Shown here: in pieces, positions 1 through 64,000 of the stretch
Numbering within the stretch: position 1 is the first letter of the stretch
How the letters are laid out: each line of letters opens with the position of its first letter
Source: Synechococcus sp. WH 8101
Lineage (GTDB): Bacteria > Cyanobacteriota > Cyanobacteriia > PCC-6307 > Cyanobiaceae
DNA length: 64,000 nt
Direction: 5' to 3'
NCBI RefSeq assembly: GCF_004209775.1
Contig: NZ_CP035914.1
Coordinates: 1,736,001-1,800,000, forward strand
Position numbers and translations under genes: made by a program
Notes under the pieces: generated by a model
The model's database searches: none
Told to the model about the DNA's origin: nothing
What the model saw: only the letters and a program-made list of their open reading frames with translations

Positions 1-378
1 AGCAGCTGGACCCCAGACCTCGGCATCAGCCCAGATGAGATGCGGCGCCAGATCGCCGCGACGACGACGGTGATCCCACCGATTGCCGAGGACCGCTTTC
101 TTTGCGCCTTCAGCCATATCTTTGCGGGGGGCTATTCCGCCGGTTACTACTCCTACAAATGGGCCGAGGTGCTCAGCGCCGATGCCTTTGCCGCCTTTGA
201 GGAAGCGGGGCTCGATCTTGATGACCAGGTGAGCGCCACGGGAGAGCGCTTCCGCAGCACCGTGCTCAGCCTCGGCGGCAGCCTCTCACCAGCGGCGGTC
301 TATGAAGCCTTCCGTGGGCGCGCCGCCAGCACCGACGCCCTCATTCGCCATTCCGGCCTGGTCGCCAGCCATGGCTGA
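1..378 (+). CDS. prlC: M3 family oligopeptidase (oligopeptidase A-like), C-terminal end
   Basis: This is the last ~125 residues of a zinc metallopeptidase of family M3. The reading frame is open from base 1, so the gene begins outside the window and the HExxH zinc site is not seen. The visible block HIFAGGYSAGYYSYKW, followed by AEVLSADAF, is the highly conserved C-terminal substrate-binding segment of thimet oligopeptidase and oligopeptidase A. Members degrade short cytoplasmic peptides, including cleaved signal peptides. The stop codon lies inside the ATGGCTGA junction with the next gene, so the two are probably translationally coupled. The family is clear; the exact member (PrlC or another M3) cannot be decided from this fragment. 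Confidence 0.88.
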   Translation, partial: SSWTPDLGISPDEMRRQIAATTTVIPPIAEDRFLCAFSHIFAGGYSAGYYSYKWAEVLSADAFAAFEEAGLDLDDQVSATGERFRSTVLSLGGSLSPAAVYEAFRGRAASTDALIRHSGLVASHG

Positions 379-1882
379 CCTGCTGGCGCTCTCCGGCCAA
401 TGGGGGGCGCGCAAGGAGGACCGAACAGCGCTGGCTCCGCTGCTGCCCTTCCCTGCGGTGCTCGAGGACAGTTGGCTCCGCCGGGGAATCCAGCGCGATG
501 CCTTTCTGCGTGAGCTGTTGCAGGGACTGCACCAACGCCGACTGATCCCCCTGCTCGCCATGCTGCCCAGGGGCTGGCGGCTGGCGCCGGCCGCCCTTCC
601 TGAAAAGCTGCGCGGCCTAGGCTCCCTGCTGGAGGAAGGGCTGGTCAGCCCCACCCTGCTGGCGGCGCTGGCCGACGATCTGCAGCATCTGCTGCCCATC
701 GGCGACCCCGACAACGCCTCGGACGCCACGGCGCTCAGCCGCTGGACGGCCCGGCATGTGGTGAACCCTGAGAACGGTTCGCGCCAAGCCCTGCCCCAAT
801 CGCTGCAGCAGTGGCAAGAGCTCGCCAAACAGTCGGCCCAGGAACCCACCCCATGGCCACCCACCAAGGCCGGATCCACGTCAGCCGCGAACCTGGGCAG
901 CCTCGGCGCCGGCCTCACCTGGCACAACCAGGGGCTGACGCACCTGCAACCCGCCCACTGCCGCCAGGCCAACCGCCTGCTCGCCCAGGTGTTCAACGCC
1001 CTCGGCGCCAACCGCCTGCCGGCTGCTGCGGTGGAACCCTTCCAGTTCGAAGGTGTCGCCAGCACTGCGGCGCTCATGGCGTTGCTGCGCGGCCGCGGCT
1101 GGTCCGCCAGGGCCAGGGTGCGCTCGAGCGTGGCCAGTTTCGGGCTGGGTGCCAGCGCAGCCGCTGAAGACGGCACCTGGCACCAGATCCCCCTGGCCCT
1201 TCCGTATCGCACCGGCTTGCTGCGCCATGGCCAGGAGATCGAATCCCTGCTCCCCCACTGCTGCCTGGAGCTGGAACTGCAGCCACCGGAAGCGGCAGAG
1301 CCTGTGCTGTTGCAGTACTACCAGGGCACCGAAGGGTTGAACGGCTGGGCAGCGATTAACGACCTCGACCGGCCTTGGCAGAACGACCGCGGCAATGGCA
1401 CCGTCGCGTACCCAGGCCCAGCCTTTGAAGCGGAGCACCTGGACCTTGCTCTCGATCTCTGCGATCTGATGGCAGCGGTGCACAACAGCACCGCTGCAGC
1501 GGGCCAGCTCCGTTTTGGTGGCTATGGCGCCCTCGGCTTCTGCATCGATTCCACCGCCCTACTGGAGCAGGCCCTAACGGGCCGCAGCACGCTGTTCCCC
1601 CTCACCCTGGGGGGAATCTGGCGGGAACGGCTGGCGCAGCAACTGGAGCGATTGCTGAACACCGGCCTGAGCACGGCCAACACCAACCACAGCGATGAGG
1701 CGGTGGAGCGCTATCGCGACGCCCTCCAACGCCTGCCCCAGGACCTGAGCCTGCATGGCGAAGCAGCCCTGCGCGCCGAAGCCCGCCTGATCCGCAGCCT
1801 GCCGACCCACTCTCCCTTTGTGTGCGTGCGCGCTCTCAATGGCGAAGCCGCCGCTGAGACGTCCCTCAGCGATCCGTTGTGA
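371..1882 (+). CDS. Conserved-looking protein of unknown function (503 aa)
   Basis: I do not recognise a family. The ATG at 371 was chosen because it overlaps the stop of the M3 peptidase gene by 8 bases. An upstream in-frame ATG at 302 lies deep inside that gene. The protein has no obvious signal peptide or membrane span. It is rich in Ala, Leu and Gln, with several Trp/Tyr-rich stretches in the middle (for example LLQYYQGTEGLNGWAAIND). The tight junction suggests co-expression with the oligopeptidase. The 3' end overlaps the convergent hydrolase gene by 17 bp. It is real coding sequence by length and operon fit, but the function is unknown. Confidence 0.7.
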   Translation: MADLLALSGQWGARKEDRTALAPLLPFPAVLEDSWLRRGIQRDAFLRELLQGLHQRRLIPLLAMLPRGWRLAPAALPEKLRGLGSLLEEGLVSPTLLAALADDLQHLLPIGDPDNASDATALSRWTARHVVNPENGSRQALPQSLQQWQELAKQSAQEPTPWPPTKAGSTSAANLGSLGAGLTWHNQGLTHLQPAHCRQANRLLAQVFNALGANRLPAAAVEPFQFEGVASTAALMALLRGRGWSARARVRSSVASFGLGASAAAEDGTWHQIPLALPYRTGLLRHGQEIESLLPHCCLELELQPPEAAEPVLLQYYQGTEGLNGWAAINDLDRPWQNDRGNGTVAYPGPAFEAEHLDLALDLCDLMAAVHNSTAAAGQLRFGGYGALGFCIDSTALLEQALTGRSTLFPLTLGGIWRERLAQQLERLLNTGLSTANTNHSDEAVERYRDALQRLPQDLSLHGEAALRAEARLIRSLPTHSPFVCVRALNGEAAAETSLSDPL

Positions 1883-2957
1883 GCTCCAGTTCGCGGCAGA
1901 TGGCCGCCACCACCTTGCCGCGGTAGTGGTCGCTGAACGGGCCTGAATCACCGTTATGACTCATGCCATCAATGCTGTAGCGATGCAAGGAGCGCGTCCG
2001 CTGCCAACGATTCCAGTTGGAGAGAGGAAGCAGGAACAAACGCCCCGGGTAAGCGATACGGCCGAGCGCCGCCACCGGATCCCGACTACCCACCACCATC
2101 GCCACATGGTCGACGCTGCTGAGATCGCCATTGCCACTGAACACACCACAAACGGTGATCACCTGCACCGGCACATGGCAGATCTTCTGCAGCATGGCCG
2201 CCGTTCCGATCGCCATCTCTCCGCCACCGCTATACCCCACCAGCACCACCCGCACCGCCCGAGAGGGATGGAAACCGAGCCCCTCCAGACGCCTGGCAAT
2301 TTTGAGCGCCAGCTCGTAATTCATCACCGGGCCGTAGCGACGATCTGAAGAGATCCCCACCTTGATCACATTGTTGGCCTGCACGAAAAAGGCGCACAGA
2401 AAACGGATCAGGCCAATCGGATGCTGCTCCTGCAGGGCGAACAGACGCTGCCAGAACCACTGCGAATACGACGAGGCGCGCAAGCCCACCGGCATGATCG
2501 TGTAGGCCTCGATCCCCTTCACCAGCAGCATGTCGGCAGCGATGCCCTGCTCGAGCACATCGAGAAAATCACTGACGCGAGGAGGATGGCTCTCCTCGCT
2601 CTGGTGAATGCCATCGAGATACACCACAAAGTGACGATGGGGAGACTCGGTCGCTTCGGAGCTTTCAAACAGATGGGAGGGATCGGGAAGGCCCTGCTGC
2701 CAACCTTCCCAGAAAACAAAGTCCGCCATCACCGAATACATGCCGGCGAGAGCAACAACGATCAACACGACCGCCACAGTCACCCCGGTGACTTCCTCCA
2801 ACACCTCCCGTCGAAAAATCAACGAGGCGTCGTGGCGCAGAGCGCTGATGCTGAGCAGAGCCAGCACAGCAACAATCACCAACACGATCAACACCAGGCG
2901 CCGACTGAAACGCAGATGGTTGCGGTGATGCTGAATGGCCGAGGTGGCGCCAGTCAT
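1866..2957 (-). CDS. Membrane-anchored alpha/beta-hydrolase-like protein
   Basis: A 363-residue protein with two N-terminal membrane segments (about residues 20-38 and 57-76), then a large soluble part. The segment VVLVGYSGGGEMAIGTA (Ser ~243) is a nucleophile elbow (GxSxG) as in alpha/beta hydrolases, and a late SHNGD (~340) could supply the catalytic His. It is the last gene of a minus-strand run and begins 28 bp after the membrane protein ending at 2986. The substrate is unknown. A lipid- or ester-active enzyme acting at the membrane is an inference from fold and topology only. Confidence 0.7.
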   Translation of the reverse strand: MTGATSAIQHHRNHLRFSRRLVLIVLVIVAVLALLSISALRHDASLIFRREVLEEVTGVTVAVVLIVVALAGMYSVMADFVFWEGWQQGLPDPSHLFESSEATESPHRHFVVYLDGIHQSEESHPPRVSDFLDVLEQGIAADMLLVKGIEAYTIMPVGLRASSYSQWFWQRLFALQEQHPIGLIRFLCAFFVQANNVIKVGISSDRRYGPVMNYELALKIARRLEGLGFHPSRAVRVVLVGYSGGGEMAIGTAAMLQKICHVPVQVITVCGVFSGNGDLSSVDHVAMVVGSRDPVAALGRIAYPGRLFLLPLSNWNRWQRTRSLHRYSIDGMSHNGDSGPFSDHYRGKVVAAICRELELTTDR

Positions 2958-2985
2958 GAAAAGACCGTCCGTTGGCGGCAGAGAA

Positions 2986-3543
2986 TCAGGAGAGAGACGC
3001 CACTTCCCGCGCCAGGGTGTTGTAACTGGCGCGCCAACGCTGGGCGAAGAGCAAGCCGATCAGGATCAACGACAGCACATAACCCGGCAGACTGATGACC
3101 AATCCTTTCTCCAGGGGCACGCCATACACCGCCTGGAGAAGCACCAGTACATTCAGATGCACCCACGCCAGCAGGGTGACGGCGATCAGATCGCTGATGT
3201 AGGGCGCCGCGACGAGCACATAAAACAGTCCTGGCCAGAGGGCGACACCCATGCGGTTTCCAAAGGTGATGGGCTGCAGGGGGACCCCCGCCACCAGGGT
3301 GAGCATGAGGCTATGGCTGACGATGCCGATCAGGAACGCCAGGCTGAGCACCAGAGCATCCACCACCATGTGAAACAGGATCTGCCGTGGTCGTAACCGA
3401 TTCGCCAAGAGAGCGAACAGATGGGAGGCCGACATCGACGCGCCGACTCCCACCAGCAATCCAACGCCAACATCCAGTTCGACGAGAAGCTCGCCCATGC
3501 CGGCAAGCCCAGCGCTGATGCTCTGCAGCATGGAGTCAGGCAC
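2986..3543 (-). CDS. Polytopic membrane protein of unknown function (185 aa)
   Basis: The protein is almost entirely hydrophobic, with about five membrane-spanning stretches (for example VVDALVLSLAFLIGIVSHSLML and the LLAWVHLNVLVLLQAVYGV region). I do not recognise the family. Its start (ATG, 3543) overlaps the end of the DUF6629 gene by 8 bp, so the two membrane proteins are probably made together. The hydrolase gene follows after 28 bp. Confidence 0.6.
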   Translation of the reverse strand: MPDSMLQSISAGLAGMGELLVELDVGVGLLVGVGASMSASHLFALLANRLRPRQILFHMVVDALVLSLAFLIGIVSHSLMLTLVAGVPLQPITFGNRMGVALWPGLFYVLVAAPYISDLIAVTLLAWVHLNVLVLLQAVYGVPLEKGLVISLPGYVLSLILIGLLFAQRWRASYNTLAREVASLS

Positions 3544-4231
3544 GACGCAGGTGCGGCCGATTCACAATCCAGATCACCACAATCGAAAGCACGGCGCAGT
3601 AGAAACACCACACCGAATTGAAAGTGGCGCTGTAGGTGGCCCAGGTGAGAAAGATCGAAACGAAGATCAGCACACCAAACAGCTTCACGGCACGATCACT
3701 CACCGCCAGCAGGGGCACCACGATGAAGCCCCAGTAGACGAGTTCGCCAACCGGCTCGGTGTTCACGAAATTATGCAGAGCGCTGTGCAAATTCGACACG
3801 TCGTAGAGCAGTCGACCGGTGCTATGCACAGCGGGCTGGACAGCCGGTGGATTAAACAGCACCGGTAGATAGAAACCAACGCCGATCACCGTGGCGACGA
3901 TCGCCACCCATTTCAATCGATGCTGGAGCCCCTTGGAATCGGTGCTTCGACTGATCGACCAGGCACTCCAGGGGATCCAGATCATCCAGAAGCAGTAGGC
4001 GAAAAAGAGAAACCCCAAGGCAGCTGCCGTGGCGAGTGGTTCAATTCCGCCGCGGTCGAGCGCGGTCCACTCCAGGCCCTCCACGAACTGCTGCACCCCG
4101 AAGAAGAAGGGCACCAAGGCCAGAGGTTTGTAATCCGGGCGTTCGTGACGGGAGGCCAGATGGTGGGAATACAGACCCAGAGGCATCAGCACCGCAGAGG
4201 CGGTGAAACTGGCGGAAGCCGAAAAGCACAT
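3536..4231 (-). CDS. DUF6629 family membrane protein
   Basis: The N-terminus MCFSASASFTASAVLMPLG matches the signature start of DUF6629 proteins (MCFSASASF). These are seven-helix-like integral membrane proteins of unknown function. The start at 4231 was preferred over an upstream ATG (4270) because the family begins at that MCFSASASF. About seven hydrophobic segments follow, separated by short loops. The gene overlaps the next membrane protein by 8 bp. Confidence 0.72.
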   Translation of the reverse strand: MCFSASASFTASAVLMPLGLYSHHLASRHERPDYKPLALVPFFFGVQQFVEGLEWTALDRGGIEPLATAAALGFLFFAYCFWMIWIPWSAWSISRSTDSKGLQHRLKWVAIVATVIGVGFYLPVLFNPPAVQPAVHSTGRLLYDVSNLHSALHNFVNTEPVGELVYWGFIVVPLLAVSDRAVKLFGVLIFVSIFLTWATYSATFNSVWCFYCAVLSIVVIWIVNRPHLRRA

Positions 4232-4289
4232 TGGCTCAAACGACGGGTGAAGGTGAATCAATGGTGGCAACCGACACCAAACCTGTCAC

Positions 4290-4898
4290 TCAATCGCTGA
4301 GAATCGTTTGGGTCAGCAGCTCGAGGGCTCGGGGATGGGCCATCAGCTGCTGGTGAGTCAACACCGGAACCGATTGTTGCGTCCCGAGGGGCAGCACGGC
4401 CTGCCATCCGGGAAACACCATCAGATCCCAGCGGCAATAGAAACTGGCGCACTCGAGGGGGCGGAGGCTGGAGGGATCCGCATTGAGGCGTCGCAGCAAA
4501 CGACTGCCCCGCTTCATATCAGCCAGCCCTGCAAACAACCACCGGGGAATCCACTGCGCCGTGAGCGTGCCGCGCTGAGGGCTGCCGACGCTGATGAAGC
4601 GATGGGTGCGGTTGGCACCGCCCAGCTCCTGCAACCACACGCGGCTGATGATTCCTCCCATCGAAAAACCGAGGATGTCGATCTTGCGCTCCGCACCCCA
4701 CCGGGCCTGGATGTGACCATCCAACTGCTCGGCGAGGCTCCGCAGGGGGATCGCGCCAAGTCGGTGAGGCAGATGGGGCACCAGCAGAGGCACCCGGTGG
4801 TCCTCCAGCTGCCGCACCAGTCGATGGAAGAGGTGGGGCGTATCCCAGAGACCATGCACGAGCACGAGGGGCCTGGGCTGTTTCACCGAACCATTCAC
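4290..4898 (-). CDS. Alpha/beta-fold lipase/esterase-like hydrolase
   Basis: A 202-residue soluble protein. LVLVHGLWDT (oxyanion-type HG at ~15-16) starts the fold, GFSMGG (Ser ~79) is the nucleophile elbow, and a GSPQRGT segment follows as in triacylglycerol lipase-like and PGAP1-like hydrolases. The start codon overlaps the stop of folB (4 bp, 4895-4898), placing it at the end of a proA-folB-hydrolase run. The substrate cannot be inferred. It is shorter than secreted lipases and has no signal peptide, so it is likely cytoplasmic. Confidence 0.8.
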   Translation of the reverse strand: MNGSVKQPRPLVLVHGLWDTPHLFHRLVRQLEDHRVPLLVPHLPHRLGAIPLRSLAEQLDGHIQARWGAERKIDILGFSMGGIISRVWLQELGGANRTHRFISVGSPQRGTLTAQWIPRWLFAGLADMKRGSRLLRRLNADPSSLRPLECASFYCRWDLMVFPGWQAVLPLGTQQSVPVLTHQQLMAHPRALELLTQTILSD

Positions 4899-5266
4899 CG
4901 AGGAGCCGGCCAGTGCCGGTGCCGTTCGACGGCAACCGTACCGCTGAATCCTGGAATCGGCGGTTTGGTTTTGCGCAGCAACACGCGCATCGGCACTACC
5001 CCATACAGATCGGCAAGACGCTCCAACACCCGTTCGCTGAAGTGCTCAATGGTGTAACAGCGGAGCTCCGACGCCAGCGTCTGCACCGCCTGCACCGCCA
5101 GGCTGTAGTCGGCCGTGTCGATGAGGGCGTCGGATCGGGCCGCCGCCTGACAATCCACCAGGAGGGTCAGATCAAGACTGAAGCATTGCCCCTCCAGGCG
5201 TTCCCGCTCCAGCACGCCGACATGGGCCCACACGCGCAGATCCTGGATGTGAATCGCGTCGTTCAT
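4895..5266 (-). CDS. folB: Dihydroneopterin aldolase
   Basis: The 123-residue length and sequence fit FolB, which cleaves 7,8-dihydroneopterin to 6-hydroxymethyl-dihydropterin and glycolaldehyde in folate synthesis. The N-terminal [19 protein letters not shown] is the typical start, with the Glu/Arg-rich pterin loop after GV. The C-terminal half has [15 protein letters not shown] and [13 protein letters not shown], where the Lys region belongs to the active site. The gene overlaps proA (5263-5266) and the lipase-like gene (4895-4898) by 4 bp each, so the three are probably translationally coupled. Confidence 0.93.
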
Positions 5267-6588
5267 GGCTCCAGATCGCGGTGACTGAAGCGACGACGAC
5301 CTTCGGCGAAATCGGCGGCCACATGGCCATCGCCACGCAGGCGATAGCGATAGGTCACCAGCCCCTCCAGGCCAACCGGCCCGCGTGGCGGCAGGGTCTG
5401 GGTGCTGATGCCCACCTCCGCACCGAAGCCGTAGCGGAACCCATCGGCGAAACGGGTCGAGCAGTTGTGATACACACCGGCACTGTCCACCGCCCGCAGA
5501 AATCGTTCGGCGGTGGTCACGTCCAGGGTGGCGATGGCCTCGGTATGGCGCGAGCCATGGCGACGGATGTGCTCCAACGCCTCCTCCAGATCGCTGACCA
5601 CCCGCACCGAAAGGATCAGATCGAGGTACTCCCGATCCCAGTCGTCCTCTGTGGCCGCCTCTGCTACGCCGAGGGCCTGACTGCGGGAATCACCAAGCAG
5701 ACGCACGCCCGCGGCCTCCAACGCCGGCACGGCCGCGGCGAGAAACGCCGGAGCACTGTCTTGATGCACCAGCAGAGTCTCGATCGCGTTGCAGGCCGCG
5801 GGGTACTGGGTTTTGCTGTCGATGGCGATCCGCACCGCCTGGGGCACATCCACCTGGGCATCGACGTACAGATGGCAGACACCGTCCGCATGGCCGAGTA
5901 CGGGGATGCGGGTGTTGTCCTGGATGAAGCGCACCAGCGCATTGCTGCCGCGAGGAATGATCAGATCCACCAATCCATCGAGACGCAGCAACGCCAGGCT
6001 CTCCTGGCGGGTGGTGAGCAAGGCCAGGGCATCGGCCGAAATCGTCGTGTCGACCTGGGCACCGCCGAGCCCCTCCTGCAGGGCTTCGATCACGGCACGG
6101 TTGGTGCGGTTCGCCTCACTGCCACCTTTGAGAATCGCCCCGTTGCCGGAGCGGATCGCCAGAGACGCAATCTGAATCACCGCATCCGGTCGCGCCTCAA
6201 AGATCACCCCCAGCACGCCGAGGGGCACGCTGACCCTCTCCAGCACCAGCCCCTCATCCAGCTCCCGATGCAGCTGACGCACACCGAGGGGATCGGGCAG
6301 CGCTGCCACCTGGCGCACGCCATCGATGGCGCCGGCGAGTTTGGCGGCATCCAGCTTCAGACGCGCCACCAGCGCCGGGGCCAGGCCTTCGGCCACGGCT
6401 TGCTCAAGATCCTGCTGATTCGCCGCCACGATCGACTCGGCGCGGTGCTCCAACGCTGCGGCCATCGCCTCCAGGGCCTGCTGCCGTTGGCCATCGTCGG
6501 TTTGCCCCAGGGCTGTGGCGGAACGGCGCACATCGGTCGCCAACCGCAACAGTTCTGGCGACGGTTCGGGCACACCCTGAGGGGTCAT
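5263..6588 (-). CDS. proA: Gamma-glutamyl phosphate reductase (glutamate-5-semialdehyde dehydrogenase)
   Basis: A full-length 441-residue ProA, which catalyses the NADPH-dependent reduction of gamma-glutamyl phosphate in proline synthesis. Family blocks seen include [46 protein letters not shown], the catalytic-cysteine block [13 protein letters not shown], and the C-terminal [20 protein letters not shown]. The gene starts 42 bp after the ROK kinase and overlaps folB by 4 bp. Confidence 0.96.
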
Positions 6589-6630
6589 GGGCTGGGGCGG
6601 AATCTGCTCAGCATCATCCCGTCCGGCGGG

Positions 6631-7536
6631 TCAGGCGGGAGGAAGCAGACGATCGATGGCCAAACGGGCGGCACCAAGACGTCCGGCGCCATTCCCCAGC
6701 TCACAGGAGCGGATCTCCAGTCCCTCCCGACTCACCGCCTGCACCCGGAGGTCCACTTCACGGCGCACAGCCGGCAGGAAATGCTCTGCTGCCCCGGCCA
6801 ACCCCCCACCCAGCAGCACCCGCTGAGGCGTGAACACATACACCAGGGAGCTGATGCCAACGCCAAGTGTGCGGCCATAGCGCTCCCACACCGCCAGGGC
6901 CTCGGGATCAGCGGCGCAGGCGCGGCGATGGAGCTCCTCCGGCTCCCCATCCCAGAGGCGTCGCAAGGCGGCGATGCTGGCGTATTGCTCGAGCGACCCC
7001 CGATTGCCGCTGTTGCACGGGGGGCCGTTGGGATCAATGCCGATCAGGCCCGGCTCGGCGGCGGCTCCGTTATGGCCCGTGAACAGGCGGCCTCCCAGCA
7101 TCACCCCACCGCCGACGCCGGTGCCGAGGGTGAGCAGAACCACATCGCCGCAACCGCGTGCCGCCCCCTGCCAGGCCTCGCCCACCAGGGCGCAGTTGCC
7201 ATCGTTGGCCAGGGTGACCCGCCGCTGCAGCTGCGGCTCCAACCATTCGGCCAACGGCACCTCCTGCCAACCCGGCAGATTGATGCACACCCGCGCCACC
7301 CGGGCCGCCGCATCCATGGGCCCCGGCAAACCGATGCCCACCACGGCAGCGCAGCGATCGGGATCGAGCGCTTCAATCGCCTCGCAGAGGGCCATGCAGA
7401 CGGCGCCCGGCACCGCAGGCTGAGGGGTGGCGATGTGCTGTTCAGCCAAGAGTTGGCCAGCACGATCAAACCGGGCGAGTTTGATGCCGGTACCGCCCAG
7501 ATCGACACCGATCACCTGTTGGCTTGAGGCCTTCAT
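6631..7536 (-). CDS. ROK family sugar kinase (glucokinase-like)
   Basis: A 301-residue ROK-fold protein. The ATP phosphate loop VIGVDLGGTGIKLARFD is at the N-terminus, VTLANDGNCA holds the catalytic Asp block, and LTLGTGVGGG is the second phosphate motif. The usual ROK zinc motif (GH..., CxCGxxGC) is altered: here EPGLIG, then PPCNSGNRGSLEQYAS, so one Cys remains and the His is replaced. It probably phosphorylates glucose or a related hexose in the cytoplasm. It lies 5 bp after the tamB-like gene and upstream of proA. Confidence 0.87.
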   Translation of the reverse strand: MKASSQQVIGVDLGGTGIKLARFDRAGQLLAEQHIATPQPAVPGAVCMALCEAIEALDPDRCAAVVGIGLPGPMDAAARVARVCINLPGWQEVPLAEWLEPQLQRRVTLANDGNCALVGEAWQGAARGCGDVVLLTLGTGVGGGVMLGGRLFTGHNGAAAEPGLIGIDPNGPPCNSGNRGSLEQYASIAALRRLWDGEPEELHRRACAADPEALAVWERYGRTLGVGISSLVYVFTPQRVLLGGGLAGAAEHFLPAVRREVDLRVQAVSREGLEIRSCELGNGAGRLGAARLAIDRLLPPA

Positions 7537-7541
7537 GGGGC

Positions 7542-10500
7542 TCAGAAGCGAACAAACACCTGGAACTGGCTCTGCCAGGTGCCCTGCGTATCCACCGAAC
7601 CGGACAGATTGAGGTTGGGACTGATCTGATACGTCAAGGTTCCCTGGGGCGGAATGTCGTTGCGATTGGGGGCGGCCAGCACGGAGAAATTGAAGCGATC
7701 GGTGAGGTCCACGCCCACATCGGTGACCACAGCCAGCTGCGGCGGCACCCGACCGGAGACACGTTCATTCTCATCCTGCACCTCAGGCGTGATGTAGGTG
7801 GGGTACACGGCAAATTGCAGACGCTGACTGAAGGCATCGGTGAGGGAACCGATCACCGGCGAGAGCAACGACTGACCAAGAACGGCGGCAAGCGCCGCAC
7901 CACCGCCAGCACCGGTCAAGCCGGCGAGGGAGTTGCCGCCGATCAGACCCAGCAGCTGAGCCCGCGACATCGGTGGGGAACTGCGCAGCTGGATGTTGTC
8001 AGCCAGGCGATCGGCCGGCCCCGTCGCCGTGAGCATTACTTTCACAAGCCGCAGCTGGCCGCCCGCACCCAGGTTGCCGGTGCCATTGGTGTCGAACACA
8101 TTGGTCGACACGGCATTGCTGCCGGTGCCCACACTGATGCTGTCGGAAACCCGGCTGTTGAGCGCCACATCCACATAAGGAATCAATCCCTGCGATGGCG
8201 TAAACACGGCCACGTTGGGAGCGCGGCGATCGAGGTTGAAGGTGGTGGTGAACAACGACACGCGGCCAGACAGGAGTTGCACCACCCCCCGCAACTGAAG
8301 GCTGGGGTCGAGCGCACCATTGAGCGTGAGCCGACCGGCGGTGCTGAAACTGGCCACAGGCTCCACCGTGACCCGCAGCTTGGGCCCAAGCCGCAGTTGA
8401 AAACGATCGAAACGGATCGCGGGGAGATTGGGCAGGGAGGCGCGCAGAGAGCGACTGCTGCTCGCCTCCACATCCGGCCCCAGCAGCACCAGCGGCTGCT
8501 GGAAGTTCCAGTTTTCCTCCAGCAGGGTGTCGGCCGTGACCGGTTGGGCCATGGCGGTGGTCGCCGGGGAGGCAGGAGATGAAGCGGCCGAGGCGGTCAG
8601 CGACGCCGGCTTCACAAACATCGAGCGAGCCGGTTTGACCGTGCCGTTGTCGATCGTCAGATCTCCCGACAACTGCGGCTGAATCAGGGCACCACGCACC
8701 TTCAGATCAGCAGCCACCGCCACATCGGCGATGGGCAGCTTGATCCGTGCCTTCTGAAGGGTCACCGCCAGCGGCTTCGGCTCCGGTACGGGCGAGAACA
8801 GGGCCAGGGCGCCGGAGCCACGCAATTCCCCCTGGGAGCCGACGCGGGCGCTGAGGGATTGCACTTCCAGTCGATTGAAATCGAACACGATCGAGGTGTT
8901 CAGGTCACTGATCACCTGCTTCTGGATCGTGAAACGCCCCTGCTTCACCACGATGAAGCCATTGGCCTCAGGGGCGCTGAGCGGACCGCGCAGCAACAGA
9001 CGCAGATTGGTGTCGCCCGCAGTCCAGGCGACCTGATCATCCGTGAATCCGGTCAGGAAGCGCAGGGCATCGCCACGGCTCACCACGCGCACATCCAGCT
9101 CTTTGGAGGGATCGAGCGGCACCTGGCCGATCACGGTGACTGGGTCCTGGGCCCCATCGCTGATCAGGGCCAGATCAAGGCGCAAGGCCCCATCCTCGAG
9201 GTTGATCTGACCGCGTTCAAGGCTGAGGCGATGACGCCCCACCCGGGCATCCTCCAGCTGGAGATCCGTGCTCAGATCGGGCAGCCCACGGCCGAGGCGG
9301 TAGCTGCCGGAGAGCCCGAGCGCTCCCTGCAGCGCCGGCGGCACCGGGGCGACCAGGGCCAGGAGCGTGAAGGGCAGATGCTCGAGTGAAAAGCGTCCTT
9401 CGCCGGATTGGATCGGTCCGTTGAGGCTGGCGACGAAGGGTTCGATCTGCAGCGCCCTGTCCTGGTCGTCGCCCTCCACCCAGAGATGGCCACGCGCCTT
9501 CAGATCAAGGTTGAGATCCGCCAGGTTGGGCCCGGTGAGATCGAGCACCGCATCCAGCTGGCCGCGGAGATCTTCGGGATGAAATTGGCTGTCGCTGTGC
9601 TTAGACAAGGCCTGCTGCCGCAGGCTGGCCTGAATCTCACGCAGGGCCCGCAACTGACCGTCGATCGAGCCACCGAAAGTGTTGATCAGGAGGGTACCCA
9701 GATCGCTGGCCCGCCCCCGAGCCGGCGGTTCATCCTCTGCAAGCTGCGGCAGGCTCAGAGCCCCGCTGGTGAGCCAACGGGCACTCAAGCCACGGGCCTC
9801 GAGATGGGCATCCAGAGCACCGCCCAACCGTCCCTTCGCCTCCAGCAGCATCTGCCCCGTATCCGGCGGCAGCAATTCACCGCTCAGGTCAAAGCGCTCA
9901 TTGCGGTAGCGGGCCTGCAGGATGGCCTGACGCAACTGCAGCCCCATCAGCCCGGGGGAGTCGAGCGTTACGGCGCCATCCATGGCCAGAGGCTGCAGGC
10001 CGAGGCTGCCCTGCCCGCTGATGCGGCCATAGAGCCCCTCAAAACGCCCCTTGGGGGGAAGCGCCAGCTCCAGACCATCCAGGCTCATGCCATCGGCACG
10101 CCATTGATACGACGCGGGTGTGCCCTCCAGGCTCAGCACCCCCTGACGGCGGGTCAGGCGCACCTGGGTGGGCAACCAGTTGGCACCAAGGCTGGCCTCC
10201 AGGCGGCCGGGCAGCAGGGACTCCACCGACGCCATCTGCAGCCGGCCGCCACCACCCACCTGGCCTTCAAACCGACCACGCCAGGTTTCCAGCAAACGCA
10301 GGGTGCCGGCCTGTGGATCCGTGAGCTGAAGCTCCAGATCGGGCCGGAGGGCCGTCAATGGACCGCCAATACCGCCATAGGCGGAGAGAGTGCCATCCAT
10401 CGTGGTGCCCAACAGGGGCCCAACGCGAGCGAGCGGAAAGGCCTCAAGACTGAGCTGCGCCGCCAGATCGCCGAGCTTGAGACCGCCACCGGCCAGGGCC

Positions 10501-11972
10501 AGCGGCAAGGCCGCGGTGGCCTGCAGCTGCGGACTGCGGAAGTGCTTGAGACGCAACTCCCCGGCCTTGGCGCTCCAGTCGGCCCGCAGAGACCAGCGCT
10601 CCAGCAGGGGATTGCGCGCCTGATCGAAGCGAAGCGACAGCTCCGGGCTGACGCTGGCGCCACTGAGACGCAGATCTCCCCGCAGCGGCGCCTGGGTGCC
10701 CAGCAGATCCGGCACCAGGGGCCAGTGCTTCCACGCCTCTCCATCGAGTTGCAGCTGCTGGCTGCGAATCGCCAACTCGGGATAAAGGGCTCCGCTGAGC
10801 GAGGCCGCCAGGCCTGGCCCCGCCAGCTTCAACCGCTCCAGAACGGCTGTGGGGGCCTTGGGCTTGCGCCAGTCGCCGTTCAACTGCAGATCAATAGCGA
10901 GGGGTGCCATCACGGGCACCGACTCAGGCAGGGCCCAGCGGCCCGCCAGCCGCAGCCGCGGCTGCTTCCAACGGCCATCAAGGCGCAGGGTGAGCTGGCG
11001 CTCTTCGCCGGGTTCACGCAGCACCGCCTTGAGGTCGAGGGCCTGATTCAGATCCACATGGCCGGAGAGGCTGGCTTGGTAGGCGCCATAACGCCAGGTG
11101 CTGGCGGGAAGACTGAGGCGCTGGTCACGGCAGCGCAGGCGCCACTGGGGATTACGCAGGGCGCTCTGCAGCGGTTTGCCGCTCACCTCCAGGCCCACCA
11201 GAGACAGGGCGCCGGCGCATCCGGCCCGCCCCTGACTCCAACTCAGGCGAAGGTCACCACCGATCTGGCCGCGGAAGGTCAGGGGCATGGAGGCGGGCAG
11301 CAGCCCCTGGAACGGCTCCAGACGCACCCGTTCCAGCCTGGTCTGCAGATGCAACTGGGGTTTCACCCAACGACCACGGGCCTTGAGGCTGACCCGTCCC
11401 TGCTGCGGCAGGGCCACCTTGAGGGCGACATCGGCCCAGTTTTCGGCCAGATGCACAGAGGCCCGACCATCAGCGCTGAGGGTCAGGCCTGCCGGCTGGA
11501 TCTGGAGCCGAGCCGGATCCTGAAGCTTCACCTGCAGATCCAGCTTGGGCGGCTTGCCACCGCTGGAGGGCCCAGGCACCCAATAGGCCCCCTGGGCATT
11601 GCGGCGCAGATCCACCCTGGCGCCGCGAAGGCTGACCACCGCGACGGGACGCCAGCGCCGCAGGCTGGCCAGCGGATCGAGCTGGAGGGTGAGCCCCGTG
11701 ATCGAGGCCTTGGACTGATCCTTGAGCCCTGGCAGCACCCGGCTGGGACCGATCGCCAGGCCCCAGGGGCGCAACCCCTGAAAAGGGCCGATCTCCAGGG
11801 GATGGCCAAGCGGCTTGGAGAACTGGGTTTCCAGCGAAGGCTTGAGCCGCGTGAACACCGTCGCGACAATCCGATCCAGAGCGACCCACGCGGTCGCTCC
11901 GCCCACCAGCAGGACCACCCCACCGCCAAGGAAAACGCGCGACAGGGTCTGCGATCTCACGCCCCTCCCCAT
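7542..11972 (-). CDS. tamB: TamB-like translocation/assembly module protein (DUF490)
   Basis: A 1,476-residue protein with one N-terminal signal-anchor (about residues 8-30) and then long beta-rich repeats full of LxLxG strands. This is the architecture of TamB and AsmA-like bridge proteins that span the periplasm and move lipids or assist outer-membrane assembly. The C-terminal domain contains the DUF490-type stretch PYVDVALNSRVSDSISV and ends in an aromatic residue (QVFVRF). The start at 11972 was chosen because the upstream ATG (12044) would overlap the divergent ycf51 start. This large envelope gene heads the run that includes the ROK kinase and proA. Confidence 0.88.
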   Translation of the reverse strand: MGRGVRSQTLSRVFLGGGVVLLVGGATAWVALDRIVATVFTRLKPSLETQFSKPLGHPLEIGPFQGLRPWGLAIGPSRVLPGLKDQSKASITGLTLQLDPLASLRRWRPVAVVSLRGARVDLRRNAQGAYWVPGPSSGGKPPKLDLQVKLQDPARLQIQPAGLTLSADGRASVHLAENWADVALKVALPQQGRVSLKARGRWVKPQLHLQTRLERVRLEPFQGLLPASMPLTFRGQIGGDLRLSWSQGRAGCAGALSLVGLEVSGKPLQSALRNPQWRLRCRDQRLSLPASTWRYGAYQASLSGHVDLNQALDLKAVLREPGEERQLTLRLDGRWKQPRLRLAGRWALPESVPVMAPLAIDLQLNGDWRKPKAPTAVLERLKLAGPGLAASLSGALYPELAIRSQQLQLDGEAWKHWPLVPDLLGTQAPLRGDLRLSGASVSPELSLRFDQARNPLLERWSLRADWSAKAGELRLKHFRSPQLQATAALPLALAGGGLKLGDLAAQLSLEAFPLARVGPLLGTTMDGTLSAYGGIGGPLTALRPDLELQLTDPQAGTLRLLETWRGRFEGQVGGGGRLQMASVESLLPGRLEASLGANWLPTQVRLTRRQGVLSLEGTPASYQWRADGMSLDGLELALPPKGRFEGLYGRISGQGSLGLQPLAMDGAVTLDSPGLMGLQLRQAILQARYRNERFDLSGELLPPDTGQMLLEAKGRLGGALDAHLEARGLSARWLTSGALSLPQLAEDEPPARGRASDLGTLLINTFGGSIDGQLRALREIQASLRQQALSKHSDSQFHPEDLRGQLDAVLDLTGPNLADLNLDLKARGHLWVEGDDQDRALQIEPFVASLNGPIQSGEGRFSLEHLPFTLLALVAPVPPALQGALGLSGSYRLGRGLPDLSTDLQLEDARVGRHRLSLERGQINLEDGALRLDLALISDGAQDPVTVIGQVPLDPSKELDVRVVSRGDALRFLTGFTDDQVAWTAGDTNLRLLLRGPLSAPEANGFIVVKQGRFTIQKQVISDLNTSIVFDFNRLEVQSLSARVGSQGELRGSGALALFSPVPEPKPLAVTLQKARIKLPIADVAVAADLKVRGALIQPQLSGDLTIDNGTVKPARSMFVKPASLTASAASSPASPATTAMAQPVTADTLLEENWNFQQPLVLLGPDVEASSSRSLRASLPNLPAIRFDRFQLRLGPKLRVTVEPVASFSTAGRLTLNGALDPSLQLRGVVQLLSGRVSLFTTTFNLDRRAPNVAVFTPSQGLIPYVDVALNSRVSDSISVGTGSNAVSTNVFDTNGTGNLGAGGQLRLVKVMLTATGPADRLADNIQLRSSPPMSRAQLLGLIGGNSLAGLTGAGGGAALAAVLGQSLLSPVIGSLTDAFSQRLQFAVYPTYITPEVQDENERVSGRVPPQLAVVTDVGVDLTDRFNFSVLAAPNRNDIPPQGTLTYQISPNLNLSGSVDTQGTWQSQFQVFVRF

Positions 11973-12037
11973 CAACGCCGACACTTTTCTCTGGGGCCAG
12001 CGCAAAATAACGCTCTCCCCCTGGAAGCACCAGCCCC

Positions 12038-12484
12038 ATGCCACTCCCCGACCTCCTCGACCGTGCGATCGGATGGCTGGCCTGGAGCGGCCTGGCCTTC
12101 GCCCTGCTGACGCTGGTCGCGTTTGGGGCCCGTTGGGGTGTGCGCTTCCGTCTCGTGGGGGTGACCAGCTTCACCCTGCTGCTGGCGGTGAGCTGCTGGG
12201 CCTTCAGCGTCAGTTACCAGCCTCCCGTGATCGTGGAGGGAGCCGTGCGGGCTCCTGTGGTGTTCGACAACGGCAACGATCTGGTGGTCGCCCAGGCACC
12301 GGCCGGGATTTCCAAGGAGGCGGTCGAACCGACCCTGGCTCAACTGGCGGCGAATCTGCGCAGCGGAGGCCGCAACGGTGAAGAGGTGGTGATCCGACTG
12401 CGACAGCTCCAACCCGGACCTGAGGGCAGCAGCACCCCGGTGGTGCTAGGGGAGGTGATCGTGGGTCCCCAGGCGGCGGCTTGA
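12038..12484 (+). CDS. Ycf51 family protein (DUF2518)
   Basis: A 148-residue cyanobacterial and plastid protein of unknown function with two closely spaced N-terminal membrane segments (about residues 12-30 and 38-58). A soluble domain beginning YQPPVIVEGAVRAPVVFDNGND follows. The size and two-helix start fit Ycf51/DUF2518. It is divergent from tamB with a 65-bp spacer and overlaps the next gene by 4 bases. Confidence 0.8.
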   Translation: MPLPDLLDRAIGWLAWSGLAFALLTLVAFGARWGVRFRLVGVTSFTLLLAVSCWAFSVSYQPPVIVEGAVRAPVVFDNGNDLVVAQAPAGISKEAVEPTLAQLAANLRSGGRNGEEVVIRLRQLQPGPEGSSTPVVLGEVIVGPQAAA

Positions 12485-12909
12485 GCGCTTCGATGGCGCC
12501 ACGCTCCCGAAACGACGGCCCGTTCGCCGATCTGCCGGCGTCCTTCCGGGAGGAGCGGCGGGTGATCGAAGCGGCGGGCCTGACCGGCTGGAGCGCTCTT
12601 CGGGCCCTCGATGAGGAGGCCCTGAGTCAGCTGGCACGACGAGGCCGCGCGACGGCCCGCAACCTGCGCCGCCTGCAGGGCATCGCAGCCCTCGTCTGCG
12701 ATCTCGATCTGGCACCAGCTGATGCGGCTCTGTTGATGCATGCAGGCCTGGCGACGATTCCGGCGTTGGCGGCTGCCAGCCCCCAGGATGTGGTGACCCG
12801 CACCGGCCGGTTGGAGCGCCAGCTGCGCACCGGTCGCCCACCAGTGGTGGATCTGGCCCTGGCCCAGCGCTGGATTCAGAGGGCACGCCGCTGGCAACCG
12901 ACGAACTGA
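12481..12909 (+). CDS. DUF4332 family helix-hairpin-helix-like protein
   Basis: A 142-residue helical protein. Two repeats resemble DUF4332/HhH units: GLTGWSALRALDEEALSQLARRG and ADAALLMHAGLATIPALAAAS. Such domains often bind nucleic acid or act as protein scaffolds; the role here is not known. The start shown is TTG within the TTGA overlap with the ycf51 stop. An in-frame ATG at 12493 is a good alternative. Confidence 0.68.
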   Translation: MSASMAPRSRNDGPFADLPASFREERRVIEAAGLTGWSALRALDEEALSQLARRGRATARNLRRLQGIAALVCDLDLAPADAALLMHAGLATIPALAAASPQDVVTRTGRLERQLRTGRPPVVDLALAQRWIQRARRWQPTN

Positions 12910-12962
12910 CCATGACCCGCTGCCGGCCCAGGGGCGGCGGGGTTCAAATGCAGGAAGTGAAT

Positions 12963-12970
12963 GGAGGAGG
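12963..12970 (+). promoter_or_regulatory. Strong ribosome binding site deciding the start at 12975
   Basis: The purine run GGAGGAGG lies 4 bases before the ATG at 12975. It supports that ATG over the upstream in-frame ATG at 12912 and precedes a clear signal peptide. Confidence 0.65.
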
Positions 12971-12974
12971 CACC

Positions 12975-13259
12975 ATGCGCCACCTCTCCTTGGTTTTATC
13001 TCTCGCAGCCCTATTGGGTGCATCGCTTGTCGCCCCCGCGACCCAGGCCCAGGAATCCACGCTTCTCGAAAGCGTCAAGCGCAACCCTGGCGAAGCCCGG
13101 GCGATGTGCCAACAGTTCAAGGCCCTCAATGCCAAGAACATGTCGGCCACTTCAGCGCAATCGATCAGTGCCGTCGCCAAGCAGCGCAATCTCAGCCGAC
13201 AGGATGCCGAAATCCTCGTGACCTATGTGATCGGTCTTTACTGCCCGGATGTGCGCTGA
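12975..13259 (+). CDS. Small secreted protein of unknown function (94 aa)
   Basis: A classical signal peptide (residues 1 to ~27, ending ATQAQ) is followed by a short helical domain with two cysteines (ARAMCQQF and IGLYCPDVR) that could form a disulfide in the periplasm or lumen. I do not recognise the family. The start is supported by the strong ribosome site just upstream. The 3' end overlaps the CocE-type gene by 11 bp. Confidence 0.68.
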   Translation: MRHLSLVLSLAALLGASLVAPATQAQESTLLESVKRNPGEARAMCQQFKALNAKNMSATSAQSISAVAKQRNLSRQDAEILVTYVIGLYCPDVR

Positions 13260-14868
13260 CCAGCGCTCCGGGCCCGGTTCTTGCCATGACGCGGACCTGA
13301 CCTGCCGCGACGGCATCCGCTTGAAGGCCACGGTGTGGCGACCTGCTGGGGAAGGGCCCTGGCCGACCCTGGTGATGCGCCAGCCCTACGGTCGCGCCAT
13401 CGCCTCCAGTGTCACGCTGGCCCACCCGCAGTGGTGGGCTGCACAAGGTTATGTGGTGATCGTCCAGGACGTCCGCGGCCAGGGGGAGTCCGAGGGAGAC
13501 TTCCGCGGCTTCGCCCAGGAAGCTGCCGACACCGCCGACACCCTGGCGTGGGTGCGCTCACGGCCTGACTGCAACGGCCGCATCGGTTTGTATGGCTTCT
13601 CCTATCAAGGGTTCAGCCAACTGGTGGGCGACAGCAGCGTGCCACCACCCGATTGTCTGGCCCCGGCAATGACCGGCCTCGATGAGCGGGACCACTGGAG
13701 TTGTGAAGGCGGTGCCCACTGGTGGCATCTCGGCCTGGGCTGGGGTCTGCAGCTGGCGGCGCTACAAGCCGCTCGCCGAGGTGATGCGGAGGCCTGGGAC
13801 ACGATCCGCTCCGCTCTGGAGACGGGGAGCTATCTCCGCGAGGGACGCGCCCTGCTGGCGCAGCACGATCGCCAGGGGATGGCGCACCGCTGGCTGAGCG
13901 AAGACCCCAGGGAACGCCAGCGATGGGCGATCCATTCGCCGGCCCCCGGCTGGTTAGCCAGGCCGATGCTGCTGATCGGCGGCTGGTGGGACCCCCATCT
14001 CCGCGGCGTGCTGGATCTTCAGGCCCGCAGCCTGGCCGCGGGAGGCGAGCCAGAGCTTCACATCGGTCCGGCCACCCATCTGCAGTGGTGGCCTGAGGTG
14101 CAGGAGTTGCATCGACGCTTCTTCCAGCGCCATCTGATCGATGCGGATCCCAATCCCACCCCTCACCAACAGGTGCATCTCTGGGACCAGCGGCTGGAGT
14201 GCTGGGGCGGCGTCGTCACGGATCAGGCCGAGGGAGGCTGCTGGCATCTGTGGGGCAACGCCTTGAGCAGCCATGACCCGAGGCTGGGTCAGCTGAGGAT
14301 CGCCGCTGCAAGCCCGGCCTCCCCCCCAGCAGCGCCGGTGGTCATCGTCCATGACCCATGGCGACCGGTGCCGGCGGTCGGCGGCCATCTGAGCGCCTCG
14401 GCGGGCCGCTGCGATCGGTGCAATCTGGATGCCCGCAACGATGTGGTCACCTTCACTAGCCCCCCACTCGAAACACGCCACCGCCTGCGAGGTCGTCCCG
14501 AGCTGGAAGTGATCGCCTGGGCTGATCAACCCGGGTTCGACCTCTGCGCCGCCCTCTCGGTCTGCCCCGCCGGCTCCGACGCTGTCGAACAGCTGAGTAC
14601 CGGCGTGATCCGGCGACTGGGCCCCTCCGCCCTTGAAGCCCAGAGCCAGCGACTGGAACTTCAAGCCCTGGAAGCAGAGCTCCAGCCCGGCGATCGCCTC
14701 CGCCTCTCCCTGGCCGGAGCCGCCTGGCCGGCGATCGCCATCAACCCTGGCCACACTGAGCATCCCTGCGGCCCGCCGAGCAGCCACTGCCGGATCATCA
14801 CCATCACGATCCGCAGCGACAGCGCGCGCCTGCGCTTCCTGCCCCTGATCCCTGCCCCAAGCCGCTGA
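13249..14868 (+). CDS. CocE/NonD family (S15-type) hydrolase
   Basis: A 539-residue protein of the X-Pro dipeptidyl-peptidase S15/cocaine-esterase group. The N-terminal part is an alpha/beta hydrolase with VIVQDVRGQGESEGDF and the nucleophile elbow GFSYQGFSQ (Ser ~118). The C-terminal ~200 residues form the beta-rich jelly-roll domain usual for the family. No signal peptide is seen. The start (ATG 13249) overlaps the preceding gene by 11 bp and no better in-frame start was found before DADLTCRDGIRL. The natural substrate (ester, acyl-amino acid or peptide) is unknown. Confidence 0.87.
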   Translation: MCADQRSGPGSCHDADLTCRDGIRLKATVWRPAGEGPWPTLVMRQPYGRAIASSVTLAHPQWWAAQGYVVIVQDVRGQGESEGDFRGFAQEAADTADTLAWVRSRPDCNGRIGLYGFSYQGFSQLVGDSSVPPPDCLAPAMTGLDERDHWSCEGGAHWWHLGLGWGLQLAALQAARRGDAEAWDTIRSALETGSYLREGRALLAQHDRQGMAHRWLSEDPRERQRWAIHSPAPGWLARPMLLIGGWWDPHLRGVLDLQARSLAAGGEPELHIGPATHLQWWPEVQELHRRFFQRHLIDADPNPTPHQQVHLWDQRLECWGGVVTDQAEGGCWHLWGNALSSHDPRLGQLRIAAASPASPPAAPVVIVHDPWRPVPAVGGHLSASAGRCDRCNLDARNDVVTFTSPPLETRHRLRGRPELEVIAWADQPGFDLCAALSVCPAGSDAVEQLSTGVIRRLGPSALEAQSQRLELQALEAELQPGDRLRLSLAGAAWPAIAINPGHTEHPCGPPSSHCRIITITIRSDSARLRFLPLIPAPSR

Positions 14869-14908
14869 ACCTCCGGCAAACTGGGCGCCAGCTCTGCTTC
14901 AGTCGCCC

Positions 14909-15673
14909 GTGAACACAGCCGTCCGTCTGCTTGCCGTTGCCCTGAGTGCCCCGCTCGGAGCGGTGCTTCCCGGCGCCACAGGGGTGGCCCTGGGCACACC
15001 AGCCCTTGCCCAGGCTCAGGCGGTGCCAACGGCGACCCCCAGCACCAGCCTCACGGCCGCCCAGGCCAATGAGGCTGCCCGCACGCTCCTGGAAGCCATC
15101 AAGGGGAAGGACGGCGCCACGATCTACAACGGCCTCTCCGATCCCCTGCGCAACAGCACCAGCATCAAGGCCGTGCAGCAGCGGATGGACAGCAATCCCC
15201 GGGTGACCTCCTATCGGATCAGCGAGATCTCGCGCGGCATGGATGACACCACCGTCGAGGCCTTCGCCGTGGTGGAGACGCGCAAAGGCGAGGTGCCGCT
15301 GCTGCTGGTGCTCGACGACAGCGGCAAATTGGTGGCCTGGAAATGGGTGGGCACCACCCTGCCGATCGAGGAAACGGCGCTGAAGTTCGTGAACGATCTG
15401 AATGCCGGTCGCTGGATTGCCGCCCGCTACTACCTCGATCTCAATTTCCAGCAGGAACTGACCCCCCAGGATCTCAAGCGGAAATGGACCAAGCTGGAAC
15501 GCACCCTCGGTGGCGTCAAACGGGTGAAGAGTGCGCTGGTGGCCAGTCAGGGCGGGGAGCAGCAACTGGTGCTGGTCACGATCGAATTCGGCAAGGTGAC
15601 CGACAACCTGTTCGTGATCTTCAACCGTGAGGGCCGGATCATCAACGTGGATTTCTCGGCTGATCTGGTCTGA
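14909..15673 (+). CDS. Secreted protein with DUF3887-like domain
   Basis: The start is GTG. Residues 1 to ~38 form a signal peptide (ending ALAQAQA), then a Thr/Ser/Pro spacer. Two similar halves follow, each with a helix and a beta sheet (about 48-145 and 155-254; for example ARTLLEAIKGKDGATIYNGL and ALKFVNDLNAGRWIAARYYL). This duplicated NTF2-like/DUF3887-type layout suggests a small-molecule or peptide-binding protein of the periplasm. The function is unknown. It stands alone between cocE and glgB. Confidence 0.65.
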   Translation: MNTAVRLLAVALSAPLGAVLPGATGVALGTPALAQAQAVPTATPSTSLTAAQANEAARTLLEAIKGKDGATIYNGLSDPLRNSTSIKAVQQRMDSNPRVTSYRISEISRGMDDTTVEAFAVVETRKGEVPLLLVLDDSGKLVAWKWVGTTLPIEETALKFVNDLNAGRWIAARYYLDLNFQQELTPQDLKRKWTKLERTLGGVKRVKSALVASQGGEQQLVLVTIEFGKVTDNLFVIFNREGRIINVDFSADLV

Positions 15674-15750
15674 GCCCGATCTGAAGCGCAACGGAAGTTG
15701 GCGGCCAGGTTTTTCCGCTTAAGCTCCCGGCCAATCAAGCATTGGCCGGC

Positions 15751-18063
15751 ATGACCAGCACCGTTCTCGACTGGATGGTTCAGGACGGTCAACGTCTGGC
15801 GGAATGCCGCCATGACCATCCCTTCGCCGTTCTGGGACCCCAGCCACTGGAGGCTGGCCGATGGGTGGTGCGGGCCTGGATGCCCGAAGCCGATCGGGTC
15901 GAGCTCCTGCTCAACGGTCAACGCCTGCCGATGCAGACGCCCCACCACCCATGGCTGTTCGAGGCAGAGTGCGCTCACGACCCAGGCAACGCCTACCAAC
16001 TGCAGGTGAGCCGGGGTGGCATCGAGCATGTGCAGCACGACCCCTGGGCCTTCCGCGAGGCGTGGATGGGGGAGATGGACCGCCATCTCTTCGCCGAAGG
16101 CAACCATCACCACATCTGGCGGCGCATGGGGGCCCATCGCATCCAGATCAACGGGGTGGACGGGGTGATGTTCTGCCTGTGGGCCCCCCACGCCCGCAGC
16201 GTGAGCGTGATCGGTGACCTCAACAGCTGGGACGGCCGCCACCACCCCATGCAGCAACGCCTGGGGGGCATCTGGGAACTGTTTGTTCCCGGTCTGGCCG
16301 AAGGCCAGCTTTACAAATACGAAATCCGCACCCAGGACGGGCACTGCTACCAGAAGGCTGATCCCTACGGTTTCCAGCACGAGGTGCGCCCTGCCACCAG
16401 TTCTGTGGTGAGCCACCTGGATGGGTTCGACTGGACCGACGCGCGCTGGATGCAGGAGCGGGACAGCCGCAATCCCCTCGACCAGCCGATTGCGGTGTAC
16501 GAAATGCACCTGGGCAGCTGGATCCATGCCTCAGCCCAAGAGCCCTTCATCGAGGCCGATGGCACGGCCCGGCCCCCCGTACCCGCCGCCGATCTCAAGC
16601 CGGGTGCCCGCCTCCTTACCTATCCGGAACTGGCGGATCGACTGATCCCCTACGTGAAGGAACGGGGCTTCACCCACATCGAACTGATGCCGATCACGGA
16701 GCATCCCTTCGATGGCTCCTGGGGTTATCAGGTCACCGGCTGGTATGCCCCCACCAGCCGCTACGGCACCCCGGATGAATTCCGTGCCTTCGTGGATCGC
16801 TGCCATGCGGAAGGCCTTGGCGTGATCATCGACTGGGTGCCCGGCCACTTCCCGCGCGATAGCCACGGCCTCGCCTTCTTTGACGGCTGCCATCTCTACG
16901 AGCACGCCGACCCGCGCATCGGCGAGCACAAGGAGTGGGGCACGCTGATCTTCAACTACAGCCGCAATGAAGTTCGAAACTTCCTTGTTGCCAATCTGGT
17001 GTTCTGGTTTGACCAGTTCCACATCGATGGCATTCGGGTCGATGCGGTGGCCTCCATGCTTTACCGCGACTACCTGCGGCCGGATGGTGAATGGCTACCC
17101 AACGAGCATGGCGGCAGGGAAAACACTGAGGCGGTGCGCTTCCTGCAACAGGCCAACCACGTGCTGTTCGAGCACTTCCCTGGTGCTCTCTCCATCGCAG
17201 AAGAATCCACCACCTGGCCGATGGTGACCCAACCCACCGACATTGGTGGCCTGGGCTTCAACCTGAAATGGAACATGGGCTGGATGCACGACATGCTCGA
17301 TTACTTCGAGCTCGACCCCTGGTTCCGCCAGTTCCACCAAAACAACATCACATTCTCGATCTGGTACAACTACACCGAAAACTTCATGCTGGCCCTCAGC
17401 CACGACGAAGTGGTGCACGGCAAGAGTCATCTTCTCCACAAGATGCCCGGAGATGATTGGCAGAAATACGCCAATACCCGTGCCCTTCTGGCCTACATGT
17501 GGACCCATCCCGGCAAGAAAACCATCTTCATGGGTATGGAATTCGGCCAGCGCGCCGAATGGAATGTGTGGGGTGATCTGCAGTGGGATCTGCTCCAGTT
17601 CGAGCCTCATCAAGGCCTGCAGCGGCTGGTGGGCGACCTGAATGCGCTCTACAAAGCCGAACCCGCCCTCTGGCGCGACGACTTTGATCAATACGGCTTC
17701 CAGTGGATCGACTGCAACGACAATCGCCACTCGGTGATCAGTTTCATGCGTCGCGAAAGTGCCGGTGGCAGCTGGCTGGTGGTGGTGGCCAACTTCACGC
17801 CCCAGAGCCACTCCCACTACCGGGTGGGAGTGCCGGTTGCCGGCTTCTACGAGGAGATCTTCAACACCGATGCGGCCCAATACGGCGGCAGCAACCTCGG
17901 GAACATGGGCAGCAAACCCACCGATGAATGGGGCATCCACGGCTATGAGCACTCGCTCGATCTCTGCCTGCCCCCTCTCAGCGTGATGGTGTTCCGTCAC
18001 GACCCGAAGCGGAGTTTGCTGGCCGGCGAAAGCGATGTGACGAACCCACCGGCTTCGGCCTGA
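15751..18063 (+). CDS. glgB: 1,4-alpha-glucan branching enzyme
   Basis: A 770-residue GH13 enzyme that forms alpha-1,6 branches in glycogen. An N-terminal carbohydrate-binding module is followed by the CBM48 block [18 protein letters not shown]. The catalytic barrel then shows [34 protein letters not shown] (nucleophile Asp), IAEESTTWP (acid Glu) and [10 protein letters not shown]. The ATG at 15751 was chosen over a TTG nine bases upstream. The gene is transcribed towards hemE. Confidence 0.97.
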
Positions 18064-18121
18064 AGACGCGGGAAGTGGCGGGTTCTCTCAGGTAGGTTGC
18101 CCGCTTGATCCGACCGCATTC

Positions 18122-19180
18122 ATGAGCGACGCCCTCCCCCTGCTGCTCCGTGCCGCCCGAGGTGAAGTCGTCGAGCGGCCGCCGGTGTGGATGATGCGCC
18201 AGGCGGGCCGCTACATGAAGATCTATCGCGACCTGCGTGATCGCTATCCCAGCTTTCGTGAACGTTCGGAAAACCCCGATCTCTCCTACGAGATCTCGAT
18301 GCAACCGTTCCACGCCTTCAAGCCCGACGGCGTGATCCTGTTCTCCGACATCCTCACTCCCCTGCCTGGCATGGGGATCGATTTCGACATCATCGAGAGC
18401 AAAGGTCCCCAGATCAACGCGCCGATCCGCACGATCGAGCAAGTGAAGGCCTTGCGACCGCTGGAGCCTGCAGAATCGATGCCGTTTGTGGGTGAGGTGC
18501 TGGGGCGCCTGCGGCAGAGCGTGGGCAATCAAGCCGCCGTGCTCGGATTCGTGGGTGCACCCTGGACCCTGGCCGCCTACGTGGTGGAAGGCAAGAGCAG
18601 CAAGAACTATGCGGTGATCAAGGCGATGGCCTTCCGCGAACCCGAGCTGCTCCATCAACTGCTCGACCACTTCGCTGAGTCGATCGCCACATACCTGCGT
18701 TACCAGATCGATGCCGGTGCCCAGGTGGTGCAGATGTTCGATTCCTGGGCCGGCCAGCTCAGCCCGACCGATTACGACACCTTCGCCGCTCCATATCAGA
18801 AGAAAGTGGTGGATCGGGTCAAGCAGACCCACCCCGACACCCCCTTCATCCTCTACATCTCCGGCAGCGCCGGGGTGATCGAGCGCATGGGTCGCACCGG
18901 CGTTGACATCGTGTCGCTCGATTGGACCGTGGACATGGCCGATGGCTGCGCTCGCTTGCCCGAACACCTCGGTGTGCAGGGCAACGTGGATCCTGGCCTC
19001 CTGTTCGGGACGCCGGAAGCCATTCGCGACCGCATCGATGACTGCGTGCGCAAAGCGCGCGGCCGCCGCCACATTCTCAACCTCGGCCACGGCATTCTTC
19101 CTGGCACCCCGGAAGAGAACGGGGCCGCCTTCTTTGAGGCGGGCAAATCGGTGATGGAGCGGCTCGGAGCCTTGGCTTGA
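18122..19180 (+). CDS. hemE: Uroporphyrinogen decarboxylase
   Basis: A full-length 352-residue HemE, which decarboxylates uroporphyrinogen III to coproporphyrinogen III on the way to haem and chlorophyll. The signature [16 protein letters not shown] is present near residues 21-36, with the catalytic Asp in [29 protein letters not shown] mid-protein, and [10 protein letters not shown] and [14 protein letters not shown] near the end. The stop overlaps the TTG start of the epimerase gene. Confidence 0.97.
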
Positions 19181-20196
19181 GCGACGTCACTCAAAACTCC
19201 AGCGTGCCCTCGCGCATCCTGATCACCGGCGCCAGCGGCTGCGTGGGCCAATACACAGCGGCCTGGCTGCTCGAACACAGTGATGCCGAGCTGCTGCTCT
19301 GGCTGCGGGATCCGGCCAAACTCACGGCGATCGCGGCCGACCACCCCCGGGTGCGGCTGCTGGTGGGTGACCTGCGGGACACCGATCGCTTCGCCGCCGA
19401 TCTGGCCAGTGTGAACCGCGTGATCCACACCGCCACTGCCTGGGGGGATCCGGAACGGGCGGAGCAGGTGAATGTGGTGGCCGTGAAACGTCTCCTGGCC
19501 CTACTCAATCCGGCACAGATCGAACAGATCACCTACTTCTCCACGGCCAGCATCCTCGATCGCCACCTCCAGCCGCTGCCCGAGGCACTCGCCTATGGCA
19601 CGGAATACATTCAGACCAAGGCCCGATGCCTGCGCGATCTTGAGCAGCATCCCCTGGCCGAGAAGATCGTGGCGGTGTTTCCCACCCTGGTGTTCGGGGG
19701 TCGGGTGGATGGCAGCAGTCCGTTTCCCACCAGCTATCTCACCGAAGGGCTGGCCGAAGCGAGCAAGTGGTTGTGGCTGGCCCGCTGGCTCCGGGCTGAT
19801 GCCAGCTTCCACTTCATCCACGCAGCCGACATCGCCGCGATCTGTGGCCATCTCGCCACCACAGCGCACAAGCCGAATCCGGAGCCGGGGCAAGGCCCCG
19901 TGCGGCGCATCGTGATGGGACAGGCCGCCCTTGGGGTCAACGAGGCCGTGGCCACCCTCTGCCGCTGGCGCGGTGTGGCCCGCACCCCCGGAATTCCCCT
20001 CTGGCCCTGGTTGATCGAGACCCTGATCCGCATCCTGCCGATCGAGGTGAACGCCTGGGATCGTTTTTCGATCCGCCAACGCCACTTCATTCATGATCCG
20101 GTCAGCCAGCCGGAGCGCTTCGGTGGCCGCAGCCATGCCCCCGACCTTGACGCTGTGCTTCAGGATTCCGGCCTGCCTCGGCGGGGACGCCTCTGA
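19177..20196 (+). CDS. NAD(P)-dependent epimerase/dehydratase-like protein
   Basis: An extended short-chain dehydrogenase of 339 residues. The Rossmann motif [17 protein letters not shown] is at ~15-31, followed by [25 protein letters not shown]. The expected YxxxK appears as YIQTKARCL. The substrate is not evident. It starts with TTG in the 4-bp overlap with hemE, so it is probably translated with it. Confidence 0.82.
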
Positions 20197-20234
20197 TCAG
20201 CGTTAAGATTGCGTCCAGTTTTGACCACGCGTTG

Positions 20235-20591
20235 ATGTCCCGACTCCGCTCTCTGATTTCCGCTTGCTTCGCTCTGATCCTCGTGTTTGGCCTCGGCATT
20301 GCCTCGGCTCATGCAGCCACCGTGGAAGTGAAGCTCGGTAGCGACTCCGGCATGCTCGCCTTCGAACCCAGCACCGTCACGATCAAAGCCGGTGACACCG
20401 TCAAGTTCGTGAACAACAAGATGGCTCCTCACAATGCCGTCTTCGAAGGGCATGACGAGCTGAGCCACACCGATCTCGCCTTCGCCCCCGGCGAGTCCTG
20501 GGAAGAAACCTTCACTACCGCCGGCACCTACGACTACTACTGCGAGCCCCACCGTGGTGCTGGCATGGTGGGCAAGGTCATCGTCGAATGA
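20235..20591 (+). CDS. petE: Plastocyanin precursor
   Basis: A 118-residue preprotein with a Sec signal (residues 1 to ~28, ending ASAHA) that sends it to the thylakoid lumen. There it carries electrons from cytochrome b6f to photosystem I and to terminal oxidases. All copper ligands are seen: His66 (MAPHNAVF), Cys103, His106 ([10 protein letters not shown]) and Met111. The ATG at 20235 directly follows an in-frame TTG and is taken as the start. A good Rho-independent terminator follows, so petE is probably a single-gene unit despite petJ downstream. Confidence 0.97.
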
Positions 20592-20620
20592 TCGTCTGAC
20601 CGACGATACAAACGTTTCAA

Positions 20621-20661
20621 CCCGGTGGTGATGATTGAATCACCATCGGGCTTTTTTTTTT
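20621..20661 (+). terminator. Rho-independent terminator after petE
   Basis: The arms CCCGGTGGTG and CACCATCGGG can pair over 10 bp with one mismatch and a ~10-base loop. A run of about ten T follows directly. It lies 30 bp after the petE stop and before the petJ start. It is the clearest intrinsic terminator in the window. Confidence 0.88.
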
Positions 20662-20704
20662 GGTGAAGCTCTGGATAGGGTTGGTCCAGCCGTAACGCAA
20701 CGCC

Positions 20705-21082
20705 TTGCCCCTGCCCGGCCTGTCTCTTGGTGTGCTGCTGTTGCTGTGGTTGAGCTTGCTTAGCGGCAGCCCGACCCTGGCCCTCAACCCCACGGACGCG
20801 GTGCCGGCCAATCTCGAGAATGGCAGTCAGGTCTTCTCAGCCCAATGCGCCGCCTGCCACATGGGCGGCGGCAACGTGATTCGGGCCAACCGCACCCTCA
20901 GCCAGACCGACCTGCAAGCCCACCTTGCGGCCTACCGCAGCGATCACCTCGAAGCGATCGAAGAGCAGGTGGAACACGGCAACAATGCGATGCCGGCCTT
21001 TGCCGGCAAGCTGAGCGAGCAAGACATTGCTGACGTGGCGGCCTTCGTGGAAGAGCAGGCGGAGCGGGGCTGGGGCCGATGA
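20705..21082 (+). CDS. petJ: Cytochrome c6 precursor
   Basis: A 125-residue precursor with a hydrophobic N-terminal signal (to about residue 26) and a class I c-type haem site CAACH (Cys48, Cys51, His52). The distal Met is in NNAMPAFAGKLSEQDI, and the ending VAAFVEEQAERGW is typical of c6. It replaces plastocyanin as electron carrier when copper is scarce. The start is TTG at 20705; GTG at 20732 is an alternative but would leave a signal peptide without a basic n-region. The stop overlaps the following Nif11-like gene. Confidence 0.93.
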   Translation: MPLPGLSLGVLLLLWLSLLSGSPTLALNPTDAVPANLENGSQVFSAQCAACHMGGGNVIRANRTLSQTDLQAHLAAYRSDHLEAIEEQVEHGNNAMPAFAGKLSEQDIADVAAFVEEQAERGWGR

Positions 21083-21306
21083 GTCGCGAGGCGCTACGAG
21101 AGTTTGTCCATGCCGTGGAGCACAGCGCCGCGCTGCGGCGCGACTGCCATCAGGTTGAGGATGCGGAGGGATTGATCGCCCTGGCCCTGCGCTATGGCTT
21201 CGCGATCAACCACCAAGACCTTGATGACGATGCCCGCTGCGAGGCGATCGACGCCTGGTTCGCCACCAGCAGGATTCAGCGGAAGCGATCCAACACGGCC
21301 AGATAG
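21079..21306 (+). CDS. Nif11-like domain peptide (75 aa)
   Basis: The sequence LREFVHAVEHSAALRRDCHQVEDAEGLIALALRYGFAINHQDL fits the Nif11 pattern (helix, LR..., then A..LVALA...GF.I...DL), as in the leader regions of cyanobacterial RiPP precursors and in stand-alone Nif11 proteins. There is no Gly-Gly leader cleavage site with a Cys/Ser/Thr core after it, and no lanthipeptide or other RiPP enzyme nearby, so a natural-product precursor role is unlikely. It starts with ATG overlapping the petJ stop. The 3' end overlaps the convergent small gene by 31 bp. Confidence 0.72.
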   Translation: MSREALREFVHAVEHSAALRRDCHQVEDAEGLIALALRYGFAINHQDLDDDARCEAIDAWFATSRIQRKRSNTAR

Positions 21307-21482
21307 AGCGCCTCATCCACCTCCCTGATGTCGTATTCCGTCGGCATGGCGCCATGGTGATGTTCGTGCACCACCGTCCAGCACATGCGTTCAGGGTCTT
21401 GGGGTGAAGAGCCATAACGCTCCCTGACCCGCTCCACCAACGCCGACACCACAGCAGGATCCACTGCACGCGTTTCAGCCAT
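21276..21482 (-). CDS. Small hypothetical protein (68 aa)
   Basis: A short acidic protein beginning MAETRAVDPAVVSALVERV, with a His cluster HEHHHG near the middle. I do not recognise it. The ATG at 21482 is preferred over a longer frame (21626) whose extra part looks like non-coding translation. It is antisense to the last 31 bp of the Nif11-like gene. The spacer to clpB (21483-21637) holds the divergent promoters. Confidence 0.55.
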   Translation of the reverse strand: MAETRAVDPAVVSALVERVRERYGSSPQDPERMCWTVVHEHHHGAMPTEYDIREVDEALYLAVLDRFR

Positions 21483-21637
21483 GGCTGCTCCCCTTGCGTC
21501 TCCGAAGATTCGGCTGACCCTACCGACCGAGACCGGTTTGCCGCAGGCTGCCGCAGAGACCGAACGGAACGGATTCGGTTCTCCGCTCCCCAGCGCGGCT
21601 CGCCGTTCATACGGTTTGGTCAGCACAACACTGATCC

Positions 21638-24235
21638 ATGCAACCCACGGCCGAACAGTTCACCGAAAAGGCCTGGGCCGCGATCCTGTCGGCCCAGCAG
21701 CTGGCCCAGAGCCGGCGCCATCAACAACTGGAAACGGAACACCTGCTGCTCGCGCTGCTGGAGCAGAACGGGCTGGCCTCGCGCATCCTGGAGAAGGCCG
21801 GTGTCTCCCCTCCAGCGCTCACAAGCGCAGTGGACACCCACCTGAATCAACAAGCAGCGCTGCAAAGTCCACCTGAGTCGGTGTATCTGGGCAAGGGCCT
21901 GAGCGATCTGTTCGACCGGGCCGACGGGCTCAAGCAGACCTACGGCGACAGCTATCTCTCCATCGAGCATCTCCTGCTGGCCCTGGCCGAAGATCCACGC
22001 TGCGGCAAACGGCTCCTCAGTCAGGCCGGCGTGGATGCTCAAGGCCTCAAAACCGCCGTTGACGCTGTGCGCGGCAGCCAGAAAGTGACCGACCAGAACC
22101 CCGAAGGCACCTACGAATCTCTGGAAAAATATGGGCGGGATCTCACGGCCGCGGCCCGCGATGGCAAGCTCGATCCGGTGATCGGTCGGGATGAAGAAAT
22201 CCGGCGCACGATCCAGATCCTTAGCCGCCGCACCAAGAACAATCCGGTGCTGATCGGCGAACCCGGCGTGGGCAAAACGGCGATTGTGGAGGGGCTCGCT
22301 CAGCGCATCGTCAACGGCGATGTGCCCCAGGCCCTGCAAAACCGCCAGCTCATCGCCCTCGACATGGGCGCCCTGATCGCCGGCGCGAAATATCGCGGTG
22401 AGTTCGAAGAGCGACTCAAGGCCGTGCTCAAGGAGGTGACCGCCTCCGAAGGGCGGATCGTGCTGTTCATCGACGAAATCCACACCGTGGTAGGCGCTGG
22501 TGCGACCGGTGGCGCCATGGATGCCAGCAACCTGCTCAAGCCGATGCTCGCCCGCGGTGAACTGCGCTGCATCGGTGCCACCACCCTGGATGAGCATCGC
22601 CAGCACATCGAGAAAGATCCCGCCCTTGAGCGGCGCTTCCAGCAGGTGCTGGTGGATCAACCCACAGTGGAAGACACGATCTCGATTCTGCGCGGTCTCA
22701 AGGAGCGCTATGAGGTGCACCACGGCGTGCGCATCGCCGACAGCGCCCTGGTGGCCGCCGCCGTTCTCAGCAGCCGCTACATCGCCGATCGCTTCCTTCC
22801 CGACAAGGCGATTGACCTGGTGGATGAATCCGCCGCCCGCCTGAAGATGGAGATCACCTCCAAACCGGAGGAGATCGACGAGATCGATCGCAAAATCCTG
22901 CAGTTGGAGATGGAAAAACTCTCCCTGGGCCGGGAGTCGGATGCGGCCAGCCAGGAACGGCTGGAGCGTCTGGAGCGGGAACTTGCCGAACTAGCTGAGC
23001 AGCAGAGCAGCCTCAATGCCCAGTGGCAGCAGGAGAAAGGAGCCATCGATGAACTCTCGGCCCTCAAGGAGGAGATCGAGAAAGTGCAGCTGCAGGTGGA
23101 GCAGGCGAAGCGGAACTACGACCTCAACAAGGCCGCCGAGCTGGAATACGGCACTTTGGCCACCCTGCAGAAGCAGTTAAGTGCCAAGGAGGCCGCCCTC
23201 GCCGGCGACGATGGCGGCAGCAACGGTGAGAAATCGCTGTTGCGGGAGGAAGTCACTGAAGATGACATCGCCGAGGTGATCGCCAAGTGGACCGGCATCC
23301 CCGTGGCGAAGCTGGTGCAGAGCGAGATGGAGAAACTGCTCGGTCTCGAAGACCAGCTGCACGAACGAGTCGTCGGCCAACAGCAGGCTGTGACTGCCGT
23401 CGCCGATGCGATCCAGCGCTCCCGCGCCGGCCTCAGCGACCCGCATCGGCCGATCGCCAGCTTCCTCTTCCTCGGCCCCACCGGCGTGGGCAAAACCGAA
23501 CTCTCCAAGGCGCTGGCCGCTCAGCTGTTCGACAGCGAAGACGCCATGGTGCGCATCGACATGTCGGAGTACATGGAGAAGCACAGCGTCAGCCGCCTGA
23601 TCGGGGCGCCTCCGGGTTATGTGGGCTACGAAGCCGGTGGCCAGCTCACCGAGGCGGTACGACGCCGTCCCTATGCGGTGATCCTGTTCGACGAGGTGGA
23701 GAAGGCGCACCCCGATGTCTTCAACGTGATGCTCCAGATCCTCGATGACGGGCGCGTCACCGATGGTCAGGGGCGCACGGTGGATTTCACCAACGCGGTG
23801 CTCATCCTCACCAGCAACATCGGCAGCCAATCGATCCTCGATCTCGGCGGCGATGACAGCCAGCACAGCGAGATGGAGCGGCGCGTGAATGACGCCCTCA
23901 GGGCTCACTTCCGGCCCGAGTTCCTCAACAGGCTCGATGAAACGATCATCTTCCACAGCCTGCGCCGCGAGGAGCTGCACCGGATCGTGAACCTCCAGGT
24001 GGAGCGCCTGCGGCAGCGCCTCAGCGATCGGAAACTCGGCCTCAGCATCAGCGATGGGGCCACCGACTGGCTCGCCAATGCCGGCTACGACCCGGTGTAT
24101 GGCGCTCGGCCACTGAAGCGGGCGATCCAGCGTGAACTGGAAACGCCCATCGCCAAGGCGATCCTGGCAGGACGCTTCAGCGATGGCACCACGGTGCAGG
24201 TGGAGGTGGATCAGGAGCGGCTGGTGCTGCGCTGA
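21638..24235 (+). CDS. clpB: ATP-dependent disaggregase ClpB
   Basis: An 865-residue Hsp100 chaperone. The N-domain (1 to ~145) is followed by AAA1 with GEPGVGKTA and the Walker B FIDEIHT. A coiled-coil middle domain follows (about 410-530, Glu/Lys/Gln-rich). AAA2 has [24 protein letters not shown] and [11 protein letters not shown]. It works with DnaK to dissolve aggregates after heat stress. Length and domain order are complete. It converges with the QueD-like gene with one base between the stops. Confidence 0.97.
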
Positions 24236-24236
24236 A

Positions 24237-24716
24237 TCAGCTCACCCCAGAGCTGAACCAACCTGGAAGCGCCTCATAACAGGCGGCATTGGCCCGGTTC
24301 TCCCGGGCCTCCACCTTCCAGCAGCAGCTGCGACCGCCGTCCCGGTCCTGCAGCAGCTCATTCGCCCAGCCCCAGAGCAGCTGGGCACTGGCTTCCATGC
24401 CCACGTTCTCCATCACGCGTAGATCGAGGGCACCCTGCTCGTGCAAGCGCTCCCACTCAGGCAACAGGGGGTCATCAGCATTGACCAGAAACGTGTGGTC
24501 GAACTGCTGGCGCAGTTGTGCCTCCAAGGGCCGCAGGCTGGAGAAATCCACCACAAAGCCATTGGCATCTAGCTCACGAGCTGCAAACCAAAAGGTGAAA
24601 CTGCGGCTGTAGCCATGCACAAAGCGGCAGTGCCCATGGTGCTGCCACTGACGATGGCAGCAGGGATAGCCATCAAAGTGCTTGCTACAGGTGTATCCAG
24701 CGGGGGGCGACAACAT
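24237..24716 (-). CDS. queD: 6-carboxytetrahydropterin synthase-like protein (QueD/PTPS family)
   Basis: A 159-residue T-fold protein. An N-terminal Cys/His-rich zinc region ([19 protein letters not shown]) contains the CxxxHGHxY-type motif in a modified form. It is followed by [23 protein letters not shown] and the conserved [14 protein letters not shown]. QueD makes the pterin intermediate of queuosine and other deazapurines. The Cys/His block differs from the standard one and the position of the third zinc His is uncertain, so a related pterin synthase is possible. Confidence 0.78.
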
Positions 24717-24787
24717 CAGAACAGGGAAGGAATCGCACTGCGGGAGGATCTTCCTGTCTACATCTGCAGGCTCCCCGACCAGATCCG

Positions 24788-25516
24788 ATGCAGCTTCCCT
24801 CCACCGCCTTCCTCGATCAGCTCCGCTTCAATGAAGCCGGTCTGATCCCCGCCATCGCTCAGGATTGGCTGGATGGTGCCGTGCTCATGCAGGCCTGGAT
24901 GAACCGGGAGGCACTTGAGCGCAGCCTCTCAAGCGGAGAAGTGCACTACTGGAGCCGCTCGCGGCAGGAGCTCTGGCACAAGGGTGCCACCAGTGGCCAC
25001 ACTCAAAAACTGAAGGGAATGCGCTACGACTGCGACGCCGATGTGCTGTTGCTCACGATCGAGCAGACCGGAGATGTGGCTTGCCACACCGGAGCGCGCA
25101 GCTGCTTCTACGACGACAGTTTCGGCCCAGGTGGCCTGTCGCCAAGCGGCGGTGGTGCCCAGGCGGAGCCACCGCCGGCGGATGTTTGTACGGAACTGAT
25201 GCGCGTGATCGAGGGTCGGCGCAATCACCCCGAAGCCGGGAGCTACACCAACACCTTGCTGGACGGTGGCGACAACCGCATCCTCAAGAAAATCGGCGAG
25301 GAGAGTGCCGAGTTCGTGATGGCCTGTAAGGACAACAACGCCTCCGAGATTGCCGGCGAAGCCGCCGACATCATCTTTCACCTGCAGGTGGCTCTCGCTC
25401 ACCATGGGGTGAGCTGGCGCCAGGTGCAGCAGGTGCTGGCTGATCGTCGCGGCGCCCCCAGGCGGGGCTGGGGAGGCCAAAGCGCGTCGGCTGAAGCCTC
25501 AACCATTCCAGGGTGA
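24788..25516 (+). CDS. hisI: Bifunctional phosphoribosyl-AMP cyclohydrolase / phosphoribosyl-ATP pyrophosphatase
   Basis: A 242-residue HisIE fusion catalysing the second and third steps of histidine synthesis. The HisI half (residues ~10-125) shows [43 protein letters not shown], and [10 protein letters not shown] with the zinc cysteine. The HisE half (~135-225) shows [28 protein letters not shown] and [13 protein letters not shown]. The last ~30 residues run past the usual HisE end and overlap the convergent protease-like gene by 146 bp. Confidence 0.96.
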
Positions 25517-26090
25517 GACGATCTCGCTCACTCAACTGCAACAGGGGCTCTCGCCCCTGATGGACTGCCATCACATCAGCCGCATCGGAACTGTGGCCCC
25601 AGAGCCCGAAGGCATGGCCCAGTTCATGCAGGGCCGTGGCCTGAAGTACTGGACCCCGCAACTCCGGAGAGACAAGCACGGTGACCTGCGGCTCAAGGCG
25701 CCAGCGATCCAACCGTTGCACCTCCACCACCTGGAGCAAACTGCGGCCGTTGCTGGCCCGCCACCCCGTCGCAAGTTGACGCAAGGGCGGCCGGCGGCGC
25801 TCGAGCCGCACATGGGCTCGATCGGGATCATCCACACGGACAATTGGCACGACTTCCCCCCAGGTGGCCAGAGCCGCACCAACTGCCTGAAGCCACCGCG
25901 TCTCCCAGCGATCGGGCGTGACGCCTCGGGCTGGCTCCAACCAGACACACCAGCGGGGCAGGACGGGAGGCCCCTTCACCGTGCTGGCCAGGGCGTCGCC
26001 GTAGCCGGGAGCACCTCGACGCTCGGGTGGCTGAACGGCCAACGCGAGACTTCGCAGCTCCTGGGCCGGAGGGCATGGATCGGCAATCAC
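25371..26090 (-). CDS. Metzincin-like zinc metalloprotease
   Basis: A 239-residue protein with the full metzincin zinc motif [12 protein letters not shown] (HExxHxxGxxH), followed by [10 protein letters not shown], a Met-turn-like VMA, as in matrixin-like peptidases. The GTG at 26090 was chosen because it overlaps the stop of the upstream DUF2214 gene (GTGA). With this start no signal peptide is seen. The C-terminal ~45 residues, antisense to hisI, are Pro/Ala/Gly-rich and probably disordered. The target is unknown. Confidence 0.75.
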
Positions 26091-26578
26091 GCCGCCGGTA
26101 ATCCCACCCCCCGGGCCATCAGCGTGGCCAGGAGGGGAACAAAGGCAAATCCCACCAGTTCCACATTGATAATCCAACCCAAACGCGTGGCCAGGGCCTC
26201 GCTCACCTTCGGCAACTCCCCCTTACGCAGGGGGATGGCCCAGAGGATGTAGGTGATGGTGGGATACAGCGATAGGGCCCCGACCGAGAGATAGAGCCCC
26301 ACCTTCCACCAGAACAGGGGATTGCTGGTGTAAAAGGCGCTGCCCTGACCGAAGTAGAGCACCCGGAGGATGCCGCTCACGAGCAGGGCCAAGGCTGCCA
26401 AGCCATAAATAATGTCGGTGATCACCATCGCGGTGGCGGCACGCCGATCGGGATCAGGACGGAGCAGGCGTCGCTCAACCACGAGGGCGGCGAAGCAGAG
26501 CATGAAGCTCAGGTAATGGACATACGCCACACCGGCGCTTTTGGCGACCGCGGGGGTCAACAGGGTGGCCAGAGGCAT
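26087..26578 (-). CDS. DUF2214 family membrane protein
   Basis: A 163-residue protein with four membrane segments. Typical features are VAYVHYLSFMLCFAALVVERRLLR near the N-terminus, then DIIYGLAALALLVSGILRVLYFGQG and NPLFWWKVGLYLSVGALSLYPT. This pattern fits DUF2214, a family of unknown function related to YkoY/CopD-type helices. The ATG at 26578 is the family-like start; longer frames upstream run into the sigma factor promoter region. The metzincin gene follows with a GTGA overlap. Confidence 0.8.
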   Translation of the reverse strand: MPLATLLTPAVAKSAGVAYVHYLSFMLCFAALVVERRLLRPDPDRRAATAMVITDIIYGLAALALLVSGILRVLYFGQGSAFYTSNPLFWWKVGLYLSVGALSLYPTITYILWAIPLRKGELPKVSEALATRLGWIINVELVGFAFVPLLATLMARGVGLPAA

Positions 26579-26781
26579 GGGAGCAGATCGGAGGCGCCGA
26601 GAGTAGCGAGGGGGCGGCGTTCCCGCGGTAGCGCCAAGCAGGAAAACAAAAGCAAACCTGAATAATGCAGCAATCTGGAACTTCGTACAAAGTGTGAATT
26701 CCGCAGTCTTTCTTACACTCGCAGAGACAAAAGGTTTTCGTTCTAGGTTCAAAAAAGACAAGCGTCAACCCGGAGTCAGCA
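26579..26781. promoter_or_regulatory. Divergent, locally AT-rich promoter region between DUF2214 and sigma factor genes
   Basis: This 203-bp spacer is the largest in the window and is clearly richer in A and T than its surroundings, especially 26640-26765. It must carry the promoters of both divergent genes. A possible -10 hexamer TACACT is at 26714-26719 for the sigma factor, without a convincing -35. No operator was recognised. Confidence 0.4.
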
Positions 26782-27708
26782 ATGGTGAGTTCCCTCAGCG
26801 CCTTTCTCGGCGAAATCGGTCGCCATCAACTGCTCACTCCGGAACAGGAACTCACCATGGGCCGCAAGGTTCAGGCGATGGTAGCGATCACTGACCGCTG
26901 CATGCTTGCGGGAGGAGAAGGCCCGGCCTGCGAGTACAGCGATGATGAAAAGCGCGTGATCAAGCGCGGAGAGAAAGCAAAAAATCAGATGATCACTGCC
27001 AATCTACGGCTGGTGGTGAATCTGGCCAAGCGCTATCAGGGCAAGGGCCTCGATCTGCTCGATCTGATCCAGGAAGGCACGCTCGGCCTCACCCGAGCCG
27101 TCGAGAAATACGACCCTACCCGTGGCCACCGCTTCTCCACCTATGCCTACTGGTGGATCCGCCAGGGCCTGAACCGAGCCCTCTCCACCCAGAGCCGCAC
27201 CATCCGCATTCCCGTGAATGTGAATGAAAAGCTCACCAAACTGCGGGCCGCCAAAGCGCGCTTGATGCAGCGCCATGGCCAGTCAGCCAGCCCGGAACAA
27301 CTGGCGGAAGCGATGAACATCCCCCTCAGTGAAGTGGAGGATCTGCTCGCCTGTGAACTCCGTAGCGTCACGGTGAGTTTGCAGGGGATTGTGAAATCGA
27401 AAGCCGATCCATCCGAACTGGTGGATGTGCTTCCCAGTGATGAATTACCACCGATGGAGCGGGCGGAAATCGCCGAGCGCACCGCCTCCGCCTGGACGCT
27501 GCTGGAGAAAGCCAATCTCACTCCCAAGGAGCGCACGGTGGTGATGCTGCGCTTCGGATTGGATGGCAGTCACGAATGGCGCACCCTGGCTGAAGTCGCC
27601 CGTCACATGAGCTGCAGCCGTGAATACTGCCGCCAGGTGGTGCAACGGGCTCTGCGCAAACTGCGCAAGACCGGCATCCAGCAGGGCCTGGTGAGCAGCG
27701 CAGTCTGA
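26782..27708 (+). CDS. Group 2 (RpoD-like) RNA polymerase sigma factor
   Basis: A 308-residue sigma-70 protein without region 1.1. Region 1.2 is LSAFLGEIGRHQLLTPEQELTMGRKVQ. Region 2 is LVVNLAKRYQGKGLDLLDLIQEG and FSTYAYWWIRQGLNRAL (-10 recognition). Region 3 is IRIPVNVNEKLTKLRAA. Region 4 has LAEVARHMSCSREYCRQVVQRALRKLR (-35 recognition), which differs from the housekeeping pattern. Cyanobacteria use several such non-essential sigma factors for stress, light and nutrient responses; the particular one cannot be named. Confidence 0.93.
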   Translation: MVSSLSAFLGEIGRHQLLTPEQELTMGRKVQAMVAITDRCMLAGGEGPACEYSDDEKRVIKRGEKAKNQMITANLRLVVNLAKRYQGKGLDLLDLIQEGTLGLTRAVEKYDPTRGHRFSTYAYWWIRQGLNRALSTQSRTIRIPVNVNEKLTKLRAAKARLMQRHGQSASPEQLAEAMNIPLSEVEDLLACELRSVTVSLQGIVKSKADPSELVDVLPSDELPPMERAEIAERTASAWTLLEKANLTPKERTVVMLRFGLDGSHEWRTLAEVARHMSCSREYCRQVVQRALRKLRKTGIQQGLVSSAV

Positions 27709-27807
27709 CCAGAGCTCCAAGGGGAGGGTTCGGTTTGGGACGGTTCCCCTCCCTCGCCGGCCACAAGCGTTCGACTCAGAGTGGATGGGTTCCATCGCCC
27801 TTCCGTC

Positions 27808-28179
27808 ATGGCCAAGGCTCGATCCGGCAACGACGTCGTCGAGGCGGAAGTGATCGACAGCGAGGTGATTGATGAAGGGCTGCTGCGGCGCCTACTGCGC
27901 CGGGCTGGCCGCGCCCTGGCGCGCCCGGCTCTCGAGGCGATGGAACTCGTGCTGGATCCGGGCACACCGCCCCAGGTACGTCTCACCATGGTCGCGGCCC
28001 TCACCTATGTGCTCCTGCCCACCGATCTGATCCCTGATCTGCTGCCGGTGGCTGGCTTCAGTGATGACCTAGTGGCCCTCACGGCTCTGATCGGTCTGCA
28101 CCGCAATCACGTCACCGACAGCATCCGCCAGCGGGCTCAACGCAAACTGGATCAGTGGTTTCCCAGAGATCGGCCATGA
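27808..28179 (+). CDS. YkvA family protein (DUF1232)
   Basis: A 123-residue protein whose C-terminal part ALTYVLLPTDLIPDLLPVAGFSDDLVALTAL is the DUF1232 signature (PxDLIPD...G..DD). The domain has two short membrane-associated helices and unknown function. The first ~25 residues are charged with a VDSEVID-like acidic patch. The ATG at 27808 was chosen over a GTG at 27781. The stop overlaps the start of the next gene (ATGA). Confidence 0.85.
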   Translation: MAKARSGNDVVEAEVIDSEVIDEGLLRRLLRRAGRALARPALEAMELVLDPGTPPQVRLTMVAALTYVLLPTDLIPDLLPVAGFSDDLVALTALIGLHRNHVTDSIRQRAQRKLDQWFPRDRP

Positions 28180-28511
28180 CGGGCTGGAACACAACATTCG
28201 AAGCGGATCTCGGCCTCCTGCTCAAAGACTGGCTGAAGCAGCAGGGACGCACCCAGGCCGATCTCCGGCGCAGTCTCCGCGCCACATCCACCCGGATGCC
28301 GGCACTGCTTGAGGTTCTCGAACGCGAGCATCGCCTCGGCGGTCTCCCCCAACTGGCCGGCCGTTTGTGCGCGATCGAGGCGGAATGGGCGGCCAGCCCC
28401 CAGCACGGCAGCGCAGGGGTAGAAGGTCTCAGCGACCTCAACCCCGAAGCGGATCCCTTCGGCCAGCTGGATCTACTCCTGCAGGAGATCCGCGACGATC
28501 GTGTCAGCTGA
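28176..28511 (+). CDS. Small helical protein, possibly HTH (111 aa)
   Basis: LGLLLKDWLKQQGRTQADLRRSLRATSTRMPALLEVLERE looks like a helix-turn-helix of the XRE type (K..GRTQADL...L..). The rest is helical and acidic towards the end. It may be a DNA-binding regulator, but the key residues are too few to be sure. It overlaps the YkvA-like gene by 4 bp and the following secreted-protein frame by 11 bp. Confidence 0.58.
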   Translation: MTGWNTTFEADLGLLLKDWLKQQGRTQADLRRSLRATSTRMPALLEVLEREHRLGGLPQLAGRLCAIEAEWAASPQHGSAGVEGLSDLNPEADPFGQLDLLLQEIRDDRVS

Positions 28512-28815
28512 GGGGGATCACGGGCAGGATGGGCGCAGTCGCCCTGTGCCCGTGTCCGGTTCCCCGACGCTGCCCACCTCCCACGGCCTGATGCTCAGCC
28601 TCGTCACCGGCCTGCAGCTGCTGGCCCCCACCCCCCTGATGGCCCAGACCGAGGGTTGGCTGCTTGGCCCCAACAGCCGCACGGGCAAAGACAGCACGGT
28701 GGTGCCCACCGATTGCGTTGAAGGACCGGATGGCTCCATCAGCTGCAACACCAAGATCGTGAATCCCCCCGGTGACACGCCGGCACGCCCTTACTACGAC
28801 CCCTTCAGCAACTGA
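28501..28815 (+). CDS. Small exported protein of unknown function
   Basis: A hydrophobic stretch MLSLVTGLQLLAPTPLMAQ looks like the core of a signal peptide with cleavage after MAQ. The ~54-residue mature part has two cysteines (PTDCVEGPDGSISCNTK) that could pair and a Pro-rich end. The start is uncertain: GTG at 28501 gives 104 residues, ATG at 28591 gives 74. It lies 8 bp before the psiE-like gene. The family is not recognised. Confidence 0.58.
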   Translation: MSAEGDHGQDGRSRPVPVSGSPTLPTSHGLMLSLVTGLQLLAPTPLMAQTEGWLLGPNSRTGKDSTVVPTDCVEGPDGSISCNTKIVNPPGDTPARPYYDPFSN

Positions 28816-28823
28816 GCCGTTCC

Positions 28824-29378
28824 GTGCCCCGTCCCCGCCGGTCTCTTCCCAACTTTCTGCACAGCGTTGACACGCTGGAACGGTTGGTGGCCAAGGTGCT
28901 CGCCGTGGTCACCTGTGTGGTGATCGCCGCCTCCCTGATCCAACTGATCCAACAGGTTCTGATCTCCCTGATCACTCCTGGCGGTACCTCCTGGCTGGGT
29001 GATGGCCTGATCAAGGTGCTCGGCGATCTCCTCACCGTGCTGATCGCCCTGGAGGTGCTGCAGAACGTCACCAGCTACCTGCGCCGTCATGTGGTGCAAC
29101 TGGAGCTCGTTCTGGTCACCGCCCTCACCGCCGTCGCCCGGAAAGTGATCGTGTTGCCGGCAGGTTCGGAAGACAAACCCCAGTTGTTGATCGGCCTGGG
29201 GATTGCCTCCATCTCCCTGGCTGGGGCCTACTGGCTGGTCATGCGGGCCGCGAATCTGCGCCTTCCGGCGACGGATCCCTCCAAAACAAGGTCAGCCACA
29301 GCGTTCCAGGCGCCGGATCCGTCCGCTCCAGGCGATGGGGGCGGTGGGGCGGCAGCACCAGCACATCCCCCACGCTGA
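28824..29378 (+). CDS. PsiE family (phosphate-starvation-inducible) membrane protein
   Basis: A 184-residue protein with four membrane helices. The pattern VLAVVTCVVIAASLIQLIQQVL, LLTVLIALEVLQNVTSYLRRHVVQLELVLVTALTAVARKVIVL fits PsiE (conserved E..Q......Y and VALTAVARK). The role is unknown beyond membrane location. The last ~45 residues (after LVMRAANLR) are Gly/Ala/Pro-rich and lie antisense to the cupin gene over 140 bp, so they may be a run-on tail. Confidence 0.8.
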   Translation: MPRPRRSLPNFLHSVDTLERLVAKVLAVVTCVVIAASLIQLIQQVLISLITPGGTSWLGDGLIKVLGDLLTVLIALEVLQNVTSYLRRHVVQLELVLVTALTAVARKVIVLPAGSEDKPQLLIGLGIASISLAGAYWLVMRAANLRLPATDPSKTRSATAFQAPDPSAPGDGGGGAAAPAHPPR

Positions 29379-29793
29379 GATCACGCTCCTCCTCAGGCTC
29401 GCGCAAGCGGAGTCGGGCACTGCCCCGCAGCACCAGGAGCCATTCATGCTCGTCCTGGTCGTACCAGAATCCATCGGGACTCGAATGGTCGCAGGAGTGA
29501 ATCAACTGCAGCCGCCACCCCTCTCCCCGCTGGAGATCGAGCACGGCTTCGGCACCAGCTGCGGGCACGGGGTGCGCCAACAGGTTGTCAGAGCGAAGTC
29601 CTGGAGTTTCAGCCGTCTCACCCCAGCGGCGGCCGATCTCAAATCCCCAGTCGCGGGCTAACTGCACCACCTGATTGTGATCGGTGCAGGCCGCGAAGCG
29701 TTGACGCCGATCGGGCTGCTCCTCCAGGAACGCCACCAGGGCATTGAGCTGACTGACCTTATCGAGAAATCGCTGCAGATCCGCTTCCGCCAA
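29239..29793 (-). CDS. Nif11-like domain fused to a cupin domain
   Basis: The N-terminal ~55 residues, LQRFLDKVSQLNALVAFLEEQ then FAACTDHNQVVQLARDWGFEIGRRWGE, fit the Nif11 fold. The C-terminal ~105 residues are a cupin: WYDQDEHEWLLVLRGSARLRL, then LSVGDVLVLPPHRPHRLER with the second-motif histidines. The TTG start at 29793 places the domain at the N-terminus. A GTG at 29859 would add 22 residues but leave only 20 bp to the divergent gene. Function is unknown; a ligand-binding or metal-binding regulator is an inference. Confidence 0.72.
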   Translation of the reverse strand: MAEADLQRFLDKVSQLNALVAFLEEQPDRRQRFAACTDHNQVVQLARDWGFEIGRRWGETAETPGLRSDNLLAHPVPAAGAEAVLDLQRGEGWRLQLIHSCDHSSPDGFWYDQDEHEWLLVLRGSARLRLREPEEERDLSVGDVLVLPPHRPHRLERTDPAPGTLWLTLFWRDPSPEGADSRPA

Positions 29794-29879
29794 CGCCTGA
29801 GTCGTGCACTCTCGTGATCCTGGCAACAGACGGATCGCAGGCGTTGCTATGAAAGTCACAGGGTCCTCACAGGATCACC

Positions 29880-30113
29880 ATGACAACCTCCAGCAGATCT
29901 CTGACCATCGGTGAACTGGAGGCGGGATTCTCAAGCTATTGCCAGGCCCTGCGTCGCCTGGTGTCGGAGGGGAGAGATCTCAAGGCGATTCAACGCACCA
30001 TCTGCTGGGACTACCTGGAACGTTTGCACACCTGTCTGCCCCAGAGCTATCGCTCCCCCAAGGATCTGGTGCTGCGTTACCAGCGCGCCCAGCTCACCGC
30101 TGGCGCACAATGA
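29880..30113 (+). CDS. Small hypothetical protein (77 aa)
   Basis: A helical, basic protein beginning MTTSSRSLTIGELEAGF, with two cysteines (SSYCQALRR and ICWDYLERLHTC has two more nearby). I do not recognise it. It is divergent from the Nif11-cupin gene and 27 bp upstream of the cytochrome c start, so it may be co-transcribed with the latter. Confidence 0.55.
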   Translation: MTTSSRSLTIGELEAGFSSYCQALRRLVSEGRDLKAIQRTICWDYLERLHTCLPQSYRSPKDLVLRYQRAQLTAGAQ

Positions 30114-30140
30114 AGCATCCCCTTGGAATGGACGACCTTG

Positions 30141-30479
30141 ATGGCACGCATCAACCGGATCGGCGCCCTGATACTTGCCGTCGCCATCTGGTTGCTGAGT
30201 CCTGCTCTGCAGGCCAGCGCTGCCGATGGTGAGCAACTGTTCAACAATCACTGCGCCGGTTGTCACCCCCATGGCGGCAACATCATCCGTCGTGGGCGCA
30301 CGCTGAAACTCCGCGCCCTGGAGCAACGACAGCTGAACAATCCCGATGCAATTGCACGCATCGCCCGGGAAGGGATCGGCCAGATGGGCGGCTATGCCGA
30401 GGTGCTGGGCCCCAATGGTGATCAAGTCGTGGCCCAGTGGATCTGGAACCAGGCTCAGAAGGCTTGGGTCCAGGGATAA
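30141..30479 (+). CDS. Class I c-type cytochrome, c6-like
   Basis: A 112-residue precursor with a signal peptide (1 to ~28, ending QASA) and one haem site CAGCH (Cys38, Cys41, His42). HGGNIIRRGRTLKL echoes the GGGNVIRANRTLSQ of the cytochrome c6 gene at 20705. The distal ligand is probably Met in GIGQMGGYAEVL, a context unlike the AMPAF of true c6. This matches the c6B/c6C-like lower-potential group of cyanobacteria. It probably works in the lumen or periplasm; its partner is unknown. The ATG at 30141 was chosen because the signal peptide starts there. Confidence 0.85.
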   Translation: MARINRIGALILAVAIWLLSPALQASAADGEQLFNNHCAGCHPHGGNIIRRGRTLKLRALEQRQLNNPDAIARIAREGIGQMGGYAEVLGPNGDQVVAQWIWNQAQKAWVQG

Positions 30480-30724
30480 ACCTCCAGAGCCGTCCAGATT
30501 CCTTCGCGCCAATACACATCCTCTTCCAGCAGGTTGCGCACCTGCTCGGACGTTGACGCTTCAAACACACCGAACACGTGCGTGCTGCCCTCCGTGGGGC
30601 CCAGGGTGATCAATACCCCCTCATCCTTCAATGCCGCCAGCCTGGCCAGGTGCTCCTCTCGAAATGGCGCACGCTTCTCCAGTGCGTTCTCGCAATACGT
30701 GCCCCAAAGAACAAATCGAGCCAT
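30455..30724 (-). CDS. YciI family protein
   Basis: An 89-residue protein with the YciI fold pattern: MARFVLWGTYCENALEKRAPFREEHLARLAALKDEGVLITLGP, then VFGVFEASTSEQVRNLLEEDVYWREGIW. Here His (EEH) and Asp (EED) are the conserved polar residues. YciI proteins are small ferredoxin-like domains of uncertain, possibly enzymatic, role. The ATG at 30724 was chosen as the family start. The 3' end overlaps the cytochrome gene by 25 bp. Confidence 0.85.
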   Translation of the reverse strand: MARFVLWGTYCENALEKRAPFREEHLARLAALKDEGVLITLGPTEGSTHVFGVFEASTSEQVRNLLEEDVYWREGIWTALEVYPWTQAF

Positions 30725-30825
30725 CTGTGCAGTGCAATCCAGCATCCACAGAATAAATCAGGAGGATTGGCGCAACCTCAAGAGTGATCGCTATGTTTGG
30801 ACCGTTGATCTCTTCACACACGATC

Positions 30826-31197
30826 ATGCTCACCGGGAGCGACCTTCTCAACAAAGTCAAAGAGCTCGGCGATGTCAGTAAGTCCGACCTTGTCCGCGCC
30901 TGTGGCTACGTCTCGGACAAGAAGGATGGTGGCGAGCGTCTCAACTTCACGGCGTTCTATGAGGCCCTGCTCGAAGCCAAGGGCGTCAACCTGGGCATCG
31001 GTGCTGGTGCCGGCGTGGGCAAAGGTGGCCGCAAGCTTTCTTACATCGCCACAGTTCAAGGCAATGGCAATCTCTTGATCGGCAAGGCCTACACCCAGCT
31101 GCTCGACTTAAAGCCGGGCGATGAGTTCGAGATCAAACTGGGCCGCAAACAGATCCGCCTCGTCCCCGTCGGCGGCAGCGACGAAGACGACGAGTGA
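30826..31197 (+). CDS. cyAbrB-type transcriptional regulator
   Basis: A 123-residue cyanobacterial AbrB homologue. MLTGSDLLNKVKELGDVSKSDLVRACGYV leads to the C-terminal AbrB-like DNA-binding part GNLLIGKAYTQLLDLKPGDEFEIKLGRKQIRLVPV. A basic/glycine hinge, GVGKGGRKLSYIA, lies between them. cyAbrB proteins are abundant global regulators of carbon and nitrogen balance in cyanobacteria. The ATG at 30826 matches the family start. It faces trpA tail to tail with 3 bp between. Confidence 0.92.
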   Translation: MLTGSDLLNKVKELGDVSKSDLVRACGYVSDKKDGGERLNFTAFYEALLEAKGVNLGIGAGAGVGKGGRKLSYIATVQGNGNLLIGKAYTQLLDLKPGDEFEIKLGRKQIRLVPVGGSDEDDE

Positions 31198-31200
31198 TTC

Positions 31201-32001
31201 TCAACCGGCAGCGGTTCGCAGCTGCCGGCAGAACGCACCCACTTCGGCGGCGGCGGCGCTTCGATCCACCGCCGCCATTCTTTTCACCAACGCGCTGCCA
31301 ACAATCGCTCCGTCGGCACCCCATTCACGCACCTGCCTCACCTGCTCAGGGCCGGAAATCCCAAACCCCACCGCCACGGGAATCGGACAACATCCCCGCA
31401 GGGACGTCACCAACGACGCCACCCGCTGTTCAAGATTGCTGCGTTCACCAGTCACACCAGTGACGCTCACCAGATAAGTGAAGCCTCGACTGGCTTCGGC
31501 GATGCGGCGCATGCGCTCAGCCGGTGTGGTGGGTGCCACCAGCAACACCAGATCAAGTTGGTGCTGGGCCGCCAAAGGAGAGAGTCGCTCCGCTTCCTCC
31601 AAGGGCAGATCTGGAATCACCAAGCCAGCGGCACCGGCGGCGGCGGCATCAGCAAAGAAGCGTTCAGCTCCGCGATTGAGCAGCGGATTGCTGTAGGTGA
31701 AGAGGATCACCGGAAGGGTCAGCCGGCCCCTCAGGCTCTGCAACATGTCCAGCACCCGATCGGGCGTGGTGCCGGCCGCAAGGGCCCGATGGGCCGACGC
31801 CTGGATCACGGGACCATCCGCTAGGGGATCGCTGTAAGGAATGCCGAGCTCCACCATGTCGGCACCGTTTGCCTGAAGACTGAGCAGCACCTCGGCGGTG
31901 ACCTCAAGATCGGGATCCCCCGCCATCAGAAACGGCATCAGGGCCATGCGCCCCTCGTGCTTCAGCGCCTGGAAGCGGGATGCGATCGCGGATGGGGTCA
32001 T
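31201..32001 (-). CDS. trpA: Tryptophan synthase alpha chain
   Basis: A 266-residue TrpA that splits indole-3-glycerol phosphate to indole and glyceraldehyde-3-phosphate. Visible blocks are [21 protein letters not shown], the catalytic Glu/Asp region [31 protein letters not shown], and [11 protein letters not shown] near the end. It lies 52 bp after the DUF3007 gene in the run ndhL-DUF3007-trpA. Confidence 0.96.
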
Positions 32002-32053
32002 GGTGGGGTGGGTGGCGGGTCGCCACGCCTGAAGCTCTGCGGGAGCCTACGGT

Positions 32054-32398
32054 TCAACGGGCATCCTCAGAACCTGCCGCGGATTCCGCCTCAAGCTGCG
32101 CCAACAAGGCCTGCTGCTCAGCTTCACTGAGGGCATCGAAACGCGCTTGAAGCTCCGCGTCGGTGACCTGGTCGTAGACCTGGCGGTAGCGCCGACGCTG
32201 CTCCATGAAGGTCATGCGACCGGTGACCACGCGCAGCAGATAGGAGCCAGTCCAGACGACCACCACAACGATCAGAACCGCCTCAGCGGCAATGCCTGCC
32301 GAGGCCCCTTCAAAACCCAAGGCGCTGAATGCGCCATAGCCAAGGGCGCCCAGGCCGAGAACGAGGCCACCCAGCAATAGAACCTTGAATCGTGTCAA
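32054..32398 (-). CDS. DUF3007 family protein
   Basis: A 114-residue protein with two N-terminal membrane segments and a charged C-terminal helix, FMEQRRRYRQVYDQVTDAEL, ending in an acidic Ala/Glu tail. This fits the cyanobacterial and plastid family DUF3007. It starts 4 bp after ndhL, a pairing that suggests a role near the NDH-1 complex or thylakoid membrane. No direct evidence for this is visible. Confidence 0.78.
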   Translation of the reverse strand: MTRFKVLLLGGLVLGLGALGYGAFSALGFEGASAGIAAEAVLIVVVVVWTGSYLLRVVTGRMTFMEQRRRYRQVYDQVTDAELQARFDALSEAEQQALLAQLEAESAAGSEDAR

Positions 32399-32402
32399 CC
32401 GT

Positions 32403-32648
32403 TCAGACCTCGCCCTGACCCTGCAGACGGAAATTCAGGAAGGGCGCAAACACAATCATCCCCGGGAAGAACAGAAACACCAGCCCGTACACGACCAAAC
32501 GCTCGATCTTGCCCATGCGGGTCCAGCGACGCTGCATCCAGAACAGCAGCCCCAGAGGTACCACGATGAGATAAGCGCCAGCCAAGGCGCCATAAACCAC
32601 AAGCACGGCCAGCCATTGGAGGTCGATCAGACTGGTGATTGCATCCAC
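32403..32648 (-). CDS. ndhL: NAD(P)H-quinone oxidoreductase subunit L
   Basis: An 81-residue membrane protein with two helices ([21 protein letters not shown] and [20 protein letters not shown]), matching NdhL. NdhL is a cyanobacteria-specific subunit of thylakoid NDH-1 needed for respiration, cyclic electron flow and CO2 uptake. It heads the ndhL-DUF3007-trpA run and is divergent from tRNA-Leu. Confidence 0.92.
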
Positions 32649-32715
32649 CTCGGTACGGCCCTTCGTTGGAGCTGAAATCTAGGATGCCGATCAGGGCGCC
32701 GGCATGGGCACCTGC

Positions 32716-32801
32716 GGGGGCGTGGCGGAATCGGTAGACGCACGCGACTTAAAATCGCTTGGGATGCAAATCCTGTGGGGGTTCAAGTCCCCCCGCCCCC
32801 A
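32716..32801 (+). tRNA. tRNA-Leu (anticodon UAA)
   Basis: The acceptor stem is GGGGGCG with CGCCCCC and discriminator A (86 nt). The anticodon stem-loop GCGA-CTTAAAA-TCGC gives anticodon TAA at 32750-32752. The long variable arm TGGGATGCAAATCCTG and the T-arm GGGGGTTCAAGTCCCCC are type II leucine features. No CCA is encoded. The group I intron found in this tRNA of many cyanobacteria is absent here. Confidence 0.95.
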
Positions 32802-32885
32802 TGCCGCCCACCTGATCTGCAGCGGAAGGCCTGGGCAATCCAGAGTCCTCTCCCTAGGTTGTGGGCAACGAGAATTCGATGCTCC

Positions 32886-35570
32886 ATGGAGCCCGCTGAA
32901 CTGCTGCGCTGTCGACAGCGAGATGCGGGAGAGGAGCCCTGGGATCGCTGGGGGACCTATCTGAGCGACCGGCAATGGGGAACGGTGCGGGAGGACTATT
33001 CGGCCGACGGCAACGCCTGGACCTCCTTCCCCTTTGAACACAGCCATCTGCGCACCTACCGCTGGGGGGAGGACGGACTGCTCGGCCTCTGCGATGAGCA
33101 AGGCCTGCTCTGCCTGGCCCCCGTGCTCTGGAACGGCGAGGATCCAATCCTCAAGGAGCGTCTGTTCGGCCTCGGCAATCCGGAAGGCAATCACGGCGAA
33201 GACATCAAGGAGGCGATGTATCACCTCGCCGGCACTCCCACCGGCAGTTACGCCAAAGCGCTGTATCGCTACCCCCAAACACGCTTCCCCTACGAGCAAC
33301 TGCGCGAGGAGAATCGCCGCCGCGGCAGGGACCAGCCCGAATTCGAACTGGTGGACACCGGCGTCTTTGACGCCGGACGCTTTTTCGACCTGGAGGTGGA
33401 AATCGCCAAAGCCACTCCGGAGGACCTGCTGATCCGCTACACGATCACCAATCAGGGGCCAGACGCGGCGACCCTGCACCTGCTACCCAGCCTTTGGTTC
33501 CGCAACACCTGGGGATGGGGTGATGGCAATGCCGCCCGCAGCTGCATTGAACGCACAGACGGCGGGGTGAAAACCTCTGGTCTGCCGGGCCTGCCGGCAA
33601 TGGAGCTGCGCTGCAATGCGCCGGGCACCTGGTTGTTCACCGAAAACGAAACCAACACCGAAAGCCTCTACGGCCAGCCCCTGACGCAGCCCTATGTCAA
33701 GGATGCGTTCCATCGCTATCTGATCCATCAGGAGTCAACGGCGGTCAATCCGGCCCAAAAGGGCAGTCGCTGCGCCCTGCTGCTGCAGCGCCAGCTGGCG
33801 GCAGGTGAGGTGTGGTGCGTTGACCTGCGGCTCTGCCGGCATGACCGCAACCATGCCAGCGAGAGCGATTGGCTCCAGCCCAATCAGGCCTCCAGCCTGT
33901 TGCAACAACGCCGGGCCGAGTGGGACGACCATCTGACGAGCGTCACAGGCGCGATGGCTGCGGATGACCGCGCCATCCATGCGGCCGCCGCCGCGGGTCT
34001 GTTCTGGTGCCGCAAATTTTACAACTGGAATGTGTCGCGCTGGCTGCGGGGCGACCGAACCGGACCGACGCCACCGGAAGCGCGCTGGCACACCGAGAAC
34101 GCCTACTGGAAAACGCTGCGCTCCCGCGATGTGATCTCCATGCCCGATTGCTGGGAGTACCCCTATTTCTGCCAGTGGGATCTGATGTTCCATGCCGTGG
34201 CTTTCGCTGAACTCGATCCAGGTGAGGCGAAACGCCAATGCCGCATGCTGCGCCAGGCCTCCTACACCGCCAACAACGGCCAATCACCGGCCTATGAGTG
34301 GGCCCTCTCCGATGCCAACCCGCCGATCGGCGCTTGGGCGGCGCTGCGCATAGCCCAGATTGAAAAACGCTCCGGTCACCCGCTCGACTTCGCCTTTCTG
34401 CGCAGTGCCCTGCGCCAATTGATGCTCGAATACGGCTGGTGGGCCAACCGCACCGATCGCAACGGCGACAGCCTGTTTGAGGGTGGCTTTCTCGGCCTCG
34501 ACAACATCGCCATCTTCGATCGGCGCTATCCCCTCAAGGACGGCAGTCGCATCGAGCAATCCGACGGCACCGCCTGGATGGGCATGCTCAGCCTCAACAT
34601 GCTCGAGATCGCCGTCACCCTGCATCAAGACCGGCCGGAGTATGCCGAACTCACCGATCGTTTCATCGATGACTTCAGCGTCCTCTGCTTTGCGCTCAAC
34701 AGCCCGGGCGTGCGGGGCTTCGTGAACTGGGATGAACAGGACGGGTTCTATTACGACGTTCTCAAGCGCCCCGATGGTTCCACCGACTATCTGCGCACCC
34801 GCTCTCTTTCAGGCCTCATCCCCTTGCTCGGCATCGCCAGCTTCGACGCTGACGAGGTGAAAGCCATTCCCAACCTCGATGTGCGCCGCACCCTCTCAGA
34901 AGTGGCCAAGGAACGGGGCGCACCGTTTGAACACATCAGCCATCTGGGCAGCTGGCACCGCAACCGCGTGCTCTACTCCCTTGTGCCGCCATCCCGACTG
35001 CGTCGCATCCTGACGCGGGTCTTCGATGAAAACGAATTCCTCTCGCCCTATGGCATTCGAAGCCTGTCCAAGGTGTACGCAACGTCTCCCTACACCTACG
35101 TGGAGGGCAGCGATGTAGCCACCATCAGCTACAGCCCAGCCGACAGTCCGGTGGCCATGTTCGGCGGCAACTCCAACTGGCGCGGACCGATCTGGATGCC
35201 GATCAACTTCCTGCTGATCGAAGCGCTGCAGAAATACGGCTTCTTCTTCGGGGATGACTTCCTGATCGAATTCCCCACCGGTTCAGGCCAGCAGATGAAC
35301 CTGTGGCAGATCTCTCTGGAGCTGCAGAAACGCCTGGTCGGCATCTTCCGTCGCGATGCCTCCGGCAGGCGCGCCTTCAATGGCGAGGTGAACCTGTTCC
35401 AGCAGGATCCGCTCTGGCGCGATCTGTTCCTGTTCAACGAATACTTCCACGGCTGCAATGGCAGCGGCGTGGGGGCCAGCCACCAGACGGGATGGACCGC
35501 TGTGGTGGCCAAGATGATCACCCAGCTGAATCGATGGCAACACTCTGATTCACCCAGCCATCCTTCATGA
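32886..35570 (+). CDS. GH63-like glycoside hydrolase (glucosidase)
   Basis: An 894-residue protein of the GH63/MGH1-like (alpha/alpha)6-barrel group, related to mannosyl-oligosaccharide glucosidase and glucosylglycerate or mannosylglycerate hydrolases. The N-terminal beta domain has NAWTSFPFEHSHLRTYRWGEDGL. The barrel includes YWKTLRSRDVISMPDCWEYPYFCQWD (probable general acid Asp region), SWHRNRVL and a Trp-rich WRGPIWMPINFLL. The ATG at 32886 was chosen because the longer frame (32775) overlaps the tRNA. It may act on glucosylglycerate or another compatible-solute glucoside, but that is inference. It has no signal peptide. Confidence 0.85.
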   Translation: MEPAELLRCRQRDAGEEPWDRWGTYLSDRQWGTVREDYSADGNAWTSFPFEHSHLRTYRWGEDGLLGLCDEQGLLCLAPVLWNGEDPILKERLFGLGNPEGNHGEDIKEAMYHLAGTPTGSYAKALYRYPQTRFPYEQLREENRRRGRDQPEFELVDTGVFDAGRFFDLEVEIAKATPEDLLIRYTITNQGPDAATLHLLPSLWFRNTWGWGDGNAARSCIERTDGGVKTSGLPGLPAMELRCNAPGTWLFTENETNTESLYGQPLTQPYVKDAFHRYLIHQESTAVNPAQKGSRCALLLQRQLAAGEVWCVDLRLCRHDRNHASESDWLQPNQASSLLQQRRAEWDDHLTSVTGAMAADDRAIHAAAAAGLFWCRKFYNWNVSRWLRGDRTGPTPPEARWHTENAYWKTLRSRDVISMPDCWEYPYFCQWDLMFHAVAFAELDPGEAKRQCRMLRQASYTANNGQSPAYEWALSDANPPIGAWAALRIAQIEKRSGHPLDFAFLRSALRQLMLEYGWWANRTDRNGDSLFEGGFLGLDNIAIFDRRYPLKDGSRIEQSDGTAWMGMLSLNMLEIAVTLHQDRPEYAELTDRFIDDFSVLCFALNSPGVRGFVNWDEQDGFYYDVLKRPDGSTDYLRTRSLSGLIPLLGIASFDADEVKAIPNLDVRRTLSEVAKERGAPFEHISHLGSWHRNRVLYSLVPPSRLRRILTRVFDENEFLSPYGIRSLSKVYATSPYTYVEGSDVATISYSPADSPVAMFGGNSNWRGPIWMPINFLLIEALQKYGFFFGDDFLIEFPTGSGQQMNLWQISLELQKRLVGIFRRDASGRRAFNGEVNLFQQDPLWRDLFLFNEYFHGCNGSGVGASHQTGWTAVVAKMITQLNRWQHSDSPSHPS

Positions 35571-35624
35571 CGGCACGGTGCGGGCTCCCTAGCGTTGAAC
35601 CACATCGCCAAGCCCGTGACTGCC

Positions 35625-37223
35625 ATGGACTGTTCCACCCGTGCGGCGCATCGCAACAACCCGATCGAACCGCAGAGCGAACAGTTCGATGTGGTGATCA
35701 TCGGCAGCGGAGCCGGTGGCGGCAGCCTGGCCCGTGCCCTCGCCGACCGTGGCCACTCGATCCTGATCCTGGAGCGGGGCGGCTGGCTGCCCCGTGAACC
35801 CCAGAACTGGGACCCGGTGGAGGTGTTTCAGAACAACCGCTACGTGAGCACCGACCTCTGGGAGGACAAGCACGGCAAGGCCTTCCAACCCGGTAGCCAT
35901 TACTTCGTGGGAGGCGCCTCCAAGATGTACGGCGCCGCCCACTTCCGCCTGCGGGAGCGCGATTTCGAATCGGTGCTGCACGTGGATGGTGAATCACCGG
36001 AATGGCCCCTGAAATACGACGTGTTCGAGCCCTACTACCGCCAGGCGGAGGAGTGGTATCACGTGCACGGAGCACGGGGTGAAGACCCCACCGAACCACC
36101 GGCCTCCTCGCCCTACCCCTACGCGCCGATCAGCCACGAACCGCGCATGCAGAAGCTGGTTGACGATCTGCGTTCCGCCGGTCTCCATCCCTTCCATGCC
36201 CCCACGGGCGTGGCCCTCAATGAGGCCGATCCCGCCTTCAGCGCCTGCGTGCGCTGCAATCGCTGTGATGGCTTCCCCTGTCTGGTGCACGCCAAGGGAG
36301 ACGCTGAGGTGATGGGGGTGCGCCCAGCCCTGGATCACGACAATGTGTTTCTGCTCACTGAAGCGGAGGTGCTGAAGCTGCACACCGATGAAAAAGGGCG
36401 ACAGGTCACCGATGTGGTGGTGAACCATCGGGGCGTGGAACGGCGCTTCCGGGGCCATGTGGTGGTGGTGTCGGCCGGTGCGGCCAACAGCGCCCGCCTG
36501 CTGCTGATGTCAGCCAACGATGCCCACCCCCGCGGCCTCGCCAACAGCTCCGACCAGGTAGGCCGCCATTACATGTATCACAACTGCAAAGCCGTAGTGG
36601 CTCTGGCCCATGAACCCAACACCACGGTGTTCCAGAAAACGGTGGCCGTGAACGATTGGTATTTCGGTGATGACGCCTTCGACTATCCGATGGGCAATGT
36701 GCAGATGACCGGGAAAACCAATGGGGCGATGATGAAGGGCTACAAACCCCGCCTCACGGCTTTAGCACCCACCTGGACGATGGATCGGATCGCCCAGCAT
36801 TCGCTCGATTTCTGGTTGCAGACGGAAGATCTGCCGCTGGCCGACAATCGGGTCACCGTGAATCGAGACGGTCGCATCCGACTCAGTTACACCCCCACCA
36901 ACAACCGGGCGTCACAGGAGCTGACCAACCGGCTGGAACAGCTCCTCGACAAGCTTTACCTGCAGAACCATCTGGCGGAACGCCAGATTTACTTCGCCTC
37001 AGCGATGGAGATTGCTGCGGTGGGCCACCAGGCCGGCACCTGCCGGTTTGGGACCGATCCGACCCAGTCGGTTCTCGATCTCAACTGCAAGGCGCACGAT
37101 CTCGACAACCTCTACGTCGTCGATACCAGCTTCATGCCCAGCATCGCCGCCGTGAATCCCTCCCTGACGGCGATTGCCAATGCCATCCGCGTGGCCGAAC
37201 ACCTGGCGGAGCGGCTGGCTTGA
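35625..37223 (+). CDS. GMC-type FAD-dependent oxidoreductase, with the H/N active-site pair
   Basis: A 532-residue flavoprotein. The FAD motif is FDVVIIGSGAGGGSLARAL near the N-terminus. YFVGGASKMYGAAHFRLRERDF is the second FAD block. A cysteine-rich stretch SACVRCNRCDGFPC (~207-220) suggests a metal or FeS-like site as in some GMC relatives. The catalytic pair appears as HQAGTCRFG and VNPSLTAIA (His/Asn). It oxidises an alcohol or sugar of unknown identity. The gene follows the GH63 gene by 54 bp, so the two may act in turn on one sugar. Confidence 0.88.
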   Translation: MDCSTRAAHRNNPIEPQSEQFDVVIIGSGAGGGSLARALADRGHSILILERGGWLPREPQNWDPVEVFQNNRYVSTDLWEDKHGKAFQPGSHYFVGGASKMYGAAHFRLRERDFESVLHVDGESPEWPLKYDVFEPYYRQAEEWYHVHGARGEDPTEPPASSPYPYAPISHEPRMQKLVDDLRSAGLHPFHAPTGVALNEADPAFSACVRCNRCDGFPCLVHAKGDAEVMGVRPALDHDNVFLLTEAEVLKLHTDEKGRQVTDVVVNHRGVERRFRGHVVVVSAGAANSARLLLMSANDAHPRGLANSSDQVGRHYMYHNCKAVVALAHEPNTTVFQKTVAVNDWYFGDDAFDYPMGNVQMTGKTNGAMMKGYKPRLTALAPTWTMDRIAQHSLDFWLQTEDLPLADNRVTVNRDGRIRLSYTPTNNRASQELTNRLEQLLDKLYLQNHLAERQIYFASAMEIAAVGHQAGTCRFGTDPTQSVLDLNCKAHDLDNLYVVDTSFMPSIAAVNPSLTAIANAIRVAEHLAERLA

Positions 37224-37225
37224 TC

Positions 37226-37717
37226 TCAACCCAGCCAGAGCTGGAGACGCGGCGCCAACACAAGCAGATCGACGCTGATCGGACCACCACCTGAACCGAT
37301 CAGCACGGCGCACATCACCACATACATCGCCGCTTTCTCCCAGCTGGGGGGCTCACCCACCCCCATCGGTCCGGCGTAATCACCTTCAGGAATCTGAAAC
37401 GGATCCGGTGCAATGAAGGGAAAGCCACTGCGGATTTCCAGCACCACGGCGTAGAGCATCGACACCGCGATCGCAGCGGCCGCCAGAGGCGTCAACACGC
37501 CAAGGATCAGGGCGATCCCCCCGGCCCACATCGAAAAAGCGGAGAGAAAACAGAGCCAGGCGGGTGTCTTCATCGCCGTCGCCCAGGTGTTGAGATGACG
37601 CAGCTTCGGCCAGCCATGCCGGATGAACACCAGGCCGGTGAACACACGCAGGAGCAACACACTGGCTCCGGCCAGGCCCGAGGGAGCGGCGGGCACCAAC
37701 AGAGCGACGGGATCCAT
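37226..37717 (-). CDS. DoxX family membrane protein
   Basis: A 163-residue protein with four helices. LLLRVFTGLVFIRHGWPKLRHLNTWA at the N-terminus is the DoxX signature. ALILGVLTPLAAAAIAVSML is the third helix. DoxX proteins are small quinone-associated or redox-linked membrane proteins of uncertain role. It is convergent with the GMC oxidoreductase gene (2 bp apart). Confidence 0.83.
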   Translation of the reverse strand: MDPVALLVPAAPSGLAGASVLLLRVFTGLVFIRHGWPKLRHLNTWATAMKTPAWLCFLSAFSMWAGGIALILGVLTPLAAAAIAVSMLYAVVLEIRSGFPFIAPDPFQIPEGDYAGPMGVGEPPSWEKAAMYVVMCAVLIGSGGGPISVDLLVLAPRLQLWLG

Positions 37718-37769
37718 ACCTTGAAGCCGATGGGTGCGCCGACGTTAAGGACAATCGCCTGAGACGTCG

Positions 37770-38612
37770 TTAAGGCTGCAGCCAGAGGCGATGCCCATCG
37801 GGGTCGTGCAGAAGACAGCCCTGCGCCAGCCCAGGATCTCGCACCAGGATCTGGGCATAGAGCGCATCCTCAGGCTGTAGATCCGTGGCCATCGGCCCCG
37901 GGGACGCAGGCTGGAGGTAGCGAAGGAATTCCACACCGCAACCCTGGGCCGGACCGATGCCGTGAATCGCCACCTGGGCCTGCTCCAGAGCATCGAGCCG
38001 ATCCTGCTCCAGCCCCATGTTGTATGTGGCATAGCGGAGCTGGAAGCGCAGCTCACCCACGTAGAAGGCCAGGCTGCGATCACTGTCTGACACGGCGATT
38101 GCCGTGTGGTCGAACCCCATGAACAAAGGCTTCTCCGGGCCATGCCAGCGGCGATCCCCCTGCCCCTCGGGGAAGCTGAGCAACTCCATCGCATGGCCGC
38201 AGGCATTGCGGAATTTCCAGGCACCCACGCCATTCGGCAACCACTGGGGCGCCTGGGAGATCGGGGTGACCAGGGGCCTGAGACGGGCCGCGGCCTGCTC
38301 CAGATTGCTCACAACGATCGCCACATGCTGGAACCAGAGGCCGTTGGACGGCCCCGGCTCCAGGGGCGGCCGGGGCGGCCGATCCGGGAAGGTGATCAAC
38401 TCCAGCCGCTCCTGCCCCAGCTGGTAAGGGTGCAGCACGGCATGGCTATCACGAAGGCCGAAACGGCGTTGCAACAACTCCCCTGCCAACTGCTCACATG
38501 GAAGGGGTCGGGCCTCAAGCGCCGCCATCAGGGGCGTCAGGCGTTGGGGATCGGGCGTGGACACAGCCAGACCCTCGATCCGGCGCTCGGGTCGATCGAC
38601 AGACACGGCCAT
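37770..38612 (-). CDS. VOC (glyoxalase-fold) protein
   Basis: A 280-residue protein with two vicinal-oxygen-chelate repeats: GLWFQHVAIVVSNLEQAAARLRPL with later HAMELLSF, and MGFDHTAIAVSDSDRSLAFYVGEL with DPDGHRLWLQP at the end. The His/Glu positions suit a metal-dependent lyase or dioxygenase. The substrate is not known. It lies 52 bp upstream of doxX on the same strand. Confidence 0.83.
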   Translation of the reverse strand: MAVSVDRPERRIEGLAVSTPDPQRLTPLMAALEARPLPCEQLAGELLQRRFGLRDSHAVLHPYQLGQERLELITFPDRPPRPPLEPGPSNGLWFQHVAIVVSNLEQAAARLRPLVTPISQAPQWLPNGVGAWKFRNACGHAMELLSFPEGQGDRRWHGPEKPLFMGFDHTAIAVSDSDRSLAFYVGELRFQLRYATYNMGLEQDRLDALEQAQVAIHGIGPAQGCGVEFLRYLQPASPGPMATDLQPEDALYAQILVRDPGLAQGCLLHDPDGHRLWLQP

Positions 38613-38743
38613 GGCAGGAAGAACGCACGTCTGGCAGACAGCACGCCTGTCTTAGCCGGAACCACGCCGATCCACAGGACGTGACAGGAACACAGCAGGA
38701 TCGGCGAAACCCGGCTATCCATAAGGAGCTTTCCTTTCCCTTC

Positions 38744-39541
38744 ATGACTCAGGTCCCCCAGGCGATGACCTCCCTGTGCCTGCAGGACAAGGTGATCGTC
38801 GTGACCGGTGGCAATTCCGGCATCGGCAAAGCGATCGTGGAAACGGTCGGCGGCCTGGGCGCCAAAGTGGTGATCGACTACCGCTCCCATCCCGAGCGCA
38901 CGGAGGAACTGATCGAGGAGATCGGTGAACTCGGCGGCCAGGCGATCGGTGTGCAGGCCGACGTGAGCAAGCTGGAGGATCTGCAACGCCTGATCGACAC
39001 CGCCGTGTCAACTTTCGGCCGCGTTGATGTGATGGTGAACAACGCTGGCATCGAGACGCGCACCTCGATTCTCGACACCAGCCCGGAGGACTTTGACAAG
39101 GTGATGAATGTCAACCTTCGGGGCGTGTTCTTTGCCACCCAGTACGCCGCCAAGCAGATGATCGCGCAGGGCACGGGTGGGCGCATCATCAACATCTCCT
39201 CGGTGCATGAAGACTGGCCGATGCCCAACAACACCCCCTACTGCGTGGCCAAGGGTGGGGTGCGCATGCTCACCCGTACCGCCGGTGTGGAGCTGGCTGG
39301 CAAGGGCGTGACAATCGTCAACGTTGGCCCTGGTGCCGTTGCCACGCCGATCAACGACTCCACCATGAACAATCCTGAGCTCCTCGCCAAGCTCAATGCC
39401 GCCATTCCGATGGGGCGCATGGCCCAGCCGGAGGAGATCGCGTCCGTGGTGGCCTTCCTCGCCAGCAACGGTGCCAGCTACATGACCGCCACCAGCCTCT
39501 TCGCCGACGGCGGCATCATGATGAGTAGCCCCGGACTCTGA
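38744..39541 (+). CDS. Short-chain dehydrogenase, glucose 1-dehydrogenase-like
   Basis: A 265-residue classical SDR. The coenzyme loop TGGNSGIGKAI is at ~21-31, NNAGIETR follows the NNAG signature, and the catalytic Ser (INISSVHEDW) and YCVAKGG (Tyr/Lys) are in order. VGPGAVATPIND and AQPEEIASVVAFLAS are common in glucose/gluconate dehydrogenases. A GGAG at 38725-38728 is 15 bp before the ATG; a second ATG at 38765 is possible. It converges with the HbpS-like gene (26 bp overlap). Glucose is the likely but unproven substrate. Confidence 0.85.
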   Translation: MTQVPQAMTSLCLQDKVIVVTGGNSGIGKAIVETVGGLGAKVVIDYRSHPERTEELIEEIGELGGQAIGVQADVSKLEDLQRLIDTAVSTFGRVDVMVNNAGIETRTSILDTSPEDFDKVMNVNLRGVFFATQYAAKQMIAQGTGGRIINISSVHEDWPMPNNTPYCVAKGGVRMLTRTAGVELAGKGVTIVNVGPGAVATPINDSTMNNPELLAKLNAAIPMGRMAQPEEIASVVAFLASNGASYMTATSLFADGGIMMSSPGL

Positions 39542-39956
39542 GCGCGAACGCCTCCACACCGGCACGGGCGACTGCTGCATCCACATCCGGCGTCATGCCG
39601 GACACCCCGATCGCCCCCACCAGCGCTTGATCGCAGCGCAGCACCAGCCCACCGGCCATCAGGGCACAGGGCTGGTGCAGCACCCCCTGCAAGGAGAGCA
39701 GCGCCAGCCGCCCGCCGGCGATCGCCTGCTCGGCTGCAGCACTGTCAGCTCCCGTCAGAGCGGCGGTGCGCGCCTTGGCCATGGCCGTTTCCACGCTGGC
39801 AGGCGAGGCGCCATCGCAGCGGCGGAAACAGACCAACTGGCCCGCACCATCCACCACCGCAATCGAAACCCGGGCCGCAGCCTGCTCGGCGGCGGCTAAG
39901 GCCGACGCCAGCACCGCGTCCGCATCGGCGAGATCCATCCAGAGGCGCTGATGCAT
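39516..39956 (-). CDS. GlcG/HbpS family heme-binding-like protein
   Basis: A 146-residue protein. AAARVSIAVVDGAGQLVCFRRCDGASPASVETAMAKARTA is the classic GlcG/HbpS-type block, and VGAIGVSG(M)TPDVDAAVARAGVEAF is its typical end. Family members bind haem or degradation products of hydroxylated acids; in some bacteria they sit with glycolate oxidase. It is the last gene of a five-gene minus-strand run. The ATG at 39956 lies 4 bp after the Nif11-like gene. The 3' end overlaps the SDR gene. Confidence 0.84.
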   Translation of the reverse strand: MHQRLWMDLADADAVLASALAAAEQAAARVSIAVVDGAGQLVCFRRCDGASPASVETAMAKARTAALTGADSAAAEQAIAGGRLALLSLQGVLHQPCALMAGGLVLRCDQALVGAIGVSGMTPDVDAAVARAGVEAFALRVRGYSS

Positions 39957-39960
39957 CAGC

Positions 39961-40221
39961 TCAGCTCCACTGAATCGCCATTTTCCAGAGGTGACCCTCC
40001 AGCTCCACGCCGGCGGCCAGGGCCTCGAGGGCTTCCGCCGGCAAGCGAAGGGTGGCTTCAGCCTGATGCACGAGGATGTCGACACCCGTGAAATGGAAAC
40101 CCATCGCCTCACCCTGGGCGGCGATGTCATTGAGGCAGGCGGCGCTGTGAAAACGCTCCAGAAGAGCGGGATCGGCTTTCACGGTGCGGAGGAAGGCCTC
40201 CAGTTGGGGATTGCTGGTCAT
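39961..40221 (-). CDS. Nif11-like domain protein (86 aa)
   Basis: MTSNPQLEAFLRTVKADPALLERFHSAACLNDIAAQGEAMGFHFTGVDIL carries the Nif11 pattern (LEAFL..VKADPAL...F..A.....IA...GF.F...D). The second part is helical, with no Gly-Gly cleavage site or Cys/Ser-rich core, so it is not a convincing RiPP precursor. It sits inside the lactonase-RidA-HbpS run, 16 bp after ridA and 4 bp before the HbpS-like gene. Confidence 0.75.
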   Translation of the reverse strand: MTSNPQLEAFLRTVKADPALLERFHSAACLNDIAAQGEAMGFHFTGVDILVHQAEATLRLPAEALEALAAGVELEGHLWKMAIQWS

Positions 40222-40237
40222 GGCAAAGGATGGCGGT

Positions 40238-40633
40238 TCAGTCTTTGATAGCGATGCAAGAGATTTCGATTCGGGCTCCCACCACCAGCTTGCTGATGCC
40301 GATCACGGCGCGGGAGCAATAGTTGTCGGCATCGGGGAAGAACTCCTGCCACACCGCATCCATCGCCTCGATCTCATCGATGTCGGTCATGTACACCACC
40401 GCCTGCCCCACATCGCGATAGGTGCATCCGGCCGCTTCCAGCACACCGAACACATTCTTCAGACATTGGCGCGTGTGTTCGGCCGTGCCGCCCGCCACGG
40501 TCTGGTTCGTGACCGGATCCACAGGCATCTGGCCGGACACAAACACAAACTGGCCGATGCGATACCCCTGGCTATAGCTGGCAACCGGCCGGTTGGCCTG
40601 CTCCGTGCGAATCGGATGACGTTCAAGGGGCAT
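40238..40633 (-). CDS. RidA/YjgF family enamine deaminase-like protein
   Basis: A 131-residue protein with the RidA layout: SYSQGYRIGQFVFVSGQMPVDP near the N-terminus, then TRQCLKNVFGVLEAAG and AVVYMTDIDEIEAMDAVWQEFF. The last strand has RAVIGISKLVVGARIEISCIAI. The usual active-site Arg is in RAVIG. RidA removes reactive enamines or imines. The context suggests a role in the neighbouring catabolic set. Confidence 0.9.
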   Translation of the reverse strand: MPLERHPIRTEQANRPVASYSQGYRIGQFVFVSGQMPVDPVTNQTVAGGTAEHTRQCLKNVFGVLEAAGCTYRDVGQAVVYMTDIDEIEAMDAVWQEFFPDADNYCSRAVIGISKLVVGARIEISCIAIKD

Positions 40634-40671
40634 GAGGCGCGATCAGGCGTGAATCCCCGTGATAGCGGTGG

Positions 40672-41619
40672 TCAGGGCATGGCGGGGTGTTGAACGCCAC
40701 GGGTGTTGAGGTGAATGGCATACACCGCATCCCAACTGCAAAGGAACAAACGGTTGCCGAACTCACCACCGAAACAGAGATTGCCCACCAGTTTCGGGGT
40801 GAGAATCTTGCCGAGCAGGCTGCCATCGGCAGCGATGCAGTGCACGCCATCCCCGGCGCTGCTCCAAAGATGGCCCTGCTCATCCACACGAATGCCGTCG
40901 GCATTGCCCGGGGCGACGCGATGAAAGCTGCGGCCGTTGGCCAGGGTCCGGCCGCCATCGCGCACATCGAACACCCGGATCTGTCGATCGGGGGCAGGGT
41001 CATCGGGGGCCCCGGTGTCGACGATATAAAGCAGCGACTCATCCGGCGAGAACGCCAGACCATTGGGGCCTTGCACCTCCTCCAGCGTGGTCATCGCCTG
41101 CAGGGAGCCATCGGCGGGATCAAAGCGATACACCGACGGAGCCTGCCAGGAGGCACGACGACCGCCCTCGTAGTCGTTCACCAGACCGTAGAGGGGATCG
41201 CTGAACCAGATCGTGCCGTCACTCTTCACCACCACATCGTTGGGCGTGTTGAGGGGTTGGCCAGCATGGGAATCCACCAAGGTCACCACGCGCCCGTTGT
41301 GCTCCGTGCGCAACAGGGCGCGATGACCGTGGCTGCAGGTGAGCAAGCGCCCTTGCCGATCCCGGGTCTGACCGTTGGGGAAGCCGGCACGGTGGCGATA
41401 CACCGTGAGGCCCAGCGCGTCATCCCAGGCGAGGATCCGATCGTTGGGGATGTCGGACACCAGCAGCCGCTGCTGGTCGCCGAACCACACCGGACCCTCC
41501 AGCCAACGGCAGCCATCGAACAGGCGCTCCAGCTGGGCGTTGAACAACACCAACTGCTGAAAGCGGGGATCAACGATTTCGAACCGTGTCTCCACGAACT
41601 GGCTGCGGGTCACCTCCAT
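40672..41619 (-). CDS. SMP-30/gluconolactonase family protein
   Basis: A 315-residue six-bladed beta-propeller. WLEGPVWFGDQQRLLVSDIPNDRIL is the first blade with the conserved EGP. TPNDVVVKSDGTIWFSDPLYG holds the metal-binding Asn. GPNGLAFSPDESLLYIVDTGAPDDP holds the catalytic Asp region, and ADGIRVDEQGHLWSS follows. Family members open lactones such as gluconolactone with a divalent metal. It probably works with the SDR nearby to turn aldose into aldonate. Confidence 0.88.
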   Translation of the reverse strand: MEVTRSQFVETRFEIVDPRFQQLVLFNAQLERLFDGCRWLEGPVWFGDQQRLLVSDIPNDRILAWDDALGLTVYRHRAGFPNGQTRDRQGRLLTCSHGHRALLRTEHNGRVVTLVDSHAGQPLNTPNDVVVKSDGTIWFSDPLYGLVNDYEGGRRASWQAPSVYRFDPADGSLQAMTTLEEVQGPNGLAFSPDESLLYIVDTGAPDDPAPDRQIRVFDVRDGGRTLANGRSFHRVAPGNADGIRVDEQGHLWSSAGDGVHCIAADGSLLGKILTPKLVGNLCFGGEFGNRLFLCSWDAVYAIHLNTRGVQHPAMP

Positions 41620-41629
41620 CGCTCAGTCC

Positions 41630-42091
41630 TCACTGAAAGAAGCCGGGAGGACGGTTGCGCCAGGCCTGGTCATGGCGCTGGATGATCAGCTGCACGCAGG
41701 GCTCGTCCCCCACCTGGGCGGAGAGATGGCCCTGCTTGCCGTCGGCAGTGGCCACGCAGCCCTGGTCGCCGCCATAGGAATACTCCCCGGCATGCATCAC
41801 CACCTTGGTGCCGTCCATGCTCTCCACCGACCAGGCCCCACGCAACACGTAGATCCATTTCGGGACGTGGTTTTCATGCCAGTCGGCGGTCCAGCCCACG
41901 GGCAGGTAGGTGACAAAGGCATGCCCGTTGTCGAACAACTCACGGGAAAACTGGGGCGAATCCCCGGGCCCGAGTTGGCCGAGCTGAAAGTCACTGATCG
42001 TGCACTGCTCCTGGCGACTGACCCCATGCGCATCGGTCCAGAGATGCCAGTAGCGCTCGGGCTGGGGAGCCTGGCTGAAGGGATCGCTCAT
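41630..42091 (-). CDS. Cupin domain protein
   Basis: A 153-residue single-domain cupin. TADWHENHVPKWIYVLRGAWSVE contains the first motif with two His and Glu/Lys-like positions, and VVMHAGEYSYGGDQGCVATADGKQGHLSAQVG holds the second. It could be a small dioxygenase or isomerase. The ATG at 42091 was chosen over an upstream one (42115). It heads the cupin-SMP30-RidA-Nif11-HbpS run, 29 bp after pyrC. Confidence 0.78.
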   Translation of the reverse strand: MSDPFSQAPQPERYWHLWTDAHGVSRQEQCTISDFQLGQLGPGDSPQFSRELFDNGHAFVTYLPVGWTADWHENHVPKWIYVLRGAWSVESMDGTKVVMHAGEYSYGGDQGCVATADGKQGHLSAQVGDEPCVQLIIQRHDQAWRNRPPGFFQ

Positions 42092-42120
42092 GCCATCGCA
42101 GATGCCTGCGCGCACCCTAT

Positions 42121-43224
42121 TCAGAACGTTCCGCTCTGCCCAGCGTTCTCCACACTCCAGGCCAGCTCCTCACCGGCATGGAACAGCCGTGGCGCTTCCG
42201 CAGCTTCGAGTGGTGGGGTCATCGCCGCATCCAGCTGCAGCCGCTCGGGCACGCTCTGGGGCTGGCGCACCAGGGTGACCGTTTCGCTGTTGAGAGGCAG
42301 GCGGTAAAAGCGCGGACCATGCTCACTGGCAAAGCCTTCCAGTCGATCTAAGGCCCCTTCCCGATCAAAGATCGCGGCATAGCTCTCCAGGGCGTGGGAC
42401 GCATTGAAGATGCCCGCGCAACCACAGCTGGTTTCCTTGCCGGAGCGGGCGTGGGGAGCGGAATCGGTGCCGAGGAAAAAGCAGGGTTCACCTCCCGTTG
42501 CTGCCGCCACCAACGCTCGGCGATGCCGCTCCCGCTTCAACACCGGCAGGCAGTAGGCATCGCTGCGCAAGCCGCCGGCGAACATCGCATTGCGGTTGAG
42601 GTGGAGGTGGTGGGGGGTGATCGTCGCCGCCAGGGTGGTCTCACCGGCGCGATGGCAGGCACTCACATAGTGGGCGGCCTGCTCGGTGGTGATGTGCTCC
42701 AGCACCACGCGCAGGGCGGGAAAGCGTTGGCGCAACGGCACCAGATGGCGTTCGATGAACACTGCCTCCCGATCAAACACATCCACCTCGGGATCGGTGA
42801 CCTCGCCATGGATGAGCAGGGGCTGATCGATCGCCTGCAACATCTCGAGAACGGGCGTGATCGCCTCCAGATCCGTCACCCCCGCTGCGGAGTTGGTGGT
42901 GGCGTTGGCGGGATAGAGCTTGACCGCCGTGAACACGCCGGTCTCAAACCCCTGCTTCAGATCCTGCGGATCGGTGGAGTCGGTGAGATAGGCCGTCATC
43001 AGCGGCGTGAACGACAGACCAGGCGGCAAGGCCGCCAGGATGCGGTCGCGGTAGGCGACGGCAGCGGCCGCGGTCGTGACCGGAGGCCTGAGGTTGGGCA
43101 TCACGATGGCCCTGGCGAAAAGGCGCGCTGTTGACGGCAGCACCGCCGCCAGCATGGCCCCATCCCTCAGATGTAGATGCCAGTCGTCGGGGCGACGCAG
43201 GACGAGGCGAGAGGGAGAGGCCAT
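42121..43224 (-). CDS. pyrC: Dihydroorotase
   Basis: A 367-residue PyrC-type dihydroorotase of pyrimidine synthesis. DDWHLHLRDGAML carries the HxHxR zinc motif. MPNLRPPV, VFTAVKLYPANATTNS (carboxylated Lys), LLIHGEV, VLEHITTEQA and the Asp of FFLGTDSAPHARSGKE are all present. The ATG at 43224 is the family start. It lies 13 bp after bicA on the same strand. Confidence 0.96.
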   Translation of the reverse strand: MASPSRLVLRRPDDWHLHLRDGAMLAAVLPSTARLFARAIVMPNLRPPVTTAAAAVAYRDRILAALPPGLSFTPLMTAYLTDSTDPQDLKQGFETGVFTAVKLYPANATTNSAAGVTDLEAITPVLEMLQAIDQPLLIHGEVTDPEVDVFDREAVFIERHLVPLRQRFPALRVVLEHITTEQAAHYVSACHRAGETTLAATITPHHLHLNRNAMFAGGLRSDAYCLPVLKRERHRRALVAAATGGEPCFFLGTDSAPHARSGKETSCGCAGIFNASHALESYAAIFDREGALDRLEGFASEHGPRFYRLPLNSETVTLVRQPQSVPERLQLDAAMTPPLEAAEAPRLFHAGEELAWSVENAGQSGTF

Positions 43225-43237
43225 GGGCTGCAGACGA

Positions 43238-44896
43238 TCAGGCGGGAAGGCCGGCCACGGCGGAGCGCAGGGCCTCCAATCGATCTTCGCTGATCTGCTC
43301 CTGGGGGATCCGCTCAAGCAGCTTCAGCTTCTCCAGCCGGTTGCGGGCGCCACCGGGCAGAAGCACAAGGTGCACCTGGCGGCCCACCTCAAGTGCTTCC
43401 TTGATGGCGTTTTCCAAGGCGAGGGAGGCTGTGACGCCGAGATGGGTGACCTCACTGAGGTCAAACACCACGGCATTGCAATTGCTGATCGCGTTGTGCT
43501 CCCGGGCGATGGTTTTGGCCACACCGAAAATCATCGGGCCGGCCAACTGGAACAGCAGCACCTTGCCGCCAGCCTGGTCGAGCAGTTGCTGCTCCTCGCC
43601 AGACAGCTCCACGTCATCGTCAGCGGTGCTGATCGTTTTCACCCGTTTCGACTGCAGCGCGCTCATGCGATCGATGGTGAGCACATTGGCCACGAACACA
43701 CCGATGCCCACGGCCGCGATCAGATCCACCAACACGGTGAGGGCAATGACGCCATAGGTGATCAAGGCGGCCTTCAACGACAGGTGATGGGCCCGGCGCA
43801 GGAAGTCCCAGTCGATGATGTCGATACCGACCTTGAGCGCGATCCCGGCCAGCACCGCCAGGGGAATGGTGGAGACCAGGGGCGCCGCCAGCAGGATCAC
43901 GAGCATCAGAATCACGGCCCGCACCACGCCGGACAAGGCGGAGCGTCCACCGGCCTGAATGTTCACCACCGTTCCCATGGTGGCGCCGGCACCGGGCAGC
44001 CCTCCGAACAAGCCGGAGGCGATGTTGGCCAGGCCCTGACCCACCAGCTCTTTGTTGGAGTTGTGCTCCGTGCGGGTGAGGCTGTCGGCCACCACGGACG
44101 TGAGCAGGGCATCAATGCAGCCGAGCATGCCGAGCACAGCACCATCGATCACCATCAGCCGCAGCTGATCGGCCGAGAAGGTGGGCATGTGCAGGCTGGG
44201 GAATTCCGCCTGAAATTCAGGAATCGTGCGCAGACCTGCGGCACTGAAGATGGTGAGGGAGAGAATCGTGCCGACCACCAGCGCCAGCAGCTGGGGCGGG
44301 CAAACTTTTTTCAGCCTGGATGGGGTGAACCAGAGGATGGCCACGGTGATCAGGGCCAGGATCAGTTCGTAGGGCCGCACGCCCGAGAGCAACTGGGGCA
44401 GCTGCGACAGGGTGCCGATCACGCCACCTTTGGGGCTGGCTTGCCCCAGGAAAGGAGCCAGCTGCAGGATCACCAGGATGATGCCGATGCCCGACATGAA
44501 GCCGGAAATCACCGTGTAGGGCATCTGGGTTACATACCGGCCCAGGCGAAACACCCCGAAGAGGATCTGGAACACTCCGGCCAGGATCACCACGGTGAAG
44601 GCCATCGCCAGAGCCGTTTCCTTGTCGGGGGCCGTGGCGGTGAAACTGAGGATCACCGAGGTGAACACCACGGTCATGGGACCGGTGGGCTCGGAGATCA
44701 GGGTGGGGGTTCCACCGAACAAGGCAGCCACCAGGCCGATGATCACGGCGGCCCACAGACCGGCGGCAGCACCGGCTCCGGAGGCCACTCCGAAGGCCAG
44801 GGCCATCGGCAGGGCGATCACGGCGGCGGTGACGCCACCGAAGGCATCACCGCGCAGGTTTCTGGTGCTGATGTGGTTGAAGAGCACCGAAGACAA
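43238..44896 (-). CDS. bicA: SulP-family sodium-dependent bicarbonate transporter BicA
   Basis: A 552-residue SulP protein with ~12 helices and a C-terminal STAS domain (from about residue 400). The match to BicA is very close in memory, for example RNLRGDAFGGVTAAVIALPM, GGTPTLISEPTGPMTVV, SGFMSGIGIILVILQLAPFL, LGCIDALLTSVVADSLTRTE and GVTASLALENAIKEALEVG. BicA imports HCO3- with Na+ for the CO2-concentrating mechanism. The start shown is TTG at 44896; GTG at 44887 would fit the length of known BicA better. It is divergent from the Na+/Ca2+ antiporter gene. Confidence 0.93.
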   Translation of the reverse strand: MSSVLFNHISTRNLRGDAFGGVTAAVIALPMALAFGVASGAGAAAGLWAAVIIGLVAALFGGTPTLISEPTGPMTVVFTSVILSFTATAPDKETALAMAFTVVILAGVFQILFGVFRLGRYVTQMPYTVISGFMSGIGIILVILQLAPFLGQASPKGGVIGTLSQLPQLLSGVRPYELILALITVAILWFTPSRLKKVCPPQLLALVVGTILSLTIFSAAGLRTIPEFQAEFPSLHMPTFSADQLRLMVIDGAVLGMLGCIDALLTSVVADSLTRTEHNSNKELVGQGLANIASGLFGGLPGAGATMGTVVNIQAGGRSALSGVVRAVILMLVILLAAPLVSTIPLAVLAGIALKVGIDIIDWDFLRRAHHLSLKAALITYGVIALTVLVDLIAAVGIGVFVANVLTIDRMSALQSKRVKTISTADDDVELSGEEQQLLDQAGGKVLLFQLAGPMIFGVAKTIAREHNAISNCNAVVFDLSEVTHLGVTASLALENAIKEALEVGRQVHLVLLPGGARNRLEKLKLLERIPQEQISEDRLEALRSAVAGLPA

Positions 44897-45008
44897 ACGA
44901 TCAAGAGCGGCGAAATGCTAGGTGGCTTCTGAAAAGAGGAGCCCTGGTTCCGATCAGCGTCCGTGATCAGACTGAACAGGACAATGAATCCCCTGGCCCT
45001 GCGGAGCG
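44897..45008. promoter_or_regulatory. Divergent promoter region between bicA and the CaCA antiporter gene
   Basis: This 112-bp spacer must carry both promoters. An inverted repeat GATCA-N7-TGATC is at 44952-44968. No known operator (CcmR or NtcA) was recognised with confidence. Confidence 0.35.
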
Positions 45009-46124
45009 ATGTCGCCGTTCCTGATCTCCGTTCTTGACGTTGTGGTGGGGATCGGCCTGCTCTTCGGCGGTGGTGAGCTGTTTGTGCAAGGGGCCGTGAG
45101 TCTGGCCCTGATCCTGGGCATTCCCCAGCTGGTGATCGGCCTCACCGTGGTGGCCCTCGGCACCAGTTCACCTGAACTCTTCGTGAGCGTGGGCTCGGCG
45201 CTGGCTGGCTCCGCCGATCTGGCCTTAAGCAACGTGGTGGGCAGCAGCATCTTCAATGTGATGGTGGTACTGGGCAGCAGCGCCCTGGTCATGCCGCTGC
45301 GCGTGGAAAGTCGACTGGTGCGACGCGATGTGCCCCTGTTGCTGGCGGTTTCTGCGGCCGTGTGGGGCATGGCATCGGCGGGTCGGGTCACCTGGCAGGC
45401 GGGCGTGGCCCTGCTGCTCGCTCTGGTGATCAACACCCTCTGGGAGATCCAGACCGCCAAGGAGGAACCGGAGGGGATCGAGGAGGCCGAGCCAGAGGTG
45501 GATGCGGCAAGCGCCAACCGCGGCTGGGGTGGCTCCCTGGTCCGGCTGGCGATCGGAATCGTGCTGCTTGGCTTCGGTTCCAACGTTCTGGTGAAGGGAG
45601 CGAGCGCAGCAGCGGCCATGCTCGGCGTGAGTGAAGCGGTGATCGGCCTCACGATCGTGTCGGCGGGAACCTCGATGCCGGAACTGATCACCTCCCTGGT
45701 GGCGGCACTGCGGGGACGCACGGATCTGGCGATCGGCAACGTAGTGGGCAGCAATCTGCTCAACCAGTTACTGGTGCTCAGCGGCTCCGCCCTCGCTTCA
45801 GGCGCCTATGGCCTGCACGTGGATCCAATCCTGATTCAACGGGACCTGCCGGTGATGGTGCTCACTACCCTGGCCTGCATGCCAATTTTCTGGAGCGATG
45901 GCCGGATCACCAGGGTCGAGGGCGGCGTGTTGCTGGGGCTTTACGTGTTTTATGTGATCGATCAGGTGCTGCCCCGCACCCTGCCCAGCTGGCAGGACGA
46001 GTTCCGACTGGCCCTGCTCTGCCTGGTGCTTCCGGTCGTGTTGGTGTTGATCAGCGTGCAGGTGATCAGCCACTGGCGCCAACTTCGCTACAGCCGCCGG
46101 CGGGGCGACGACGACCTGGCGTGA
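45009..46124 (+). CDS. CaCA family calcium/sodium antiporter
   Basis: A 371-residue K+-dependent Na+/Ca2+-exchanger-like protein with ten helices in two inverted repeats. The alpha-1 repeat is GLTVVALGTSSPELFVSVGSAL and the alpha-2 repeat GLTIVSAGTSMPELITSLVAAL, each followed by SNVVGSSIFN and GNVVGSNLLN. The acidic loop EEPEGIEEAEPEVD separates the halves. The adjacency to bicA suggests a role in Na+ or Ca2+ balance linked to Na+-driven bicarbonate uptake. Confidence 0.92.
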   Translation: MSPFLISVLDVVVGIGLLFGGGELFVQGAVSLALILGIPQLVIGLTVVALGTSSPELFVSVGSALAGSADLALSNVVGSSIFNVMVVLGSSALVMPLRVESRLVRRDVPLLLAVSAAVWGMASAGRVTWQAGVALLLALVINTLWEIQTAKEEPEGIEEAEPEVDAASANRGWGGSLVRLAIGIVLLGFGSNVLVKGASAAAAMLGVSEAVIGLTIVSAGTSMPELITSLVAALRGRTDLAIGNVVGSNLLNQLLVLSGSALASGAYGLHVDPILIQRDLPVMVLTTLACMPIFWSDGRITRVEGGVLLGLYVFYVIDQVLPRTLPSWQDEFRLALLCLVLPVVLVLISVQVISHWRQLRYSRRRGDDDLA

Positions 46125-46238
46125 TCAACAGCACAGGAGAGCGGTCGGCATGCGCACACCCACATTTGCAATCCGACAAGAGGGGATGACTCCTGGGGCA
46201 AAGCTGACCATCCTTGTAAGGCCAAGTGCGGCTTGCCG

Positions 46239-46739
46239 ATGCTGGAGCTGCTGCCTCCCTTAAACGACAAGAATCTTCCCTGGCTCGATGTGATCCACCC
46301 GATCGTGGTTCATTTCGTGATCGCGATGGCTCTGATCACAGTCGTCTTCGACCTTCTGGGCGTGCTGACCAAACGGCGCAACCTGTTTGAGGTCAGCTTC
46401 TGGAATCTGGTGGTGGCCACGGTGGCCATCTTCGTGGCGATCATTTTCGGCCAGATCGAAGCCGGGCTCGCCAATCCCTATGGCGCATCCCGCGACATCC
46501 TCAACTACCACAGCACCATCGGTTGGAGCCTCGCCGGTGTGCTCGGCCTGCTCACGGGCTGGCGCTACGTGGTGCGGCAGAAGGATCCCACCAGCCTGCC
46601 TTCGGGCTTCCTGGTGATTGATGCGGTGCTGGCAGTGCTGGTGTTCTGCCAGGTGTATCTGGGCGACAAGCTCGTGTGGGTCTATGGACTGCACACCGTG
46701 CCCGTGGTGGAAGCGGTGCGTAGCGGGGCCCTCTCATGA
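46239..46739 (+). CDS. DUF2231 family membrane protein (first of a pair)
   Basis: A 166-residue protein with four membrane segments. DVIHPIVVHFVIAMALITVVFDLLG carries the HP..VHF pattern of DUF2231, a possible haem or copper ligand region. YHSTIGWSLAGVLGLLTGW is the third helix. The ATG at 46239 was chosen over TTG at 46233. It overlaps the second DUF2231 gene by 4 bp. It belongs to the oxidase run that follows. Confidence 0.84.
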   Translation: MLELLPPLNDKNLPWLDVIHPIVVHFVIAMALITVVFDLLGVLTKRRNLFEVSFWNLVVATVAIFVAIIFGQIEAGLANPYGASRDILNYHSTIGWSLAGVLGLLTGWRYVVRQKDPTSLPSGFLVIDAVLAVLVFCQVYLGDKLVWVYGLHTVPVVEAVRSGALS

Positions 46740-47371
46740 CCACCATTTCGATGGATCTCCTGATTGAGATCGCGTCGCCGATCAATGAAATCGTCGACCA
46801 ACTCGGGGCCAACGATCTCCCCTATGCCATCCCCCTGCACCCCAACCTGGTGCACTTCACGATCGGATTGTTCGCCATCGGCATCGCCTTCGACTTCGCC
46901 GGTGCCTTCTATCCACTCGAGAAGCGGGTGTTCCGCTTTCTGGCGCTGCCGGTGACCCGCACCGGCTTCCACGACGTGGGCTGGTACAACGTGCTCGCCT
47001 GTGCCGTGATCACCTTCTTCACGGTGGCTGCCGGTTTCTACGAAATGCTCCTGGCGGTGCCGCTGCCGGGGATCCGCAGTGTGATCGGCCAGAACGCGAT
47101 CGACACGATGCTCTGGCATGCGATCGGCGGCGTCGCCCTGCTCCTGATCATCGTCGCCATGACGATCTGGCGCGGCTATCAACGCTTTGTGTGGCGCAAG
47201 GACCTCGGCCGTCAGGTGAGCTGGCTGTATCTGGGCTGCGGAGCCCTGATCCTTGTGATCATGGGCGTTCACGGCAGCCTCGGCGCCTGGCTTGCCAGCG
47301 AATTCGGGGTCCACATCACTGCGGATCAACTCCTGGCTGCTGGAGCCGATCTCCAAGAGGTTCTGCCATGA
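46736..47371 (+). CDS. DUF2231 family membrane protein (second of a pair)
   Basis: A 211-residue relative of the preceding gene: LHPNLVHFTIGLFAIGIAFDFAGAFYPL repeats the HP..VHF motif, followed by three more helices including MLWHAIGGVALLLIIVAMTIW. It overlaps the preceding gene by 4 bp and the oxidase subunit II gene by 4 bp (ATGA), so all three are translationally linked. It may help assemble or feed the oxidase; this is inferred from context. Confidence 0.85.
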   Translation: MTTISMDLLIEIASPINEIVDQLGANDLPYAIPLHPNLVHFTIGLFAIGIAFDFAGAFYPLEKRVFRFLALPVTRTGFHDVGWYNVLACAVITFFTVAAGFYEMLLAVPLPGIRSVIGQNAIDTMLWHAIGGVALLLIIVAMTIWRGYQRFVWRKDLGRQVSWLYLGCGALILVIMGVHGSLGAWLASEFGVHITADQLLAAGADLQEVLP

Positions 47372-48315
47372 CATCGACAACCCCCAAAGGCAAGAGCGGT
47401 TGGCCGATCCGGCTGATCGCCGTCATCCTCCTGGCCACGGCCAGCGACGCCCTGCTCAGCTATCAGGTGTCGCAATGGGCTTATGGCTGGCTGCCCGTAC
47501 CGGCCTCCACCGCCGCTCCCTATGTCGACGATCTCTTCAGCCTGGAAGTGGGAATCGGCGCCTTCATCTTCTTCGGTTGCACCGGTTTCATTCTTTGGTC
47601 GGTGCTGTTCAATCGGGCCGAAAAATACGACGAGAGCGATGGCCTGCCGATCGAAGGCAACAACACACTGGAGGTCACCTGGACGGTGATCCCCTTCATC
47701 ATCGTCATGATCCTGGCCTATCAGGCCATTCACGTGAGTGAAACCCTCTCGGCCCTCGGGCCCAAAGTGAAATACGACGTGGAAGGGGGCCTGAGCCCAG
47801 ACACGGCAGTTGTGACGGGCGTGCGGGCTGACATCGGCCCCATTGATGTTATCGCTCGGCAATGGAGCTGGGAGTTCATCTATCCCAACGGCGTGCACAG
47901 CTCAGAACTGCATCTGCCCCTCGATCAGCGGGCCAATTTCCGCATGAGCAGCGAAGATGTGATTCATGGATTCTTTGTTCCCGCCTTCCGCCTGAAGCAG
48001 GACATCGTTCCCGGCAGCGTGATTTCTTACAGCATCACACCCACCCGAGAAGGGCGTTATCGCCTGCGGGATTCCCAGTTCAGCGGTGCTTATTTCTCCC
48101 AGAATCAAACCGATGTGGTGGTGGAGAGCGAAGACGTGTTCAACGCCTGGCTGAAGCAAAGTGCTGCCAATCCCCTGGTTCCCGGATTGAGCCCGGGAAC
48201 GGCCCTCTATAACGAGCGCCTCGCCAAAGGCAATAAGGGCTGGGCCACGGTGCCACCGGCACCGCCTCCGATGGTGAATGATCCCGGCAATCCCGACGCT
48301 CCCCACGACGCCTGA
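47368..48315 (+). CDS. ctaC: Alternative terminal oxidase subunit II, lacking the CuA site
   Basis: A 315-residue subunit II with two membrane helices (about 15-32 and 58-80, with a further one near 103-121) and a periplasmic cupredoxin domain. His200 in DVIHGFFVPAFRLKQDIVPG is kept. The CuA loop that should read CxExCGxxHxxM reads DSQFSGAYFSQN (235-246), so both Cys, the Glu, the second His and the Met are lost. This is the pattern of a quinol-oxidase type subunit II or of the ARTO group. The ATG at 47368 overlaps the DUF2231 stop. Confidence 0.9.
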   Translation: MTSTTPKGKSGWPIRLIAVILLATASDALLSYQVSQWAYGWLPVPASTAAPYVDDLFSLEVGIGAFIFFGCTGFILWSVLFNRAEKYDESDGLPIEGNNTLEVTWTVIPFIIVMILAYQAIHVSETLSALGPKVKYDVEGGLSPDTAVVTGVRADIGPIDVIARQWSWEFIYPNGVHSSELHLPLDQRANFRMSSEDVIHGFFVPAFRLKQDIVPGSVISYSITPTREGRYRLRDSQFSGAYFSQNQTDVVVESEDVFNAWLKQSAANPLVPGLSPGTALYNERLAKGNKGWATVPPAPPPMVNDPGNPDAPHDA

Positions 48316-48320
48316 CCCCG

Positions 48321-50009
48321 ATGACCACCACCAAGTACGACCCGAGAGTTCTCAAGGCGCCCCATCCCGTGCCCGGTGCACCGGACAACTGGAAGCGCTT
48401 TTTCACCTTCAACACCGACGCCAAGGTGATCGGCATCCAGTACATGGGCCTGTCCCTGTTCTTCCTGCTTGTGGGAGGACTGCTGGCCATGGTGATGCGC
48501 GGTGAGCTGATCACACCGCCATCGGATCTGGTGGATCCCACCGTTTACAACGGGCTCTACACGATGCATGGAACAGTGATGCTGTTCCTGTTTCTGTTCC
48601 CGATTCTCAACGGCTTCAACAACCTGCTGATCCCCACCATGATCGGCGCCCCCGACATGGCCTTCCCGAAGGTGAATGCCGCCGCCTTCTGGCTGGTTCC
48701 GGTGTTTGCGGTGGTGTTGCTCTCCAGCTTTTTCGTGCCGGGAGGACCGGCCTCAGCCGGTTGGTGGTCCTATCCACCGGTGAGCATCCAGAACCCCCTC
48801 GGCCACTTCCTCAACGGTGAATTCCTCTGGATTCTCGCCGTGGCCCTCTCGGGGATTTCCTCGATCATGGGCGCGATCAATTTTGTGACCACGATCATTC
48901 GCATGCGCGCTCCTGGCATGGGCTTTTTCCGGATGCCCGTGTTCGTCTGGACCGCCTGGGCGGCCCAGACCCTGCAGCTGGTGGGCCTTCCTGCCCTCAC
49001 CGGTGGGGCGATCATGCTGCTCTTCGACCTCAGCTTCGGCACCAGCTTTTTCCGGCCCGAGGGTGGCGGCGATCCGGTGCTCTACCAACACTTCTTCTGG
49101 TTCTACTCCCACCCGGCGGTGTATGTGATGGTGCTGCCAGTGTTCGGCATCTTCTCCGAGCTGATCACCGTGTATTCGCGTAAGCCTCTGTTTGGCTACA
49201 AGTTTGTGGCGATCGCCTCCTTCATCATCACCTTCCTGGGCTTGATCGTGTGGGTGCACCACATGTTCTATTCAGGCACGCCCCAATGGATGCGCAACAT
49301 CTTCATCGTCACCACGATGCTGATCGCCGTGCCAACCGGTGTGAAGGTGTTCGCCTGGCTCGGCACGCTTTGGGGAGGGAAGATTCGGCTCACCACGCCG
49401 ATGCTGTTCGTGCTCGGTGGTGTGGTGAATTTCATTCTGGGTGGCATCACGGGCATCATGCTCGGCACCGCCCCGGTGGACATTCACGTCGGCAACACCT
49501 ATTTCGTGGTGGCGCACTTCCACTATGTGATCTTCAACACGATCGGCTTCGGAATCTTTGCCGGCATCTACCACTGGTTCCCCAAGTTCACCGGCCGCAT
49601 GTATTACGAAGGCCTCGGCAAAATTCATTTTGTGCTCACCTTCATCGGCGCCACCCTCAACTGGCTGCCGATGCACTGGGCCGGCCTTTACGGCATGCCC
49701 CGTCGCGTTGCCTCCTACGACCCAGAATTCGCCATCTGGAACGTGATTGCCAGCATCGGCGCCTTCATGCTCGGCGTCGCTTCGATTCCCTTCATCCTCA
49801 ACATCGTCAGCTCCTGGGCCCGCGGCGCCAAGGCCTCCGCCAACCCCTGGAACGCGATCGGCCTCGAGTGGCTCCTTCCCTCACCGCCCCCGGCTGAGAA
49901 CTTCGAGGATGACGTTCCCACCGTGATCAGCGAGCCCTATGGCTATGGCCTGGGCAAGCCCCTCGTGAAAGACGAGGAGTATTACATCCGCCGTTCCATG
50001 GAGGCCTGA
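48321..50009 (+). CDS. ctaD: Alternative terminal oxidase subunit I (A2-type heme-copper oxidase)
   Basis: A 562-residue catalytic subunit with 12 helices. Haem and copper ligands are present: His83 (TMHGT), His264 with Tyr268 (YSHPAVY), His313/His314 (VWVHHMF), and His399/His401 (VAHFHYV). The block YSHPAV at 262-267 has Tyr-Ser in place of the D-channel Glu of A1 oxidases, the hallmark of the A2 type. It starts 5 bp after subunit II. It should reduce O2 in the cytoplasmic or thylakoid membrane and pump protons. Confidence 0.96.
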   Translation: MTTTKYDPRVLKAPHPVPGAPDNWKRFFTFNTDAKVIGIQYMGLSLFFLLVGGLLAMVMRGELITPPSDLVDPTVYNGLYTMHGTVMLFLFLFPILNGFNNLLIPTMIGAPDMAFPKVNAAAFWLVPVFAVVLLSSFFVPGGPASAGWWSYPPVSIQNPLGHFLNGEFLWILAVALSGISSIMGAINFVTTIIRMRAPGMGFFRMPVFVWTAWAAQTLQLVGLPALTGGAIMLLFDLSFGTSFFRPEGGGDPVLYQHFFWFYSHPAVYVMVLPVFGIFSELITVYSRKPLFGYKFVAIASFIITFLGLIVWVHHMFYSGTPQWMRNIFIVTTMLIAVPTGVKVFAWLGTLWGGKIRLTTPMLFVLGGVVNFILGGITGIMLGTAPVDIHVGNTYFVVAHFHYVIFNTIGFGIFAGIYHWFPKFTGRMYYEGLGKIHFVLTFIGATLNWLPMHWAGLYGMPRRVASYDPEFAIWNVIASIGAFMLGVASIPFILNIVSSWARGAKASANPWNAIGLEWLLPSPPPAENFEDDVPTVISEPYGYGLGKPLVKDEEYYIRRSMEA

Positions 50010-50014
50010 AACCG

Positions 50015-50620
50015 ATGACCACAGCCACCCCGGATCTCAACCTCAATCACGAGCCAGGCCACATCAAGCACGATGGCCACAACCTCACCGGCTTCATCAT
50101 CTTTCTCTGCTCAGAGAGCATCATCTTTCTGGCCTTCTTCAGCGGCTTTGCCTTGCTGAAGCTCACCAGCCCCGAATGGCTCCCGGAAGGGGTGGAAGGC
50201 TTGGAGACCAAACTGCCCCTGATCAACACGATTGTGCTGGTGAGCTCCAGCTTTGTGGCCTACTTCGCCGAGCGTTATCTTCACAAGGAAAACCTCTGGG
50301 GATTCCGGGCTCTCTGGCTGCTCACCATGGCGATGGGCACCTATTTCGTGTACGGGCAATACGTGGAGTGGTCGGAGCTTCCCTTCAGTCTCTCCAGTGG
50401 TGTATTCGGGGGCACGTTCTACCTGCTCACCGGATTTCATGGTCTGCATGTGATCACGGGCATCCTCTTGATGGCCCTGATGCTGTTCCGTTCCTTCCGT
50501 CCTAACAATTACGCCAAGGGCGATATGGGGGTCACCTCTGTGAGCCTGTTCTGGCACTTTGTGGATGTGATCTGGATCATTCTCTACATCCTCATCTACG
50601 TGTGGCAGCGCCACACCTGA
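50015..50620 (+). CDS. ctaE: Alternative terminal oxidase subunit III
   Basis: A 201-residue subunit III with five helices: IIFLCSESIIFLAFFSGFALL first (the Glu in SES is the typical one), then NTIVLVSSSFVAYFAERYL, LTGFHGLHVITGILLMALML (with HGLHV), and VSLFWHFVDVIWIILYILIYV at the end. It starts 5 bp after subunit I and completes the DUF2231-DUF2231-ctaC-ctaD-ctaE run. The next gene begins 24 bp later. Confidence 0.93.
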   Translation: MTTATPDLNLNHEPGHIKHDGHNLTGFIIFLCSESIIFLAFFSGFALLKLTSPEWLPEGVEGLETKLPLINTIVLVSSSFVAYFAERYLHKENLWGFRALWLLTMAMGTYFVYGQYVEWSELPFSLSSGVFGGTFYLLTGFHGLHVITGILLMALMLFRSFRPNNYAKGDMGVTSVSLFWHFVDVIWIILYILIYVWQRHT

Positions 50621-50644
50621 GTCGTTCCTTACCTGAATCGAGCC

Positions 50645-52165
50645 ATGATCATCGATGATCGCCACTACGACGTCATCATCATCGGCAGCGGTGCCGGTGG
50701 TGGAACCCTGGCCGGTGCCCTGAGCCGCAAAGGGCACCAAGTGCTGCTATTGGAGCGGGGCGGCGCCATGGCTCTGGAGGATCAGAACGTGGCCGATGTG
50801 GATCTGTTCAGGAAAGACCGCTACCACCCCAAGAACGAACGCTGGTTCGGGCCCGATGGTGATCCCTTCGCTCCCCAGACCACCTATGCCCTGGGGGGCA
50901 ATACCAAGATCTGGGGAGCCGCCCTGGAGCGAATGCGGGAGAAGGATTTCGGCGAAGTCCCCCTCCAGGACGGCGTGTCACCAAGCTGGCCCTTCGATTA
51001 CGCCAGCCTGGCGCCTTACTACGACGCCGCCGAAACGCTCTATCAGGTGCATGGCCAAGCGGGGGTGGACCCCACGGAGCCGTCACGGTCGGCGCCTTTT
51101 CCCCACGCCCCGAAACCGCTGCTTCCCTTCCTGGAACCGCTACGCGATGGCCTGCAGCGTCAGGGGTGTCAGCCCTATGACCTCCCCCTTAGCTGGTCGG
51201 CCGATCCCGAGGATCCCTCCGGCGATGCCCAGATTTTCGGTCTGAACCAGGCCGATCCCAACACGCTGGAGACGCGAGCCCTCGCGCGGGTGACCCGCTT
51301 GCACACCAGCCCTGATGGACGGGAGGTGAAAGGGGTGGAGGCCGAAGTGGCCGGGGAACTGTGGCTGTTCAGCGCTGATCTAGTGGTGCTGGCCGCCGGT
51401 GCGATCAACACTGCAGCCATCTTGCTGCGCTCCAGCTCCGATCGGCATCCACGCGGCCTGAGCAACGGCTCCGACCAGGTGGGCCGCAACCTGATGAATC
51501 TGCAGCTCACCTCGATCCTGCAGCTGGCGGCCGAGGCCAACGACGGCCGTTATGCCCGCTCCTTTGGCATCAACGACTACTACTGGGGAGACAAGAACGT
51601 CAGCTTTCCGCTTGGTCATCTCCAGAGTGCCGGAGGCGTCTTGCAGGACGCCTTGTTTGCGGAGTCGCCGCCGGTGCTCTCCCTGGTCAGCAAGCTGATC
51701 CCCGATTTCGGCCTCGAACGACTCGCCTCCCGCTCGGTGGCCTGGTGGGCGATGACCGAAGTACGACCCGATCCCCACAACAAAGTGTGGCTGCACAACG
51801 ACCAGATCCGGATCAACTACCTCCATAACAATCGAGAAGCCCACGATCGGCTGGTTTATCGCTGGATCGACACCCTGAAGGCGGTGGAGGCTGATCCGGT
51901 GACGCGGGTCGTGACCTCAGCGCCCACCCATCCGCGCGGCGAAGCTCCCCTGAGCGTGGTGGGTTATGCCTGCGGAACCTGCCGGATGGGACAAGATCCA
52001 GCCGCCTCAGTGGTGGATGCCACCGGCAAGTGCCATGAGCTCAACAACCTCTACGTGGCCGACACCAGTGTGTTCCCAAGCTGTCCGAGCGTTGGCCCTG
52101 GTCTCACCGTGATTGCCCTGGCCCTCAGGCTCGCCGATCAGCTCGATCAGCGCCTTCAGGCCTGA
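50645..52165 (+). CDS. GMC-type FAD-dependent oxidoreductase with altered active site
   Basis: A 506-residue flavoprotein with FAD motif DVIIIGSGAGGGTLAGALS and YALGGNTKIWGAALERMREKDF. The usual active-site pair is changed. The His of HxxGTC is Tyr (VVGYACGTCRMG), and the later N/H is Gly (SVGPGLTVIALA). The middle cysteine cluster of the other GMC protein in this window is missing too. It follows the oxidase subunit III gene by 24 bp on the same strand, so it may pass electrons to the quinone pool for that oxidase. The substrate is unknown. Confidence 0.87.
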   Translation: MIIDDRHYDVIIIGSGAGGGTLAGALSRKGHQVLLLERGGAMALEDQNVADVDLFRKDRYHPKNERWFGPDGDPFAPQTTYALGGNTKIWGAALERMREKDFGEVPLQDGVSPSWPFDYASLAPYYDAAETLYQVHGQAGVDPTEPSRSAPFPHAPKPLLPFLEPLRDGLQRQGCQPYDLPLSWSADPEDPSGDAQIFGLNQADPNTLETRALARVTRLHTSPDGREVKGVEAEVAGELWLFSADLVVLAAGAINTAAILLRSSSDRHPRGLSNGSDQVGRNLMNLQLTSILQLAAEANDGRYARSFGINDYYWGDKNVSFPLGHLQSAGGVLQDALFAESPPVLSLVSKLIPDFGLERLASRSVAWWAMTEVRPDPHNKVWLHNDQIRINYLHNNREAHDRLVYRWIDTLKAVEADPVTRVVTSAPTHPRGEAPLSVVGYACGTCRMGQDPAASVVDATGKCHELNNLYVADTSVFPSCPSVGPGLTVIALALRLADQLDQRLQA

Positions 52166-52214
52166 GCCTCAGGCGCACGGCATCACAGCCGGTCTCCATC
52201 AGGACTGACGCCAT

Positions 52215-52682
52215 TCACCCACCGAGGAGAAAGGCGCGCAGCGAACCGATCGCTCCAGCCTGAGACGGTTCGGACACCAGCGCTCCCGCCACCAAGCCAC
52301 CGGCCAGAACACCATTGGGCAGAAAACGGGAGGCCAGCCGGGCCTCCAGTTCGGCATTGATGTCGTCGTCGGGATAGAGGCTAAGCACCGCCATCACTTC
52401 GCGATCATCCATGAACTGGCGCACCAGGGGGGTGAGCAGGGCATCGGGGAGAAACCCCTGCTCGCGGCCGAACTGATGCTGGAGCCCATGAAACAGTTCA
52501 TGGCGCGCCACCTCCGCCATGCTGCGCTGCTTGCGACGTGCCACCTCAGAACACAGGCTCACCTTCTGCTGCGCGGGATCAAAACTGCCGGCACCGTTGT
52601 GAATCGCCTGGCAGCCACTCCCTCCCTCCACCACCTGAATGCCCGCCAACGACGACACCAGCAGGAGCAGAAACAGGGGCAT
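52215..52682 (-). CDS. Small secreted zincin-like protein (HExxH)
   Basis: A 155-residue protein with an N-terminal signal peptide (about 1-17, MPLFLLLLVSSLAGIQ). VARHELFHGLQHQFG contains HELFH, a gluzincin-type zinc motif. Cysteines in SGCQAIHNG and SLCSEVA could form a disulfide. Its job is unknown; a periplasmic peptidase or a zinc-binding chaperone is possible. It is on the same strand as the ExbB/ExbD set, 71 bp after the TonB-position gene. Confidence 0.62.
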   Translation of the reverse strand: MPLFLLLLVSSLAGIQVVEGGSGCQAIHNGAGSFDPAQQKVSLCSEVARRKQRSMAEVARHELFHGLQHQFGREQGFLPDALLTPLVRQFMDDREVMAVLSLYPDDDINAELEARLASRFLPNGVLAGGLVAGALVSEPSQAGAIGSLRAFLLGG

Positions 52683-52753
52683 CGAGGGTTAACACATCCT
52701 TAACCCCTCCATTCTTAAGGGTCTCATCGGATTCCCACAGTCCGTTTGAATAC

Positions 52754-53446
52754 CTATTCGAAGGGTCGACGTCCGATCCAGACCCCCTGATCGTCGGCCC
52801 TCACCAGGAACTGATCGGCCTCGGATGTGAGGCTCAATCGGTTGAGCTGCTTCACGTTGACGCCAGGAAAGGCCGTGAGGGGCAAGCGCCGGAGCTGTAT
52901 CCCCTCGGGGAGTGGGCCGAAACGCTCAGGCCAGCTCCGCACCAGGGTTCCCTCCTCCCAACGGGCCCGGATCAACTCCACGGACACCCCTGAAGCCACA
53001 GCGACAGCAGCCGACGGGCGTGGTGAGACAGCTGGTGCATTGTCAACAGGCTTGGCCTTCGCAGCAGCCTTGCCGTTGGCAACAGCCTTGCCGTTGGCAA
53101 CAGCCTTGTCCCCCGATGCACTCGGTGGGCAGGCCGGGTCCTTCTCGGCACCGGGCTTGGCAGCCGCATCCTTGGCCTCGACCAGCTCCGGTGGCGGCGG
53201 CAACTTGGCACTGAGAGTCAGTAGGGAGGAGGGCACCAGCGGCTCCTGTCCACCCAGGCGCCGGCTCAGCCTCACGAGCTGGCGCGTGTTGTCCACCACC
53301 GTGGCCGCAGCGGCGGGAGGCGCGGCTCGGCTGCGCCAGCTGGAGGCACCGATCACCGCCGCGTGGATTGCGATGGCCACCGCAACAGGAAGGGCCAAGG
53401 GCCACGCTTCAGGGGCGCGCCGGAGGAGGGAGTTCAAGGTCCACAT
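52754..53446 (-). CDS. Single-span protein in the TonB position of an ExbB/ExbD set
   Basis: A 230-residue protein with one N-terminal membrane span (about 17-33, LALPVAVAIAIHAAVIGAS). A long Ala/Pro/Lys-rich linker includes the repeat AVANGKAVANGK, then a ~75-residue C-terminal domain (VSVELIRARWEEGTLVRSWP...). The layout is that of TonB or TolA, but the C-terminal TonB sequence is not recognised, so only the position and topology support that role. The ATG at 53446 overlaps the preceding ExbD-like gene by 38 bp. Confidence 0.66.
   Translation of the reverse strand: MWTLNSLLRRAPEAWPLALPVAVAIAIHAAVIGASSWRSRAAPPAAAATVVDNTRQLVRLSRRLGGQEPLVPSSLLTLSAKLPPPPELVEAKDAAAKPGAEKDPACPPSASGDKAVANGKAVANGKAAAKAKPVDNAPAVSPRPSAAVAVASGVSVELIRARWEEGTLVRSWPERFGPLPEGIQLRRLPLTAFPGVNVKQLNRLSLTSEADQFLVRADDQGVWIGRRPFE
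53067..53108. repeat. 18-bp tandem repeat in the linker-coding region
   Basis: The unit GCCTTGCCGTTGGCAACA (plus strand) is present twice in full, with the next 6 bases repeated again. It encodes the AVANGK repeats of the TonB-position protein. Such repeats can change copy number and so the linker length. Confidence 0.75.
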
Positions 53447-53768
53447 GGAGCGTGCTGGAGTCAAGTTGGGGGAGCAGGTCCTGAACCACACCCCAGGGAA
53501 CCTGGGGTGCCACCACCAAGCGAACGCGCGTGCTGGAATCCAGGCGTTCGGCGCGCCGCAGGAGAGCGGGCAGGGCGGTGGCGGCAATCGGGCGGTTCCA
53601 GAGTCGGAGCGAGCCATCGGCGGCCAGATGGAGACTGACTAGTCCTTGCCGCGCTGGCAATTGCCGCTGCCACTGGGGCAGCACCACCGCTGCCGTGGCG
53701 AGAAGCGCAACGGAGACACTGGAAGCAGCGAAGGCCAGCGCCCAGGGCGCCGATGGCGTCTCGTTCAT
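53409..53768 (-). CDS. ExbD-like protein 2 without the membrane aspartate
   Basis: A 119-residue protein with one N-terminal membrane span (about 9-29) and an ExbD-type periplasmic domain. VSLHLAADGSLRLWNRPIAATALPALLRRAE matches the strand-helix order of ExbD (V.V...G.....R.V....L...L). The membrane span lacks the Asp that ExbD and TolR use for proton flow. The start overlaps ExbD-like 1 by 4 bp (ATGA). It may be a structural partner rather than an active stator. Confidence 0.63.
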   Translation of the reverse strand: MNETPSAPWALAFAASSVSVALLATAAVVLPQWQRQLPARQGLVSLHLAADGSLRLWNRPIAATALPALLRRAERLDSSTRVRLVVAPQVPWGVVQDLLPQLDSSTLHVDLELPPPARP

Positions 53769-54127
53769 GGCTGCGCCAATCCCTCCGGTCGCTCCAGACG
53801 AATCGGCACGTTGCTCTGGCGCCTCAGCCAGCTGAGATCGGCCGCGACCGCTGCACTGGTGCGGGCACTAGAGGGCAGAAGCAGCACCGCAGAGGGCTTG
53901 GGCCTGGCCTGACGCAGGGAGCGGGCCAACACCGCGGACGACACGGCATCACCATTGAGGTACCAGCTGCCGCTGCTGGAGCGGACCAACAGCCATTGGC
54001 CCGCCGTCCGGGTCCTGGGTGCCGCCTCGACGACGGCAAGATCCTGCGAACTCAGCAACGCAGGCACCACAGCAAGAAAGCCGGTCAGGCTGACCACAAC
54101 AACCGCAGTGGCAAGCACGAGAGGCAT
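53765..54127 (-). CDS. ExbD-like protein 1 without the membrane aspartate
   Basis: A 120-residue protein with a membrane span at about 3-25 (LVLATAVVVVSLTGFLAVVPAL) and then WLLVRSSSGSWYLNGDAVSSAVLARSLRQAR, which again has the ExbD strand-helix layout (W..NG..V....L...L). The first span has no Asp. The ATG at 54127 shares one base with the ExbB stop (TGATG), so translation is coupled. The pairing of two ExbD-fold proteins is unusual. Confidence 0.65.
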   Translation of the reverse strand: MPLVLATAVVVVSLTGFLAVVPALLSSQDLAVVEAAPRTRTAGQWLLVRSSSGSWYLNGDAVSSAVLARSLRQARPKPSAVLLLPSSARTSAAVAADLSWLRRQSNVPIRLERPEGLAQP

Positions 54128-54648
54128 CAACCCAGTGCCGCTCGGCGGTGGAAACAGGCGTCGGCGAAGGTGCTGATCACCGCCTGGCGTTGCATCCGGC
54201 AGAGACGCTGCACCACCAGGGCGATGGTGGCGATCAACAGACCCAGCACGGTGCCCACCAGCACCTGGCCATAGCCCACGACCAGGGCAGCACTCTGCGC
54301 CGGCAGCACCAGATCTGGGCCCAGATCCCTGAGCAAACGCATGAGGCCCACCACGCTGGCGAGCAAACCGAGCAGGGGGCCGAGCACCATGGCGAGTTCC
54401 AAACAGCCATCCCAGCGAGATAGCGATCGCTCCAATCGGCGGCAAAGCCTCTCCTGATGCAATGCCGCCTGAGCGGCGGTTCGATCACTGACTTCATTGA
54501 GCAGAGCTTCGAGCTGGGCGGCACCGACCTGGCGCCACCGCCACCAGAAACGGAGGCGATCGATAGCCACCGCAACGACAGCCACCGACAGCAGCAGCAG
54601 AGGCACATTCAAAACGCCACCGTGGCGCAGGGCCTCAGCAGTCAGCAC
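54127..54648 (-). CDS. ExbB/TolQ/MotA-family channel-like protein
   Basis: A 173-residue protein with three helices: LLLLSVAVVAVAIDRLRFWW, LAMVLGPLLGLLASVVGLM and VLVGTVLGLLIATIALVVQRL. The last two match the ExbB/TolQ pair (PLLGLLGTVxG... and ...TaxGLxxAIxA). The Thr of the second helix is Ser here (LLASVVG) and the third-helix Glu of E. coli ExbB is replaced by Gln (GYGQVLVGT). It starts with GTG, 18 bp after the TauE-like gene. Confidence 0.78.
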   Translation of the reverse strand: MLTAEALRHGGVLNVPLLLLSVAVVAVAIDRLRFWWRWRQVGAAQLEALLNEVSDRTAAQAALHQERLCRRLERSLSRWDGCLELAMVLGPLLGLLASVVGLMRLLRDLGPDLVLPAQSAALVVGYGQVLVGTVLGLLIATIALVVQRLCRMQRQAVISTFADACFHRRAALG

Positions 54649-54666
54649 GATTCCGCTACCACGCGA

Positions 54667-55500
54667 TCAGGTTGACGTTAGGGACCCCTCGACGACACCC
54701 ATGTGTTGCACCTGCTTGACAGGAGCGCGTTGACGCCGCAATCCCTCCCATCCCGTGAGCAAGGCCGCAGACACCAGCAAGACGGCGAAGCCGATGCGGA
54801 GCTGGCGATCCTTGAGATGGGGCGCCAGGGCCTGGCCGACCAGGCCACCCACCGCACCGCCGATCAACAGGGGAATCACCAGGGGCAAGCGTTCGGCAGG
54901 CCAATGACCCAGGGCACCGAGGGCCACCAGGCTGTTCAGGGCAATCAGCACCAGGCTGGTGCCGCTCGCCAACTGCATCGGCAGGCCGGCCAGAAGCACA
55001 AGGGCGGGCACGATCGCAAAGCCGCCACCAACGCCGGCAATGCCCGTCAGCAAGCCCACCAACACCCCCTGCAGCATCAGGGCCGGTGCTCGCACCGTGG
55101 CAGCGGCAACAGCAGGCTCGTCATCCGCTCGATCCGATCGCTTCTGGCGACTCAGCATCAACCAGGCCGCCAGCAGGGCCGCGACGGCAAACACAGCCAG
55201 CTGCACCGGCTCGGCGATCCAGCCGGCCTTCACCATCGTGCCTCCGATCCAGGCCCCCACCAGGGCCGGAACCCCCAGGAGCAGGGCCGGACGGGGCGCG
55301 ACAAGGCGACGGCGCAGGTAGGGAATCATGTTGGCGATCGCCAGCAGGGTCACCACCACCAGCGAAAGGGGCACCGCATCGCGGGTGGAGAGGCCGGCTC
55401 CCGTCACGAGGATGGGAAGCAGCAGGATCGATCCACCGGCGCCGAGCACGGCCAACAGGAAACCGATCACACCACCGCCGAAAAGCAGCAGCGCGATCAC
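54667..55500 (-). CDS. TauE/SafE family sulfite exporter-like protein
   Basis: A 277-residue membrane protein with eight helices. GFLLAVLGAGGSILLLPILV near the N-terminus and GLLTGIAGVGGGFAIVPALVLL in the middle are the two GxGGxxxxxP motifs of the family. It is predicted to move sulfite or organosulfonates out of the cell. It overlaps the rhodanese gene by 4 bp (55497-55500). The context is a sulfide/persulfide set. Confidence 0.9.
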   Translation of the reverse strand: MIALLLFGGGVIGFLLAVLGAGGSILLLPILVTGAGLSTRDAVPLSLVVVTLLAIANMIPYLRRRLVAPRPALLLGVPALVGAWIGGTMVKAGWIAEPVQLAVFAVAALLAAWLMLSRQKRSDRADDEPAVAAATVRAPALMLQGVLVGLLTGIAGVGGGFAIVPALVLLAGLPMQLASGTSLVLIALNSLVALGALGHWPAERLPLVIPLLIGGAVGGLVGQALAPHLKDRQLRIGFAVLLVSAALLTGWEGLRRQRAPVKQVQHMGVVEGSLTST

Positions 55501-56024
55501 GGGCGCACCTGATTCCAGGGCATGGCAGCCAGCAGTCGGGCCATCCCGCAGAAACCACTGATGCCGGCGAACATCAAGCCGGCACCGACAAAGCCACTGA
55601 GCCAGATCCAGCCCGGGGCCACCAGCACCGACAGGAGCACGCCAGCGAGCACCAAGCCACCGGCCACGATCTGCACCTGACGCATCAGGGGCAATGGGGC
55701 CCCCTTGCGCTTCTCCACAGGAAGACCGGCCTGCTGCCAGGCCAACATGCCGCCCTCCAGATCAGCGAGGCCTTCGCCAAAGCCCTTGGCGCGCAAAGCC
55801 GCCATCCCCCGCTCACTGCGGGCACCGCTCTGGCACACCAGCACCACAGGCGCAGAAGGGAGTGGCGCCTCGGTGAGCTGACCGAGGGGCACATTGCGGC
55901 TGCCGACGATATGGCCGCCGACGTATTCCATCGGTTCACGCACGTCGATCACGCTGACGCGACCTTGGCGCAAACGGTCCTGCAATTCGTGGGGACTGAG
56001 ACGCAAGGGAGTGGTGCTGGTCAT
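55497..56024 (-). CDS. Rhodanese domain fused to DUF2892-type membrane helices
   Basis: A 175-residue protein. The N-terminal rhodanese domain has SVIDVREPMEYVGGHIVGSRNVPL and the active Cys in LVCQSGARSERG. The C-terminal 60 residues carry two membrane helices (VQIVAGGLVLAGVLLSVLVAPG and SGFVGAGLMFAGISGFCGMARLL) of DUF2892 type. It probably transfers sulfane sulfur at the membrane. The ATG at 56024 was chosen; longer frames upstream are shadows. Confidence 0.9.
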   Translation of the reverse strand: MTSTTPLRLSPHELQDRLRQGRVSVIDVREPMEYVGGHIVGSRNVPLGQLTEAPLPSAPVVLVCQSGARSERGMAALRAKGFGEGLADLEGGMLAWQQAGLPVEKRKGAPLPLMRQVQIVAGGLVLAGVLLSVLVAPGWIWLSGFVGAGLMFAGISGFCGMARLLAAMPWNQVRP

Positions 56025-56043
56025 GACGAAGGGATGGGGTGAA

Positions 56044-56065
56044 TGGGAAGGGGAAGGGGAAGGGA
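56044..56065. repeat. Short (GGGAAG)n purine repeat
   Basis: Three tandem copies of a GGGAAG-like unit lie in the 79-bp spacer between the persulfide dioxygenase and rhodanese genes. No function is seen. Confidence 0.4.
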
Positions 56066-56103
56066 TGCAGTGAATCGACCCAGGGAAGCCGGGCCGGTGC
56101 CGC

Positions 56104-57216
56104 TCAGACGCTGAGGGGTTCGGGCATGGGCAGCCCCTTGCGATACCAGTCCTGAAGTCCGCCGCGCAGGTTGGCGACCTTCTTGAAACCGGCCTTGACC
56201 AACTGCTGGGTGGCCAGGGCGGAACGGCTGCCGGCATGGCAGAACACCACGGTGGCAGCCTCGGGATCGAGCCGATCGAGATGCTCCGCCAGCTCGGGTA
56301 GGGGGATGTTGCGGCTGCCGGGCAGCGCGCCATCGGGCCCCCGGGCTTCATCGGCGTTGCGGACGTCGAGAATCGTGAGCTCGGCGAGATGGTCGGCGAC
56401 CCACTCGGGCTCCAGCTCCGGCAGACCGGAGTAGCTGCGCTTCAAGGGCGCCCACGCCGGTTGGTCCGGCCCATCGATCCGGGGGCGGCCACTGCGCAGA
56501 TTCGCCGGCAGGGCCTGGGCGATGCGATGCGGGTGGGGAAGCTTGAGCGATTCCATGTGAATCACGAAATCCCGCTCATCGGCCCCACCACCCAGACGGG
56601 CGTTGAGAGCACGCTCCTCGGCAACGCTCGTCACCTGACGACCGATGTAGTCGTGGCCGGGATACAGAAGGCACTGGTCGGGGAGGGAGAGGATCTGCTC
56701 GGTGATCGAGCGGTAGAGCGTGCGCGCATTTCCCTGCTGAAAGTCGCAGCGGCCGCAACCCCTGATCAACAGGGCATCGCCGGTGAAGGCCGCACTGGCG
56801 TCATCCAGCACGAAGGTCAGACAGCCATCGGTGTGCCCGGGAGTGGCGCGCACCTCCAGGGAACGGGCTCCGAAACCGACGCGATCGCCGTGTTGCAGCG
56901 GCAGGGTCACGTTCTCGGCCCTGGCGGCCTCGGCCAGACCGATGGCGCAGCCGGTGGCCTCATGCATCAGCCAGCTGCCAGTGACATGGTCGGCATGGGC
57001 GTGGGTGTCGAGGCAGGCCACCAGATCGACCCCCAGCTCACGCACCAGGGCGAGATCCCGCTCATGGCGCTCGAAGACCGGATCAATCAGCACACCCTTG
57101 GCCGAGGGCACATCCACCAGGAGATAGGTGAAGGTACCGGTCTCAGCATCGAACAACTGGCGCAGAAGCAGGGAATGGCCCCCTGCGGCGGCCTGGAGAA
57201 GCGAAGCGCTAGCCAT
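56104..57216 (-). CDS. Persulfide dioxygenase-rhodanese fusion (ETHE1-like)
   Basis: A 370-residue protein. The N-terminal metallo-beta-lactamase domain has THAHADH (residues 71-77), TPGHTDG (His128), FTGDAL (Asp147) and LYPGHDYIGR (His188), with CDFQQGNARTLYRS. This is the pattern of ETHE1 enzymes, which oxidise glutathione persulfide to sulfite. The C-terminal rhodanese has Cys326 in VVFCHAGSRSALA. Sulfite made here could be exported by the TauE-like protein. An 18-bp palindrome lies 18 bp before the start codon. Confidence 0.92.
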   Translation of the reverse strand: MASASLLQAAAGGHSLLLRQLFDAETGTFTYLLVDVPSAKGVLIDPVFERHERDLALVRELGVDLVACLDTHAHADHVTGSWLMHEATGCAIGLAEAARAENVTLPLQHGDRVGFGARSLEVRATPGHTDGCLTFVLDDASAAFTGDALLIRGCGRCDFQQGNARTLYRSITEQILSLPDQCLLYPGHDYIGRQVTSVAEERALNARLGGGADERDFVIHMESLKLPHPHRIAQALPANLRSGRPRIDGPDQPAWAPLKRSYSGLPELEPEWVADHLAELTILDVRNADEARGPDGALPGSRNIPLPELAEHLDRLDPEAATVVFCHAGSRSALATQQLVKAGFKKVANLRGGLQDWYRKGLPMPEPLSV

Positions 57217-57233
57217 AGGTCCTCAGATCACTT

Positions 57234-57251
57234 TATGAGTGTACACGCATA
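57234..57251. promoter_or_regulatory. 18-bp near-perfect palindrome, candidate ArsR-type operator
   Basis: TATGAGTGTACACGCATA is an inverted repeat (TATGnGTGTACACnCATA) with only the central n bases not matching. It lies 18-35 bp upstream of the persulfide dioxygenase start, where a repressor would block the promoter. The GTGTACAC core resembles known ArsR/SmtB-type sites. The regulator at 57913 is the natural candidate, but binding is inferred. Confidence 0.6.
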
Positions 57252-57261
57252 TCAACATCGC

Positions 57262-57861
57262 TCATGGCTTCCGGCCCAGGACCTGCACCACGGCGCTGTC
57301 TCCCTGGTGGTAGCGCCCTTCCGCGATCGGGCGCACACATTCCCGCAGGATGTCCAAGTCCAGCCCCTGCAGCTCTCGCTCCAGCTGCACCGGCTCCACC
57401 AGCAACTCGAGCACCGGCGGGCCGCCGCTGCCCCGGCCGAGCTGCCGGGGCGTGTAGGCCTCCAGCACCAGCACCCCACCAGGACGCAGGGCTGACACGG
57501 CCTCGCCGAGCACACGGGCGCGCAGCGGTGCCGGCAGGTGCATCCAGATCGCCACCACGAGATCCAGGCTTGCGGGGGCGGCTCGCCAGTCCGCCAGATC
57601 CCCCTGCAGCGTCTCCAGCTGAAGACCGCGCTGCGCCGCCAGCGACCGCGCTTTCTCCAGCCCCACCACACTGAGGTCCTGGACGGTGACGCGGTGTCCG
57701 AGGGCAGCGAGGTGAACGGCGTTACGCCCCTCCCCCTCCGCCAGACAGATCGCATCGCCTGGCGTCAGCGCCGCCGCCTGTTCCCGCAGAAAGTCATTCG
57801 GCTGATCGCCATAGGCGAAGCCGTCCTCCCGGTAGCGCTCGTCCCAGAAGCGCGCATCCAT
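57262..57861 (-). CDS. Class I SAM-dependent methyltransferase (TehB-like)
   Basis: A 199-residue methyltransferase. FWDERYREDGFAYGDQPNDFL opens it, then motif I AICLAEGEGRNAVHLAALGHRVTVQDLSV, and motif II LDLVVAIWMHLPA. The YGDQPNDFL start and short length resemble the TehB/thiopurine methyltransferase group, which methylates tellurite, selenite or thiols. Its place next to the sulfur genes suggests a thiol or sulfide substrate, but this is inference. It is 45 bp upstream of the persulfide dioxygenase gene and divergent from the ArsR-type gene. Confidence 0.88.
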   Translation of the reverse strand: MDARFWDERYREDGFAYGDQPNDFLREQAAALTPGDAICLAEGEGRNAVHLAALGHRVTVQDLSVVGLEKARSLAAQRGLQLETLQGDLADWRAAPASLDLVVAIWMHLPAPLRARVLGEAVSALRPGGVLVLEAYTPRQLGRGSGGPPVLELLVEPVQLERELQGLDLDILRECVRPIAEGRYHQGDSAVVQVLGRKP

Positions 57862-57880
57862 GGCCGCATCGCATCACGAC

Positions 57881-57912
57881 GGCATAATGCCTGTATCGGC
57901 ATAGGGGATGCC
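57881..57912. promoter_or_regulatory. Two GGCAT/ATGCC inverted repeats before the ArsR-type gene
   Basis: GGCAT-A-ATGCC at 57881-57891 and GGCAT-N5-ATGCC at 57898-57912 share the same arms. The second ends directly at the start codon of the regulator at 57913. They lie between divergent start codons and may bind the regulator. Confidence 0.5.
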
Positions 57913-58275
57913 ATGGCGAGACAACCAGAACACGCCGAAGGGTGTTCCATGCATCAGCTCTCCCCCGAAATGATCGAGGAGCTGAGCGGCTTTTTCCGAC
58001 TGCTGGGCGAACCGGCACGCCTGCGCCTGATGTGCGAAATCCGCAACGGCAGCAGCGATGTCGCCACTCTGATGGACCGTACCGGCTTCAGTCAGTCCCA
58101 TCTCAGCCGCCAGCTCGGCCAACTGCAGAAAGCCGGGCTGGTGCAGGTGGAACGCGATGGGAATCGCTCTCTTTACACCGCCACCGATCCAGTGGTGGAG
58201 GCCATCTGCCAGCTCGCGCAAGAGCGACTGATGAACCACCTGCGTCAACGACTCGACAGCCTCAATGTCGCCTGA
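57913..58275 (+). CDS. ArsR/SmtB-family regulator (possible persulfide or metal sensor)
   Basis: A 120-residue winged-helix regulator: LSGFFRLLGEPARLRLMCEIRNG (helices 1-2), TGFSQSHLSRQLGQLQKAGLVQVERDGNRSLYTA (recognition helix and wing). Cysteines are Cys11, Cys41 and Cys99. Cys41 lies in the RLxxLC position used by the SqrR/BigR persulfide sensors, whose second Cys is near 107; here the nearest is Cys99. It is divergent from the methyltransferase and persulfide genes, and the RBS GGGG lies 5 bp before the ATG (57904-57907). An ATG at 57949 is a weaker alternative. Confidence 0.85.
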   Translation: MARQPEHAEGCSMHQLSPEMIEELSGFFRLLGEPARLRLMCEIRNGSSDVATLMDRTGFSQSHLSRQLGQLQKAGLVQVERDGNRSLYTATDPVVEAICQLAQERLMNHLRQRLDSLNVA

Positions 58276-58286
58276 GCCGCCCCAGC

Positions 58287-59648
58287 TCAGGCCATCGTGA
58301 CGAATTCCTCCGAGATCGTGGGGTGCAGTGCCATGGTGCGATCGAAATCGGCCTTGGTGGCACCCATGCCAACGGCGATGGCCGCCATCTGAATGATCTC
58401 GGCCGCATGCTCTCCCACCATGTGGCAACCGAGCACGCGATCGCTGTCTTTCATCACCACCAGCTTGAGCAGGCAGCGCGGCCCACTCTTCGGCAAGGCC
58501 TGGGCCATGGATCGGAACCGGGCGCGATGCACCACGATCGCCTCGGCCCCATAACGCTCCAACGCCAGTTCTTCGCTCAGACCCACGGTGGCCAGCTCCG
58601 GCTGGCTGAACACAGCACTGGCGACCAGATCATGATCCACCCGACGGGGGGATCGGCCAAAGACGGTGTCGGCGTAGGCGCGTCCCTCATCCACAGCCAC
58701 GGGGGTCAGGCAGATCCGATCGGTCACATCACCAACGGCATGAATGTGGGGCACGTTCGTGGCCTGATCGGCATCGACGGCAATGTGATGCCCCTCCACC
58801 GCCACCCCGGCGGCCTCCAGGTTGAGACCCTCCAGAAAGGGGCGTCGACCGGTGGCGAGCAACACGCCACCGCACGCAAGCCGCTCTCCCGCCTGGGTGA
58901 TCACAGTGCAATCCCCTGGCGCCCCCTCGATCGCCGCTGGACTGTGGCAGAAGCGCAAGGCGATGCCTTTCTCCTCCATGCCCTCCTGCACCACCGCCGA
59001 CAGTTCTCGATCAAACCCCCGAAGGAGGTGATCGCCTCGCACCAACTGGGTGACCTGCACCCCGAGGCCGCTGAGGATGCAGGCGAATTCACAGGCAATG
59101 AAGCCGGCGCCAACGATGACCACCCGCTCCGGCAATTGATCCTGGAGGAACATGTCATCGCTGACCCAACCAAGCTCAGCACCGGGAATCTGGGGCCGAT
59201 GGGGACGGCCGCCCACGGCGATCAAGGTGCGCCCGGCCTGCAACACCTGCTCCGCCTCTCCTCCGGGGCGCGACGACATGGCAATCCGATGGGGATCTTG
59301 GAAGCGACCCCAGCCACTCACCAGGGTGACACCAGCCTTCTCCAACAGACTGATGTGGAGAGCATTCAGGCGATCCACCTCCTGGCGGACATTGGCCAGC
59401 AAGCGGGAGGTGTGGAACTGGGCGGAAGCGATCTCCACGCCATAGGCAGGGGCATCCTGGAGTTGCTCACTCACCCTGGAGCCATACACCAGCAACTTTT
59501 TGGGCACACAGCCCCGGATCACACAGGTGCCGCCAACCCGATCCCCTTCGACGATGGCGACCCTGGCGCCATAACGCGCTGCCCGTTTGGCAGCGGCCAG
59601 ACCGCCGGAACCAGCCCCCAGCACCACCAGATCAAATGACGTTTCCAT
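58287..59648 (-). CDS. gor: Glutathione reductase
   Basis: A 453-residue flavoprotein disulfide reductase. The FAD loop LGAGSGGLAAAKRAA and the redox pair GGTCVIRGCVPKK (Cys42, Cys47) are clear. IVGAGFIACEFACIL is the NAD(P) site, HAVGDVTDRICLTPVA the second FAD block, and MALHPTISEEFVT the C-terminal His-Pro-Glu motif. It regenerates GSH in the cytoplasm. It converges with the ArsR-type gene (11 bp). The ATG at 59648 is preferred over GTG at 59660. Confidence 0.94.
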   Translation of the reverse strand: METSFDLVVLGAGSGGLAAAKRAARYGARVAIVEGDRVGGTCVIRGCVPKKLLVYGSRVSEQLQDAPAYGVEIASAQFHTSRLLANVRQEVDRLNALHISLLEKAGVTLVSGWGRFQDPHRIAMSSRPGGEAEQVLQAGRTLIAVGGRPHRPQIPGAELGWVSDDMFLQDQLPERVVIVGAGFIACEFACILSGLGVQVTQLVRGDHLLRGFDRELSAVVQEGMEEKGIALRFCHSPAAIEGAPGDCTVITQAGERLACGGVLLATGRRPFLEGLNLEAAGVAVEGHHIAVDADQATNVPHIHAVGDVTDRICLTPVAVDEGRAYADTVFGRSPRRVDHDLVASAVFSQPELATVGLSEELALERYGAEAIVVHRARFRSMAQALPKSGPRCLLKLVVMKDSDRVLGCHMVGEHAAEIIQMAAIAVGMGATKADFDRTMALHPTISEEFVTMA

Positions 59649-59673
59649 CGACACGACCAACAGGCGACCCAGA

Positions 59674-59691
59674 CATCACAGCATTGTGATG
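59674..59691. promoter_or_regulatory. Inverted repeat upstream of gor
   Basis: CATCACA-GCAT-TGTGATG is an 18-bp inverted repeat, 26 to 43 bp before the gor start, in the 172-bp spacer to the next gene. It could be an operator. The regulator is not known. Confidence 0.45.
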
Positions 59692-59820
59692 ACGAACGGA
59701 TGCCGACACAAGCCCTGACCTGCTCCGGGACAAAGGGCAATCCCGGCCAGAGGAGTGCGCTGGGACACCTGACTGCAGGTAAAGAGATCGTTATCGTGCG
59801 GGAAAGAGTTGTATGGCCCA

Positions 59821-60069
59821 ATGAGAAACAAGCGACGCGCTCAACAGCCTGATGGCCGTATCAGCGCTCCGATGCGCCGGGAGCTGACCATGCTGATCAC
59901 CTGCGACGACATGGCAGCCCGCTTGAAATCCCTCGCTCAGGAAGGACGACGCGACGATTGCCTGGCCCTGATGCAGGAGCTGGGGGAGTGGCAGAGCCGC
60001 AGCGCCAAAGCCAAAACCAGCGTGCTTTGGATCCCCTTGGTAACTCAGACGCCCGAGGAGGGCGCCTGA
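59821..60069 (+). CDS. Small hypothetical protein (82 aa)
   Basis: A basic helical protein: MRNKRRAQQPDGRISAPMRRELTMLITCDDMAARLKSLAQEGRRDDC. I do not recognise it. The ATG at 59821 is preferred over an upstream TTG at 59809. It ends 18 bp before the convergent lone cpcB gene, where a cpcA gene would normally lie downstream. Confidence 0.55.
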   Translation: MRNKRRAQQPDGRISAPMRRELTMLITCDDMAARLKSLAQEGRRDDCLALMQELGEWQSRSAKAKTSVLWIPLVTQTPEEGA

Positions 60070-60087
60070 GCACAGAACACAGCCGGA

Positions 60088-60606
60088 TCAGGCGACAGCA
60101 GCGGCAGCGCGGTCGAAGTAGGTGCCGATTTCAGACATCAGAGCGGAGCAGTCACCAGCGGTGATGCCGTTCTTGTCGTTGGCGATAGCGATGGCCGCGT
60201 CCTTCATCTTGCGAACGCCTTCAGCCACGGAAGCGCCAGGAACGCCCAGGGCCAGGTAGGTCTCACGCAGGCCATTGAGGCAACGGTCTTCCAGCACGGA
60301 AGCGTCGCCGGTGAAGGCGGCGTAGGTGACGTAGCGGAGGATGATCTCCATGTCGCGCAGGCAGGCAGCCATGCGGCGGTGGGTGTAAGCGTTACCACCG
60401 GGGGCGATCAGGGCGGGCTGCTGAGCGAACAGTTCGCGAGCGGCGTTGGTGACGATGGACGAAGCGTTGGAGGTGATGCGGTTCACGGCATCCATACGCT
60501 TGTTGCTGTCAGCAACCATGGCAGCCAGAGCATCGATCTGGCCGGCGTTGATGAATTCGCCACGGGCGTCAGCCTGGGCAACAACCTTGGTGAAGGCGTC
60601 GAACAT
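60088..60606 (-). CDS. cpcB: C-phycocyanin beta chain, without an adjacent cpcA
   Basis: A 172-residue phycocyanin beta subunit. Both bilin cysteines are present: Cys82 (MAACLRDME) and Cys153 (TAGDCSALM), with Asn72 ([10 protein letters not shown]), the usual methylation site. Phycobilisome rods use this chain with CpcA. Normally cpcB is followed directly by cpcA; here the downstream side holds only the convergent hypothetical gene, and no cpcA appears elsewhere in the window. It may be an extra copy or a rearranged one. Confidence 0.95.
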
Positions 60607-60703
60607 GGGGAAAGAGGGAAGGGACGAGCGTTCCAGGCCAAAAGCTAGAGAGCCCGAAGCGAGAAACGCGATTCAGAATCACAGCGTTGCCAACCCTTCC
60701 AGC

Positions 60704-61264
60704 ATGGGGACGATTCAGCGCAGGTTCAAGGCGGCCATCGGCACCGCCATCAGCGTCGCCATGACCGGGTTATGGGTGCCGCCAGCGGCTCTTCAGGCGA
60801 TCGAGATCAACGGTCAGACCAGCTTTGTGGCCGTGCCCACCAAAGCGAAACTGATCAATTACCGCTGGTATGCCTTCGAGGGAGGCGCAGAACTCTTCTT
60901 CGTGCTTGAGCTGCCCGCCGGAGCCGAAGCCGGCCTGGGCGGCATCGGCCTGGAACAGATTCGCGGCGTGCAACCCGCCTTCTATTACGGAGCGATCCAA
61001 CCCACCGCATTTCTGGGAACCCCCCGCCGGGAAGGCGCCGCCGTGCCGGTGACCGCCAGCTTCAGCGATGAGGCCCGCTCTATCGCCATCCGTTTTCCGG
61101 ACCCTGTGCCCGCTGGCTCCACCGTCACCGTGGCCTTTCGCATCGGCACCAACCCACCGGCCGACATCTATACCTTTGCCGTTTCAGCCACGCCCTGGGG
61201 ACCGAACCCGATCCCTCAAAGCGTGGGAGTGGTGCAAATGAGCATCCTTGAGCCGGGAATTTGA
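60704..61264 (+). CDS. DUF2808 family secreted protein
   Basis: A 186-residue protein with a signal peptide (about 1-31, ending ALQA). The DUF2808 domain follows, with YRWYAFEGGAELFFVLELPAGAEAGLGGIGLEQIRGVQ and ADIYTFAVSATPWGPNPIPQ. DUF2808 proteins are common in cyanobacteria and of unknown function in the periplasm or outer envelope. The ATG at 60704 has the signal peptide directly after it. It is divergent from cpcB with a 97-bp spacer. Confidence 0.86.
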   Translation: MGTIQRRFKAAIGTAISVAMTGLWVPPAALQAIEINGQTSFVAVPTKAKLINYRWYAFEGGAELFFVLELPAGAEAGLGGIGLEQIRGVQPAFYYGAIQPTAFLGTPRREGAAVPVTASFSDEARSIAIRFPDPVPAGSTVTVAFRIGTNPPADIYTFAVSATPWGPNPIPQSVGVVQMSILEPGI

Positions 61265-61292
61265 GACTCCATAGTGGGTGAGCCACCGCGCC

Positions 61293-61949
61293 ATGCAGAT
61301 CCTGCACCTGTCTCACTACGAGCCCATTCCCGACTCCGAGGGCGTTGAACTCTTCGAGGTGGCGGTCGCTGCGCTCCAACCCACCCAACTCTGCATCGGG
61401 CTGGCCGAAATCCGGAGCCGGCAACACGACTTTGCCCGCGACACACCAGAGCAACAGCGGCGCTACCTCCGCAGCAAACCCGTTCCCCTGGTGCGCAACC
61501 AAACGGGAGATCTATGGATGATCGATCGCCATCACAGGCTGCGCGCCCTGCTTGAACTGGATGCCTCGGTCACCACCTTCGGCTATCTGGTTGCTGAAGT
61601 CGCATCCAGCAGCCGAGCCGAGACCCTGCGTGAACTGCAAAGCCGGGGCTGGCTCTACCTGCACGACGGCCGGGGCCAGGGCCCCTGGCCACCAGAGCAA
61701 CTTCCCACCAGCCTGCTCGACCTTCAGGACGATCCCTATCGCAGCCTGGTGTGGAAGCTGAAAAAAGAAGGAGTCCTGCGCCCCCAGCCCCTGATTCCCT
61801 ATCACGAGTTCCGCTGGGGCGCCTGGCTGCGCCGGCGCCCCCTGCCGCCCTTCCACTCCGGCTGCCTGGAACCGGCACTGCCGACGGCTCGGCGGCTGGC
61901 CCGCTCACCGGCAGCCTCCCACCTGGCCGGCTGGAAAGGGGAGGCTTAA
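61293..61949 (+). CDS. ParB-like nuclease-family protein
   Basis: A 218-residue protein of the putative ParB-like nuclease family (pfam08857 type): [21 protein letters not shown] then [15 protein letters not shown], where DRHHRLRAL matches the conserved D(G)HHR.RA motif. The C-terminal part is basic ([10 protein letters not shown]). The substrate is unknown. It overlaps the dnaA 3' end by 4 bp, tail to tail. The ATG at 61293 was chosen over GTG at 61278. Confidence 0.8.
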
Positions 61950-63349
61950 CGCTTGCGGCGTGAATCGATCTGCAGCAGATCCCGAACCCGTTGCACCTGG
62001 CTGGCGAGCTGGGGGTCACTGGCAAGTTTCTTCTCCACCTGCTCGATCGCATACATGACGGTGGTGTGGTCTTTGCCCCCGAAGGTCTCACCGATCCGGG
62101 GCAGGCTGAGCCCGGTTCCCTGACGCATGAGGAACATCCCCACCTGCCGCGCCTGGCTCACGGCACGACGTCGGCTGCTGCTGAGCATGTCATCGGCAGA
62201 CACATCAAACACCTCCGATACCTTCTCAATCACCTGCTGGGGCGTCACCTCCACCCCCTGACCGCTGGGATCGAGCATCGGCGCCACCGACTCCACCGTC
62301 ATCGGCAGACCGGTGATCGACGCGAAGGCCACCGCCCGGGTGAGGGCACCCTCGAGTTCGCGGATGTTCGATGTGAAACGCCCGGAGATGTACTGGATGA
62401 GATCCCGAGGCAGGGTGACCCGTTCCTGTTCCGCTTTTTTCTGCAGAATCGCCATCCGCGTCTCCAGATCGGGCGCCTGAATGTCGGCGATCAATCCCAT
62501 CGAAAATCGGGAAATCAGGCGCTCCTGCAAACGGGGAATCTGGCTGGGCGGTCGATCACTGGCAATCACGATCTGCCGGCCGGCCTCATGCAAGGCATTG
62601 AAGGTGTGAAAGAACTCCTCCTGGGTGTATTCCTTCCCTTCAATGAACTGAATATCATCCACAAGAATCAGATCCGTGGCGCGGTAGCGGTCGCGGAAGG
62701 CCTGCATCCCGTCCTTACGGATCGCCTGAATCAGATCGTTGGTAAAGGTTTCGGTCGACACATACGACACGCGGGCGTCTGGATCGATCTCCAAGCGGTA
62801 GTGCCCGATCGCTTGCATCAGATGGGTCTTGCCCAGACCGACGCCACCGCAAATAAACAGTGGGTTGAACTCCCGCCCGGGTGATTCCGCCACGGCGAGG
62901 GCGGCGGCATGGGCCATGCGGCTGTTGGGGCCCACCACAAATCGGTTGAACACGTAGCGCATGTTCAAGCCGGGCAACCGACGCGGTGCTGCGGCGGTGG
63001 CTGTGGCGTTGGAGGTGGCTGAGGAGTTGGCCGTCGCGGCCTGAGCCAACTCAGCGGCCTGGGGCGGAGCGGCCTTGGCCGGATCGGCCGACGCCTCCTC
63101 CTCCCGGGCCAGCACGGTCACCGTGACCGGAGCACCATGCAGGTCACTGGCCACCTCGGCGATGGTGGCCACGTAGTTCTTGCGCAGCCAGTTGCTCGCG
63201 AAGCTGTTGGGGGCCTGAAGCGTGAGTTCGCCATCGGCGAAGGCGCTGCAGCGGGCCGGCCGGATCCAGGTTTCAAACGTGGGCTTGCTGAGGCTCGACT
63301 GGAGGGCGTGCTGCACCTTGTTCCACAGCTCGCTGCCGGTCAGCACCAC
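61946..63349 (-). CDS. dnaA: Chromosomal replication initiator DnaA
   Basis: A 467-residue DnaA. Domain I ([22 protein letters not shown]) is followed by a linker rich in Ala/Thr (about 80-120). The AAA+ domain has [17 protein letters not shown] (Walker A) and [18 protein letters not shown] (Walker B). The C-terminal DNA-binding helix ends [31 protein letters not shown]. No convincing cluster of DnaA boxes is seen next to it. Confidence 0.97.
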
Positions 63350-63440
63350 ACCCTCAAGTTCCCTGGAGAGCCGAATCTACGCACCCCCAGCCGGTCGGTC
63401 CGTCTTTAATGAGACCCTCGTCTCCGATCGCAGCAACGCC

Positions 63441-64000
63441 ATGGCCCCCGCCGCGCACCCCTCCCGGCAGCGCCTTCTTCGCTGGTTGGGACTCAGCGTC
63501 ATGGCTCTGGGGTTGACGGGTTGTGATCCCTCCTGGCGTCAGCGCCTCGGCCTCGATTCCAAGCCCGACACCAGCCCCGCCCCCGTCGTCAGCGATGGGC
63601 CGCGGTCGGCACCGCTGCAACCGGGCAAGAACGTGATCGTTTCAGCCGTGGAGCGGGTCGGCCCCGCCGTGGTGCGGATCGACACTGTGAAACGGATCAG
63701 CAACCCGCTGGGGAACCTATTCGGAGCGGGGCCCTCGATTCAGCAGCAGGCGGGGCAGGGATCAGGCTTCATCACCCGATCCGATGGCCTGATCTTCACG
63801 AACGCCCATGTGGTGGAAGGGGCCGACCAGGTGTCGGTGACCCTCCCCGATGGCCGCAGCTACAACGGCAAAGTGCTGGGGGGAGATCCACTCACCGATG
63901 TGGCCGTGGTGAAAGTGGTGGCCGAAAAGCTGCCGGTGGCCCCCCTGGGAAATTCCGATGACCTCAAACCCGGGGAATGGGCGATCGCCATCGGCAACCC
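63441..64000 (+). CDS. HtrA/Deg-type serine protease, N-terminal part
   Basis: The gene is cut off by the window end. The N-terminus MAPAAHPSRQRLLRWLG leads to a lipobox LTGC (residue ~33), so it may be a lipoprotein. The trypsin-like domain begins VIVSAVERVGPAVVRID, has the His in NAHVVEGADQ and the Asp in GDPLTDVAVVKV. The catalytic Ser and PDZ domain lie beyond the window. The 91-bp spacer from dnaA holds both divergent promoters. Confidence 0.9.
   Translation, partial: MAPAAHPSRQRLLRWLGLSVMALGLTGCDPSWRQRLGLDSKPDTSPAPVVSDGPRSAPLQPGKNVIVSAVERVGPAVVRIDTVKRISNPLGNLFGAGPSIQQQAGQGSGFITRSDGLIFTNAHVVEGADQVSVTLPDGRSYNGKVLGGDPLTDVAVVKVVAEKLPVAPLGNSDDLKPGEWAIAIGN

Follow-up and report, generated by a model that had tools for sequence, protein, structure and literature searches.

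What does an ExbB-ExbD-TonB system do once neither of its two ExbD subunits carries the membrane aspartate? According to passages of PMC9389320, the 5:2 motors are considered to bind their ion at the Asp of ExbD, TolR and MotB. In the stretch of Synechococcus sp. WH 8101 DNA that we analysed (64,000 nucleotides, hereafter the window), a four-gene operon at 52754-54648 on the minus strand lacks this residue twice. Its coordinates confirm the compact run of four overlapping genes described by the first-pass annotation, with overlaps of 1, 4 and 38 nt between neighbours (Table 1). The window ExbB scores 41.1 bits against Pfam MotA_ExbB (cut-off 22.9), and, searched singly, the two ExbD-like proteins and the TonB-like protein match nothing in Pfam or NCBIfam. 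For the TonB-like gene a longer frame, from 53617, is likewise open. The TauE/SafE-type gene stands outside the conserved system, and other genes occupy its place in many loci.

Table 1. The four genes of the operon and their neighbours in the window.
Feature	Position	Strand	Description and basis
ExbB/TolQ-like subunit	54127..54648	-	173 aa, GTG start; Pfam MotA_ExbB (E 1.8e-10) and column counts
ExbD-fold protein 1 (ExbD1)	53765..54127	-	120 aa; orthology, PDB profile, AF2 periplasmic domain closest to ExbD
ExbD-fold protein 2 (ExbD2)	53409..53768	-	119 aa; hhalign, PDB profile, AF2 and Foldseek
TonB-like protein	52754..53446	-	230 aa from ATG at 53446
Candidate fifth gene (HExxH)	52215..52682	-	155 aa, probably exported, HExxH and downstream ELEARLA; 71 nt after the TonB-like gene
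TauE/SafE-type transporter gene	54667..55500	-	18 nt upstream of exbB

The four-gene order, which it had been proposed to seek in other genomes, is kept in 74 of the 400 sampled genomes of the family, spread over 10 genera and patchy in the window's own genus (7 of 31 genomes). ExbD1 of the window, with its membrane helix at the extreme N-terminus, has Val in the Asp column and ExbD2 has Ser. Among readable copies from these operons, in counts that include proteins trimmed at their starts (L061, L068 and L089 among them), Asp is found at the site in 0/73 ExbD1 and 0/72 ExbD2, and the position is taken by Gly, Ala or Ser in 67/73 and 72/72, respectively. A shift of the residue along the helix was discarded: between positions -3 and +12 of the lost site, the only ionisable residues among 73 ExbD1 copies are a single His (L067) and a single Glu (L142), and the 72 ExbD2 copies have none there. 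Outside this core, ExbD1 has His at -7 in eight copies, Arg at -6 in five and Asp or Glu at +14 in 30/73, and ExbD2 has Asp or Glu at -8 in 40/70 and at -4 in eight; given these residues and those at the ExbB site described below, some members of the clade may have a different path for charge. We also discarded a canonical ExbD giving its Asp in trans, as among the Pfam ExbD matches listed only G083, of the 79 genomes with this operon or its Asp-bearing sister, has one off-operon. A second MotA_ExbB protein occurs in five of the 79 (G083, G089, G128, G153 and G275). The earlier observation that both helices lack Asp stands, and these counts, with the dN/dS values below, put it beyond chance. 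Its corollary, a usual proton path unable to work, is supported as well; protons would not be expected to flow through such a complex.

That the two small proteins adopt the ExbD fold is supported by several comparisons, made in part on alignments (A1-A3, A8 and A9) in which the window protein was joined by 16-20 loci picked by hand. In hhalign the window-type ExbD1 pairs with its Asp-bearing orthologue from L091-L094 at E 9.6e-16, and Asp-less and Asp-bearing ExbD2 match at E 7.5e-15; the canonical ExbDs of the hhalign comparison were chosen by their Asp/Asn motif, and their Asp is no evidence in itself. Profiles built from Asp-less sequences only and run against the PDB find ExbD first for ExbD1 (7ajq, E 0.0025) and nothing but ExbD for ExbD2. 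At E up to 0.1, Pfam ExbD recognises 10/17 Asp-less ExbD2 (best 1.1e-5) and 1/17 Asp-less ExbD1 (E 0.051). Foldseek gives ExbD as the closest fold for the AF2 periplasmic domains of both proteins, with no match for ExbD1 at E 0.001 or better; the membrane helix does not appear in the AF2 models. The ExbD fold proposed by the first-pass annotation thus survives profile search, more weakly for ExbD1, where it rests on orthology, operon position and lower scores. On the profile and orthology tests, a misassigned topology was rejected.

Relatives with Asp in these helices, which the first-pass annotation had set against its own reading, do exist in five genomes (G077, G085, G096, G122 and G126) of three other genera (g48, g56 and g67). 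They carry a sister operon of identical gene content and order, one-to-one orthologous, and likewise without a receptor plug in its five genomes; unlike the Asp-less operon, it has in 5/5 cases an Asp in each ExbD, a Glu at the ExbB site and a His in the TonB-like helix. Its existence strengthens the ExbD assignment and does not undo the observation. In an ExbB tree that includes 36 of the 74 operons (L063 and L071 excluded, ExbB of L077 trimmed to its final 170 residues), all Asp-less rows form one clade with support of 100/100, so that a single loss suffices; the ancestor probably had the Asp, and one clade then lost it. A search of 291 genomes across the class with the Asp-less ExbD2 profile gave 19 matches at 1e-5. 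Three are strong (G000, G195 and G035), and these belong to the family and lack the Asp; among the 16 weak matches, the three that were read (L165-L167) all have Asp. The ExbD2 match of G035 contains one TGA. Among 51 gene-by-pair comparisons from 13 pairs, taken without a significance test, dN/dS is below 1 in every case, the highest being 0.94, and lies at 0.03-0.57 for exbB, exbD1 and exbD2 in all pairs computed. In two of the 74 operons (G231 and G156) exbB is broken, one of them beside ptrA (L152), and the other 72 have neither stop nor split. On the dN/dS values and the conserved order, pseudogene decay was rejected.

The first-pass annotation had read the window ExbB as having Gln for Glu and Ser for Thr, at sites which we take to be Glu176 and Thr148 in E. 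coli numbering, with Thr181 as the third. Both replacements are there (Gln128 and Ser98), but Thr133 is kept at the Thr181-like site and Ser98 is atypical. With the broken copies L071 and L152 entered by their matched piece, the Thr148-like column holds Thr in 70/74 operons and Ser in 4/74, the window among the latter, and the Thr181-like column Thr in 72/74. The Glu176-like column is far more variable (Q 42, D 16, E 4, R 4, K 2, M 2, one each of A, L and T, and one gap), being acidic in 20/74 ExbB and Arg or Lys in 6/74. Helices 2-3 of the window ExbB contain no carboxylate; in L057-L061 an Asp or Glu stands about seven residues ahead of the ExbB Gln.

The TonB-like protein of the window has a single N-terminal helix with a His, followed by a Pro-rich LPPPP stretch that is nearly invariant in the alignment. 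Asn is tolerated in place of this His in the TonB helix. The position holds His, Asn or Gln in 71/71 resolved Asp-less rows, with Asn or Gln instead of His in 34/71. As these residues and the Thr ring of ExbB are both kept, the contacts look maintained. In the C-terminal region Trp163 and Arg186 are invariant in a 20-row alignment (one TonB-like alignment omits L065 and L090). The TonB-like topology with an unfamiliar C-terminus noted earlier is borne out: among 20 TonB-like proteins Pfam gave no TonB_C match at E 0.1 and no TolA match, and homology of the C-terminus with canonical TonB was rejected, as hhalign against six TonBs aligned only 23 membrane-helix columns at a probability of 5%. 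Of the 79 genomes only G083 has TonB_C (PF03544), on the contig that bears its separate canonical system, and the receptor plug (PF07715) occurs in the same single genome. In a search of 400 genomes, likely the same sample as the operon survey, the receptor barrel (PF00593) is absent from G000, and among the 30 matches listed G083 is the only one of the 79.

Two neighbouring genes could point to a function. In 12 of the 72 Asp-less loci with a TonB-like match, in four genera, the operon is followed on its own strand, at no more than 115 bp, by the start of a frame for the phosphate regulator PtrA, identified by its equivalog match. None is found near the operon in the seven loci of the window's genus, and in the largest genus (g6) it is adjacent in no locus; three g6 loci have it on the opposite strand at a distance of about 3 kb, most flanks there covering only about 2.5 kb. 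The other is the candidate fifth gene of the window, whose product, with motifs read by eye and a Pfam Zn_peptidase_2 match below cut-off (E 0.012), is possibly a zinc metallopeptidase. At 61% identity or more the gene is present in 7/7 genomes of the genus with the operon and 0/24 without, and it was not found in G231, where exbB is split. Among 40 Asp-less genomes checked (7+33) it occurs in nine, of two genera, the G373 copy lying about 2.5 kb away. Relatives at 44-48% identity are found elsewhere in the sister-operon genomes G077 and G122, and one at 37% in two genomes of the genus without the operon. The gene may simply be travelling with the locus.

From sequence comparison, we give an even chance to the reading that an ExbB-ExbD-TonB complex lost proton coupling once and persisted as a link, passive or sensory, that spans the envelope. 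The four gene products would make up an ExbB-ExbD1/ExbD2-TonB-like complex with a proton-driven motor at its origin, and in the ancestor of the clade a small residue would have replaced the proton-carrying Asp in both presumed axle helices. The complex would then have been retained spanning the envelope, no longer running on proton flow via the ExbD Asp, most likely as a passive or stress-sensing tether. We infer that the proteins form a complex of 5:2 stoichiometry, in which ExbB would be the inner-membrane anchor and an ExbD1-ExbD2 heterodimer would keep the TonB-like arm close to the membrane, so that the C-terminal region of the arm could touch a periplasmic or outer-membrane partner other than a TonB-dependent receptor. 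Adjacency to ptrA in four genera suggests a use in phosphate (or arsenate) stress. Seen as a lineage, with both axles uncoupled in one event and the operon kept under selection in ten genera, unpowered and possibly phosphate-linked, the proposal seems to us evenly balanced between right and wrong. Retention of the Thr ring is hard to explain without anything ionic in the pore and counts against an unpowered complex.

The complex might instead still be driven by ions through another site, made up of the Thr ring, the Asp, Glu or Gln of ExbB helix 3 and the His, Asn or Gln of the TonB-like helix. The near invariance of the ring, the polar residue in all 71 resolved TonB-like helices, the acidic residue of 20 ExbBs and the Asp or Glu ahead of the Gln in L057-L061 are all consistent with it. 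However, the window has no carboxylate in ExbB helices 2-3 or in either ExbD helix core, the ExbB site is not conserved, and with Asn or Gln for His in almost half of the rows there is no single ionisable site common to the clade; we consider this alternative rather unlikely. Slightly less likely still, in our estimation, is a signalling or gating device, in which the TonB-like arm would sense the envelope and ExbB/ExbD would govern a partner, for instance the HExxH protein or the Pho regulators. The co-occurrence of the HExxH gene with the operon in the genus, its absence from the genome with the split exbB, and ptrA behind the operon in four other genera would fit such a device, but each neighbour is confined to a minority of the genomes or loci examined, and domain scans of the four proteins show no signalling domain.

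If the operon were a relic of a TonB system fading after receptor loss, the lack of a receptor plug in 78/79 genomes, the patchy distribution in the genus, the two broken exbB genes and the dN/dS of 0.94 for one tonB-like pair would be expected. Against this, exbB is intact in 72/74 operons, dN/dS for exbB, exbD1 and exbD2 stays at 0.03-0.57, the order is kept in 10 genera and small residues are kept at the lost Asp site. Decay would predict dN/dS close to 1 throughout the clade and many independent disruptions, the reverse of what is seen, and we hold the idea to be very improbable. There is next to no chance, finally, that the two small proteins are unrelated to ExbD and share with it no more than a similar topology. 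The silence of Pfam and NCBIfam on the window copies, the lone Pfam match for ExbD1 and its lack of a strong Foldseek match would suit that idea, yet the Asp-bearing orthologues pair one-to-one by hhalign, Pfam ExbD matches most Asp-less ExbD2, and ExbD tops the PDB by profile and by fold, which for ExbD2 comes near to refutation at the profile level.

ExbB-ExbD of Synechocystis is reportedly the subject of work by Jiang et al. 2015. In the literature searched, none of the papers listed could be recognised as dealing with ExbD operons that lack the Asp, or with a machine of this family that gave up proton coupling. Among known systems, the window operon shares with the ExbB-ExbD-TonB energiser the ExbB family, the ExbD periplasmic fold, the His helix with a Pro-rich linker and a compact operon, but differs in lacking the ExbD Asp, in having two distinct ExbDs and a C-terminus that is not TonB_C, and in that no receptor was found in the genome. 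In genera g32 and g72, tandem-ExbD operons (L101-L103) likewise have ExbB followed by two ExbDs and TonB, and their second ExbD has Asn for Asp; their first ExbD, however, keeps Asp, and receptor barrels are present in G061, G101 and G142. TolQ-TolR-TolA (Tol-Pal) belongs to the same motor superfamily and uses a periplasmic arm to serve the envelope instead of a receptor, but TolR has a conserved Asp, according to passages of PMC9389320. Anabaena TonB2 and SjdR are cyanobacterial TonB-like proteins with roles in the envelope, not clearly involved in siderophore uptake, in passages of PMC8597729 that report no Asp-less ExbD pair. PMC10912551 and PMC11358556 name ExbB in their reference lists alone.

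An unpowered tether of this kind would, if true, be a motor turned non-motor with every part retained. The Asp-less clade, together with a living Asp-bearing sister in the same family, offers a natural experiment on what such a complex does without proton flow and why its Thr ring stays. For the genomes that carry it, the annotation 'MotA/TolQ/ExbB proton channel' need not imply TonB-dependent transport or a proton channel.

In the window, the four genes lie tightly packed, with overlaps between neighbours of 1, 4 and 38 nt by their coordinates. The end of a TauE-type gene lies 18 nt 5' of exbB; on the same strand, a gene for a 155-aa protein begins 71 nt 3' of the operon. The whole genome (2.63 Mb, one contig) contains one MotA_ExbB match only, and the two ExbD-like proteins and the TonB-like protein of the window by themselves gave no Pfam or NCBIfam match. 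Upstream, near TauE, lies an apparent sulfur or persulfide cluster.

Features of the operon and its surroundings (window coordinates)
Feature	Position	Strand	Remarks
exbB-like	54127-54648	-	Pfam match, 41.1 bits
exbD-like 1	53765-54127	-	
exbD-like 2	53409-53768	-	
tonB-like	52754-53446	-	
HExxH protein, 155 aa	52215-52682		possible small metallopeptidase; no Pfam family over cut-off
metallo-beta-lactamase/rhodanese protein and ArsR-type regulator	56104-58275		near TauE

We searched the window ExbB against 400 genomes of its family (threshold 1e-5) and found matches in 86. The surroundings were read for 85 of these, the exception, G317, being sorted by its Pfam ExbD match. The matches comprised 74 operons of the window's kind, lacking the proton-carrying Asp (Asp-less) and spread over 10 genera; five operons of the same four genes (sister operons) in three further genera; and seven canonical systems (genomes G317, G322, G327, G332, G341, G345 and G369). 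In the window's own genus the operon occurs in 7 of 31 genomes. Because contig ends cut G228 after exbB, so that it was counted on ExbB alone, and remove ExbD2 from G153, ExbD1 could be read in 73 operons and ExbD2 in 72. The exbB gene is broken in two of the 74, G231 (split frame) and G156 (stops); at the former locus, L071, it lies in two frames, and the HExxH gene was not found in that genome. A second MotA_ExbB protein, with an open frame of 278-303 aa, was seen at G089:C4:290271, G128:C2:7526, G153:C292:8445 and G275:C45:99235, with no partner among the listed Pfam ExbD matches.

Several comparisons assign the two small proteins to ExbD. With hhalign, each Asp-less set aligned with its Asp-bearing counterpart (E 9.6e-16 for ExbD1, 7.5e-15 for ExbD2) more strongly than in cross-pairings (4.4e-5 and 9.5e-6), and for both the periplasmic domain also aligned with that of canonical ExbDs from cyanobacteria (2.9e-6 and 7.6e-7, respectively). 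Profiles of 17 Asp-less rows each were searched against the PDB: the best match of ExbD1 was ExbD 7ajq (E 0.0025), ExbD taking the top two of eight listed places, and that of ExbD2 was 8pek (6e-5), all six listed matches being ExbD. The Pfam ExbD family (E up to 0.1) matched 10/17 Asp-less ExbD2 (best 1.1e-5) and 1/17 ExbD1 (0.051). AlphaFold2 models, run with two sequences each, had mean pLDDT of 66.8 (ExbD2) and 68.1 (ExbD1), mostly 79-87 in the periplasmic part and below 50 in the N-terminal membrane stretch, where no full helix was modelled. The top Foldseek matches of the two proteins were ExbD periplasmic structures, with best E values of 3.6e-5 (ExbD2) and 3.7e-3 (ExbD1, which had no match at 0.001).

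In one published account the Asp is the ion site of 5:2 motors (PMC9389320); according to a review, Asp25 has a predicted essential role in proton transfer, and neither ExbD(D25N) nor TonB(H20A) is active (PMC11658791). At the position occupied by Asp in the sister operons we found Gly 38, Ala 27, Val 5, Ser 2 and Leu 1 in ExbD1 (n=73), and Ala 36, Ser 19 and Gly 17 in ExbD2 (n=72). The helix core (-3 to +12 from the Asp site) contains one His and one Glu as the only ionisable residues in 73 ExbD1 rows, and none in 72 ExbD2 rows. Outside it, the commonest ionisable residues are Asp/Glu at -8 in ExbD2 (40/70) and at +14 in ExbD1 (30/73), neither of which is clade-wide. Small residues occupy -7, -3, 0, +4 and +7 of ExbD2 in 0.88, 1.00, 1.00, 0.65 and 0.62 of rows, a spacing that we read as suggesting a closely packed helix pair. 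All five sister operons (L091-L094, L115) have Asp in both ExbDs, Glu at the ExbB Glu176-like site and His in the TonB-like helix. Those at L091-L094 sit after an ABC exporter cluster (HlyD-like, DevC-like and ATPase, recognised by eye) and before a glycosyltransferase-like gene. In three canonical two-ExbD operons (L101, L102 and L103; genera g72 and g32) the first ExbD has Asp and the second Asn (LPLIN), a naturally occurring loss of one of the two proton sites.

ExbB sites are named here by what we take to be the E. coli numbering. Of 74 operons, 70 have Thr at the Thr148-like site and the other four, including the window, have Ser; at the Thr181-like site 72 have Thr. Residues at the Glu176-like site differ between operons (Q 42, D 16, E 4, R 4, K 2, M 2, A, L and T one each, one gap). 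The TonB-like helix carries His (37), Asn (25) or Gln (9) in 71 resolved rows, some read by eye; LPPPP is near-invariant, and the C-terminal part has an invariant Trp and Arg (20 rows). A conserved TxxLLRxSR stretch, which agrees only partly with the published pattern, may be a candidate for the D-box, a strand through which TonB binds ExbD close to the membrane (PMC10907165).

In an ExbB tree of 60 rows, the 36 Asp-less rows (of 74 operons) formed a single clade (100/100) and, together with the 5 sister rows, split from 19 canonical rows (100/100). The tree was midpoint-rooted, leaving the sister rows sister or paraphyletic to the Asp-less ones; one loss of the Asp would suffice under either placement. 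Warnings concerned a long-branch join with row L111 and an unusual residue composition in six of the canonical rows, all kept in the tree. Pairwise dN/dS from our own script for 13 close pairs, given as values without a significance test, was below 1 in 51/51 comparisons (exbB 0.03-0.32, exbD1 0.13-0.57, exbD2 0.03-0.55 in 12 pairs, tonB-like 0.20-0.94).

Judging from gene content, the operon does not appear to serve TonB-dependent transport. Of the 79 genomes that carry either the Asp-less or the sister operon, G083 alone gave a match to the receptor plug (PF07715) and to TonB_C (PF03544); it also encodes a separate canonical ExbBD, on a different contig. The barrel (PF00593) occurs in 30/400 family genomes, G083 being the only one of the 79 among the listed matches. 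Published work covers TonB in Anabaena (PMC8597729), the lack of receptors in Prochlorococcus genomes (PMC2771747) and tonB-exbBD within siderophore operons of picocyanobacteria (PMC10119275); the available parts of these texts make no mention of the Asp-less operon.

The neighbouring genes were compared at the 72 Asp-less loci with a TonB-like match, 70 of which had at least 700 bp downstream, flank lengths differing. In 12/72 (genera g33, g54, g68 and g82) a ptrA reading frame begins no more than 115 bp downstream, on the same strand, and in 18/72 ptrA lies anywhere in the retrieved flank; none was found in the flanks, also of differing lengths, of 5 sister and 22 canonical loci. The ptrA of locus L084 is an NCBIfam PtrA equivalog (358 bits, cut-off 300) and is followed by PhoB-like and PhoR-like genes, both below cut-off. 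Other ptrA copies have PstS (L088) or ArsJ (L076) nearby. Around the operon at L072-L095 and other loci we observed ptrA, several with PhoB/PhoR-like genes, PstS, ArsJ together with GAPDH, ArsR and a carrier of the SBF type that may be Acr3; this is a phosphate/arsenate neighbourhood. The ptrA link is not present in the window's genus. There, the HExxH gene (at least 61% identity) occurs in 7/7 genomes with the operon vs 0/24 without, two of the latter having a 37% relative. Outside the genus it was found in 2/33 further Asp-less genomes (adjoining in G195, ~2.5 kb off in G373), and a 44-48% relative is encoded elsewhere in two genomes with the sister operon, G077 and G122. This co-occurrence could be explained by a shared locus, not by function.

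The best-supported reading is that of a complex which would be assembled yet unpowered; its chief difficulty is the ExbB Thr ring, whose retention it leaves unexplained. Absence of the Asp would entail absence of proton flow, the strongest of three steps; a complex lacking such flow might, less surely, act as a passive or sensory link; and that link may, as the weakest step, have a phosphate-related role.
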